Source: Fusobacteriia bacterium 4572_74
Lineage (GTDB): Bacteria; Fusobacteriota; Fusobacteriia; Fusobacteriales; Fusobacteriaceae
Length of the DNA stretch: 45,827 nt
Direction of reading: 5' to 3'
Assembly (NCBI GenBank): GCA_002084825.1
Contig: NBMF01000004.1
Location: 1 to 45,827 of the forward strand
In this document: piece after piece, positions 1 to 45,827 of the stretch
Position numbering within the stretch: the stretch's first letter is position 1
Layout of the letters: each line of letters starts with the position of its first letter
The notes under the pieces: model-generated
Seen by the model: only the letters and a program-made list of their open reading frames with translations
Database searches by the model: none
What the model was told of the DNA's origin: nothing
Made by a program: the position numbers and the translations under genes

Positions 1-119
1 TCACAGTCAACAGGAAAAACTTCGGTTACAGGTACTTTTACAAATTGAGCAAAAGCACCGTCAAAATCAGAAGCCATCCAGAGATTTTTTTTCTTTTTTT
101 CATAATTTATCCCATTTTT
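1..119 (-). pseudogene. Zinc alcohol dehydrogenase-like fragment at window edge
   Basis: Reading the minus strand toward base 1, the frame gives the peptide SDFDGAFAQFVKVPVTEVFP. This matches the internal 'DGGFAEYVxVP' stretch of zinc-dependent MDR alcohol dehydrogenases, which normally lies around residue 110-140. Here an in-frame TAA sits about 15 codons upstream (120-122), and only about 60 bp separate that stop from the end of the permease gene, so the N-terminal catalytic part cannot be present. An in-frame ATG exists at 75-77 but has no ribosome binding site. I read it as a 5'-truncated remnant continuing out of the window. The family match is from memory and rests on about 25 residues. 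Confidence 0.4.
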
Positions 120-179
120 TTATATTTCTAAGTAACTCGACTTTACAAAAAATTAAAGATAGTAAATATATATATATTA

Positions 180-1403
180 TTATATATTCTTAGGAAGAAC
201 TTTATTTAAAACTACTCCTACAATAGCGGCTACTGCTAGACCAGATAGAGATATAGTCCCCCAAAGAACTACATTATTAATAGCTATTCCTAAAACAAAG
301 ATAAGTGATGCAATGATTAAATTTCTTGAGTGAGCAAAATCTAAGTTAGCTTCAATCAATGTTCTTACTCCTACACTTGAGATCATTCCAAATAAGATGA
401 TAGATATTCCTCCCATAACAGGTGTGGGAATAGTCTGTAAAACAGCACCAAATTTGCCTATAAATGATAATATAATAGCATATACAGCTGCAATTCTAAG
501 AACAGCAGGGTCATATACTTTGGTAACTGCTAAAACACCGGTATTTTCACCATAAGTCGTATTGGCTGGTCCACCAATAAGTCCAGCAAAAAGTGTAGCT
601 ATTCCATCTCCTAACATAGTTCTGTGGATTCCAGGGTCATCAAAGAAGTTTTTTCCAACAACAGCACCATTAGTTGTGATGTCTCCAATATGTTCTATGA
701 ATACTACCATAGCTATAGGAGCTATTGCTATAACAGATGTCCATGAAAACTTAGGTATAGTTGTAAGATCTTTTAGAGCACTATCTGTAAATCCAATCCA
801 TTTAGCATTAGTAATGGGAGTAAAATCTACTAAGCCAAGTAAAACTGCTAATGTATAACCAACTATAACTGAAACAAGGATAGGAACTAATCTAAAGAAA
901 GATTTTTCTAAAACAGATATTATTACCATGGTAGTAACGACAACGACAGCAATAATTAATCCCTTTAGTTCAAATGTACCATTGTTATATCCAATCATAT
1001 TTAGAGCAACTGGACTCATTCTAAGACCGATAACCATGATGATAGGACCGACAACTATTGGAGGGAAAAATGATTTTACTTTTTCAACACCAAATACCAT
1101 AATGATTATAGACATCAAAATATAGATAAGCCCTGCCGATATAACACCTGCCTTTACAGCTCCTATACCATCGTGCTTTAAAACTAAAGAGATAGCTCCA
1201 ATGAATGCAAAACTAGAACCTAAAAATACAGGGACAATTTTTTTTGTACAAAGATGAAATAATAGTGTACCTCCACCTGCAGCTAATAGTGCGATAGATG
1301 GATTAAGCCCGGTTAAGAATGGTACCAATACAGTAGCCCCAAACATAGCTAGTACATGTTGTAACCCCAATAAGTATTTTGTTTTTCCATTAATTTTGTG
1401 CAT
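180..1403 (-). CDS. uraA: Uracil permease (NCS2 family)
   Basis: Inner-membrane proton-coupled uracil importer of the NCS2 (UraA/xanthine permease) family, about 407 aa with many hydrophobic segments. Family hallmarks include GLQHVLAMFGATVLVPFLTG near the N-terminus, the mid-protein GPIIMVIGLRMSP, and the substrate-site region EHIGDITTNGAV followed by GGPANTTYGENTG. The ORF track starts at a TTG (1433), but an AGGAGG (1416-1421) lies inside that extension, so I take the ATG at 1403 (MHKINGKTKY) as the true start. It follows the thioesterase gene by 48 bp and probably depends on that gene's promoter, with a terminator-like hairpin between them. Uracil rather than xanthine is inferred from overall resemblance. 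Confidence 0.88.
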   Translation of the reverse strand: MHKINGKTKYLLGLQHVLAMFGATVLVPFLTGLNPSIALLAAGGGTLLFHLCTKKIVPVFLGSSFAFIGAISLVLKHDGIGAVKAGVISAGLIYILMSIIIMVFGVEKVKSFFPPIVVGPIIMVIGLRMSPVALNMIGYNNGTFELKGLIIAVVVVTTMVIISVLEKSFFRLVPILVSVIVGYTLAVLLGLVDFTPITNAKWIGFTDSALKDLTTIPKFSWTSVIAIAPIAMVVFIEHIGDITTNGAVVGKNFFDDPGIHRTMLGDGIATLFAGLIGGPANTTYGENTGVLAVTKVYDPAVLRIAAVYAIILSFIGKFGAVLQTIPTPVMGGISIILFGMISSVGVRTLIEANLDFAHSRNLIIASLIFVLGIAINNVVLWGTISLSGLAVAAIVGVVLNKVLPKNI

Positions 1404-1431
1404 TTTTTTATCAATCCTCCTAATTTTTTTC

Positions 1432-1460
1432 AAAAAAAAAGATAGTAAAACCTATCTTTT
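1432..1460 (-). terminator. Terminator-like hairpin between thioesterase and uraA
   Basis: On the minus strand AAAAGATAG and CTATCTTTT form a 9-bp stem with a 6-nt loop, followed by an unbroken T run. The thioesterase stop codon TAG lies inside the stem. The hairpin ends only about 10 bp before the uraA Shine-Dalgarno sequence, so it could attenuate read-through into uraA. The stem is AT-rich and weak. Confidence 0.55.
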
Positions 1461-1832
1461 AATTAATTTATTTATGAATTTTTCTTTATTGACAATAAAT
1501 CTGTCATGGAAACAACTTCCTATAATAGTTTCTTCGTGGATTACAACAATTTCGAAAGAAAGTTTTTTTCCATCGATATTATTCAGTGTAGCAATACAAT
1601 TTAATTTATCTCCTACTAAATTAGCTTTTAGATGTTTAGCATTTATAGATATACCTACTGTGGTATTTTCTTTATCTAAGTATTTTTCAACACTAAGAAA
1701 TGCAGTTTTTTCCATAAAAGCAATTAAATTTGGAGTAGAAAAAACATCTAATCCGCCAGATTCCATTTTAATAGCAGTTTCTGATGGGCTTATAATTTTT
1801 TCTAATGTATAAGATAGATCTTTTTTTAACAT
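1452..1832 (-). CDS. FlK-like hotdog-fold thioesterase
   Basis: A 126-aa protein resembling the fluoroacetyl-CoA thioesterase (FlK) branch of hotdog-fold acyl-CoA thioesterases. The three FlK catalytic residues (Thr42, Glu50, His76) have counterparts at Thr33 (FSTPN), Glu41 (AFMEK) and His67 (AKHLKA) with identical spacings of 8 and 26 residues. The Phe that gates the FlK pocket is not matched (a Gly lies at that spacing), so the substrate is probably an ordinary short acyl-CoA. A GAGGAGG precedes the ATG. It is the first gene after a strong promoter and lies upstream of the uracil permease; no functional link between the two is obvious. Confidence 0.75.
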   Translation of the reverse strand: MLKKDLSYTLEKIISPSETAIKMESGGLDVFSTPNLIAFMEKTAFLSVEKYLDKENTTVGISINAKHLKANLVGDKLNCIATLNNIDGKKLSFEIVVIHEETIIGSCFHDRFIVNKEKFINKLIKR

Positions 1833-1863
1833 TATATTACCTCCTCTACTTTAAACTTTTGAA

Positions 1864-1892
1864 ATTATACTCTATTTATTTATAAATGTCAA
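1864..1892 (-). promoter_or_regulatory. Sigma70 promoter for thioesterase-uraA
   Basis: On the minus strand TTGACA (1887-1892) is followed after exactly 17 bp by TATAAT (1864-1869), a full consensus match, about 35 bp upstream of the thioesterase start. Confidence 0.85.
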
Positions 1893-1964
1893 CGATTAAA
1901 TTCTAAAAAAAATAGTGGTACCCATTATTAATATAAAGATTCTTAGATTAATAAATAAAATCTA

Positions 1965-1993
1965 TTGAATAAGCTTAAAATTAGAGATATACT
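1965..1993 (+). promoter_or_regulatory. Probable promoter for pepF-like gene
   Basis: TTGAAT (1965-1970), a 17-bp spacer and TATACT (1988-1993) lie about 115 bp upstream of the peptidase ATG, in the divergent gap between the thioesterase and peptidase genes. Confidence 0.6.
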
Positions 1994-2109
1994 AGTAATA
2001 AGAGAAAATTAAAGTCAAAAAAATATATTATCATTGGAATGAACGACTAGAAGTTTCAAAATATTTTTTAATTGAATATAAAAAAAGAAAGATGAGGAGG
2101 ATAAAATGT

Positions 2110-4068
2110 ATGAAAAAAAGGATTTTAATATTAACTGGAATTTTGGCATTGGGGATAGTATCCCATTTCTATATAAGTCAAAATTATAAAAGAAAAGAAA
2201 AAAAAATAATTTCACAAAATATAGAAGAGAAAAAAGTTGGAATTAAGGAGGCAGCGATAGAGGTGAAAAATAAATATAAATATAACTGGAATTTAGATGA
2301 TATATATAGTGACTGGGCCCTATGGGAAAAAGATTTTAGTAATATGGATAAAATGATGGACAAAATTAATAAATATAAGGGAAAGATATCTAAAAATCCT
2401 AAAACTTTTATAGAATTTTTAAAATCGCAGGAGGAAGTGGATATTTTATCTTATAAAGTTTATCTATACCCAAATATGAAAAAAGATTTGGATGGGGCAG
2501 ATAAAAAAGCTGGAAAAAATCTCCAACGTATCATAACGTTATTTGGACAATATAGTACTTCTACAGCTTGGGTAACACCGGAAATTTTAACTATTCCAAA
2601 GGAAACTATGATTAGCTGGATAGAGAAAAATCAAGAACTGAAACCATATGAATTTAATTTGATGGAGCTTTATAGATTGCAAGGGCATATATTAGATGCA
2701 AAATCAGAAAAATTGATTTCTTATTACAGCCAGTATCAAGGAACTCCTAAGAGTATATATTCGGAATTGTCTACCACTGATATTAAGTTTGGTGATGTAG
2801 AATTTAAAGACGGAACAAGATTGCCTATGACTTATGGGAATTATAGTAAGGTTATGGCAACTAATATGGATCAAGAAGAAAGAAAGAAAGCTTTTGACAC
2901 TCACTATAAAACTTTCGAGGACTATAAAAATACCTATGGTGCGATCTATAGAAGTTCACTGCAAAGAGATTTTGCAGTGACTCAAACAAGGAATTATAGT
3001 TCTACTTTGGAGGCTGCTTTAGAACAAAATAATATACCAACTTCGGTATACGAAAATTTAATAGAAGTAGCTAAAACAAATAGTGAACCATTGAAGAGAT
3101 ATGCAAGACTTCGAAAGAAAATATTAGGATTAGAAAGTTACCATAGTTATGATGGTTCGATTCCATTGGTTGATTTTCAAAAACAATATGAATATGATGA
3201 TGCAAAACAATATGTATATGATTCTGTAGCTCCTTTGGGAAAAGATTACAGCAGTAAGATGAAAACAGCTATAAGTGATGGATGGATCGACGTTTACGAA
3301 AGTAAGGGTAAGAGGAGTGGTGCATACTCCGTAGGAGTGTATGGAGTTCATCCATATATGCTCATGAATTATAATAAGACTTTGGACAATGTATTTACAC
3401 TGGCTCATGAACTAGGTCATACCATGCATACCCTGCTTTCTAGTGAGAATCAGCCATTTGCAACTCATGACTATACTATCTTTGTAGCTGAAGTAGCATC
3501 TACATTTAATGAGAGGCTGTTACTCGATCATATGTTAAAAAATACTGTGGATCCTAAGGAAAAGATCATGTTATTACAACAGGCTATTAGGGGGATAACT
3601 GGAACATTTTATTTTCAATCTCTTTTGGCTGATTACGAGCTGCAGGCACATAGATTGGTGGAAGAAGGGAAACCTGTAACCCCAGATGTCTTGAGTAAAA
3701 TTATGGTAGACCTATTCAGAGAATATTATGGAGATACTATAGAAACCGACAAGGTAATGGAAGTTTTGTGGGCTAGAATACCACATTTCTTTAATTCACC
3801 TTATTATGTATATCAATATGCTACTTGTTTTGCTTCCTCATCGGTGTTTTATGACAAGATAACTAATGAAAACTATAGCTCAGAAGAGAAATCGGATGCT
3901 CTAGAAAAATATCTTACTCTGTTAAAATCAGGTGGAAATGATAATCCTATGAATCAGTTGAAAAAAGCAGGTGTAGATCTGTCTAAGAAAGAGACTGTAG
4001 AAGCTGTAACTAAGGATTTAGATAAACTCTTAGATCAATTGGAGGAAGAAATAAATAAACTAGATTAA
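2110..4068 (+). CDS. pepF: Oligoendopeptidase F (M3B) with N-terminal membrane anchor
   Basis: Zinc metallopeptidase of family M3B that cleaves oligopeptides. The zinc motif HELGH (about His433-His437) is present in LAHELGHTMHTLL, followed by the glutamate-bearing FVAEVASTFNE, as in PepF. An AGGAGG at 2095-2100 lies inside the track's first codons, so the ATG at 2110 is the likely start (652 aa). Unlike typical cytoplasmic PepF, the N-terminus MKKRILILTGILALGIVSHF looks like a signal peptide or signal anchor, followed by a charged linker before the catalytic domain begins around KYNWNLDDIY. This suggests an extracytoplasmic, membrane-tethered peptidase. It has its own promoter and a terminator, so it appears monocistronic. 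Confidence 0.88.
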   Translation: MKKRILILTGILALGIVSHFYISQNYKRKEKKIISQNIEEKKVGIKEAAIEVKNKYKYNWNLDDIYSDWALWEKDFSNMDKMMDKINKYKGKISKNPKTFIEFLKSQEEVDILSYKVYLYPNMKKDLDGADKKAGKNLQRIITLFGQYSTSTAWVTPEILTIPKETMISWIEKNQELKPYEFNLMELYRLQGHILDAKSEKLISYYSQYQGTPKSIYSELSTTDIKFGDVEFKDGTRLPMTYGNYSKVMATNMDQEERKKAFDTHYKTFEDYKNTYGAIYRSSLQRDFAVTQTRNYSSTLEAALEQNNIPTSVYENLIEVAKTNSEPLKRYARLRKKILGLESYHSYDGSIPLVDFQKQYEYDDAKQYVYDSVAPLGKDYSSKMKTAISDGWIDVYESKGKRSGAYSVGVYGVHPYMLMNYNKTLDNVFTLAHELGHTMHTLLSSENQPFATHDYTIFVAEVASTFNERLLLDHMLKNTVDPKEKIMLLQQAIRGITGTFYFQSLLADYELQAHRLVEEGKPVTPDVLSKIMVDLFREYYGDTIETDKVMEVLWARIPHFFNSPYYVYQYATCFASSSVFYDKITNENYSSEEKSDALEKYLTLLKSGGNDNPMNQLKKAGVDLSKKETVEAVTKDLDKLLDQLEEEINKLD

Positions 4069-4086
4069 TAAAAAATGTTAATATTT

Positions 4087-4120
4087 AAGGGCAGATAAAA
4101 TCTGTCCTTTCTTATTCTTT
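4087..4120 (+). terminator. Rho-independent terminator after pepF
   Basis: AAGGGCAGA and TCTGTCCTT form a 9-bp stem (one G-T pair) around a TAAAA loop, followed by a T-rich tract. It lies 19 bp after the peptidase stop. Confidence 0.8.
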
Positions 4121-4177
4121 GGAAAATAATATTTACAAAGGTACCATTAAAATAAATATACTTAAGGTGTTTTTTTA

Positions 4178-4186
4178 TGCTAAACT
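4178..4186 (+). promoter_or_regulatory. Possible extended -10 promoter for sppA
   Basis: TGC followed by TAAACT resembles an extended -10 element 40 bp upstream of the sppA start. An alternative TTTACA/TATACT pair just upstream (4132-4162) has a poor 19-bp spacer. Which is used cannot be told from sequence. Confidence 0.35.
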
Positions 4187-4225
4187 AAAGTAGGTAAAAT
4201 AATAAATATAACGATGAGGTGTAAA

Positions 4226-5935
4226 ATGAAAATGATCTTAAAATATATAGGGAAAATTATTTTGTTTTTTTCTAAACAAATATTACAGGCAACCTTAGTA
4301 GTGATAATATTTTTAGCTATTATAGCAGGAATCTTGACTGCTACTTTAACTGAGTATAAAAAAGAAGTTGTAATTGAAAAAAATACATATTTAGAACTTG
4401 ATTTTTCTAAAGGAATAGTTGAAAAAGATGGAGGAGAATTATTTGAATTAGAAAAACCTCTAAGACTATATCAGGTATTAGAGGGAATAAAAGAGGCTTC
4501 GAAGGAACCAAATATAGATGGAATATATATCGATATTGACCATGTAGAACTTTCGGCTAATAATATAGAAGAAATTGGTGAAGCACTCGATAAATTTAAA
4601 AAAAGTGGGAAAAAAGTCTATGCTTTTACTAGAAATATAGATAATCAAAATTATAGACTGGGAATATATGCTACAAAAATAGTTATGCCACCGACTCAAT
4701 CGGCTATGATAGATCTAAGTGGATACTACAGAGAATTTAATTATTTTAAAGGATTAGCTGACTATATAGGCATAAAATTTAATGTAATACACATAGGAGA
4801 TTATAAAGCTTATGGAGAGCAATATTCAAAGGGAAAGATGTCAAAAGAGTTTAAAAAAGATATTAAAAGGATATATGACAGAATATATAATGATAGGATA
4901 GAAGAAATATCAAAAAGAAGAAATATAGAAAAAATTGCAATGAATAGAGCCATATTAGATGGAGAATTGGTTATGAAAAACCCGATATATGGTAAAAAAA
5001 TAGGCCTTATAGATGGACTTAGCTATCAGAGTGAATTTGATAAAAAATATGAAGTGAGAAATAAAATAGCTTTAAAAGATTATTTGACTACTATTAAAAA
5101 TACAGAAAAAAAAGAAAAAATTGCATTAATATATGCTTCCGGGGATATAGTTTATGATAGAGCTTTTGGGAATGAAAATAGTATAGATATAGAAAGTATG
5201 AAAAATGAGCTGAAAAAAGCAGATGAAGATAAAGAAGTGAAAGGAATAGTGTTAAGAGTAAATTCTCCAGGTGGCTCAGCACTTGTTTCTGAAATAATCC
5301 ATCATGAGATATCTAAACTGACTAAACCGATCTATGTGTCTATGGGAGGAGTAGCAGCATCAGGAGGTTATTATATATCTACAGGAGCCAAAAAAATATT
5401 TGCTACGAGATCAACTATAACAGGATCTATAGGAGTGGTATCTATAATTCCTGAGATAAGCGGATTGGTCAAAAAAACTATGGTAAATATAGAAAGAATA
5501 GAAAAAGGTAGATATTCCGGGATGAATTCATTGACTGCGAAGATGACACCAGGAGAAGTTAAAAAGGTAAGAATATCTAGTCTAGGAGTATACAACGAAT
5601 TTAAAAATAGAGTAAGTTTAGGAAGAAAGATTCCTTTAGATAAATTGGAAAAAATAGCAGGTGGTAGAATTTGGTTAGGAGAAGAGGGTGTAGAAAATGG
5701 ACTGGTAGATGAAATTGGTGGACTTCAAACTACCATAAAAACTCTAGCAACAGACCTAAAATTAGGAGATTATCAAGTAGTTGAAATAACAGAGAAAAAA
5801 AGAATGTATGAGATGATATTAAAATATAAAAATATATATAGCAAGGTGAAAAATTTTATAGGTACACCTATGATAGAAGCCACACGATTTGAAGTGAAAA
5901 AACCACTTTTATTGATGCCCTATGAATTTAATTAA
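4226..5935 (+). CDS. sppA: Signal peptide peptidase SppA, 67K type
   Basis: Membrane-bound serine protease of family S49 that degrades cleaved signal peptides. About 569 aa places it in the long, two-domain form. An N-terminal membrane segment (about residues 15-40, LVVIIFLAIIAGILTA) is followed by the tandem S49 domains. The catalytic lysine is in GDYKAYGEQ (about K194) and the nucleophile serine in VAASGGYY (about S379), the Lys/Ser dyad being split between domains as in E. coli SppA. A GAGGTG at 4216-4221 overlaps the track's upstream ATG, so a start at 4226 or the next ATG at 4232 is preferred. It lies after the membrane-anchored PepF-like gene, and both could act on signal peptide fragments. 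Confidence 0.9.
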   Translation: MKMILKYIGKIILFFSKQILQATLVVIIFLAIIAGILTATLTEYKKEVVIEKNTYLELDFSKGIVEKDGGELFELEKPLRLYQVLEGIKEASKEPNIDGIYIDIDHVELSANNIEEIGEALDKFKKSGKKVYAFTRNIDNQNYRLGIYATKIVMPPTQSAMIDLSGYYREFNYFKGLADYIGIKFNVIHIGDYKAYGEQYSKGKMSKEFKKDIKRIYDRIYNDRIEEISKRRNIEKIAMNRAILDGELVMKNPIYGKKIGLIDGLSYQSEFDKKYEVRNKIALKDYLTTIKNTEKKEKIALIYASGDIVYDRAFGNENSIDIESMKNELKKADEDKEVKGIVLRVNSPGGSALVSEIIHHEISKLTKPIYVSMGGVAASGGYYISTGAKKIFATRSTITGSIGVVSIIPEISGLVKKTMVNIERIEKGRYSGMNSLTAKMTPGEVKKVRISSLGVYNEFKNRVSLGRKIPLDKLEKIAGGRIWLGEEGVENGLVDEIGGLQTTIKTLATDLKLGDYQVVEITEKKRMYEMILKYKNIYSKVKNFIGTPMIEATRFEVKKPLLLMPYEFN

Positions 5936-5950
5936 ATTATTGACATTCTC

Positions 5951-6030
5951 CCTATACTTTTAAGAGACAATAATCATTTATTATAGGGTAACATCAATAT
6001 TATTATTAATGAATAATAATTTGTTTTAAA
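5951..6030 (+). other. AT-rich inverted repeats after sppA
   Basis: CCCTATA and TATAGGG pair across about 28 nt, followed by ATTATTATT and AATAATAAT flanking a 4-nt loop and then TTGTTTT. These may be a weak terminator for sppA; the second stem is purely A/T and therefore doubtful. Confidence 0.3.
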
Positions 6031-6103
6031 AATTAAGAATGTTGTCATAAAGAATCAAGAAATGTATTTAAATAAAGAAAATGAAAAAAGGGAGGAACAA
6101 CAA

Positions 6104-6463
6104 TTGGTTAGAAAAATTAAATCTAAAGGAAATAAAGTGGCAGGAAATCAAGGAGATATCTTAAAGCAGGCACAAGTAATGCAACAAAAAATGTTAGAAA
6201 TTCAAGAGGAATTAAAAGGTAAAGAATTAGAAACTTCAGTGGGTGGAGGAGCAGTAAACGTTAAGATTAATGGACAAAAAGAGATTCTTTCAATAAATAT
6301 TTCAGATGAAATCTTAAAGGAAGCTGTAGAAGATAACGATAAAGAGATGTTAGAGGATCTTATTGTATCAGCAGTCGCAGAAGCAATGAGACAAGCTGAA
6401 GAATTGGCAGAAAAAGAGATGTCATCAGTAACTGGTGGAATGAATATTCCAGGATTATTCTAA
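6104..6463 (+). CDS. YbaB/EbfC family nucleoid-associated protein
   Basis: Small DNA-binding, nucleoid-associated protein of the YbaB/EbfC family, normally a dimer of about 105-115 aa. Features seen are the N-terminal helix with ILKQAQVMQQKMLEIQEEL, the central strand motif ETSVGGGAVNVKINGQ, and the C-terminal helix ending MSSVTGGMNIPGLF, all typical. The ORF track starts at an ATG at 6062, but GGGAGG (6090-6095) is followed after 8 nt by an in-frame TTG at 6104. That start gives 119 aa and a normal family length, so I choose it. The usual neighbours dnaX and recR are absent here. Confidence 0.9.
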   Translation: MVRKIKSKGNKVAGNQGDILKQAQVMQQKMLEIQEELKGKELETSVGGGAVNVKINGQKEILSINISDEILKEAVEDNDKEMLEDLIVSAVAEAMRQAEELAEKEMSSVTGGMNIPGLF

Positions 6464-6484
6464 AAATAATTTCAAATTATATTT

Positions 6485-6512
6485 AAAAGAGCTTTTGAGC
6501 TCTTTTTTTTGT
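6485..6512 (+). terminator. Rho-independent terminator after ybaB
   Basis: AAAAGAGCT and AGCTCTTTT form a 9-bp perfect stem with a 4-nt loop and a run of T residues. Confidence 0.9.
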
Positions 6513-6551
6513 ATAATATTATGTTAATTTTTTTTGATTTACTGTGATTAT

Positions 6552-6583
6552 TTGCTGGGAATATAAAAAAGTTGTGCTATAAT
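6552..6583 (+). promoter_or_regulatory. Extended -10 promoter for acyltransferase-metG-galU
   Basis: TGC plus TATAAT (6575-6583) form an extended -10 about 50 bp upstream of the acyltransferase ATG. No good -35 is visible (a TTGCTG lies 20 bp away). Confidence 0.6.
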
Positions 6584-6634
6584 ATAGTGGTATAACTAAA
6601 TTTTATAGTTAGTAAAGGAATAGGGAGTGAATCG

Positions 6635-7267
6635 ATGAAGGAACAGAAAAAGTATAAGATATTTGGACTACTGATCTACTATATCTTAAGAATTTTATCT
6701 AAGACTTATAAAGTTGAAAAAATAAGTGCCAAAGGAGTTATGGATGAAAATGCTGTATATGTTTCCTGGCATAATAAAATAGTTCCTATCACTGTGATTT
6801 TGGATAAATTAAAAAAAAAAGCAGCTCTTGCTAGTGCTTCTAAAGATGGTGAATTAATAAGTGTGCCTTTAGAAAAATTTGGATACAAGGTGGTCAGAGG
6901 TTCTAGTGGAAGAGATGGTGCTAAAGGTCTTTTGAAGATGGTTAAATTTTTAAAAGAAGGATATATTGTCGGAACGCCAGTAGATGGACCCAAAGGGCCT
7001 GTATATAAAGTGAAACCTGGGATGTTATTTTTGGCTCAAAAATCTGGTAAAGCAATAATACCAATTGGAGCAGCTTCAAAAAGTAAGTGGGTATTTTCTA
7101 AGACTTGGGATAAGATAGAGCTACCAAAACCATTTTCTAAGATAGTGTGTATCTTGGGAGAGCCGATATATATAAAACCTGATGAAGATTTAAAGGAAGT
7201 TGCAGAAGAGGTAGAAAAAATATTGTTAAATTTAGACAAAAGAGCAATGAGAAGGTTAGAGCTGTAA
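6635..7267 (+). CDS. DUF374 lysophospholipid acyltransferase-like protein
   Basis: A 210-aa member of the DUF374 group within the LPLAT acyltransferase superfamily, probably acting on a lipid or lipid A-like acceptor at the cytoplasmic membrane. The family signature is seen as VSWHNKIVPIT, ASASKDGELISVPLEKFGY, VVRGSSGRDGAKGLL, and TPVDGPKGPVYKVKPGMLFLA. A hydrophobic N-terminus (FGLLIYYILRIL) may be membrane-associated. It is the first gene after a promoter and lies 30 bp ahead of metG. The exact acyl acceptor is unknown. Confidence 0.8.
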   Translation: MKEQKKYKIFGLLIYYILRILSKTYKVEKISAKGVMDENAVYVSWHNKIVPITVILDKLKKKAALASASKDGELISVPLEKFGYKVVRGSSGRDGAKGLLKMVKFLKEGYIVGTPVDGPKGPVYKVKPGMLFLAQKSGKAIIPIGAASKSKWVFSKTWDKIELPKPFSKIVCILGEPIYIKPDEDLKEVAEEVEKILLNLDKRAMRRLEL

Positions 7268-7297
7268 AAAAATATTAGAAATAGAAGGAGATATATT

Positions 7298-9211
7298 ATG
7301 AGTAAGAATTTTTATGTAACAACACCTATATATTATGTAAATGGAGATCCCCATGTGGGAAGTGCTTATACAACTATAGCAGCAGATGTATTGGCTAGAT
7401 ATAAAAAAACAATGGGATATGATGTATTTTTTTTGACTGGTTCAGATGAACATGGTCAAAAAGTCGAGGAAAAAGCCATTGAGATGGGATATACTCCTCA
7501 AGAGTGGACAGATAAAATGTCAGTTAGATTTAAAGAAATGTGGGAAAAATTAAATATAGATAACAATGATTTTATTAGAACAACTGAAGACAGACATAAA
7601 AAAGCTGTCCAAAAAATCATTCAAAAAGTATATGACAACGGGGACATATATAAAGGATCTTATGAGGGGAAATATTGTGTTTCATGTGAAACTTTTGTTC
7701 CTGAAAATCAAATTGTAGGAGAAAATGGATGTCCAGATTGTGGTAAAGAACTAAGCGTAGTAAAAGAGGAATCATACTTCTTTAAAATGAGTAAATATCA
7801 AGATATGTTATTAAAACATATAGATGAAAATCCTGAATTTATCCTGCCAAAAAGTAGAAGAAATGAAGTTATATCTTTTATAAAACAAGGTTTGATGGAT
7901 CTTTCTATCTCAAGAAATACTTTTGATTGGGGAATTCCGTTAAAAATAGATGAAGACCATATTACATATGTATGGTTTGATGCACTTACAAACTATTTAA
8001 CTGCTGTAGGGTATGAAAATAATAAAGAGATGTTTTCTAAATTTTGGGAAAATGGAGAGGTTGTGCATCTCTTAGGAAAGGACATATTAAGATTTCATGC
8101 TATAATCTGGCCTTGTATGTTACTTGCTGCCGGGGAGAAATTACCAGAGAAGATAGTGGCTCACGGATGGTGGACTGTAGCAGGAGAAAAGATGTCAAAA
8201 TCTAAGGGAAATGTAATAGATCCTATTGCAGAAATAGAAAAATATGGTGTAGACGCATTTAGATATTTCTTACTTAGTGAAGTTCACTTTGGAAGTGATG
8301 GAGATTATAATACTACAGCTATGATAAACAGGGTAAATGCTAATCTATCCAATGATTTAGGAAATTTATTAAATAGAACTTTAGGGATGTATAATAAATA
8401 CTTTGGTTCAGTAGTTGAAGCTGGAGAAGGTCATGAAGTCTATGATGATGAAATTAAAGAATTATGGGAAGAAACACTGGTAGAAGTAGATAAATACATG
8501 AGTACTGTAGAATTTTCGAAGGCCTTGGAAGCTATCTTTAAATTTGTATCGAGAATGAATAAATATATCGATGAAACTATGCCTTGGGTTTTAGCTAAAA
8601 CTGATGAAGGGAAACCTAGATTAGCGATGGTATTGAAAAATTTAGTGGAAGCATTGAATAAAATAGCGGTATTGGTATATCCATATATTCCAGAATCAGC
8701 TTCTAAGATGTGGAAGCAATTGGGAATAGATGGAGATATAAAATTAGCTAAGGTAGAAGATATAAAAGCATGGGATATATTAAAAGTTGGCCATAAATTA
8801 GGAGAAGCTACACCTATCTTCCCAAGATTAGAAAAACCTGTAGAGGAAGTAAAATTAGAGATAGACGAAAACTTAGTTATTGAAAATCCTATTGATATTA
8901 CTGATTTTGAGAAAATAAAAATGTCTGTAGTAGAAATATTAGAGGCAGAATTGGTAGAAGGGTCTAAAAGATTGATTAAATTTAAAGTAGAGACAGGATC
9001 TGGAATCAGACAAATAGTATCTGGAATAGCAAAAACTTATAAAAAACCGGAAGAATTAGTAGGGAAAAAAGTTATGGCTGTATTGAATTTAAATTCAGTA
9101 GAGTTACAGGGTGAAATTTCACAAGGTATGTTACTCACTACAGTGGAAAAGAAGAGAACTAAATTAGTCTTTATAGATGAAGCTGTGAAAGTAGCTAGTA
9201 AAATTAAATAG
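7298..9211 (+). CDS. metG: Methionyl-tRNA synthetase
   Basis: Class I aminoacyl-tRNA synthetase charging tRNA-Met, 637 aa. The HIGH-like signature is HVGS in NGDPHVGSAYTT (about residue 19), and the KMSKS loop is intact in EKMSKSKGNVID (about residue 298). A four-cysteine zinc knuckle (CVSC and CPDC, 13 residues between pairs) lies in the connective domain. The C-terminal about 100 residues (FEKIKMSVVEILEAELVEGS onward) are an EMAP/Trbp111-type tRNA-binding dimerisation domain. A strong AGAAGGAGA ribosome site precedes the ATG. It is co-transcribed with the upstream acyltransferase and probably with galU. Confidence 0.97.
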   Translation: MSKNFYVTTPIYYVNGDPHVGSAYTTIAADVLARYKKTMGYDVFFLTGSDEHGQKVEEKAIEMGYTPQEWTDKMSVRFKEMWEKLNIDNNDFIRTTEDRHKKAVQKIIQKVYDNGDIYKGSYEGKYCVSCETFVPENQIVGENGCPDCGKELSVVKEESYFFKMSKYQDMLLKHIDENPEFILPKSRRNEVISFIKQGLMDLSISRNTFDWGIPLKIDEDHITYVWFDALTNYLTAVGYENNKEMFSKFWENGEVVHLLGKDILRFHAIIWPCMLLAAGEKLPEKIVAHGWWTVAGEKMSKSKGNVIDPIAEIEKYGVDAFRYFLLSEVHFGSDGDYNTTAMINRVNANLSNDLGNLLNRTLGMYNKYFGSVVEAGEGHEVYDDEIKELWEETLVEVDKYMSTVEFSKALEAIFKFVSRMNKYIDETMPWVLAKTDEGKPRLAMVLKNLVEALNKIAVLVYPYIPESASKMWKQLGIDGDIKLAKVEDIKAWDILKVGHKLGEATPIFPRLEKPVEEVKLEIDENLVIENPIDITDFEKIKMSVVEILEAELVEGSKRLIKFKVETGSGIRQIVSGIAKTYKKPEELVGKKVMAVLNLNSVELQGEISQGMLLTTVEKKRTKLVFIDEAVKVASKIK

Positions 9212-9291
9212 TAACTATTCTTTCGGATCAATGAAACCAAAGTAGAGTTGTTTGGGTTTTAAATATAAAGTCGATGAAAAGGGGAGTAAAT

Positions 9292-10167
9292 ATGAGAAAA
9301 ATTACAAAAGCAGTTATACCAGCAGCGGGATTAGGAACTAGAGTACTACCTGCAACAAAAGCTCAACCTAAAGAGATGCTAACTATTGTAGATAGACCTT
9401 CATTACAGTATATAGTGGAAGAATTGGTAGAATCTGGGATAACGGATATTGTTATAGTAACAGGAAGAAATAAGAATTCTATAGAGGATCATTTTGACTA
9501 TTCATATGAAGTAGAAAAAACTCTAGCAGAAAAAGGGAAATTAGAATTACTCAATAAGATAAAACATATATCTGATATGGCTAATATATTCTATGTAAGA
9601 CAAAATCATCCTTTGGGATTAGGACATGCAATTTTGAAGGCTAAACCGTTTATAGGAAATGAACCATTTATTATAGCTCTAGGTGATGATATTATGTATA
9701 ATAAAGAAAAACCTGTAACTAAGCAGCTTATTGAAAATTATGAAAAATATGGGAATAGTGTTATAGGGGTTCAAGAAGTAGCCGATGAAGATGTATCTAA
9801 ATACGGGATTGTAAAACCAATTAAAAATTTAGATGAAGACACTGTTTTGATGGAGAACTTTATAGAAAAACCAAACTTAGAGGATGCTCCCTCTAAAATG
9901 GCATGTTTAGGGAGATATCTGTTGACCAGTGATATATTTAAACATTTAGAAAAGCAAGGTGCAGGTGTAGGTGGAGAGATACAGCTTACAGACTCAATTT
10001 TGGCTATGATAAAAGATGGTAAAGATGTAGGAGCATATAGATTTAAAGGTAAAAGATATGATATTGGGAGTAAACTGGGATTACTTAAGGCTAATATAGA
10101 GTTTGGTCTGCGTAATGAAGAGACAAAAGATGGATTTAAAGAATATTTAAAATCACTAAAATTATAA
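9292..10167 (+). CDS. galU: UTP--glucose-1-phosphate uridylyltransferase
   Basis: Cytoplasmic enzyme making UDP-glucose from UTP and glucose-1-phosphate, 291 aa. The nucleotidyltransferase motif AVIPAAGLGTRVLPATKAQPKEM is at the N-terminus; VRQNHPLGLGHAI, ALGDDI and GGEIQLTDSI follow, as in bacterial GalU. The track begins at 9274, but an AAGGGGAG lies in that extension, so the ATG at 9292 is the likely start. It is the last gene before a terminator. Its substrate glucose-1-phosphate is the product of the phosphorylase encoded at 34.7-37.1 kb, though the two genes are not in one operon. Confidence 0.95.
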   Translation: MRKITKAVIPAAGLGTRVLPATKAQPKEMLTIVDRPSLQYIVEELVESGITDIVIVTGRNKNSIEDHFDYSYEVEKTLAEKGKLELLNKIKHISDMANIFYVRQNHPLGLGHAILKAKPFIGNEPFIIALGDDIMYNKEKPVTKQLIENYEKYGNSVIGVQEVADEDVSKYGIVKPIKNLDEDTVLMENFIEKPNLEDAPSKMACLGRYLLTSDIFKHLEKQGAGVGGEIQLTDSILAMIKDGKDVGAYRFKGKRYDIGSKLGLLKANIEFGLRNEETKDGFKEYLKSLKL

Positions 10168-10175
10168 TAAACATA

Positions 10176-10217
10176 AGGGGTGTAGAGGGGTAAAATCCCT
10201 CCTAGACTCTCTTTTTA
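10176..10217 (+). terminator. Terminator after galU
   Basis: An imperfect long stem (AGGGGTGTAGAGGGG against CCCTCCTAGACTCTC, two mismatches and G-T pairs) with a TAAAAT loop is followed by TTTTTATTT. Confidence 0.65.
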
Positions 10218-10237
10218 TTTTAAAAAAATGTTTGATA

Positions 10238-10246
10238 TGGTATAAT
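10238..10246 (+). promoter_or_regulatory. Extended -10 promoter for tex operon
   Basis: TGG directly precedes TATAAT, an extended -10 element, 34 bp upstream of the tex start. No convincing -35 is present. Confidence 0.6.
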
Positions 10247-10280
10247 TATGAGTAAAAATACGAAGGTAGGTGGAGAATAA

Positions 10281-12443
10281 TTGAATATTAACCAAATAGT
10301 AGCTGAAGAGCTAAAAATTAAAGTAGTGCAGGTGGAAAATACAATTAAATTATTGGATGAAGGAGCTACGGTTCCTTTTATTTCAAGGTATAGAAAGGAA
10401 GTTACAGAAAATTTAGATGAAGTAGTAATAAGAGAAATTTTAGAAAAAATTACTTATATGAGAAATCTGGAGAAGAGAAAAAATGAGGTTATAAAGTTAA
10501 TAGGTGATCAGGGAAAATTAACAGAGAAATTAAAATCAGCTATTTTAGGAGCTAAAAAATTACAAAAAGTGGAAGATCTATATTTGCCATATAAAAAGAA
10601 AAAGAAAACAAAGGCTGATGTAGCTGTAGAAAATGGTTTAGAACCTTTAGCTATGTATACAAGAAAATTAGGAATAAAATTAAGTGATATAGAGGAGGAA
10701 GCAAAAAAATATATCAATGAAAATATATTAGAAATAAAAGATGCTATAGAAGGAGCTAAATTGATTTTGGCTCAAAATATAAGTGAAAAAGCTAAATACA
10801 GGGAAAATATAAGAGAAAGAATGTTGAAATTTGGAGAAGTTAATACAACTTTAGTTAAAAAAAATAAAGATTTGGATGAGAAAAAAACATATGAAGACTA
10901 CTACGAGCATGTAGAAAATGTATCTAGGATGCCATCTCATAGAATATTGGCTGTAAATCGTGGAGAAAAAGAAAAAATCCTCTCAGTATCTATAAAATTA
11001 AATGATAAGACTAGAGAAATGATAGAATATCATCTGTTGAGTGAATTTATAAATAGAGGTTTAAAAGAATTCTATTTAGATGTAGTAAAAGATGCACTAA
11101 GTAGACTTATTTTACCATCTGTAGAAAGAGAAGTTAGAAACATTATGACTGAAAAAGGTGAATTGGATGCCATTAAGATATTCAAAGAAAACCTTAAAAA
11201 CTTAATGTTACAGCCACCTCTGTATGAAAAAAATATCTTAGGTTTAGATCCAGCTTATAGAACAGGATGTAAAACTGTTGTTATAAACTCAGATGGATTT
11301 TATCAAATGGATGATGTGTTATACCTAGTAAAGGGAATGCATAATCCAGGAAAATTACAGGAAGCTAAGAAAAAAATATTGGGATATATAGAAAAATATA
11401 AGATTGATATTATAGCTATTGGTAATGGAACAGCATCACGTGAGACAGAAGCTTTTGTAGCAGAACTATTAAAAGAAGTAAAACAAGATGTGAAATATCT
11501 TATTGTAAATGAAGCAGGAGCTTCGGTATATTCTGCATCAAAAATTGCAGCAGAAGAGTTTCCTGATTTTGATGTAACAGTAAGAGGAGCTATATCAATA
11601 GCTAGAAGAATCCAAGACCCGTTGGCAGAATTAGTGAAGATAGATCCGAAATCTATTGGTGTAGGGATGTATCAGCATGATGTAAATCAAAAGAAATTAG
11701 AGGGTTCTTTAGGAGACGTCATAGAGGAAGTAGTAAACTCAGTTGGAATAAATGTAAATACTGCGTCTTGGGCATTATTAGCTTATATATCTGGTGTAAA
11801 AAAGAATGTAGCAAAGAATATAGAGGAATATAGAAAAACAAATGGAAAGTTTACCACTAGAAAAGAACTCCTAAAAGTTAAGGGGTTAGGAGCAAAAGCC
11901 TATGAACAGATGGCAGGGTTCTTAATAGTGCCTGAAAGTAAAAATCCACTAGATAATACTATAATTCATCCAGAATCTTATAAAATGGCTGAAAAAATGT
12001 TGAAAAATAACAAGACTAGTTTAGCTGAGTATAAAGAAGATTTAGAAGGTGTAAGAGCTAATTTAAAAGCTATGAATTTAGAAGAATTCATAATAAAGGA
12101 AGAAGTGGGAAGAGAAACGGCTAAAGATATTTACAAAGCATTGATAAGAGATAGAAGAGATCCTAGAGATGATATACCAAAACCACTCCTGAAATCAGAT
12201 GTATTGAAAATATCTGATCTTAAAGAGGGAATGGAATTGGAAGGAACTGTAAGAAATGTAGTTAACTTTGGAGCTTTTATTGATATCGGGTTAAAAAATG
12301 ATGCACTTTTACATATATCTAAATTCGAGAAAAGAGTAGTAGATATGACTAGTGAATTGGCAGTAGGAGAGATAATAAAGGTAAAAGTAGACAGCATAGA
12401 TCATAATAGAAACAGGGTAGCACTAACTAAGAAAGGATTGTAA
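10281..12443 (+). CDS. tex: Tex-family RNA-binding transcription accessory protein
   Basis: Cytoplasmic nucleic-acid-binding protein of the Tex family, 720 aa, full length. The N-terminal helical region has LLDEGATVPFISRYRKEVT, a Tex signature. The YqgF/RNase H-like domain (about residues 320-460) contains ILGLDPAYRTGCK and GNGTASRETEAF; helix-hairpin-helix repeats include KFTTRKELLKVKGLGAKAYEQ; and a C-terminal S1 domain runs through GTVRNVVNFGAFIDIGL. The start is TTG, supported by GGTGGAG five nt upstream and no nearby ATG in frame. The sensor-like gene begins one base after its stop, so the two are translationally close. Confidence 0.95.
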   Translation: MNINQIVAEELKIKVVQVENTIKLLDEGATVPFISRYRKEVTENLDEVVIREILEKITYMRNLEKRKNEVIKLIGDQGKLTEKLKSAILGAKKLQKVEDLYLPYKKKKKTKADVAVENGLEPLAMYTRKLGIKLSDIEEEAKKYINENILEIKDAIEGAKLILAQNISEKAKYRENIRERMLKFGEVNTTLVKKNKDLDEKKTYEDYYEHVENVSRMPSHRILAVNRGEKEKILSVSIKLNDKTREMIEYHLLSEFINRGLKEFYLDVVKDALSRLILPSVEREVRNIMTEKGELDAIKIFKENLKNLMLQPPLYEKNILGLDPAYRTGCKTVVINSDGFYQMDDVLYLVKGMHNPGKLQEAKKKILGYIEKYKIDIIAIGNGTASRETEAFVAELLKEVKQDVKYLIVNEAGASVYSASKIAAEEFPDFDVTVRGAISIARRIQDPLAELVKIDPKSIGVGMYQHDVNQKKLEGSLGDVIEEVVNSVGINVNTASWALLAYISGVKKNVAKNIEEYRKTNGKFTTRKELLKVKGLGAKAYEQMAGFLIVPESKNPLDNTIIHPESYKMAEKMLKNNKTSLAEYKEDLEGVRANLKAMNLEEFIIKEEVGRETAKDIYKALIRDRRDPRDDIPKPLLKSDVLKISDLKEGMELEGTVRNVVNFGAFIDIGLKNDALLHISKFEKRVVDMTSELAVGEIIKVKVDSIDHNRNRVALTKKGL

Positions 12444-12444
12444 A

Positions 12445-14817
12445 ATGAAATTTAAAAGAGATTCCTTACTTTTCAAAACAATATTATATAACGACTTGTC
12501 TATGTTACTTACTGGACTGACTATAGTAGGATTAGTTGTTATTTTTGTATTCAAAGAATTAGAAAAAAATTTTTCTATTAAAGCTGTAGAAAAATTTCAA
12601 GTGATAGAGGATATGTTGGATATAAGAAATACTGAATTTATAAATGAACTTATAAAATTTACTAATTCTAAAGAGTTTATAGAAAAAGATCTTTTTATAA
12701 CTTCGACTCGGACACCAGAAGAAAATAAAGAAATATATGAAAATATGAAAAGAAAATTAATTTCTAAGAATTTTAGTCTCTACAATAAATCTAAATTGAT
12801 GATTATAGGGAAAGATGGGTCAATATTAAATGAAAATGGAATGTATTCTGAAATGAATAATAAGTTTATTAAAAATTTAAGAATTGGAAGAAATAAATTA
12901 TCTATAACTATAGATTCTGTTATGTATGATGAATTAGAGGGAAAATTTTATTATGAAATTGTAGTTCCTATAGAAGAAAATAAAGGAATATATGCTGTTT
13001 TAGTAGAAATACCTTTAGAAAAAGATTATTTCAGAGGAAATAAATATCTTGTATTAGCTGATCATGATGACGTAGAAGATATAGGGGTGTATCAGACAAG
13101 AGAGCCTTTATATTTGACTGCGATTGAATTAAACAGGTTAAAAAATAAAAAATCTAAGTTAATAAAATTAAATGAGAAAGAATATGATGTTAAAAGTTTA
13201 ACTATTCAAGGGATAGATTATAATATTGTTTCTAGACCAGTTTTTAATTATTTTAATGAAAAAGTTAGCTACTTAGTATTAAGTCTGGCGGAACCAGCAT
13301 TGACTAAATTTAAAACGGATACTATGTTTTTAATAATGTTGGCTACAGTAATATTAATCTTGCTCAATTCATTTATAATAAATGGGACATTTAAACAACT
13401 TCTTATGCCATTAGAAGAATTATCTTTGGCTGTAGATGATATAGCATCGGGGAATTTAGATAGAAACGTAAGACTGAATGGAACCAGTGAGATAAAGCTC
13501 CTAAGTCTTGCCACAAAAAAAATGGTAGAAAAATTGAAAAATAACAATTTTATATTAGAGGATCAAAATGAAAAATTAAAAACTTATATTTATAGAGTAG
13601 AGGGAGTAGAAAAATTACTCCTAGATGTGAGAAAAGAATCTAGTGATAGTGGGGTTATAGATCTAATATTAAAAGGATTTACTTCTGGAGTTGGCTTAAA
13701 TTATGATAGAGCTATATTTTTTGAATATAGTAATGAGCAAGGCTGTCTGGTAGGGAATAAAATCAGAAAGAATAGAAATATATTAAAGGAAGATAAACTG
13801 TCTAGTTTTGATCTTAGATATGAAACTATGAAGGAAATAGTTCCATTGATTAAGATAAAAAATGATGATAATTTATTTCATAAAGCCATATCAGAGAGAA
13901 AAATTATCTTTGAAAATATAAGAGGGTATAAGATCTATTTAGGAAGTGAACTCCTTATGGGATTTGGGTTGAGTAATTTTATGATATTGCCTATCTTTAA
14001 TGGGGATAAAAATGTTGGATGTATCTTAGTGGATAACTACATTTCTGGTAGAAGGATAGAAGTTGAGGATGTGGAATTATTCAATGTAATCCTATTAAAT
14101 GTTGGAATACACTATGAAAATCAACAGATTGAACTGGAAAAAATAACCAATGAAAGGGATATAGCTATAGGACGTATGTTCAAAAAGATCATCTATAGGA
14201 GAAATAAGGTGATTGAAAAATATACCCTTATGATGATGAAGCTTTATAAAAATAATCAAATAGATGGTGATGCTTTTAAAGAATTTAGAGATGAGATATG
14301 TAGTATTAGGAGGGAGGATTCGATATTATTTGATTATTCCGATAAAAAGGAGTATAATTTTGAGAAATTAAAAATCAATAAATTATTAACAGAGGTAGTA
14401 GAAAGCTATGTTAGGTGTAATCCAAATAGAGATATTTCTCTATTTTTAGGTGAAGAATCTACTTTTTTAGGAGACCCTATAGAGCTCACAAAAGCATTTC
14501 GTGAGATTATAAATAATGCACTAAATGCCATAACTGGGGTCACAAATGGTAGAATCAATATAATATCTAAGATAAATGATGAAAATATAACAATAAAAAT
14601 TTTTGATAATGGATCAGGAATATCTATGAAGGCTTTAGGGAAAAATTTATTTGAACCATTTGCTAGTGGAAATGAGGAATCATCTGGATTAGGTCTTGCT
14701 ATTGCTAATAAGATAATTATGAGCCATAGAGGGATTATTAAAATAAAATCGAAACTTAATGAAGGAGTAGAAATAAAAATAATTTTAAATAGATATAAGG
14801 AGGATATGAATGTCTGA
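12445..14817 (+). CDS. Membrane sensor with HAMP, GAF and HATPase domains, no phospho-acceptor His
   Basis: A 790-aa membrane protein built like a sensor histidine kinase. A first transmembrane helix (about 18-36) precedes a roughly 250-residue extracytoplasmic domain. A second helix (about 295-312, [19 protein letters not shown]) leads to a HAMP domain ([18 protein letters not shown]), a GAF-like domain (about 395-560) and a GHKL ATPase domain. That domain has N box [11 protein letters not shown]1 DNGSGIS, F box LFEPF and G2 GLGLAIA. Where the H-box should be, around [18 protein letters not shown] (about 580-597), there is no histidine. It overlaps ileS by 8 bp and sits directly after tex. 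No response regulator is in the window. It may be a non-phosphorylating pseudokinase; its signal is unknown. Confidence 0.8.
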
Positions 14818-17611
14818 AGAAAAAAAAGATTATGGAAAAACCCTAAATCTCCCAAAAACAAATTTTCAAATGAGGGCTAATTTAGCTAATAAGGAACCTC
14901 AAATGTTAAATGTTTGGAGAAAACAAAATATATATGAGAAGAGTTTAAAAGAGGGTGCTAGACAATTTATATTGCATGACGGACCTCCGTATGCTAATGG
15001 AGATATCCATATTGGACATGCATTAAATAAAATACTAAAAGATATTATATTAAAATATAAAAGATTACAAGGGTTTGATGCACCGTATGTTCCAGGTTGG
15101 GATACACATGGATTACCAATTGAATTTAAGGTTGCAGAGGAATTAGGAGATAAGATAAAAGATATGCATCCTCTAAAAATTAGAGAAAAATGTACTAAAT
15201 ATGCAAAAAAATGGGTAGAAAAGCAAAAAGAAGGATTTAAAAGACTTGGGATATTAGGTGAATGGGATAACCCTTATTTAACTTTAAATCCAGAATATGA
15301 AGCAGAGCAATTAGAAGTATTCAAAGAGTTATATGAAAATGGATATATTTTTAAAGGACTAAAGCCAATACACTGGTCACCTGTAAGTAAAACAGCCCTT
15401 GCAGAAGCAGAGATAGAGTACCATAATCATAAATCTCCTACAATGTTCCTTAAGATGGAAGCTAATCCTGATGCATTGAAAGCAATGGATGTAGAAGAAG
15501 CTTCATTTGTAATCTGGACAACAACTCCTTGGACAATTCCTGCCAATATGGCAATCTGTCTGAATGAAAAATTTGATTACGGTATCTATAAGACATCTAA
15601 AGGAAACTTAATAATGGCTGAAGGCTTAGCAGAGAAAGCATTAGCTGATATGGGAATAGAAGGTGCAGAATTAATCAAGAAATTTAAAGGTGCAGAATTA
15701 GAAAAATTAACATATAAGCATCCATTTTTAGATAGAACTGGATTAATTATTTTAGGTGATCATGTAACTTTGGAAGCTGGTACTGGATGTGTACATACAG
15801 CTCCAGGACATGGTCAAGATGACTATGTAGTAGCTACAAGATATGGTATAGAAGTAATCTGCCCAGTAGACCAAGATGGTCACTTAACAGATGAAGCCGG
15901 AGAAAGATTCTCTGGAATGTTCTATCAAAAAGCAAATAAAGCTATCTTAGCATATCTGAAAGAAACAGGTCATCTATTACATACAGAAGTAATAGAACAT
16001 TCTTATCCATTTGATTGGAGAAGTAAGACACCAGTAATTTTTAGAGCAACTGAACAATGGTTTGTAAAGATAGAAGGGTCAGACATTAGAGAAAAAGCAT
16101 TAAAAGCATTGGAAGATGTAGAGTTTTTACCTGCATGGGGAAGAAATAGATTAACTACTATGATGGAAAACAGACCTGACTGGTGTATCTCTAGACAAAG
16201 AACTTGGGGAGTACATATCCCTATTTTCTATAAAAACAAGACTGGAGAGGTAATCTTTAACTCTGAAATAGCTGATAGGGTTATTGCATTAGTTAAAAAA
16301 GAAGGATCGGCAGCATGGGTTAAATATTCAGCTGAAGAGTTAATAGGAGAAGAATTATTAGAAAAATACAACTTAAAAGATATAGAACTTAGAAAAGAAA
16401 CAAATATTATGGATGTATGGTTTGATTCAGGAGTATCTCATAGAAGTGTATTAAAAACTAGAGACTACCTAAGAAGACCTGCAGACTTATATTTAGAAGG
16501 ATCGGATCAACATAGAGGTTGGTTTCAGACTTCACTCTTAACTTCTATTGGTTCTACTGGAGATGCACCTTATAAAACTATCTTAACTCATGGATTTGTA
16601 AATGATAAAGATGGTAAAAAGATGTCTAAATCAGTAGGAAATACAGTAGATCCTATGGATATAATAAACACATATGGAGCAGATATATTAAGATTGTGGT
16701 GTGCATCGGTAGACTACAGTGATGATGTAAGAATATCTGATAATGCAATTAAACAAATTGCTGAATCGTATAGAAGAGTTAGAAATACAGCTAGGTATAT
16801 TTTAGGGAATATCAATGACTTTGATCCTGCAACGGACAAGGTAGCCTATGAAGATTTAATAGAAATAGATAAGTGGGCATTGCACAGATTGGAGACATTA
16901 AAAACTAATGTAACAGCTAACTATGATAAATATGAGTTCTATAACTTATTCAATGATATTCATTATTTTGCAGGGTTGGAGATGTCAGCATTCTACCTTG
17001 ATATAATTAAAGATAGATTGTATGTGGAAAAAACTGATTCAAATGCTAGAAGATCAGCTCAAACTGTTATGTATGAAGTATTAGTAGCTATGACTAAGAT
17101 GATCTCACCTGTATTATCATTTACAGCAGAAGAAATTTGGGGAAAATTACCAGAGGTAGCTAAAGATACAGATTCAGTATTACTGACTTCTTGGTATGAA
17201 GCTAATCCTGAATGGATCAATGAGGAGTTAGGAGCTAAGTGGGATAAAATTTTAGGACTTAGAAAAGAAGTAAATAAAGTATTAGAAAAAGCCAGACAAG
17301 GTGAAGATAAGATAATTGGAAATGCATTGGATGCAAAATTAGAGTTACATATATCAGATGAAAAATTAAAAGCTTTTGTTATATCTAATAAAGATCTTTT
17401 AGAAATGGTATTTTTAGTATCTCAATTTGATATTGTAGATGAAAAGGTAGAAGAATTTACAATTGCGGAAGAGATAGAAGGATTAAGCTTAAGAGTTAGC
17501 CATGCAGCTGGAGAAAAATGTGAAAGATGCTGGAAATACTCTGAAAACTTAGGGACAGATTCAGAATATGCTGATATTTGTCCTAGATGTACAGATGTAA
17601 TGACAAAATAA
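14810..17611 (+). CDS. ileS: Isoleucyl-tRNA synthetase
   Basis: Class I synthetase charging tRNA-Ile, 933 aa. The HIGH motif is in [16 protein letters not shown], the editing domain carries [12 protein letters not shown] and [16 protein letters not shown], and the KMSKS loop is [14 protein letters not shown]. The C-terminal zinc finger is CERCWKY and CPRCTD. It is the bacterial-type (IleS1) architecture. AAGGAGG lies 7 nt upstream of the ATG, within the end of the sensor-like gene, so translation is probably coupled. It is followed by lspA after a hairpin. Confidence 0.97.
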
Positions 17612-17634
17612 GAATTTAATATAATTAAGTTATT

Positions 17635-17675
17635 AGGAGGAGAGAGGATAGATTGAGTTCTTTCCTCTCTCCTCT
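17635..17675 (+). other. Strong hairpin between ileS and lspA
   Basis: AGGAGAGAGGA pairs perfectly with TCCTCTCTCCT across a loop of about 14 nt. Neither strand has a T run after the stem, so it is not a classic terminator. It could be an RNA processing or stability element. The left arm contains an SD-like AGGAGG that leads to no start codon. Confidence 0.6.
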
Positions 17676-17699
17676 AATTTAAAAATAGGGGGAGTAAAT

Positions 17700-18164
17700 A
17701 TGAGATTAATTATTTTAATCGTAGCCCTTTTAGGAATAGACCAATGGACTAAGGAATTAGTAGCAAGATCTATGTCTGAAGGAGATACTATAGGTATCTT
17801 AAATGATTTTTTTCATATAACTTATGTAAAAAATCATGGCGTAGCCTTTGGATTATTCCAGGGGGAAATAGCTACTATTAGTATAGTAGCTATAATAGCT
17901 ATAATAGGAATAATATATTTTATGATAAAACAGCTGAAACCTCACGAAGTTATTTCAAAATATGCATATGCTTTTATATTATCAGGTGCTATTGGAAATA
18001 TGATAGACAGAATATATAGAGGATTTGTGGTTGATTTTGCAGATTTTAGAGGTCTTTGGAAGTTTGTATTTAACATGGCAGATGTTTGGATTAATATAGG
18101 GGTATTTTTACTGATATTAGAAGTGATTATATTAGAGAGAAAGAAAAAGCAATTAAAAAATTAA
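17700..18164 (+). CDS. lspA: Lipoprotein signal peptidase (SPase II)
   Basis: Inner-membrane aspartic peptidase that cleaves prolipoprotein signal peptides, 154 aa with four hydrophobic helices. Conserved boxes seen are VKNHGVAFGLF, GAIGNMIDRIYRGFVVDFADF (first catalytic Asp region) and FNMADVWINIGV (second catalytic Asp). GGGGGAG precedes the ATG. The window encodes lipoprotein substrates with lipoboxes (the two sugar-binding proteins), consistent with use. It lies between ileS and glyQ in the long operon, the ileS-lspA order being common in bacteria. Confidence 0.95.
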   Translation: MRLIILIVALLGIDQWTKELVARSMSEGDTIGILNDFFHITYVKNHGVAFGLFQGEIATISIVAIIAIIGIIYFMIKQLKPHEVISKYAYAFILSGAIGNMIDRIYRGFVVDFADFRGLWKFVFNMADVWINIGVFLLILEVIILERKKKQLKN

Positions 18165-18238
18165 CTCTTTCTTTGTTGTCATTTTACGATGTAAAAAAAG
18201 AACAACTATAAAAAGGATAAGTTACTAAGGAGGCAAGA

Positions 18239-19108
18239 ATGAATTTTCAAGATATGATAATGGCATTACAACAATTTTGGGCATCAAAGGGATGTGTAAT
18301 AGGGAATCCATACGATATAGAAACGGGTGCAGGAACATTTAACCCTAATACTACATTGATGGCATTAGGACCGGAACCATGGAGTACAGCCTATGTAGAA
18401 CCATCAAGAAGACCAAAAGATGGAAGATACGGTGAAAATCCAAATAGAGTATATCAACATCATCAATTTCAAGTGATAATGAAACCATCCCCACTTAACA
18501 TTCAAGAACTTTATTTAGATAGTTTAAGAATGTTGGGGATAGATCCATTGAAACACGATATTAGGTTTGTAGAAGATGACTGGGAATCTCCAACATTAGG
18601 TGCATGGGGGTTAGGATGGGAAGTATGGTTAGATGGTATGGAGATCACTCAATTTACTTATTTTCAGCAAATAGGAGGGATTGAGCTAGGTATTACTCCA
18701 GTTGAAATCACCTATGGTTTAGAAAGAATAGCACTATATATTCAAGAAAAAGAGAGTGTATATGATCTAGAATGGGCACCTGGAATCAAATATGGAGATA
18801 TGAGATTACAGTATGAATATGAGCAATCAAAATATTCATTTGAGTTAGCTGACTTAGACATGTACTTTAGATGGTTTGATGAGTGTGAAGCTGAAGCACA
18901 TAAAATATTGGATGAAGGACTGGTATTTCCCGCTTATGACTTTGTATTAAAGGGATCTCACATATTTAATGTGTTAGATGCCAGGGGAGCTATCTCTGTT
19001 ACAGAGAGACAATCTTATATATTAAGAGTTAGAAATATGTCTAAAAGATGTGCTGAAGTATTCTTGCAGGCAAGAAAAGACCTAGGATATCCACTTTTGA
19101 AGAAGTAA
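18239..19108 (+). CDS. glyQ: Glycyl-tRNA synthetase alpha subunit
   Basis: Catalytic alpha subunit of the alpha2-beta2 glycyl-tRNA synthetase, 289 aa, the usual length. Characteristic stretches are [53 protein letters not shown] and [25 protein letters not shown] lies immediately upstream of the ATG. It is paired with glyS 119 bp downstream. The preceding 74-bp gap contains a nested GTTGT/ACAAC hairpin but nothing resembling a T-box. Confidence 0.97.
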
Positions 19109-19130
19109 ATTTACAATGAGAATCTTAAAA

Positions 19131-19153
19131 TAACTAGCCACGAATTACACGAA
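19131..19153 (-). repeat. Dispersed intergenic repeat, copy A
   Basis: Read on the minus strand, TTCGTGTAATTCGTGGCTAG lies in the glyQ-glyS gap. It matches the copy at 34412-34433 at 16 of 22 positions, with all six differences being transitions. See the repeat finding. Confidence 0.4.
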
Positions 19154-19227
19154 GACGGATTTTAGTTGGTGTCAAGGTTTTTAAATTAGTGAAGATTGAA
19201 TTCATAATAAAAAAATAGAGGTGAAAG

Positions 19228-21306
19228 ATGAATATTTTATTAGAAATTGGTATGGAAGAGATACCTGCAAGGTTTTTAAAGCCTGCATTAAATGATTTAG
19301 AAAAAAATATAAAAATTTATTTAAAAGAAAATAGAGTAGCTTTTGAAGAAATAAAAACATATGGGACTCCTAGAAGACTGGTATTATCTATATTAAATTT
19401 GGCAGAGAAACAAGAGGATTTAAATATACTAAACCAGGGACCTGCAAAACATATTGCTTTTGGATCAAATGGTGATCTTACAAAGGCAGGAATGGGGTTT
19501 GTAAAATCTCAAGGAATAGAGGCTACAGATTTAGAGATAATTGAAACTTCCAAGGGAGAATATATTGCAGCTAAGAAATTTGTAAAAGGAAAAGAGACTA
19601 AGACACTATTGCCCGAAGCTCTAAAGGGATTAATAGAAGGATTAACATTTCCAAAATCTATGAAATGGTCAGATAAAAAAATGAAATTTGCCAGACCAAT
19701 CCAATGGATCTTAGCTTTATCAGATAATGATTTAGTTGAATTTGAAGTGGAAGGATATAAGAGTGGAAGGATCTCTAGAGGACATAGATTTTTTGGTGAG
19801 AAAGAATTTACTATAAATAATATAGATGATTATTTTATAAAAATAAGAGATAACAATGTAATCATTGATATAGAAGAAAGAAAAAATATGATCGTTGAAA
19901 TGATCAATAAAAATTGCTCATCAGTAGGAGAAAAAGTAGTTATTGAAGATGAACTTTTAGATGAAGTAACGAATCTTGTAGAATATCCATATCCAATAGT
20001 GGGAACATTTAATTCAGAATTTTTAGAAGTACCTCAAGATGTACTTATTATCTCTATGCAAGTACACCAAAGATATTTCCCAATTTTGGATTCAGAAGGA
20101 AATCTATTACCTAAATTTGTAGTGGTGAGAAATGGTATAGACGGATCTGAAAATGTAAAGAAAGGAAATGAAAAGGTATTATCTGCTAGACTTTCCGATG
20201 CAAGATTTTTCTACCAAGAGGATCTTAAAAAACCATTATTTAAAAACGTAGAAAAATTAAAACATGTTGTATTCCAAAAAGATTTAGGAACTATTTTCCA
20301 AAAATTAGAGAGAAGTAAGAAAATAGCTGAAAAATTAATAGATATTTTAGGATTTGAAGGGAATAAATCTGATATATTGAGAACAATAGAGTTATCTAAA
20401 GCAGATTTAGTTTCCAATATGATTGGAGAAAAAGAATTTACAAAATTACAAGGATTTATGGGAGCGGAATATGCACTTAAATCTGGAGAAAACGAAAAAG
20501 TAGCTAAGGGAATAGAGGAACATTATTATCCTAGATATCAGGGAGATAAACTACCTCAAAATATAGAGGGAGTAATTACAGGTATCTGCGACAGGATAGA
20601 TACATTAGTAGGTTGCTTTGGAGTAGGTCTTATTCCAAGTGGTTCAAAAGATCCATTTGCTCTTAGAAGATCGGCGTTGGGAATAGTAAATATTATATTT
20701 AATTCAAAATTAGATCTATCGATAGATGAACTTATAAATCTAAGTCTTAATGTTTTAGAAACAGATGGAGTATTGAAAAAAAACAAGGAAAAAGTAAAAA
20801 CTGATGTAATGGAATTTATGAATCAAAGAATAATAAATGTTTTCTTAGATAAAGGATACAGAAGAGACTTTATCATGGCTGTCTTAAGTGTTAAAAATGA
20901 AAATTTACTAGAGGTAGAGAAGAAGTTATTAACATTGAATGAAGTGTCTTCTAATGCAAACTTTAATGAGTTAGTTTCTCTTTTAAAAAGAGTTGGAAAT
21001 ATATCTAAAGACTATAAAGATAAGGTAAATATTAATGAAGAACTTCTAAAAGAAGATGCTGAAAAATCTCTTTATAATTTTTATATGGAGTTTGTGAGCA
21101 TATCTGAAGAGATCTTAGGTAAGAATGATTATCTAATTTATTTAAAGACTATCCTTTCAGGAAAAGAAATAATAGATGCTTTTTTTGATTCAGTGATGGT
21201 AATGGATAAAGATGAGAATATAAAAAATAATAGATTATCACTTTTAACTTCTTTAAATACTATATTTAACAGGGTAGCAAATTTAAGTTTAATAGAGATA
21301 AAATAG
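19228..21306 (+). CDS. glyS: Glycyl-tRNA synthetase beta subunit
   Basis: Beta subunit of the tetrameric glycyl-tRNA synthetase, needed for tRNA binding, 692 aa and full length. It opens with the family-typical LLEIGMEEIPARFL, and contains FGTPRRL-like YGTPRRLVL, FPKSMKWSDKKMKFARPIQW, VHQRYFPI and GSKDPFALRRSALGI, and an anticodon-binding-like C-terminal region. GAGGTG precedes the ATG. It ends the long tex-to-glyS gene set and is followed within a few bases by a strong terminator. Confidence 0.97.
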   Translation: MNILLEIGMEEIPARFLKPALNDLEKNIKIYLKENRVAFEEIKTYGTPRRLVLSILNLAEKQEDLNILNQGPAKHIAFGSNGDLTKAGMGFVKSQGIEATDLEIIETSKGEYIAAKKFVKGKETKTLLPEALKGLIEGLTFPKSMKWSDKKMKFARPIQWILALSDNDLVEFEVEGYKSGRISRGHRFFGEKEFTINNIDDYFIKIRDNNVIIDIEERKNMIVEMINKNCSSVGEKVVIEDELLDEVTNLVEYPYPIVGTFNSEFLEVPQDVLIISMQVHQRYFPILDSEGNLLPKFVVVRNGIDGSENVKKGNEKVLSARLSDARFFYQEDLKKPLFKNVEKLKHVVFQKDLGTIFQKLERSKKIAEKLIDILGFEGNKSDILRTIELSKADLVSNMIGEKEFTKLQGFMGAEYALKSGENEKVAKGIEEHYYPRYQGDKLPQNIEGVITGICDRIDTLVGCFGVGLIPSGSKDPFALRRSALGIVNIIFNSKLDLSIDELINLSLNVLETDGVLKKNKEKVKTDVMEFMNQRIINVFLDKGYRRDFIMAVLSVKNENLLEVEKKLLTLNEVSSNANFNELVSLLKRVGNISKDYKDKVNINEELLKEDAEKSLYNFYMEFVSISEEILGKNDYLIYLKTILSGKEIIDAFFDSVMVMDKDENIKNNRLSLLTSLNTIFNRVANLSLIEIK

Positions 21307-21309
21307 TGG

Positions 21310-21340
21310 AAAGGATTGGTCGGCGACCAATCCTTTTTGT
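21310..21340 (+). terminator. Strong terminator after glyS
   Basis: AAGGATTGGTCG and CGACCAATCCTT form a near-perfect palindrome followed by TTTTTGTTTT, 4 bp after the glyS stop. It separates the synthetase set from the maltodextrin locus. Confidence 0.95.
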
Positions 21341-21428
21341 TTTGATTTATATTTTATTTTATTTGTGTAAGAATAGTTTTTAATGCTTTAAAATAAAACT
21401 TGAAAAATGATTAAAGTACAAATTTAAT

Positions 21429-22957
<1,529 letters not shown>

Positions 22958-22980
22958 AATAGCATTTAACCTCCTAAAAG

Positions 22981-23009
22981 TTGTTTTTAATGGAAAATTA
23001 GTTTAAAAT
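22981..23009 (+). promoter_or_regulatory. Promoter for first lacI and ABC importer
   Basis: TTGTTT, a 17-bp spacer and TAAAAT lie 31 bp before the regulator's ATG. No GAAACGTTTC operator is seen here, unlike the other sugar promoters in this locus. Confidence 0.55.
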
Positions 23010-23021
23010 AAAAACAAATGA

Positions 23022-24029
<1,008 letters not shown>

Positions 24030-24047
24030 AATTATCAGGGGGAAAAT

Positions 24048-25319
24048 ATGAAGAATTATATGAAGGGATTGATGGTTGGAGGAGCTATGCTTCTTACAGC
24101 TTGCGGTGGTGGAACAAATCAAAAAGAGGAAAAAACGGTAGTAGATATATTTCAATTTAAGGTGGAGATAGCAGAACAATTTGACAAACTATCTCAAAAA
24201 TATATGGAAACTCATCCTAATATAGAGATAAATGTAGAAACTGTAGGTGGAGGAGATGACTATGGTGCGGCACTTCGTGCTAAGATGGCATCGGGGAATG
24301 AACCTGTTATATTTAATGTAGGAGGGCCACAAGACGTCTATGATTGGCAGGATAAATTGGTGGATCTATCGGATATGGAATTAGCAGGAAAGGCATTTGA
24401 TGGAGCTTTAAGTGGAGCAACATTAAATGGGAAGGTATACGGATTGCCATTTACTCAAGAGGGATATGGATTTATATATAATAAGGAATTATTAAAGAAA
24501 GCCGGGATAGATGCAAAAACTATTATCAGCTATGAATCTTTAGAAACTGCTGTTAAAATGCTGGATTCTAAAAAAGAAGAGTTAGGGTTGGAAGCTGTAT
24601 TTGCAACTGCAGGAAAGGAAACTTGGGTAACAGGATTACATTATTCGAATGTAGGTTTAGCACAAGAGTTTGGAAGTGTATTTAAAGCTTATAATGCTAA
24701 AGCGGTGGAATTCACATATTCTGAGGGTATGAAACAACTATTTGATTTACAGGTAGACTATGGTAGAGAGCCGATAAATGCAACTGATTATTCTACACAG
24801 GTAGAAAGATTATTCTCTATGGGGAAAGTGGCTATGACTCAGCAAGGAAACTGGGCATTTGGATCGATTAAAGGAATAGATGAAAAATTAGCACAAAATA
24901 TAGGATTCCTGCCTATGCCAATAGTAGGGGCTAAAGAAAATGTGTTACCAGTAGGAATACCAATGTACTGGACTGTAAATAAAGACTCAAGTGAAGCTCA
25001 AATAAAAGCAGCTAAAGAGTTTTTAAACTGGGTATATACTTCTGAAACTGGAAAAGATTATGTGATCAATGAATTTAACTTTATACCACCGTATGAAGGA
25101 TTTGACGGGGAAAACTTACAGCCAAAAGATCCATTGGCTAAAGATATTATGGCATTCTCAAAAGCTGGGAACACTATCCCTTGGGTATTTATGGGATATC
25201 CTACAGGATGGGGAATGGAAACATTGGGAGTGGAATTACAAAAATATATAGATGGACAGATTACTTGGGATGAAGTTTTAGAAAAAGCCAAATCTTCATG
25301 GGTTGAGAGTAGAAAATAA
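24048..25319 (+). CDS. Sugar ABC transporter substrate-binding lipoprotein
   Basis: Extracytoplasmic sugar-binding protein (CUT1 class, SBP family 1) of 423 aa. The signal peptide ends in lipobox LLTAC with the lipidated cysteine at residue 19, followed by a GGG linker. The mature part shows FDKLSQKYMETHPNIEINVE near the N-terminus, GLPFTQEGYGFIYNKELLKKAG, and MGKVAMTQQGNWAF, all common in this family. It lies 18 bp after the LacI gene and 73 bp before the permease gene. A hairpin in that gap probably gives excess binding protein over permease. The particular sugar is unknown, although the location favours maltodextrin. Confidence 0.88.
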   Translation: MKNYMKGLMVGGAMLLTACGGGTNQKEEKTVVDIFQFKVEIAEQFDKLSQKYMETHPNIEINVETVGGGDDYGAALRAKMASGNEPVIFNVGGPQDVYDWQDKLVDLSDMELAGKAFDGALSGATLNGKVYGLPFTQEGYGFIYNKELLKKAGIDAKTIISYESLETAVKMLDSKKEELGLEAVFATAGKETWVTGLHYSNVGLAQEFGSVFKAYNAKAVEFTYSEGMKQLFDLQVDYGREPINATDYSTQVERLFSMGKVAMTQQGNWAFGSIKGIDEKLAQNIGFLPMPIVGAKENVLPVGIPMYWTVNKDSSEAQIKAAKEFLNWVYTSETGKDYVINEFNFIPPYEGFDGENLQPKDPLAKDIMAFSKAGNTIPWVFMGYPTGWGMETLGVELQKYIDGQITWDEVLEKAKSSWVESRK

Positions 25320-25346
25320 AAGTATGAGATAAAAAATTAATAAATA

Positions 25347-25373
25347 AGAAAAAGGGGGAAACCTCTTTTTTTC
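25347..25373 (+). terminator. Partial terminator between binding protein and permease
   Basis: AGAAAAAGGGGG and CCTCTTTTTTTCT form a hairpin with an AAA loop and T-rich right arm inside the operon, just before the permease ribosome site. It fits an attenuator that lowers permease expression. Confidence 0.6.
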
Positions 25374-25392
25374 TAAAAAAGGAATGATAGAT

Positions 25393-26259
25393 ATGAATTA
25401 TAATAAAAAAACATTCTGCTTATTTGTAGGACCAATAATGCTAGCATTTTTAATGGTGGTAGTGATACCGTTAGTTATAGGAGTTTACTATTCATTTACA
25501 GAATGGAATGGAAGGATGGATCAAGTACCTGATTTTATAGGATTTACTAACTATATTGCAATTATTAAAGATGAGGGATTCAGAAATGCTTTTATCTTTA
25601 CAGCAAAATTTACAGTGGTATCTGTAATTGCTATCAATGCAATAGGATTTAGTTTGGCACTCTTGGTAACGAAAAAATTAAAGATATCTAACTTTATGAG
25701 AACGATATTTTTTATGCCTAACCTAATAGGGGGGTTAATATTAGGTTTTATATGGCAATTTATATTTATGGGGGTATTTCAAACTATTGGTGAAATTACT
25801 GGTTGGACATTCTTTCAGGGATGGCTTGCAGATGCTAATACCGGATTTTGGGGATTGGTAATAATCATGATTTGGCAGATGTCAGGATATTTGATGATAA
25901 TTTATATTGCAGCTCTGCAAAATATACCTAAAAGTCTGCTGGAAGCAGCTGATATAGACGGTGCCAACGGATGGGCAAAAACAAGACATATAATATTCCC
26001 AATGGTAGCACCAGCATTTACTATCAGTATGTTTTTGACACTAGCAAATTCATTTAAATTATTTGATCAAAATTTGTCCCTTACAAATGGAGGACCTGGA
26101 GGAGCCACAGAGATGCTGGCTTTAAATATCTATAAAACAGCATATACCTTTACTAACTATGGTGCTGCTCAGGCAAAAGCTGTTGTATTCTTTTTGTTAG
26201 TGGCTTCTATTACTATGGTGCAGGTATATGTAAATAAGAAAAAAGAGGTGGAGATGTAA
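25393..26259 (+). CDS. Sugar ABC transporter permease, MalF/UgpA type
   Basis: Inner-membrane permease of 288 aa with about six helices, the smaller MalF-like class of CUT1 importers. The cytoplasmic EAA loop, which docks the ATPase, reads LLEAADIDGANGWAKTRHII. An AAAGGA lies about 9 nt before the ATG at 25393, better spaced than for the track's 25384. Its stop overlaps the ATG of the next permease (TAATG), so the two are translationally coupled. No ATPase gene is in this operon; the MalK-type ATPase at 27.7 kb is the obvious partner. Confidence 0.9.
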   Translation: MNYNKKTFCLFVGPIMLAFLMVVVIPLVIGVYYSFTEWNGRMDQVPDFIGFTNYIAIIKDEGFRNAFIFTAKFTVVSVIAINAIGFSLALLVTKKLKISNFMRTIFFMPNLIGGLILGFIWQFIFMGVFQTIGEITGWTFFQGWLADANTGFWGLVIIMIWQMSGYLMIIYIAALQNIPKSLLEAADIDGANGWAKTRHIIFPMVAPAFTISMFLTLANSFKLFDQNLSLTNGGPGGATEMLALNIYKTAYTFTNYGAAQAKAVVFFLLVASITMVQVYVNKKKEVEM

Positions 26260-27119
26260 TGAAAAGTAAACAAAATTCTAGAATTTTGCTATATATCATA
26301 GGAATTCTTACATCTATCTTATTTGTATCACCATTTTATATTTTAATAGTCAATGCCTTTAAAACTAAGAGAGAGCTATTTGGGAGTACACTGACATTAC
26401 CCAAGGAATGGATGTTAGATAACTTTAGAATAGCTATGAATAAACTATCATTTTTATGGATTGGGAAAAATTTCAGTCTGGAGGGATTCTTTGGATCGGC
26501 ATTATTTAACTCGATGTTTGTAACTATTACCAGTACAATTTTAATTGTTATATTTTCTTCAATGGCTGCTTGGATTCTAGTTAGGACAAAATCAAAGATG
26601 AGTAATATTATATTTTATTTGTTTATCGCAGCTATGTTGGTGCCCTTTCAGGCTGTCATGCTGCCTTTGGTAGCTTTTATGGGGAGGCTGGGATTACAAA
26701 ATAGGTTGGGAATAGTATTTATGTATCTGGGATTTGGATCGAGTCTTTCTATATTTCTCTATCATGGCTTTATAAAAAATATTCCAATATCACTGGAGGA
26801 AGCCGCAAGGATCGATGGTTGCGGGCCTTGGAAAGTGTTTTGGAAGATAATATTCCCTACGTTAAAGCCAATTCATGTGACGGTATCGATCCTAAATATA
26901 ATTTGGATTTGGAATGACTTTTTATTACCTCAGCTTATGATAAATAAGAAAGGAACACAAACTATTCCGTTGAAAATGTATCTTTTCTTTGGAGGATATT
27001 CGAAACAATGGCATCTTGCCATGGCAGGATTATTATTAGCTGTAATACCTGTAATAATATTTTATTTCTTTGCGCAAAAATATATTATAGAGGGAGTGAC
27101 AGCAGGATCTGAAAAATAA
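26259..27119 (+). CDS. Sugar ABC transporter permease, MalG/UgpE type
   Basis: Second inner-membrane permease, 286 aa, with six predicted helices starting at ILLYIIGILTSILFVSPFYI. The EAA loop is SLEEAARIDGCGPWKVFWKI. The C-terminus YIIEGVTAGSEK is the usual MalG-like ending. It overlaps the upstream permease by one base. It closes the first importer operon and is followed by an IS relic rather than an ATPase gene. Confidence 0.9.
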   Translation: MKSKQNSRILLYIIGILTSILFVSPFYILIVNAFKTKRELFGSTLTLPKEWMLDNFRIAMNKLSFLWIGKNFSLEGFFGSALFNSMFVTITSTILIVIFSSMAAWILVRTKSKMSNIIFYLFIAAMLVPFQAVMLPLVAFMGRLGLQNRLGIVFMYLGFGSSLSIFLYHGFIKNIPISLEEAARIDGCGPWKVFWKIIFPTLKPIHVTVSILNIIWIWNDFLLPQLMINKKGTQTIPLKMYLFFGGYSKQWHLAMAGLLLAVIPVIIFYFFAQKYIIEGVTAGSEK

Positions 27120-27139
27120 AAAAGAGTGGAGGAATATTT

Positions 27140-27625
27140 AAGTATTCAAAAGGTGATTCCTGTATTTTACAGGAGTCATCTTTAATTACTGATAGATATA
27201 TTCTCAGCCCACTTCCATAAGCTAAGTAACTAATATCTGTTGACATTGCTTTCATAGGGATTTCTTGTTTAAATTCTCAATTTTTAAAAATTTAATTTTA
27301 GCTTTTATTTTTTCTATTTTTTCATCTTTGTGCAGACTACTCAACTCTTTTAATGCCAATGATTTTAATATCAAGATCATTTTCTTCAAAGATTACTCTG
27401 AGTAATTTCTCTTTAGAATATTCTTCAATAAATTTTTCTTTAAATTCAATAGCATAGACAATAGATTTGGATGAGATTTTTAAAATATTTTAATTTTTAG
27501 ATAGTATTTTAATTTTCTTTTAAGTGAATAATTTTTTAGACATTTGGAACTCCTTAACCTTTATTTTTAAATATACAAAAAACCTGTAAATTTTGACACT
27601 TTTTTTCTAGTGTTTAGTCTACAGG
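27140..27625 (-). mobile_element. Degraded IS3-family (IS150-like) element relic
   Basis: The 545-bp gap between the permease and malK has no intact gene but carries transposase debris on the minus strand. From 27543 an AAGGAG-preceded ATG opens MSKKLFT and then stops. Further fragments in shifted frames read EFKEKFIEEYSKEKLLRVIF and IIGIKRVE, like an IS150-type OrfA, then a coiled-coil tail (EKIEKIKAKIKFLKIENL). Finally TDISYLAYGSGLRIYLSVIK, which matches the first-Asp region of IS3-family integrase cores. The rest of OrfB is deleted. Palindromic CCTGTA/TACAGG sequences occur near both edges and may be the old ends. At least two frameshifts and several stops make it inactive. Confidence 0.6.
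27577..27625 (-). terminator. Terminator downstream of malK
   Basis: On the minus strand CCTGTA and ACACT pair with AGTGT and TACAGG to form a two-part stem, followed by TTTTTT (27582-27577). It lies 40 bp beyond the malK stop and probably reuses the IS end. Confidence 0.55.
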
Positions 27626-27664
27626 TTACAGCATAATATGAGTCACCTTTTTTTTTATTGTTTT

Positions 27665-28789
27665 TTATACTAAAGATATATTTTCATCTGTTTCATAGTC
27701 AAAGATATGACATTTCTCCATATCAAACCAGAAGTTATAATTTTTTCTATTTCCCGTTTCTTTAACATTTTCAGAAGTTAATCTAGCAGAATATTGAATT
27801 CCATCTATTGTGAAGTAAATAAACTCCTCATTCCCCATTTGCTCTACGATAGAGATTTTTCCAGTTATGTACTCTTCCTTTTCTGGATGAGTTTCATGAG
27901 ATCTTATATGCTCTGGTCTGATTCCAAACCACACTTTTCTCCCCACATAATCCTTTACTTTTTCTGCCTTTTCCTCTGGCAGGTGTAAGATAGTTTTTCC
28001 TACTTTCACAGCAACCTTCCCTCCATCCATCAATAATTCAGATGGAATGATATTCATAGATGGTGAACCGATAAACCCTGCAACAAATTTATTTTGTGGT
28101 CTGCTGTATAGGTTGATAGGAGTGTCTACTTGCTTGATAACACCATATTCTAATACACAGATTCTGTCTCCCATAGTCATAGCTTCTACTTGGTCATGAG
28201 TAACATAGATCATGGTAGCAGGCTGACCAGCATCTTTTAATTCTTGATGTAATTGAGTGATTCTAACTCTCATAGAGACTCTTAATTTTGCATCTAAGTT
28301 TGATAGTGGTTCGTCAAATAGGAAAACTTCAGGTTTTCTAACAATAGCTCTTCCTACTGCTACCCTCTGTCTCTGCCCACCAGACATCTCCTTGGGCTTT
28401 CTGTCCAATAGATCAGTTATCTCTAATTTTGTAGCTGCATCCCTTACCCTTTCATCTATCTCAGACTTGGGTAATTTTTGTATTTTTAGACCAAATGCCA
28501 TATTTTCATAACAAGTCATATGGGGATAGAGTGCATAGTTTTGAAATACCATGGCAATACCTCTATCCTTAGGAGATAGTTCATTTACAACTTGATCTCC
28601 TATGATTATCTCTCCACCAGTAATATCTTCTAATCCAGCAATCATTCTAAGAGTTGTAGATTTTGCACAACCAGATGGACCGACAAATACCATGAATTCT
28701 CCATCTTTGATATCTAAATCTATCCCATGAACTGCCTTAAATCCATTTGGATATGTTTTTTCTACCTTTTTTAATTTTACTACTGCCAT
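27665..28789 (-). CDS. malK: MalK/MsmK/UgpC-type sugar ABC transporter ATPase
   Basis: Cytoplasmic ATPase that energises CUT1 sugar importers, 374 aa. The ABC domain contains a Walker A FVGPSGCAKSTTL, the signature MSGGQRQRVAVGRAI, Walker B EVFLFDEPLSNLD and the switch histidine YVTHDQVEAM. The C-terminal third (about 240-374) is the OB/TOBE regulatory domain (WFGIRPEHIRS). The Walker A has Ala where GxxxxGKS has Gly, which is unusual. AGGGGG precedes the ATG, inside the end of the second lacI gene 2 bp upstream. It is the only ABC ATPase in the window, so it probably serves both permease pairs. Confidence 0.93.
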   Translation of the reverse strand: MAVVKLKKVEKTYPNGFKAVHGIDLDIKDGEFMVFVGPSGCAKSTTLRMIAGLEDITGGEIIIGDQVVNELSPKDRGIAMVFQNYALYPHMTCYENMAFGLKIQKLPKSEIDERVRDAATKLEITDLLDRKPKEMSGGQRQRVAVGRAIVRKPEVFLFDEPLSNLDAKLRVSMRVRITQLHQELKDAGQPATMIYVTHDQVEAMTMGDRICVLEYGVIKQVDTPINLYSRPQNKFVAGFIGSPSMNIIPSELLMDGGKVAVKVGKTILHLPEEKAEKVKDYVGRKVWFGIRPEHIRSHETHPEKEEYITGKISIVEQMGNEEFIYFTIDGIQYSARLTSENVKETGNRKNYNFWFDMEKCHIFDYETDENISLV

Positions 28790-28791
28790 TT

Positions 28792-29781
28792 TTATCCCCC
28801 TGTATATATTTCCCTCAATACTATATTTAAATCTATCGATTGATTTCTTAAAAAGTTTTTACCCTCTAACTCCTCAAAGATCATCTGTACTGCCACTATT
28901 CCTTTAGTAGAAAAATTTAGATCTACAGAACTCAGAGTAGGAGTTGTATACTCACATGAATCCGTGTTATCAAATCCTATAATTTTTATATTTTCAGGTA
29001 TTTTTTTACCATTTTTTAAAAGGGATGATATTATCCCAAATGCCATTATGTCGGAAGCTATACATAGACCATCTATATCGGTTTTAGAGATCATTTCTCC
29101 CAATATTAAGCCCCCTTGGTAGGAGGGTTGTTCCAGATACAGTCTTTCTTCCCCCAAAGATGATTCTATAAGAGCACTTTGATATCCAAGATATCTCCTG
29201 CTGTGAACCTCTATATCATCGCTTCCAACAAAGGCTATATTTTTACAATTATTTTTAGCCAGAATTTCAGTGGCATTAAACCCTCCAATGGTATCATCAC
29301 TGTTAATATAATTAACACCATAGAGATTATTCTTGTAGTTATCTATAAAAACTATAGGAATATTTATTTTTTTAAGATCTTTTTCCTTGGAAGCATCCAG
29401 ATCTCCAATGATAATGATTCCCTCTAAATCTCTTTTTAATGCCCATTCCAATATGTTGAGTTCTTTGATATTATTTCCAATTACCAGGTCATACGACTTT
29501 TTTGAAAGTTCAGAAGTTATTGAATTTATTATTTTTTGATAGTAGTTATTTTTTTGAAAAATTTCATTTTCAATAGGAAATAAGATTCCAATTAAGTTAG
29601 ATTTTTTACTAGCCAAGGTTCTTGCTGCGCAATTAGGCTTATACCCTACCTTTTCCATTAGACCAAATATCTTTTTTTGAGTTTTCAGGCTGCATTTTCC
29701 TTTTCCGTTTATGACGTTAGAAACGGTAGATACAGAGAAACCAGATTGTTTAGCAATATCTTTAATTGTTAATTTTTCCAT
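28792..29781 (-). CDS. LacI-family transcriptional repressor (second)
   Basis: A 329-aa LacI/GalR regulator. The DNA-binding domain is LTIKDIAKQSGFSVSTVSNV, followed by the hinge YKPNCAARTLASKKSN; the effector-binding part includes NIAFVGSDDIEVHSRRYLGY and IIGFDNTDSCEYTTPTLSSV. The track starts at a GTG (29790), but AAGGGTGG lies there, so the ATG at 29781 is preferred. It is co-transcribed with malK, 2 bp apart. Its promoter region contains the perfect palindrome GGTAAAACGTTTTACC, which suggests autoregulation. It is divergent from malEFG. Confidence 0.9.
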   Translation of the reverse strand: MEKLTIKDIAKQSGFSVSTVSNVINGKGKCSLKTQKKIFGLMEKVGYKPNCAARTLASKKSNLIGILFPIENEIFQKNNYYQKIINSITSELSKKSYDLVIGNNIKELNILEWALKRDLEGIIIIGDLDASKEKDLKKINIPIVFIDNYKNNLYGVNYINSDDTIGGFNATEILAKNNCKNIAFVGSDDIEVHSRRYLGYQSALIESSLGEERLYLEQPSYQGGLILGEMISKTDIDGLCIASDIMAFGIISSLLKNGKKIPENIKIIGFDNTDSCEYTTPTLSSVDLNFSTKGIVAVQMIFEELEGKNFLRNQSIDLNIVLREIYTGG

Positions 29782-29794
29782 CTTCACCACCCTT

Positions 29795-29823
29795 GGTAAA
29801 ACGTTTTACCTAAGATTAGTATA
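29795..29823 (-). promoter_or_regulatory. lacI-malK promoter with 16-bp operator
   Basis: A minus-strand TATACT (29818-29823) with a weak -35 (TTTTAT, 17 bp away) is followed by the perfect palindrome GGTAAAACGTTTTACC (29795-29810), 14 bp before the ATG. Its core differs slightly from the GAAACGTTTC sites. Confidence 0.7.
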
Positions 29824-29907
29824 CTACACTTTTTGCAAAAATAAAACTCTTTTTAATAATGATAGTGTTAAATTGTTGTTATTTTGTTTTATTTTAATAC
29901 TAAACGG

Positions 29908-29966
29908 TTGACATTTTGGGAAAAATGAATTAAACTCTATATTAGAAGCGAAATGAAACGTTTCCA
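29908..29966 (+). promoter_or_regulatory. malEFG promoter with LacI-type operator
   Basis: TTGACA (29908-29913), a 17-bp spacer and TAAACT (29931-29936) are followed 18 bp later by GAAACGTTTC (29955-29964) with AGAAGCG just upstream. This copies the lamB promoter layout almost base for base around the -10 and operator. Confidence 0.82.
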
Positions 29967-29988
29967 AAAAATTTAAAAGGGGGCAGAA

Positions 29989-31089
29989 ATGAAAAAATTT
30001 TTATATGGAATGATGATTTTTATCTTATCATTTGGGATGATAGCATGTGGAGGAAAGGAAGAAAGCAAAGAAACACCTAAAGAAGTAAAAACTGATCAAA
30101 CGACAACAACTAATGAAATTGTACCGGAAGATGGTGCGGTATTAAAGGTATGAGAATCCAAGGGAACAGTTGGAGAATATATTAAATTTGCAGCAAAAAA
30201 ATATGAAGAAAAATATGGAGTACATGTTGTTTTAGAAGAAAACAATATATCTACTATTAAAAATAAAGTGATTCAAGATGGACCAGCAGGAACAGCAGCA
30301 GACGTTTTTGCTGCACCCCATGATCAAATTGGAGATTTAGTTCAATCAGGGCTTATCATGGAAAATTTATTGAGAGATAAATCTCAAAATAAATTTGGAA
30401 TTTTCTGGGACATTCCTAACTTTTATTATGCTCATATGTTCATGGCTATGGATGGGGGATATGTTTTCGGAAAAGATGGAAAAGATGCTAACGATATAGG
30501 TTTAGATAATGAAGGAGCTATTAAGGGAATAAATGAGATGTTGTTGTTAAAACCTATCTCAGTTGAAAATGCAGGAGATGTAAGTTATGATGCTATGACA
30601 GGTTTATTTGCAGAAGGGAAGGTCGCTGCTATTATAAATGGGCCATGGGGATTAGAAGGAGCAGAAAAATCAGGAATTAACTTTGATGTTGCGCCAATTC
30701 CTACATTTGATGGAAAACATCCAGCTTCTTTTTCTGGAATCAGAACTTTATTAGTAAACTCATATACTAAATATCCAAAGGCAGCTCAATTATTTGCTGA
30801 ATTTGCAACTTCTGATGAGATGTTAATTGAAAGATTTAAGATGACCAATCAATTACCGCCAGTTAAGGCATTGATAGATGCACCTGAGATTGTTAATCAC
30901 AAATACACAAAAGCTTTCTTAAAGCAAGCACAATATGCAGTACCTATGCCTGCGATTCCTGAGATGGGATTAATTTGGGAACCAGCAGGAGCAGCAGTTA
31001 CAGATATTTGGAATGAAAAGGTAACAACTGAAGAAGGGTTAAAAAATATGACTAAAATTATAAAAGAACAGATGGAAACTAGAAACTAG
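29989..31089 (+). pseudogene. malE: Maltose/maltodextrin-binding lipoprotein with in-frame TGA
   Basis: Periplasmic maltodextrin-binding lipoprotein of the MalE family, about 366 codons. The first ATG follows AAAAGGGGG and opens a lipoprotein signal peptide ending MIAC (Cys20) and a Thr/Lys-rich linker. Codon 55 (30151-30153) is TGA, in ALKV-stop-ESKGTVGEY, where MalE proteins carry tryptophan (E. coli LVIWINGDKG). The frame then stays open to the end with PAGTAADVFAAPHDQIGDLV, AAIINGPWGLEGA and FDVAPIPTFDGKHPASFSG. It is either a nonsense mutation, a sequencing error or read-through. The track's GTG at 30268 has no ribosome site and lies mid-domain. It is the first gene of malEFG. Confidence 0.85.
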
Positions 31090-31153
31090 TTATAAATTTA
31101 ATGAGCACTTGTTTTAACATGTGCTCAAATAATATGTAGAAAAGAGGTAGGAG

Positions 31154-32443
31154 ATGAATAGGGAAAAAAGATCAATATTGCTGTCTTGTCTTTTTATGGG
31201 ACTAGGGCAGTTGTATAATAAATATTTTCTTAAGGGGATAGTTTTATTTATAATTGAATTATTATATCTTATAAAGATGCCAAGGATGATAAAAGGGATT
31301 TGGGGAATTATAACCCTAGGGGAAACTTCTCAGACAACGAAAGGATTCCAAGTTATACAGGGAGATCATTCAATTTTTTTGCTGATTGAGGGTGTTGTAA
31401 CTATTATAATGTTGTTTATTCTGTTGGGGTTATATATATGGAATATTAAAGATGCTAAAAGACTAGGGCATGAGATGGATAATGGTAAATCTTATATGAC
31501 AACAAAAGAATATTTAACAAAGGTATACGATCGCAGCTTTGTATCTATAATGTTAACACCTGCTACATTGGGTGTTTTGTTTTTCATTTTGTTACCAATA
31601 TTAGTGACTGTCCTAGTAGCTTTTACAAATTATTCGGCACCAGATCATATCCCGCCTAGAAATTTAGTGGATTGGGTAGGGTTTAAGAACTTTATAGATA
31701 TTTTTGAATTAAAAATTTGGAGTAAAACATTTATAAAAGTAGGAAGTTGGACAATTGTATGGGCTATTCTTTCAACGTTGTTAAATTATTCGTGTGGACT
31801 TATCATGGCACTTATGATGAACAGAAAAAATATTAAATTCAAAGGTTTCTGGAGAACTATATTTATCCTGCCTTATGCTGTTCCGGCATTTATTTCTCTT
31901 TTGGTATTTAGATTACTATTTAGTGGAATTGGACCTGTTAATAATTTAATTGCCAGCTTCGGATTTGACAAGATACCTTTTTTAACAGATCCATTATTAG
32001 CAAAAGTTAGTCTGATACTGATCAATACGTGGCTTGGAGCACCATATTTTATGGTATTATTATCGGGATCTCTGACAAATATTTCAAGTTCAATCTATGA
32101 AGCAGCGGAGATTGATGGTGCATCTAAATGGGTTCGATTTTGGAAGATAACGTTACCGTTATTATTGTTTCAGACAGCACCTGTATTAATATTAACTTTT
32201 GCATATAACTTTAACAATTTTGGAGCAATATACCTGTTAACAAATGGAAAGCCTACCAATTCGGCTTTGAGATATGCAGGGGAAACAGATATTTTAATAA
32301 CCTGGATATTTAAATTAACCAGTGATCAAAGTCAATTTCAGATGGCGGCAGTGATATCAATAATTTTATTTATTTTTATAGCATCATTTTCCACGTATCA
32401 ATTTATGAAAAGTAAGTCATTCACAGAGGAGGATATGATGTAA
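31154..32443 (+). CDS. malF: Maltose/maltodextrin ABC transporter permease MalF
   Basis: Inner-membrane permease of 429 aa, longer than the first importer's MalF-like protein. It has an extra N-terminal part with two or three hydrophobic helices (FLKGIVLFIIELLYLI; IFLLIEGVVTIIMLFIL) before the transport core. The EAA loop reads IYEAAEIDGASKWVRFWKIT, and the preceding LNTWLGAPYFMVLLSGSL-like LINTWLGAPYFMVLLSG is typical MalF. GGTAGGAG precedes the ATG. It lies 64 bp after malE and overlaps malG by one base. Similar length and layout are known for maltodextrin permeases of the MalC/MdxF group. Confidence 0.92.
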   Translation: MNREKRSILLSCLFMGLGQLYNKYFLKGIVLFIIELLYLIKMPRMIKGIWGIITLGETSQTTKGFQVIQGDHSIFLLIEGVVTIIMLFILLGLYIWNIKDAKRLGHEMDNGKSYMTTKEYLTKVYDRSFVSIMLTPATLGVLFFILLPILVTVLVAFTNYSAPDHIPPRNLVDWVGFKNFIDIFELKIWSKTFIKVGSWTIVWAILSTLLNYSCGLIMALMMNRKNIKFKGFWRTIFILPYAVPAFISLLVFRLLFSGIGPVNNLIASFGFDKIPFLTDPLLAKVSLILINTWLGAPYFMVLLSGSLTNISSSIYEAAEIDGASKWVRFWKITLPLLLFQTAPVLILTFAYNFNNFGAIYLLTNGKPTNSALRYAGETDILITWIFKLTSDQSQFQMAAVISIILFIFIASFSTYQFMKSKSFTEEDMM

Positions 32444-33294
32444 TGAGTAAAACAAAAATTATAGATAATATTTTAGATGGATTAACATATCTCGGTTTAA
32501 TATTGATAACAGTCAGTGTATTTATGCCCCTAATATGGATTATATTGTCATCCATGCAGGTTGGAAACAGTCTCTACAGTTCGACCTTTTTACCAAAATC
32601 CTTGACACTGGATCATTATAAAGCTTTGTTTTCTCAAACAGATTTCCCAATTTGGTATATGAATACATTGAAAATAGCAACGTTGAATATGATTTTTGGA
32701 GTTATTATCACAACCCTTACAGCCTATACATTTTCTAGATATAAATTTAGAGGAAGAAAACAAGCTATGATAGGGATGCTGGTGTTACAGATGTTTCCAT
32801 CTTTCTTAGCTATGACAGCTATCTATATTTTAATCACTAAGATGGGTCTTATGGATACACATGCAGGACTTTTGATAGTATATGTTGCCGGACAAATTCC
32901 ATATAATTCATGGTTAGTAAAAGGATATTTTGATGGAATACCTAAGAGTTTGGATGAGGCAGCTAGAGTAGATGGAGCAGGGCATTTAACTATATTTTTA
33001 AAGATAATTATGCCTATTACCAAACCGATAGTTGTCTTTGTTGCGTTGACAAATTTTATTGGACCATGGTTTGACTTTATTTTTCCCAAACTATTACTTA
33101 GAAGTGCAGAGAAAAAAACTCTAGCTGTTGGGATTTTTGAATGGATCTCAAGTAGAGCAAATGACAACTTTACACAGTTTGCAGCAGCGTCTATCTTGAT
33201 TGCTGTACCTATTGCTGTTTTATTTATGTATCTGCAAAAACATATAGTGGCAGGATTATCTGCTGGAGCAACTAAGGAGTTTTTTATTGTTTAG
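32443..33294 (+). CDS. malG: Maltose/maltodextrin ABC transporter permease MalG
   Basis: Six-helix inner-membrane permease of 283 aa. The EAA loop is SLDEAARVDGAGHLTIFLKI, the C-terminus ends HIVAGLSAGATKEF, and LQMFPSFLAMTAIYIL matches MalG proteins. It overlaps malF by one base (TAATG), implying coupling. No ATPase follows; MalK is encoded 4.5 kb away on the other strand. No clear terminator lies in the 91 bp before the convergent FKBP gene. Confidence 0.92.
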   Translation: MSKTKIIDNILDGLTYLGLILITVSVFMPLIWIILSSMQVGNSLYSSTFLPKSLTLDHYKALFSQTDFPIWYMNTLKIATLNMIFGVIITTLTAYTFSRYKFRGRKQAMIGMLVLQMFPSFLAMTAIYILITKMGLMDTHAGLLIVYVAGQIPYNSWLVKGYFDGIPKSLDEAARVDGAGHLTIFLKIIMPITKPIVVFVALTNFIGPWFDFIFPKLLLRSAEKKTLAVGIFEWISSRANDNFTQFAAASILIAVPIAVLFMYLQKHIVAGLSAGATKEFFIV

Positions 33295-33385
33295 GAAATT
33301 ATAAAATCGGATCTTGCAACAATTGTATTTAAAGTTTCTAAAGATATAAATTTTCTCTAATTGAATGTAAAATCACGTTACTGTT

Positions 33386-33811
33386 TTACTTAACCTTTAT
33401 TACTTTTATCTGGAAATTAAGGGTCATTCCTGCATAGGGGTGATTTCCGTCTACGATCACTTTATCTTCCTCTGAGATAACTTCTTTTATAGTGAAAACT
33501 CCTACACCATCATCTGTATCAGCTTCAAATTCCAATCCTTCATATAGTCCCATCCCATCAAAATCCTCTATAGGCATCTCAATAGTTAGATTTTCATCAT
33601 ATTCTCCATATCCCTTATTAGGAGTTATTTTAACATTGAATTTATCTCCTGCTTTTCTCCCTAAAAGAGCTTCTTCTAGCCCTGCAACTACAGCTTCATC
33701 ACCATAGGTGAAATTTAACTCATCACCCTTGGTAGTTTTATCCAATAAATTTCCCTTATCATCTCTCAATATAAAATCTAAAGTTACTTTTTTTCCGTTT
33801 TCTATCTTCAT
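33386..33811 (-). CDS. FKBP-type peptidyl-prolyl isomerase, SlyD-like
   Basis: Cytoplasmic cis-trans prolyl isomerase/chaperone of the SlyD group, 141 aa. The FKBP half opens KVTLDFILRDDKGNLLDKTT and returns at LNFQIKVIKV. Between them lie YGDEAVVAGLEEALLGRKAGD and an inserted-flap domain (GYGEYDENLTIEMP to DGNHPYAGMTLNF), as in SlyD. The C-terminal histidine-rich metal tail of E. coli SlyD is absent. The track start at 33871 is too far upstream; AAGGAGAG precedes the ATG at 33811. It is convergent with malG and shows no functional link with the sugar genes. Confidence 0.88.
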   Translation of the reverse strand: MKIENGKKVTLDFILRDDKGNLLDKTTKGDELNFTYGDEAVVAGLEEALLGRKAGDKFNVKITPNKGYGEYDENLTIEMPIEDFDGMGLYEGLEFEADTDDGVGVFTIKEVISEEDKVIVDGNHPYAGMTLNFQIKVIKVK

Positions 33812-33896
33812 TTTTAATACTCTCCTTTTAATTATAATTCTAATTTTTTCCCCATCACAATTTTCACCCATAAAATCTCCATACTAAGATTTTTAA

Positions 33897-33970
33897 TCTG
33901 TATAATCTGCGACTTAGTCTTTTACTTTTTACTTTTTCATTATACATTGTCAATTGTACATTATATATTT
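33897..33970. repeat. Dispersed intergenic repeat, copy B, and low-complexity repeat
   Basis: TCTGTATAATCTGCGACTTA is similar to copies A and C. It is followed by TTTTACTTTTTACTTTTTC and then ATTATACATTGTCAATTGTA, an AT-rich partly palindromic run. The 194-bp gap between the FKBP gene and the DUF1294 gene contains no recognisable gene. Confidence 0.35.
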
Positions 33971-34005
33971 TAAATTCCAATCGGTAATCACTACTATCAA
34001 AGTTA

Positions 34006-34281
34006 TTAATTATTCATAAAAATTTTATAAAAATAATACCATCCATAAACTCCTACTACTATTGATATCGGTACCAATAGATTAAAATACCATTTTCTTA
34101 TTTTATGTCTAAAGGTATACATTCCAATAAATCCACCTATTCCACCACCTATAAAACAGAGGAGAAACAATATTTTTTCCGATATTCTGGAATAATATTT
34201 TTTAGCCTTATACTTGTCTATTCCAAAAATTAAAAAAGTTAATATATTAATAATACCTATATAAATATATATATATTTCAT
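34006..34281 (-). CDS. DUF1294 family small membrane protein
   Basis: A 91-aa protein with three hydrophobic segments (residues about 4-20, 37-57 and 68-87). The DUF1294 signature is visible as NILTFLIFGIDKYKAKK, SRISEKILFLLCFIGGGIGG and MYTFRHKIRKWYFN. Family function is unknown. AGGAGGAG lies just upstream of the ATG. It stands alone between two repeat-bearing intergenic stretches. Confidence 0.82.
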   Translation of the reverse strand: MKYIYIYIGIINILTFLIFGIDKYKAKKYYSRISEKILFLLCFIGGGIGGFIGMYTFRHKIRKWYFNLLVPISIVVGVYGWYYFYKIFMNN

Positions 34282-34411
34282 ATAACTCCTCCTATGTGGT
34301 TAGCACAAACTTAAAACTAATAACTAATAACTGGTAAATTCAATCCCTTATTTTTGTTACGAATTATATATATATTTGACCCCAATTATCAATTAATTCA
34401 ATTTATGTAAA

Positions 34412-34433
34412 TTTATGCAATCTGTGACTAGTT
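34412..34433 (+). repeat. Dispersed intergenic repeat, copy C
   Basis: TTTATGCAATCTGTGACTAG matches copy A (19131-19153, minus strand) at 16 of 22 positions and copy B (33897-33919) closely except for one inserted T. Confidence 0.4.
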
Positions 34434-34551
34434 TTAGATTTACTTTTAGATTTCTTAATTCTAATTTATTCTATCTTTTTTTTTAAAGTTTAAGAATTAT
34501 ATTCCATATCTCTTATTATTTTACCATATTTTTTTAAAAATATAATAAATT

Positions 34552-34593
34552 TAAAGGAGGTTTCTAGTATTTATAAACTAAAAACCTCCTTTT
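34552..34593 (-). terminator. Terminator downstream of glgP
   Basis: AAAGGAGGTTT pairs with AAACCTCCTTT around a loop of about 18 nt that itself contains TAGT/ACTA. It lies about 75 bp after the glgP stop on the minus strand; both sides are T-rich enough for it to act in either direction. Confidence 0.7.
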
Positions 34594-34669
34594 GATTTTA
34601 TTTAATAACCTTTTCTCTTCCTATATTTTAATATTTATAAACTTTTAAAATCAAAGATAAGAGATATAA

Positions 34670-37060
34670 TTATATTCTTTTTCCCTCTATTTTCCATATT
34701 TCTTTTGCATATTGAGCTATTGTTCTATCACTTGTAAATTTACCTGCATTGGATATATTCATCCATGCTTTCTTAGCCCATCCTAGTCTATCTTCAAAGA
34801 CACCATCGATACTATCTCTAACTTTTCTATAATCATCAAAATCTTGTAATACAAAATAATTATCTGGTGCATGCCAAGAGGCTCCTACCAAGAGTGCATC
34901 ATATAATTCTTTAAACATTCCTGTGTTACCATCACTATAAGTCCCGTCTATTAGCTGATCTATTACTTTTTTTAATCCCTTAGTTTCATTCATAACTTTA
35001 TTTGGATTATATCCAGATTTTTTTAACTCTATTATATCTTCTACCTTCATTCCAAAGATGAAGTTATTCTCGATTCCTGCTTCTTCTACTATCTCTACAT
35101 TTGCTCCATCTAATGTTCCTAGTGTAGGAGCTCCATTCATCATAAATTTCATATTTCCTGTTCCACTAGCTTCCTTTCCTGCTGTAGAAATTTGTTCCGA
35201 TATATCTGCTGCTGGAAATATAAGTTCAGCTGGTGAAATATTATAGTTTTCTACAAATACAACCTTTATTCTTCCATTTACATCCGAATCATTGTTTACA
35301 GTCTTTGCGACTTCATTGATTAATTTTATAATTCCCTTAGCTCTAAAATATCCAGATGCTGCCTTAGCTCCAAAGATATAAGTTTTAGGAGTTATTTTCA
35401 TCTCAGGTGTTTCTTTTATTCTATTATATAGATCCATTATATGAAATATATTCAATATTTGTCTCTTGTATTCGTGCAACCTTTTTACCTGTATATCAAA
35501 TATAGAGTTAGTGTCTACATTTATTCCTGTATTTTCCTTTATGAATCCAGCTAATTGTTCTTTTTTTATATTTTTTATATCTAAAAATCTATTTAATATA
35601 TTTTCATCTGTAACATAAGTTCCTAGTTTTTTTAATTCACTCAAATCAGTAATCCAATTGTCACCAATTAATTCTGTAATCAATTCAGATAATTCAGGAT
35701 TAGATTTTAACAGCCATCGTCTTTGAGTAACTCCATTAGTTTTATTTTGGAATTTTTCTGGGTATAATTCATACCAATCTTTTAATTCTACATTCTTTAA
35801 TATCTCTGTATGTAATGCTGCTACACCATTTACAGCATAAGATCCATAAATTGCAAGCCAGGCCATATGAATTAAATTAGTATTTTCATCGACTATTGCC
35901 ATCGTTTTTCGCCTTTCTAAATTTGTTGGATATTTTCCCTCCAACAACTCTTGAAATTGTACATGAATCCTTACGATTATATTATATATTCTAGGTAATA
36001 CCTCTTTAAATAACTCTGTATACCATTTTTCTAAAGCTTCCGATAAGATTGTATGATTGGTATATGCAAACGTTTTTGTAACTATTTCCCATGCATCCTT
36101 CCACAATAATCCCTCTACATCTATTAGAATTCTCATTAATTCAGGTATTGCTACCACTGGATGGGTATCATTTAATTGGATACTTGTAAAATCTGGTAAC
36201 ATACTAAAATCAGTTCCATGTTTTAACTTAAATTTTCTAATGATATCTTGTAATGATGCTGAGGTAAAGAAATATTGTTGTTTCAATCTTAATTTTTTCC
36301 CCTCATTAGTATCATCATTGGGATATAAAACTCTAGATATATTCTCTGCATCATTTTTTTCCTTCATAGCTTCTACATAATGTTGTTCATTGAATTCACC
36401 TAAATTTAATTCCTCTACTGCTTCTGCCTGCCATAACCTTAGTGTATTTATATTATTAGTTCCATATCCAATGATAGGTGTATCGTAAGGCACTGCCATT
36501 ACACTTTCATCTTTATTAAATCTTACTTCTATTTTATCCCTATCTTTTCTCAGACTCCAAGGATCACCATATTTTAACCAGTTATCTGGATATTCCACTT
36601 GGAATCCATCTTCAAATTGCTGCTTAAACATACCAAATTTATATCTAATACCATATCCTGTTCCAGGTAGATTTAAAGTTGCCATAGATTCGATAAAACA
36701 AGCTGCCAATCTTCCTAATCCACCATTACCTAGTCCTGCATCTGATTCAGCACCCTCTATTTTATTGATATCAACATTTAATTCTTCCAATAACTCCTTA
36801 ACTCCTTTATATACTCCCAAGTTGATTAAGTTATTACTAAATGCTCTTCCCATTAGATATTCTGCGGAAAAATAAAAAGCTTCTCTCCCATCATTATATA
36901 GGTCTTTAGTGGCTTTCCAAGATTCACCTATCTCTTCCATTATTGTTTGAGACAATGCATCATATATTTCAAAATCCAGTCCCTCAGATATTTTCTTTCC
37001 ATATTTAACCAATAATTTTTTTTCTAAACCTGTTTTGATTATATCTTTTTCAAATTTCAT
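34670..37060 (-). CDS. glgP: Glycogen/maltodextrin phosphorylase
   Basis: PLP-dependent alpha-glucan phosphorylase (GT35) that releases glucose-1-phosphate from alpha-1,4-glucans, 796 aa. The PLP-lysine region is intact (EASGTGNMKFMMNGAPTLGT), as are the N-terminal AEYLMGRAFSNNLINLG, GLGNGGLGRLAACF, and TNGVTQRRWL. No eukaryotic-type regulatory N-terminal extension is present. GGAGGG precedes the ATG. It is 87 bp downstream of malQ on the same strand and probably co-transcribed from the malQ promoter. With MalQ it converts imported maltodextrins to glucose-1-phosphate and glucose; malP would be an equally fair symbol. Confidence 0.94.
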   Translation of the reverse strand: MKFEKDIIKTGLEKKLLVKYGKKISEGLDFEIYDALSQTIMEEIGESWKATKDLYNDGREAFYFSAEYLMGRAFSNNLINLGVYKGVKELLEELNVDINKIEGAESDAGLGNGGLGRLAACFIESMATLNLPGTGYGIRYKFGMFKQQFEDGFQVEYPDNWLKYGDPWSLRKDRDKIEVRFNKDESVMAVPYDTPIIGYGTNNINTLRLWQAEAVEELNLGEFNEQHYVEAMKEKNDAENISRVLYPNDDTNEGKKLRLKQQYFFTSASLQDIIRKFKLKHGTDFSMLPDFTSIQLNDTHPVVAIPELMRILIDVEGLLWKDAWEIVTKTFAYTNHTILSEALEKWYTELFKEVLPRIYNIIVRIHVQFQELLEGKYPTNLERRKTMAIVDENTNLIHMAWLAIYGSYAVNGVAALHTEILKNVELKDWYELYPEKFQNKTNGVTQRRWLLKSNPELSELITELIGDNWITDLSELKKLGTYVTDENILNRFLDIKNIKKEQLAGFIKENTGINVDTNSIFDIQVKRLHEYKRQILNIFHIMDLYNRIKETPEMKITPKTYIFGAKAASGYFRAKGIIKLINEVAKTVNNDSDVNGRIKVVFVENYNISPAELIFPAADISEQISTAGKEASGTGNMKFMMNGAPTLGTLDGANVEIVEEAGIENNFIFGMKVEDIIELKKSGYNPNKVMNETKGLKKVIDQLIDGTYSDGNTGMFKELYDALLVGASWHAPDNYFVLQDFDDYRKVRDSIDGVFEDRLGWAKKAWMNISNAGKFTSDRTIAQYAKEIWKIEGKRI

Positions 37061-37075
37061 GTATTTCCCTCCATA

Positions 37076-37088
37076 TCGCTTATAGCGA
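37076..37088 (-). other. Short hairpin upstream of glgP ribosome site
   Basis: TCGCT and AGCGA flank a 3-nt loop, immediately before GGAGGG. A very similar TTCGC/GCGAA hairpin lies before the malQ ribosome site. Confidence 0.45.
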
Positions 37089-37147
37089 AATTAAAAATAA
37101 TTTAGACTTACTTTTCACATTCAAAATTTATTTCTAGCTGTTCTTCT

Positions 37148-38644
37148 CTATCTATCATATTTAATTGTAATTTCCTTTATTTTTTTAGCTAATTCATCGG
37201 TAAGTTCATCACCTTTTAATCTCCATTTCCAGTTATTCCCGAGTGTTGACGGTATATTCATCCTGGCTCTATTGTCCAATCCTAAAAAATCCTGCATCTG
37301 AGCTATACTCAAATTAGAATTAGATTTCCAAATAGCTTCTATGAATACATTGTTTATTTTTTCAACCTCAAACTTTTTTAACTTTAAATATTTTTTCAAA
37401 TATTTTTCAGCATGTTCTCTGTCATTTTTTGCTATATTCCCATACCATCCTACCACGGTTTCATTGTCATGTGTTCCTGTGTAAGCCACAGAATTTTTAG
37501 GATATTTATGAGGAAGATAGTCACTCTCTTCCCTTGAATCAAAAGCAAACTCCAATATTTTCATCCCTGGATATTTACTATCTTTCAAAAGTTTTCTTAC
37601 TCTATTGGTTAAAAAACCTAGATCCTCAGCAATGATAGGTAGATCTCCTAATTCATTTTTTATAGCCTTAAATACCTCTATTCCTGGTCCCTTTACCCAT
37701 TTTCCAAGTCTAGCAGTAGAAGCATTTGCTGGAATCTCCCAATAGGATTCAAATCCTCTAAAATGATCTATCCTTACCATATCATATAGCTCAAACGCTG
37801 CCCTCATTCTTTCAATCCACCATGAGTACCCTCGTCTTCTCATAATTTTCCAATTATACACTGGATTTCCCCATAGTTGACCTGTTTTACTAAAAGCATC
37901 TGGCGGGCACCCTGCCACAACCTTTATATTTTTTTTCTCATCAAACAAAAATAACTCTGTTTTTAACCATGCATCTACACTGTCACCAGATATAAATATA
38001 GGCAGGTCACCTATTATTTTTACTTTATTTTTATTAGCATAGCTTTTTAATTTTCCCCATTGAGTATAAAATAAATATTGCAAGTAGATATAGTAATCTA
38101 TCCTACCTTTAAGCTCTCTTCTATATTTTTTTAGAGTATTAATATGGGCAAATTTTTCTTCCTTTACCCATTTTGTCCACTCTACACCATTATTTTTATC
38201 TTTTAATACCATGAATAGAGCATAATCATCTATCCAGTAGATATGTTTTTTTTTAAATTGTTCTATCTCTTCTAAAAAACTTTCCCCTTCATTTAAGTAA
38301 GCTTTTTCCAAAAGTTTTAATTTGTTTTCATATAGTTTTTCATAGTCTATATATTCTCTGTTATCTCCTAAATTTGTATCTTTCACATCTTGTCTCTCGA
38401 GTCCACCTCTCTCTATTAACTCTTCTAAATCAATAAAATAAGGATTTCCTGCAAAGGCTGAAAAAGATTGATACGGAGAATCGCCATATGAAGTTGTCCC
38501 CAGTGGTAAAATCTGCCATAATTTTTGTCCTGATTTTTTTAAAAAATCAACAAATTCATAAGCTTCTTTGCCAAAGGTTCCTATTCCTCTATCTCCACCT
38601 AAAGATGAGATATGTAACAATATCCCACTGCTTCTTTCAAACAT
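37148..38644 (-). CDS. malQ: 4-alpha-glucanotransferase (amylomaltase)
   Basis: GH77 disproportionating enzyme that transfers glucan chains between maltodextrins, 498 aa. Signature segments are LLHISSLGGDRGIGTFGKEA, WQILPLGTTSYGDSPYQSFSAFAGNP, the nucleophile Asp region MVRIDHFRGFESYW, the acid/base region IIAEDLGFLT and YTGTHDNETVVGWY. It is the short bacterial form without the extra N-terminal domain of E. coli MalQ. GGGGGG-type ribosome site precedes the ATG. It is the promoter-proximal gene of malQ-glgP, under a LacI-type operator. Confidence 0.95.
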   Translation of the reverse strand: MFERSSGILLHISSLGGDRGIGTFGKEAYEFVDFLKKSGQKLWQILPLGTTSYGDSPYQSFSAFAGNPYFIDLEELIERGGLERQDVKDTNLGDNREYIDYEKLYENKLKLLEKAYLNEGESFLEEIEQFKKKHIYWIDDYALFMVLKDKNNGVEWTKWVKEEKFAHINTLKKYRRELKGRIDYYIYLQYLFYTQWGKLKSYANKNKVKIIGDLPIFISGDSVDAWLKTELFLFDEKKNIKVVAGCPPDAFSKTGQLWGNPVYNWKIMRRRGYSWWIERMRAAFELYDMVRIDHFRGFESYWEIPANASTARLGKWVKGPGIEVFKAIKNELGDLPIIAEDLGFLTNRVRKLLKDSKYPGMKILEFAFDSREESDYLPHKYPKNSVAYTGTHDNETVVGWYGNIAKNDREHAEKYLKKYLKLKKFEVEKINNVFIEAIWKSNSNLSIAQMQDFLGLDNRARMNIPSTLGNNWKWRLKGDELTDELAKKIKEITIKYDR

Positions 38645-38657
38645 ATTTATTCCCCCC

Positions 38658-38672
38658 TTCGCCTATAGCGAA
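38658..38672 (-). other. Short hairpin upstream of malQ ribosome site
   Basis: TTCGC and GCGAA flank a 5-nt loop just before the G-rich ribosome site; partner of the similar hairpin before glgP. Confidence 0.45.
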
Positions 38673-38797
38673 TTAATCATTTAAATTTTATAATTAAACT
38701 TAAAATTTTACACTAAGTAAGTATAATAGTAATGATTTTATTTGTATGATTAGTGATTTAAGTTTTAAAGGTACTGGATTTATAATTTTTTTATTTT

Positions 38798-38843
38798 GGA
38801 ATCGTTTCCGTATAATTTTAATACAAAAAACAACTCTTGTCAA
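38798..38843 (-). promoter_or_regulatory. malQ-glgP promoter with LacI-type operator
   Basis: On the minus strand TTGACA (38838-38843), a 17-bp spacer and TAAAAT (38815-38820) are followed five bases later by GGAAACGATTCC (38798-38809), one mismatch from the GGAAACGTTTCC operator at lamB and malE. The 5' leader is about 155 nt. Confidence 0.8.
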
Positions 38844-38934
38844 GAAAAGTTATTGTAGTTTTTTAAAACCTATATTTTGAGCTAATTAATTTGAAGAATA
38901 TAGTATTTTAAATAATTCCAGCTGCACGAAATAT

Positions 38935-38989
38935 TAGTTAATAAGAGTATATATTTTTTTTAGAAAAAAATATATACTCTTATTAACTA
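38935..38989. repeat. Perfect 26-bp inverted repeat with 3-nt loop
   Basis: TAGTTAATAAGAGTATATAT plus a T run (38935-38960) is the exact reverse complement of 38964-38989, with TAG as the loop. It lies between the divergent malQ and rsmB promoters, so there is no obvious upstream transcript for it to terminate. The remainder of the 411-bp gap (38645-39055) holds the two promoters and the malQ leader. Confidence 0.85.
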
Positions 38990-39015
38990 TTTATTATCAA
39001 TTTTTTTCAGATTTA

Positions 39016-39024
39016 TGGTATAAT
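39016..39024 (+). promoter_or_regulatory. Extended -10 promoter for rsmB
   Basis: TGG directly followed by TATAAT, 31 bp upstream of the rsmB start; the same TATGGTATAAT string occurs before tex. Confidence 0.6.
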
Positions 39025-39055
39025 ATTTAGCAAATAAATTAAAAGAGGTGTTAGT

Positions 39056-40372
39056 TTGAGTTTAAAAATGGATATAATAGGATTGTTATCACAGTATGAG
39101 CATGGAAAATTTTCAAATATATTATTGAATGATTATTTTAAAGAAAAAGAGACAGAACTTCCGGGATTAACTCGTGGAGAAAAAGGATTTATTACTGAAG
39201 TATTTTATGGAACTATTAGAAATGTAATGTTTTTAGATTATTCAATAGATAAAAGAGTAAAAACTATAGATAAATTATGGGTGAGAAACTTACTTAGATT
39301 ATCTATGTATCAAATACAATTTATGGACTCAGATGATGCAGGAGTAGTTTATGAAGGAGTAGAGGTAGCTAAATTAAGAGGTGGGACATTTATAGGAAGC
39401 TTTGTAAATGGTGTACTTAGATCTTTTATCAGAGAAAAAGATGAAGATATAGAAAAATTATTGAAAGAAGGAAGAGAAGATATAATTTTATCTTATCCAA
39501 AGTGGTTTTTTGATGAGATCAAATGGGAACATAAGGAAAATTATTTAGAGATATTGAAGTCTTATAAAAAAATACCTAATATAAGTGTAAAAATAAATAA
39601 ATTAAACTATAATGAACAAGATTTTTTAGCATTATTAGAGATTAAAGGTATAAAAATATTAAAAAAAGTAGAGGATATTTATTATATAGATTCAGGAATG
39701 ATACTAGAAACTAGTGAATTCAAAAGAGGTCAGATTACGGTTCAAGATGCATCTTCATTCTTAGCTGCTAAATATTTAGATCCTCAACCAGGGGAAAGAA
39801 TATTAGATGCTTGTAGTGCTCCTGGCGGGAAAGCCATGGCTATGGCAGAGATGATGGATAATGATGGTGAAATAGTAGCTCTTGATATTCATGAGCATAA
39901 GTTAAAATTAATTGAAAGTAGAACTAAGCAAATGGGAATAGATATAATTTACCCTGAACTTATGGATGCTAGATTAGTAGATGTAGAGTTTGGAGCAGAA
40001 TCTTTTGACAAGGTATTAGTAGATGCACCATGCAGTGGTTTTGGAGTAATTAGAAAGAAACCAGAAGTACTTTATACAAAGAAGATGAAAAATGTTCAAG
40101 AATTGGCTAAATTACAACTGGATATATTAAATTCTGCTGCTAAAGTGGTAAAAGTAGGAGGAATTCTAGTATATAGTACATGTACTATATTAAATAAGGA
40201 AAATGTTGAAAATGTAACTAGATTTTTGAAGACAAACTCTAACTTTGAGGTGCAAAAAGTAGAGATATCTTCTAATGTAAATGGAAGTTTTGATAAATTA
40301 GGCGGATTAAATATATTCGATGAATTCTTAGACGGATTCTATATGGTTAAATTAAAGAAAATAGAAAAGTAA
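39056..40372 (+). CDS. rsmB: 16S rRNA (cytosine-967-C5)-methyltransferase
   Basis: SAM-dependent RNA m5C methyltransferase of the RsmB/Fmu type, 438 aa. The N-terminal NusB-like RNA-binding domain (LTRGEKGFITEVFYGTIRN, LWVRNLLRLSMYQI) is followed by the methyltransferase domain. That domain has SAM motif I DACSAPGGKA, motif IV with cysteine VDAPCSGFG and catalytic cysteine motif YSTCTI. The start is TTG, five nt after GAGGTG; the alternative ATG at 39068 is too far from any ribosome site. It has its own promoter and a terminator. Confidence 0.92.
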   Translation: MSLKMDIIGLLSQYEHGKFSNILLNDYFKEKETELPGLTRGEKGFITEVFYGTIRNVMFLDYSIDKRVKTIDKLWVRNLLRLSMYQIQFMDSDDAGVVYEGVEVAKLRGGTFIGSFVNGVLRSFIREKDEDIEKLLKEGREDIILSYPKWFFDEIKWEHKENYLEILKSYKKIPNISVKINKLNYNEQDFLALLEIKGIKILKKVEDIYYIDSGMILETSEFKRGQITVQDASSFLAAKYLDPQPGERILDACSAPGGKAMAMAEMMDNDGEIVALDIHEHKLKLIESRTKQMGIDIIYPELMDARLVDVEFGAESFDKVLVDAPCSGFGVIRKKPEVLYTKKMKNVQELAKLQLDILNSAAKVVKVGGILVYSTCTILNKENVENVTRFLKTNSNFEVQKVEISSNVNGSFDKLGGLNIFDEFLDGFYMVKLKKIEK

Positions 40373-40388
40373 AAAATATAATAATATT

Positions 40389-40418
40389 AAGGGTGGATTT
40401 TATGTCTGCCTTTTCTTT
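40389..40418 (+). terminator. Terminator after rsmB
   Basis: AAGGGTGGA and TCTGCCTTT (with G-T pairs) form a stem around a 7-nt loop and are followed by TCTTTAT, similar in form to the terminator after pepF. It lies just before the ribosome site of the next gene, so read-through is possible. Confidence 0.6.
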
Positions 40419-40435
40419 ATAAAAAGGAGACGTTT

Positions 40436-41074
40436 ATGATAGATGATTTAATAAAAGCGAATGAGTATGTAATTTCTAAAATCAAAGAAAATAATGAAGT
40501 TATTCTTGAGATGGAAGAGTATGCAAAAGAGCACAACGTTCCTATTGTTACAAAGGAAGTGGCTGAGTATCTTAAATTTATGATTAAATCCAATAAAAGC
40601 AAAAATATATTAGAAATTGGAACTGCCATTGGATATTCAGGGAGTGTAATGTTGCAGGGGAATAAAGACGTAACTATTACAACTTTAGAGATAGATGAAG
40701 ACAGGTATAACGAAGCTCGTGCAAATTTTGAAAAGATGGGGTATACTTCTAGAGTAAATCAAATTTTAGGAGATGCCCTTGTAGAGATCCCAAAATTAAA
40801 TGATACTTTTGATTTTATCTTTATAGACGCAGCCAAAGGAAAATATATGGATTTTTATAAAGATTCTTATAAATTATTAAAAAAAGATGGAATAATATTT
40901 ATAGATAATATAATGTTTAGAGGTTACTTATATAATGATTATCCTAAAAGGTTTAGGACTATTGTTAGAAGATTGAATGAATTTATTGAATATCTCCATG
41001 AAAATGAAGATTTTGTACTTCTACCATTTGGAGATGGAATAGGATTAGTGTACAACAAAGAAAAAAATAAATGA
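40436..41074 (+). CDS. SAM-dependent O-methyltransferase, TrmR-like
   Basis: A 212-aa class I methyltransferase of the O-methyltransferase 3 family (caffeoyl-CoA OMT-like). Motif I is ILEIGTAIGYSGSVML, the acidic residue binding SAM ribose is in TLEIDEDRY, and the metal-binding/catalytic DFIFIDAAKGKYMDFY and FIDNIMFRG follow. In Firmicutes the closest named member is TrmR (YrrM), which methylates 5-hydroxyuridine in tRNA. That assignment is likely but not proved, and small-molecule methylation is possible. AAAGGAG precedes the ATG. It ends in TGA and is followed by a terminator. Confidence 0.8.
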   Translation: MIDDLIKANEYVISKIKENNEVILEMEEYAKEHNVPIVTKEVAEYLKFMIKSNKSKNILEIGTAIGYSGSVMLQGNKDVTITTLEIDEDRYNEARANFEKMGYTSRVNQILGDALVEIPKLNDTFDFIFIDAAKGKYMDFYKDSYKLLKKDGIIFIDNIMFRGYLYNDYPKRFRTIVRRLNEFIEYLHENEDFVLLPFGDGIGLVYNKEKNK

Positions 41075-41108
41075 TTGAAAAATATATAATAAAAAACTTT
41101 AGACTAAA

Positions 41109-41155
41109 ATAAAAATAAGAATTTGACCTATTAGAGGCAAATTCTTATTTTTATA
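41109..41155 (+). terminator. Terminator after TrmR-like gene
   Basis: AAAAATAAGAATTTG pairs exactly with CAAATTCTTATTTTT across a 12-nt loop; the right arm ends in a T run. Confidence 0.8.
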
Positions 41156-41214
41156 TATTGTACTATAATTTATCTGTTCCGCTTCCTGTCCTTTAATTTA
41201 ATTTTAAAATTTGC

Positions 41215-41220
41215 TATAAT
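41215..41220 (+). promoter_or_regulatory. -10 element upstream of acyl-CoA ligase
   Basis: A consensus TATAAT lies 70 bp before the ligase start; no good -35 is present. Confidence 0.4.
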
Positions 41221-41290
41221 TAAGTGTATGATTTTGATATTAATTGTATTTAAAATTTAATTTAAATAAAAAAGAATAGGAGAATTAGAG

Positions 41291-42997
41291 ATGAAAACAC
41301 TAAAAGAATGTATATTAAAAGCAAAAGAGGAATATGGAGAGGATATATTTATCAAATCAACTTCAAAAAATTATACCTATGATGAAATAATAGAAAAAGT
41401 TTTGAAATTGGCTGGTTATCTTAAAGAAATAGGGATAAAAAAAGACGATAGAGTAGGAATAATAACTCCTAAATCTATAGAACAATTGAAATCTCTCTAT
41501 GCTGTATGGATGGCGGAAGCTATTATTGTTCCCATAAATGAAAATAACCGAGAGAGAGAATTAAAATTTATACTGGAGGATTCAACTCCAAAAGTTATTT
41601 TGACAATTTCTTCACTGGAGGAAAAAATAAAAAAAAATTATCCAGAAGCAAAGATTATTCTTTTAGAACGATTGGATGAATTGTCTAAAAATTCAAGTTA
41701 TGAAGAAGGGAATGATATTAACTCAGAGGATGTAGCAGCTCTTATATATACCAGTGGTTCTACTGGAAATCCAAAAGGAGTAATACTTACTCATAAAAAT
41801 TTAGTTAATAATGGAGGGTCGATCGTTAATATAAAAAAATTGACTGCCGATGATTGTCTCTATTCAATTCTTCCTTATTGGCACAGCTTTTCCTTGACTG
41901 TAGAAGTTATAGGGGCTATAAGCAGTGGATTTAGTCTAGGATTTACAGAAAATCCAAGAAATTTTGTTGGAAATATTCCTTTATTTAAGCCTACTATAAT
42001 ACTGGCTGTACCAAGAATATTAGAGATGATAAAAGGAAGTATAGAAAAGCAGATAAAAAATAATGGGACAGAAGCTGTAGAGGGTTATGAAAAGTTGTTA
42101 CAAATTGCACCACTTGTAAAAGGGGATAGATATGATTTTACTCCTAATGAAGACTATAGACAGATCTATGATATCTTGGATAAAAAATTACTGGTAAAAA
42201 TAAGATCTGTTTTTGGAGAAAATTTTAAAGAATTTATCTCTGGAGGTGCAGCACTGGACATAAACCTACAAAGATATTTTGGTTATTTAGGACTACCTGT
42301 AATGCAGGGATATGGATTATCCGAAACATCACCAGTTGTCAGTGTAGATAATTTAGAGGATTACTGTTATGGAAGTGTAGGGAACTTGTTGCAGTGGCTC
42401 TTAAATAAATCTATTGGAGATTTCACATTTTTAGGTAAATCGGGAAATAAAGGAAAGGATCTCAAGGGAGAGCTGCTTTTAAAAGGGAACTGTGTCATGA
42501 AAGGGTATTGGAATCATAAGGATGAAAGTGCTAAAGTGATAAAGGATGGCTGGCTTCATACTGGGGATATAGGTTATTATAAAGATGATAAATTATATAT
42601 AAGTGGCAGAAAAACTAATATGATAGTTTTAAAAGGTGGTGAGAATATCCATCCGGAATTTATTGAAAATGAATTAAAAAAATCAGATTTTATAAATGAT
42701 GTGATGGTTATAGGGGATGGGTGTAAAAATCTATATGCATGCTTAACAGTTCCAGAAAATTATGATGAAACACATGAAAGTGAATTGAATATTTTATTAA
42801 AAAGTGAAGTAAAAAGATTAACAAATCATTTGGCTTCATATCAAAAACCAAGAGATATACTACTGGTTCCTAGATTTACAATAGAGGATGAGACTTATAC
42901 AGGGACCATGAAGGTACGAAGACATATAGTAAATAAAAGGGAAAATGAAAATATAAAAAATTTTTTAGAGGAAGTTGGGGAAAAGAAAAAAATATAA
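41291..42997 (+). CDS. AMP-forming long-chain acyl-CoA ligase
   Basis: Adenylate-forming enzyme of the ANL superfamily, 568 aa, activating a carboxylic (probably fatty) acid with ATP and CoA. The AMP-binding P-loop is LIYTSGSTGNPKGVILTHKN, with GYGLSETSPVV and GWLHTGDIGYY, and the hinge SGRKTNMIVLKGGENI. The C-terminal catalytic lysine is in TGTMKVRRHIV. The FACS-like features suggest long-chain acids. AGGAGA lies upstream of the ATG. The following small gene is 63 bp away; no other fatty-acid gene is adjacent. Confidence 0.88.
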   Translation: MKTLKECILKAKEEYGEDIFIKSTSKNYTYDEIIEKVLKLAGYLKEIGIKKDDRVGIITPKSIEQLKSLYAVWMAEAIIVPINENNRERELKFILEDSTPKVILTISSLEEKIKKNYPEAKIILLERLDELSKNSSYEEGNDINSEDVAALIYTSGSTGNPKGVILTHKNLVNNGGSIVNIKKLTADDCLYSILPYWHSFSLTVEVIGAISSGFSLGFTENPRNFVGNIPLFKPTIILAVPRILEMIKGSIEKQIKNNGTEAVEGYEKLLQIAPLVKGDRYDFTPNEDYRQIYDILDKKLLVKIRSVFGENFKEFISGGAALDINLQRYFGYLGLPVMQGYGLSETSPVVSVDNLEDYCYGSVGNLLQWLLNKSIGDFTFLGKSGNKGKDLKGELLLKGNCVMKGYWNHKDESAKVIKDGWLHTGDIGYYKDDKLYISGRKTNMIVLKGGENIHPEFIENELKKSDFINDVMVIGDGCKNLYACLTVPENYDETHESELNILLKSEVKRLTNHLASYQKPRDILLVPRFTIEDETYTGTMKVRRHIVNKRENENIKNFLEEVGEKKKI

Positions 42998-43060
42998 AAA
43001 GGAAATTAAAATTAAATGTATAATATTTAAATAATAAAATAAATTTATTGAGGTGTTTTT

Positions 43061-43342
43061 ATGAAAAAAGAATTTCTAGAAATATTGATGAAAAAAGATA
43101 GCTTCCCATGTAAATTAGATAAAAAAGATGGAGAATTTTTGAAAAATTTTTTTAAAAAAGATATGAAATTTGAAATGGATTCTATGAATAGAAAAAAACT
43201 TAATGATCTAGAATTTAGATATGTTTATCAGGAGGATGGAATAAAATATATTCTTTTAGAGGAATATACTTTTAAAGAGGGAGAGACATTTTTATCTTTG
43301 GAAAATTCTATAGGAGTCGATTATTATTTTAACAAAATATAG
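43061..43342 (+). CDS. Hypothetical protein, 93 aa
   Basis: I do not recognise this family. The protein is small, charged and lysine/glutamate-rich (MKKEFLEILMKKDSFPCKL), with no signal peptide or membrane segment and a likely alpha/beta make-up. GAGGTG lies about 7 nt before the ATG, a good ribosome site, and the codon use resembles its neighbours, so it looks real. An AGGAG inside its 3' end may serve the next gene. Confidence 0.65.
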   Translation: MKKEFLEILMKKDSFPCKLDKKDGEFLKNFFKKDMKFEMDSMNRKKLNDLEFRYVYQEDGIKYILLEEYTFKEGETFLSLENSIGVDYYFNKI

Positions 43343-43349
43343 TTTTATT

Positions 43350-43853
43350 TTGTTAGTATTTGCATATTGTGCAATATGTTTTGGCAAAGATCCTCTACCT
43401 TCTCTAGAGGGAAAAATAATAAACATTGAGGAAGATAATTCTTTCTTGGTTAGGATAGAGAGAGAGGTGTGGATACCAGCAGAGACTTATCGAAGATTAG
43501 AATTTGTGTCAGGGAAAGAGCCCTATATAAATGTGGGGATTAGCACAAAAATAATTCCTTATTATGCAAAACTAAAATATTTATTAAATCCAGAAGATAA
43601 ATCTTCACCCTATTATTTATTTTCAATAGGAGTTAACTTGGTTGAAGGAGAGGATGTAGCTTTTAATGCGTTTTTAGATAATATTTCACAGAGGATAAAT
43701 TATGGAATAGGTGTAGGAGTTCCTTTTGAAAATATTGAGATAGAGATATTATATGGGAAATATAATTATCAGAATATTGGAATACTTCAGCAAGAAGAAA
43801 AAAATTTGTATAGTTCAACAAAAATAACATTTGGCTGTAAATATAGATTTTGA
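43350..43853 (+). CDS. Putative outer-membrane beta-barrel-like protein, about 167-176 aa
   Basis: I do not recognise the family. The sequence has a signal-peptide-like N-terminus (ILLVFAYCAICFG-KD), then alternating strands (NVGISTKIIPYYAKLKYLL, YLFSIGVNLVEG, INYGIGVGVPFENIEIEILYG) and a terminal phenylalanine (GCKYRF), as in small outer-membrane barrels. The track's TTG at 43350 has no ribosome site and truncates the signal peptide. The frame is open back to 43314, where AGGAG (43312-43316) lies 6-9 nt before ATT codons at 43323 and 43326, a possible rare AUU start. It would overlap the preceding gene and be coupled to it. Confidence 0.6.
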   Translation: MLVFAYCAICFGKDPLPSLEGKIINIEEDNSFLVRIEREVWIPAETYRRLEFVSGKEPYINVGISTKIIPYYAKLKYLLNPEDKSSPYYLFSIGVNLVEGEDVAFNAFLDNISQRINYGIGVGVPFENIEIEILYGKYNYQNIGILQQEEKNLYSSTKITFGCKYRF

Positions 43854-43876
43854 GCACTTAGGTGCTCTTTTTTTCT
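43852..43876 (+). terminator. Terminator after outer-membrane-like gene
   Basis: GAGCAC and GTGCTC pair around a TTAG loop with seven T residues after; it overlaps the stop codon. Confidence 0.88.
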
Positions 43877-44178
43877 TGATTTTCATAGATGATATTTTAG
43901 GAACCAAATATAGAGATTAATGTTTTAGGTTAGTTGCTTATTTTGAGAAGATTTAAATTTGAAAGAAAAAAAGACAGAAAGCAAACACTTTTTAAATAAA
44001 ATTAGTATTTTTTCGATTAATATGATACACTATGATGTTAATTTAAATAAAAGGTGGACTCAAATTGTATTGATTTTAAGATCGAATGAATACCCACGTA
44101 TGGAATAAATTGTTTGTGAAAACATTATATATAGCATAAAATTTGATCCTGCCTTAATAAAACATAAGGATGTGAAAA
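43877..44178 (+). other. Leader region of DEAD-box helicase gene
   Basis: A 302-bp stretch without a gene. ATATGATACACTATGATG around 44020-44037 could contain a promoter -10 (TATGAT), which would leave a 5' leader of about 140 nt. Long leaders are usual for cold-shock-type helicase genes. An AAGGTGG at 44052 leads only to a TTG-TAT-TGA. No distinct riboswitch is recognised. Confidence 0.3.
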
Positions 44179-45691
44179 ATGGAAAAAATGGTAGAATTTA
44201 AAAAATTAGGATTGTCGGATAAAACATTAGTAGCTTTAGAAAAAAAAGGATTTGAGAAGCCAAGTCCAATACAAGCTCTTACTATCCCTGCTCTTCTTAA
44301 TGGAGACAAAGATATTATAGGTCAAGCACAAACGGGGACAGGTAAAACAGCAGCTTTCTCATTACCTATCTTAGAAAAGATGGATGAAAACAAAAGAGGT
44401 GTAAAAGCAATAGTTTTAGCACCTACAAGAGAATTAGCTATTCAAGTAGCAGAAGAGATCAATTCTTTAAAAGGGGAAAGAAGATTAACTGTACTTCCAG
44501 TATATGGTGGTCAAGCAATGGATCAACAGATCAGAGCTCTTAGAAGAGGAGTAGATATCGTAGTTGGAACTCCAGGAAGAGTACAAGACCATATCAGAAG
44601 AAAAACTTTAGTAATAGATAACTTAGATTTCTTTATCTTAGATGAAGCGGATGAAATGTTAAAAAATTTATTTTGAAGTAAGAGATGGAGATAAATTTGA
44701 AGCTCTTTGTAGAGTAGTAGATGTAGAAATAGACTTCTACGGAATTGTATTCTGTAGAACTAAAAATGATGTAGATGGTGTAGTAAGCAAACTTATTGAA
44801 AGAGGGTATGAAGCTGAAGGAATCCATGGAGATATATCACAGGCTCAAAGAGAAAGAACTCTTAGAAAATTTAAAACAAAAAATGTAAGTATTTTAGTAG
44901 CTACAGACGTAGCAGCAAGAGGAATAGATGTCAATGACCTTACTCATGTAATTAACTATTCTATACCACAAGAAGCTGAGGCATATGTACATAGAATTGG
45001 TAGAACTGGTAGAGCAGGTAAAAAAGGTGTGGCTATAACATTTGTTACTCCTAGAGAAATGGGTAAATTAAGTAGAATCAAAAGAGTAGCTAATGCAGAG
45101 ATTAAAAAATCAACTATTCCTGAAATAGAAGAAGTTTTAAAAGCTAAGAAGGAAAGTTTATATGCTTGTGTAGGAGAGATAATTTCAGAGAAGGATTTCT
45201 CAGTATATTCTGAAATGGCAGCTGAGCTATCTGTAGAAAGTGACCCTGTAGAAGTAATTGCAGCATTATTAAGACATGTATATGATGATGAATTTGATAA
45301 GGAAACTTATAGAAAGATCAGAAACAATATGGGATCAAATGATAGAAGAGATAGAAATGGAAGAAACGATAGAAATGGAAGAAGCGATAGAAACGATAGA
45401 AACGATAGAAACGATAGAAATGGAAGAAACGATAGAAACGGAAGACAGACTTTAGACAACCAAACTAGATTATTTATCGGGATGGGTAAAAAAGACGATT
45501 TAGATGCTAAAAAATTATTAGCTATTGTTAATAAAGAAGCTAAAGTTCCAGGAAGAAAAATCAAAGATATTAAAATTATGAATGAATTTTCATTTATGAC
45601 AGTTCCATATTCTGAAGCAGAGGATATTATCCATGCGTTGAATGCTACTAGAAAAGGTGGAAGACCATTAGTAGAAAAAGCTAAGAACTAA
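44179..45691 (+). pseudogene. DEAD-box ATP-dependent RNA helicase, internal deletion and frameshift
   Basis: RNA helicase of the CsdA/DeaD/CshA type. The N-terminal part has the Q motif KPSPIQALTIP, Walker A AQTGTGKT, PTRELA, TPGR and DEAD (in LDEADEML). Immediately after DEML the frame stops (TGA at 44674-44676). The rest continues in another frame from about 44666: IYFEVRDGDKFEALCR, FCRTK, LVATDVAARGIDV and HRIGRTGRAG. About 80 residues that should carry motif III (SAT) are missing, so the two helicase lobes are disconnected. The C-terminus has an Arg/Asn/Asp repeat and a DbpA-like RNA-binding domain (RLFIGMGKKDDLDAKKLLAI). The track start at 45029 is internal. It could also be an assembly collapse. 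Confidence 0.88.
45345..45446 (+). repeat. In-frame 9-nt tandem repeats in helicase tail
   Basis: Repeats of AGAAACGAT and AGAAATGGA encode Arg-Asn-Asp and Arg-Asn-Gly triplets (NDRNDRNDRNGRNDRNGR). This is a basic, probably disordered RNA-binding linker before the C-terminal domain. Such repeats are prone to copy-number change. Confidence 0.85.
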
Positions 45692-45700
45692 TATTTTTTT

Positions 45701-45731
45701 AGGGAAGGGGTTTATACCTTCCCTTTTTTTA
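45701..45731 (+). terminator. Terminator after helicase gene
   Basis: AGGGAAGG pairs with CCTTCCCT around an 8-nt loop, followed by seven T residues. Confidence 0.92.
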
Positions 45732-45772
45732 TATACTAAGGAATTATATTATTACGAATGGGTATAAAAAAA

Positions 45773-45795
45773 GATTATTATTCGAAGTAATAATC
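45773..45795. repeat. Inverted repeat at window end
   Basis: GATTATTA and TAATAATC flank TTCGAAG. It may be an operator or leader structure for the next gene, which lies outside the window. Confidence 0.4.
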
Positions 45796-45827
45796 AAAAA
45801 TGAAGAAAAATTAGTTGTTTTTTAAAT

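Follow-up and report, generated by a model that had tools for sequence, protein, structure and literature searches.

The window, by which we mean the whole stretch of DNA analyzed here (45,827 nucleotides), carries a malEFG cluster next to genes for a MalK-type ATPase and a LacI-family regulator, and its malE-like gene is broken as assembled. The features needed below are the following:

27665..28789, minus strand: gene for a MalK/UgpC-type ATPase, intact (comparison with relatives; profile match)
28792..29790, minus strand: gene for a LacI-family regulator, intact, adjoining malE here but not in relatives (comparison with relatives)
29940..29975, plus strand: conserved region upstream of malE with the operator-like palindrome TGAAACGTTTCCA (alignment)
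29989..31089, plus strand: malE-like gene for a CUT1 sugar-binding lipoprotein, broken as assembled, with one internal stop in frame
30151..30153, plus strand: in-frame TGA, codon 55 of malE; TGG (Trp) in relatives
30374..30375, plus strand: point at which 177 bp (59 codons) are missing when compared with malE of four same-genus genomes (alignment; blastn with the same-genus genome G007 gives the same place)
31154..32443, plus strand: malF, intact (comparison with relatives; profile match)
32443..33294, plus strand: malG, intact (comparison with relatives; profile match)
44179..45691, plus strand: gene for a DEAD-box RNA helicase, disrupted by a clean deletion of 176 bp near 44663 (comparison with relatives)

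The malEFG, malK-lacI, and glgP/malQ neighborhoods stand apart in relatives and are found together in the window at 27120-38980. A synteny break separates lacI from malE at about 29875, and relatives carry the block from 33.3 to 38.9 kb in the opposite orientation. About 330 bp of noncoding sequence at 27317-27669 match many places in the relatives' genomes at approximately 69 to 84% identity and constitute a dispersed repeat, for which no Rfam match was found.

The malE frame runs from the ATG at 29989 to the stop at 31089, and the TGA at codon 55, its sole internal stop, keeps it from being open between signal peptide and stop. A lipobox-like MIACGG near the start, judged by eye, and the presence of malF and malG behind the gene agree with a transporter-associated lipoprotein. 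The relatives include none of the window's own species. All four same-genus genomes have TGG at this codon within an open malE frame, and Trp occupies the position in each of the eight alignable proteins from relatives, which come from seven genomes and include more distant ones. This is the comparison of codons in close relatives that the first-pass annotation had proposed, and it bears out the claim made there that a TGG-to-TGA change put an in-frame stop in place of a conserved Trp. The same annotation had described the operator and the downstream malFG genes as intact, which also holds: TGAAACGTTTCCA is invariant in 5/5 aligned sequences, and malF and malG are whole in comparison with relatives.

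The assertion that the malE frame is intact apart from the TGA, on the other hand, proved wrong. Alignment with the four relatives revealed that exactly 177 bp are absent at 30374/30375; as this deletion is in frame, it leaves no trace in the reading frame. The frame as assembled spans 366 residues, versus 424 to 425 in the three same-genus orthologues measured. When aligned to E. coli MalE, the absent 59 residues fall in the hinge region, on a stretch which we take to be part of the hinge and to hold the ligand residue Glu111. Accordingly, the window's malE does not encode a complete two-lobe binding domain as assembled, and the Pfam SBP_bac_8 score drops from 154.7 to 91.4 bits, with the match broken in two. 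No second intact malE was found in the assembled part of the window's genome, which is 63% complete.

The first-pass annotation had listed read-through of the UGA among its explanations, which would allow the protein to be made with Trp or selenocysteine at codon 55. The genome indeed possesses a selenocysteine tRNA (selC, L142:17528-17624, anticodon TCA), and a 121-nt stretch around the UGA forms a better fold than most of its shuffled versions (z -2.89), partly on account of a hairpin located wholly upstream of the codon. However, no SECIS-like hairpin was detected in 30151-30200: this 50-nt segment, which starts at the UGA and covers the place expected for a bacterial SECIS, folds like shuffles (z -0.15). 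In relatives the codon is TGG and neither TGA nor one for Cys, so that a selenoprotein is not suggested, nor is a reassigned code. Reassignment of UGA to Trp, with frequent in-frame UGA and a UCA tRNA-Trp, is likewise at odds with the data, considering that 66,500 codons contain no clean internal stop other than the malE TGA, that the tRNA-Trp is normal with anticodon CCA (L213:12970-13045), and that TGA terminates three intact genes of the window. Since 59 hinge-region residues are absent, the read-through product would not be a working MalE as assembled. On the grounds of the tRNAs, downstream folding, TGA usage, and TGG in relatives, we rejected recoding to Sec or Trp, and we regard production of the protein by read-through as very improbable. 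We give equally little credence to a variant in which the UGA is real and leakily decoded, limiting the amount of MalE in a genome-reducing Psychrilyobacter, with the 177-bp loss a mere assembly gap. That the TGA is ordinary, either a nonsense mutation or a base error, appears nearly certain, and the first-pass annotation's pair of a recent nonsense mutation or a base-call error is still the correct one to choose from.

The assembly is a draft of 1.37 Mb in 77 contigs. When 607 kb of the window's genome were compared with approximately 1.3 Mb of G007, 228,576 bases were aligned, in which we counted 43 clean deletions versus 3 insertions; deletions of 60 to 320 bp numbered 37 in these 229 kb. 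Among the genes struck were rpsB (154-bp deletion at L137:4457, frameshift), gmk (16-bp deletion with the break at L210:8446/8449, frameshift), and valS (7-bp deletion, frameshift), the first two found in one copy only in the genome. A gene near a contig end, read as rplA from its sequence, was also hit by a deletion, and in-frame stretches were missing from genes read by sequence as rpoC, leuS, hslU, and ruvB. The essential genes affected are otherwise well conserved. Cells do not survive the loss of rpsB, gmk, or valS, which argues that the clean deletions are assembly artifacts; in the simplest reading of the sequence comparison, they very probably represent short gaps between contigs closed without N. 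No N letters occur across the 607 kb. In the regions of relatives that were compared, G006 and G007 had few clean differences of 60 to 320 bp (0 to 2 per 103 to 108 kb) and G002 had more (7 to 10, several with loose junctions); the genes of the window region are whole in all three. Overlap at the deletion junctions averaged 2.3 bases versus 1.4 in simulated clean cuts and was thus about equally blunt. Microhomology was considered as a mark of real deletions and rejected, as it was not clearly above the simulated blunt cuts.

The deletion in malE fits this class by its size and form and is most likely a closed-up assembly gap as well. The 176-bp deletion in the DEAD-box helicase gene, one base off the 177 bp of malE, is a second such lesion in the window. 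Given true decay in the lineage, some clean deletions, that in malE included, may nevertheless be real.

Evidence for such decay is found at several levels. The ratio of nonsynonymous to synonymous private changes (N/S) is 0.58 in the window's lineage versus 0.23 to 0.38 in relatives, and the GC content is lower, at 30.7% versus 32.2%. At L212:8864-15284 (contig C15 of the window's genome, G000), remnants of permease-like, lipoprotein, ABC ATPase, and permease genes are riddled with deletions and stops; this has the look of genuine gene erosion and differs from the single clean gaps in other places. The raised N/S, lower GC, and shredded loci imply that real gene loss occurs in this lineage. 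A literature search on pseudogenes in Psychrilyobacter yielded nothing relevant. In addition, private changes of the lineage across the window (1-45827) are biased from G:C to A:T, as in genome reduction. All of this, together with the presence of two lesions in a single gene, would suit a true malE pseudogene with a nonsense mutation and a real in-frame 177-bp deletion in a genome-reducing lineage. However, the deletion shares its form with those in the indispensable rpsB, gmk, and valS, and at the observed density the chance of a deletion in a 1.3-kb gene is already about 0.2. Moreover, malF, malG, malK, and the operator are without lesion. We therefore consider two real lesions in malE unlikely. 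Private changes in malE (10 nonsynonymous/15 synonymous) lie within the range of its neighbors malF (18/23), malK (9/13), and malG (7/18), indicating that any inactivation is recent.

This leaves the nature of the TGA. In 199 genes, no clean nonsense codon was seen other than codon 55 of malE; the four remaining stops in this set fall within genes that are shredded (L212, L141) or within a presumed spurious open reading frame. No one-base frameshift errors stood out across the 199 genes, so that base-level quality seems good. A higher error rate by gap junctions was also considered and rejected, as raised divergence was looked for close to the deletion junctions and not seen. Good base quality and flat divergence near junctions slightly favor a real TGA, and on sequence grounds we lean towards a genuine change; a base error is possible but the less probable of the two.

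In the latter case both lesions could be artifacts, the TGA a consensus base error and the 177 bp a closed-up gap, with malE intact in the cell. The assembly is demonstrably faulty, most likely in malE too, and we estimate that about one nonsense codon is to be expected in approximately 200 kb of coding sequence if substitution errors occur at around 1 per 10,000 bases. Conservation of the operon and operator, and constraint on malE like that on its neighbors, also fit an intact gene. Set against this are the high apparent base quality and the flat divergence described above, and we are inclined to doubt, while taking seriously, that both lesions are artifacts.

The reading that we tentatively prefer, at just short of an even chance, combines a very recent, real TGG-to-TGA nonsense mutation with a separate 177-bp loss that is an assembly gap closed without N. 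In this Psychrilyobacter lineage, under relaxed selection, malE would have gained an ordinary nonsense codon very recently, and the missing 177 bp would reflect the closing up of a gap and no mutation. With a real TGA, translation would end after 54 codons, the lipoprotein would not be made, and the MalFGK transporter would be left without its binding protein. It would then be a further case in which a lineage under relaxed selection has recently lost a gene for sugar uptake.

The malE finding is ordinary; its useful part is the warning that it gives on the assembly. A tidy, single-lesion candidate for recoding can hide a second, in-frame lesion that is missed by reading the frame alone, and because clean deletions strike indispensable genes, this draft genome is unsuited to pseudogene calling. 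A different kind of interruption was noticed at L227:3919-6050 (contig C30 of G000), where approximately 2.1 kb are inserted into polC, read from its sequence as encoding DNA polymerase III, after the conserved VPDIDL motif. Within the insert, Rfam RF02004 matches a group II intron core at L227:3986-4185 (112.5 bits), and frames show YADD stretches like those of reverse transcriptases as well as HNH-like ones; the insert is probably a self-splicing intron in an essential gene.

Among known systems, the locus comes closest to the MalE/CUT1 type: the intact G007 orthologue matches the sugar-binding lipoprotein families (Pfam SBP_bac_1, SBP_bac_8) over its length and lies upstream of malF and malG, whereas the window's copy differs by the codon-55 stop and the 59 absent residues. 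The best NCBIfam matches of the malE-like protein are to the GanS (NF053763) and MalE (NF007011) models, and even the intact protein scores under both equivalog cutoffs, so that any assignment of a substrate is tentative. Bacterial pseudogenes that arise by nonsense mutation resemble malE in the single G-to-A change giving TGA in an otherwise conserved gene, but the rest of malE is constrained like its neighbors and not yet relaxed. The 177-bp deletion has its counterpart in closed-up gaps of draft assemblies, with which the deletions in this genome share their blunt form, sizes mostly of 60 to 310 bp, absence of N, and occurrence in genes regardless of essentiality.
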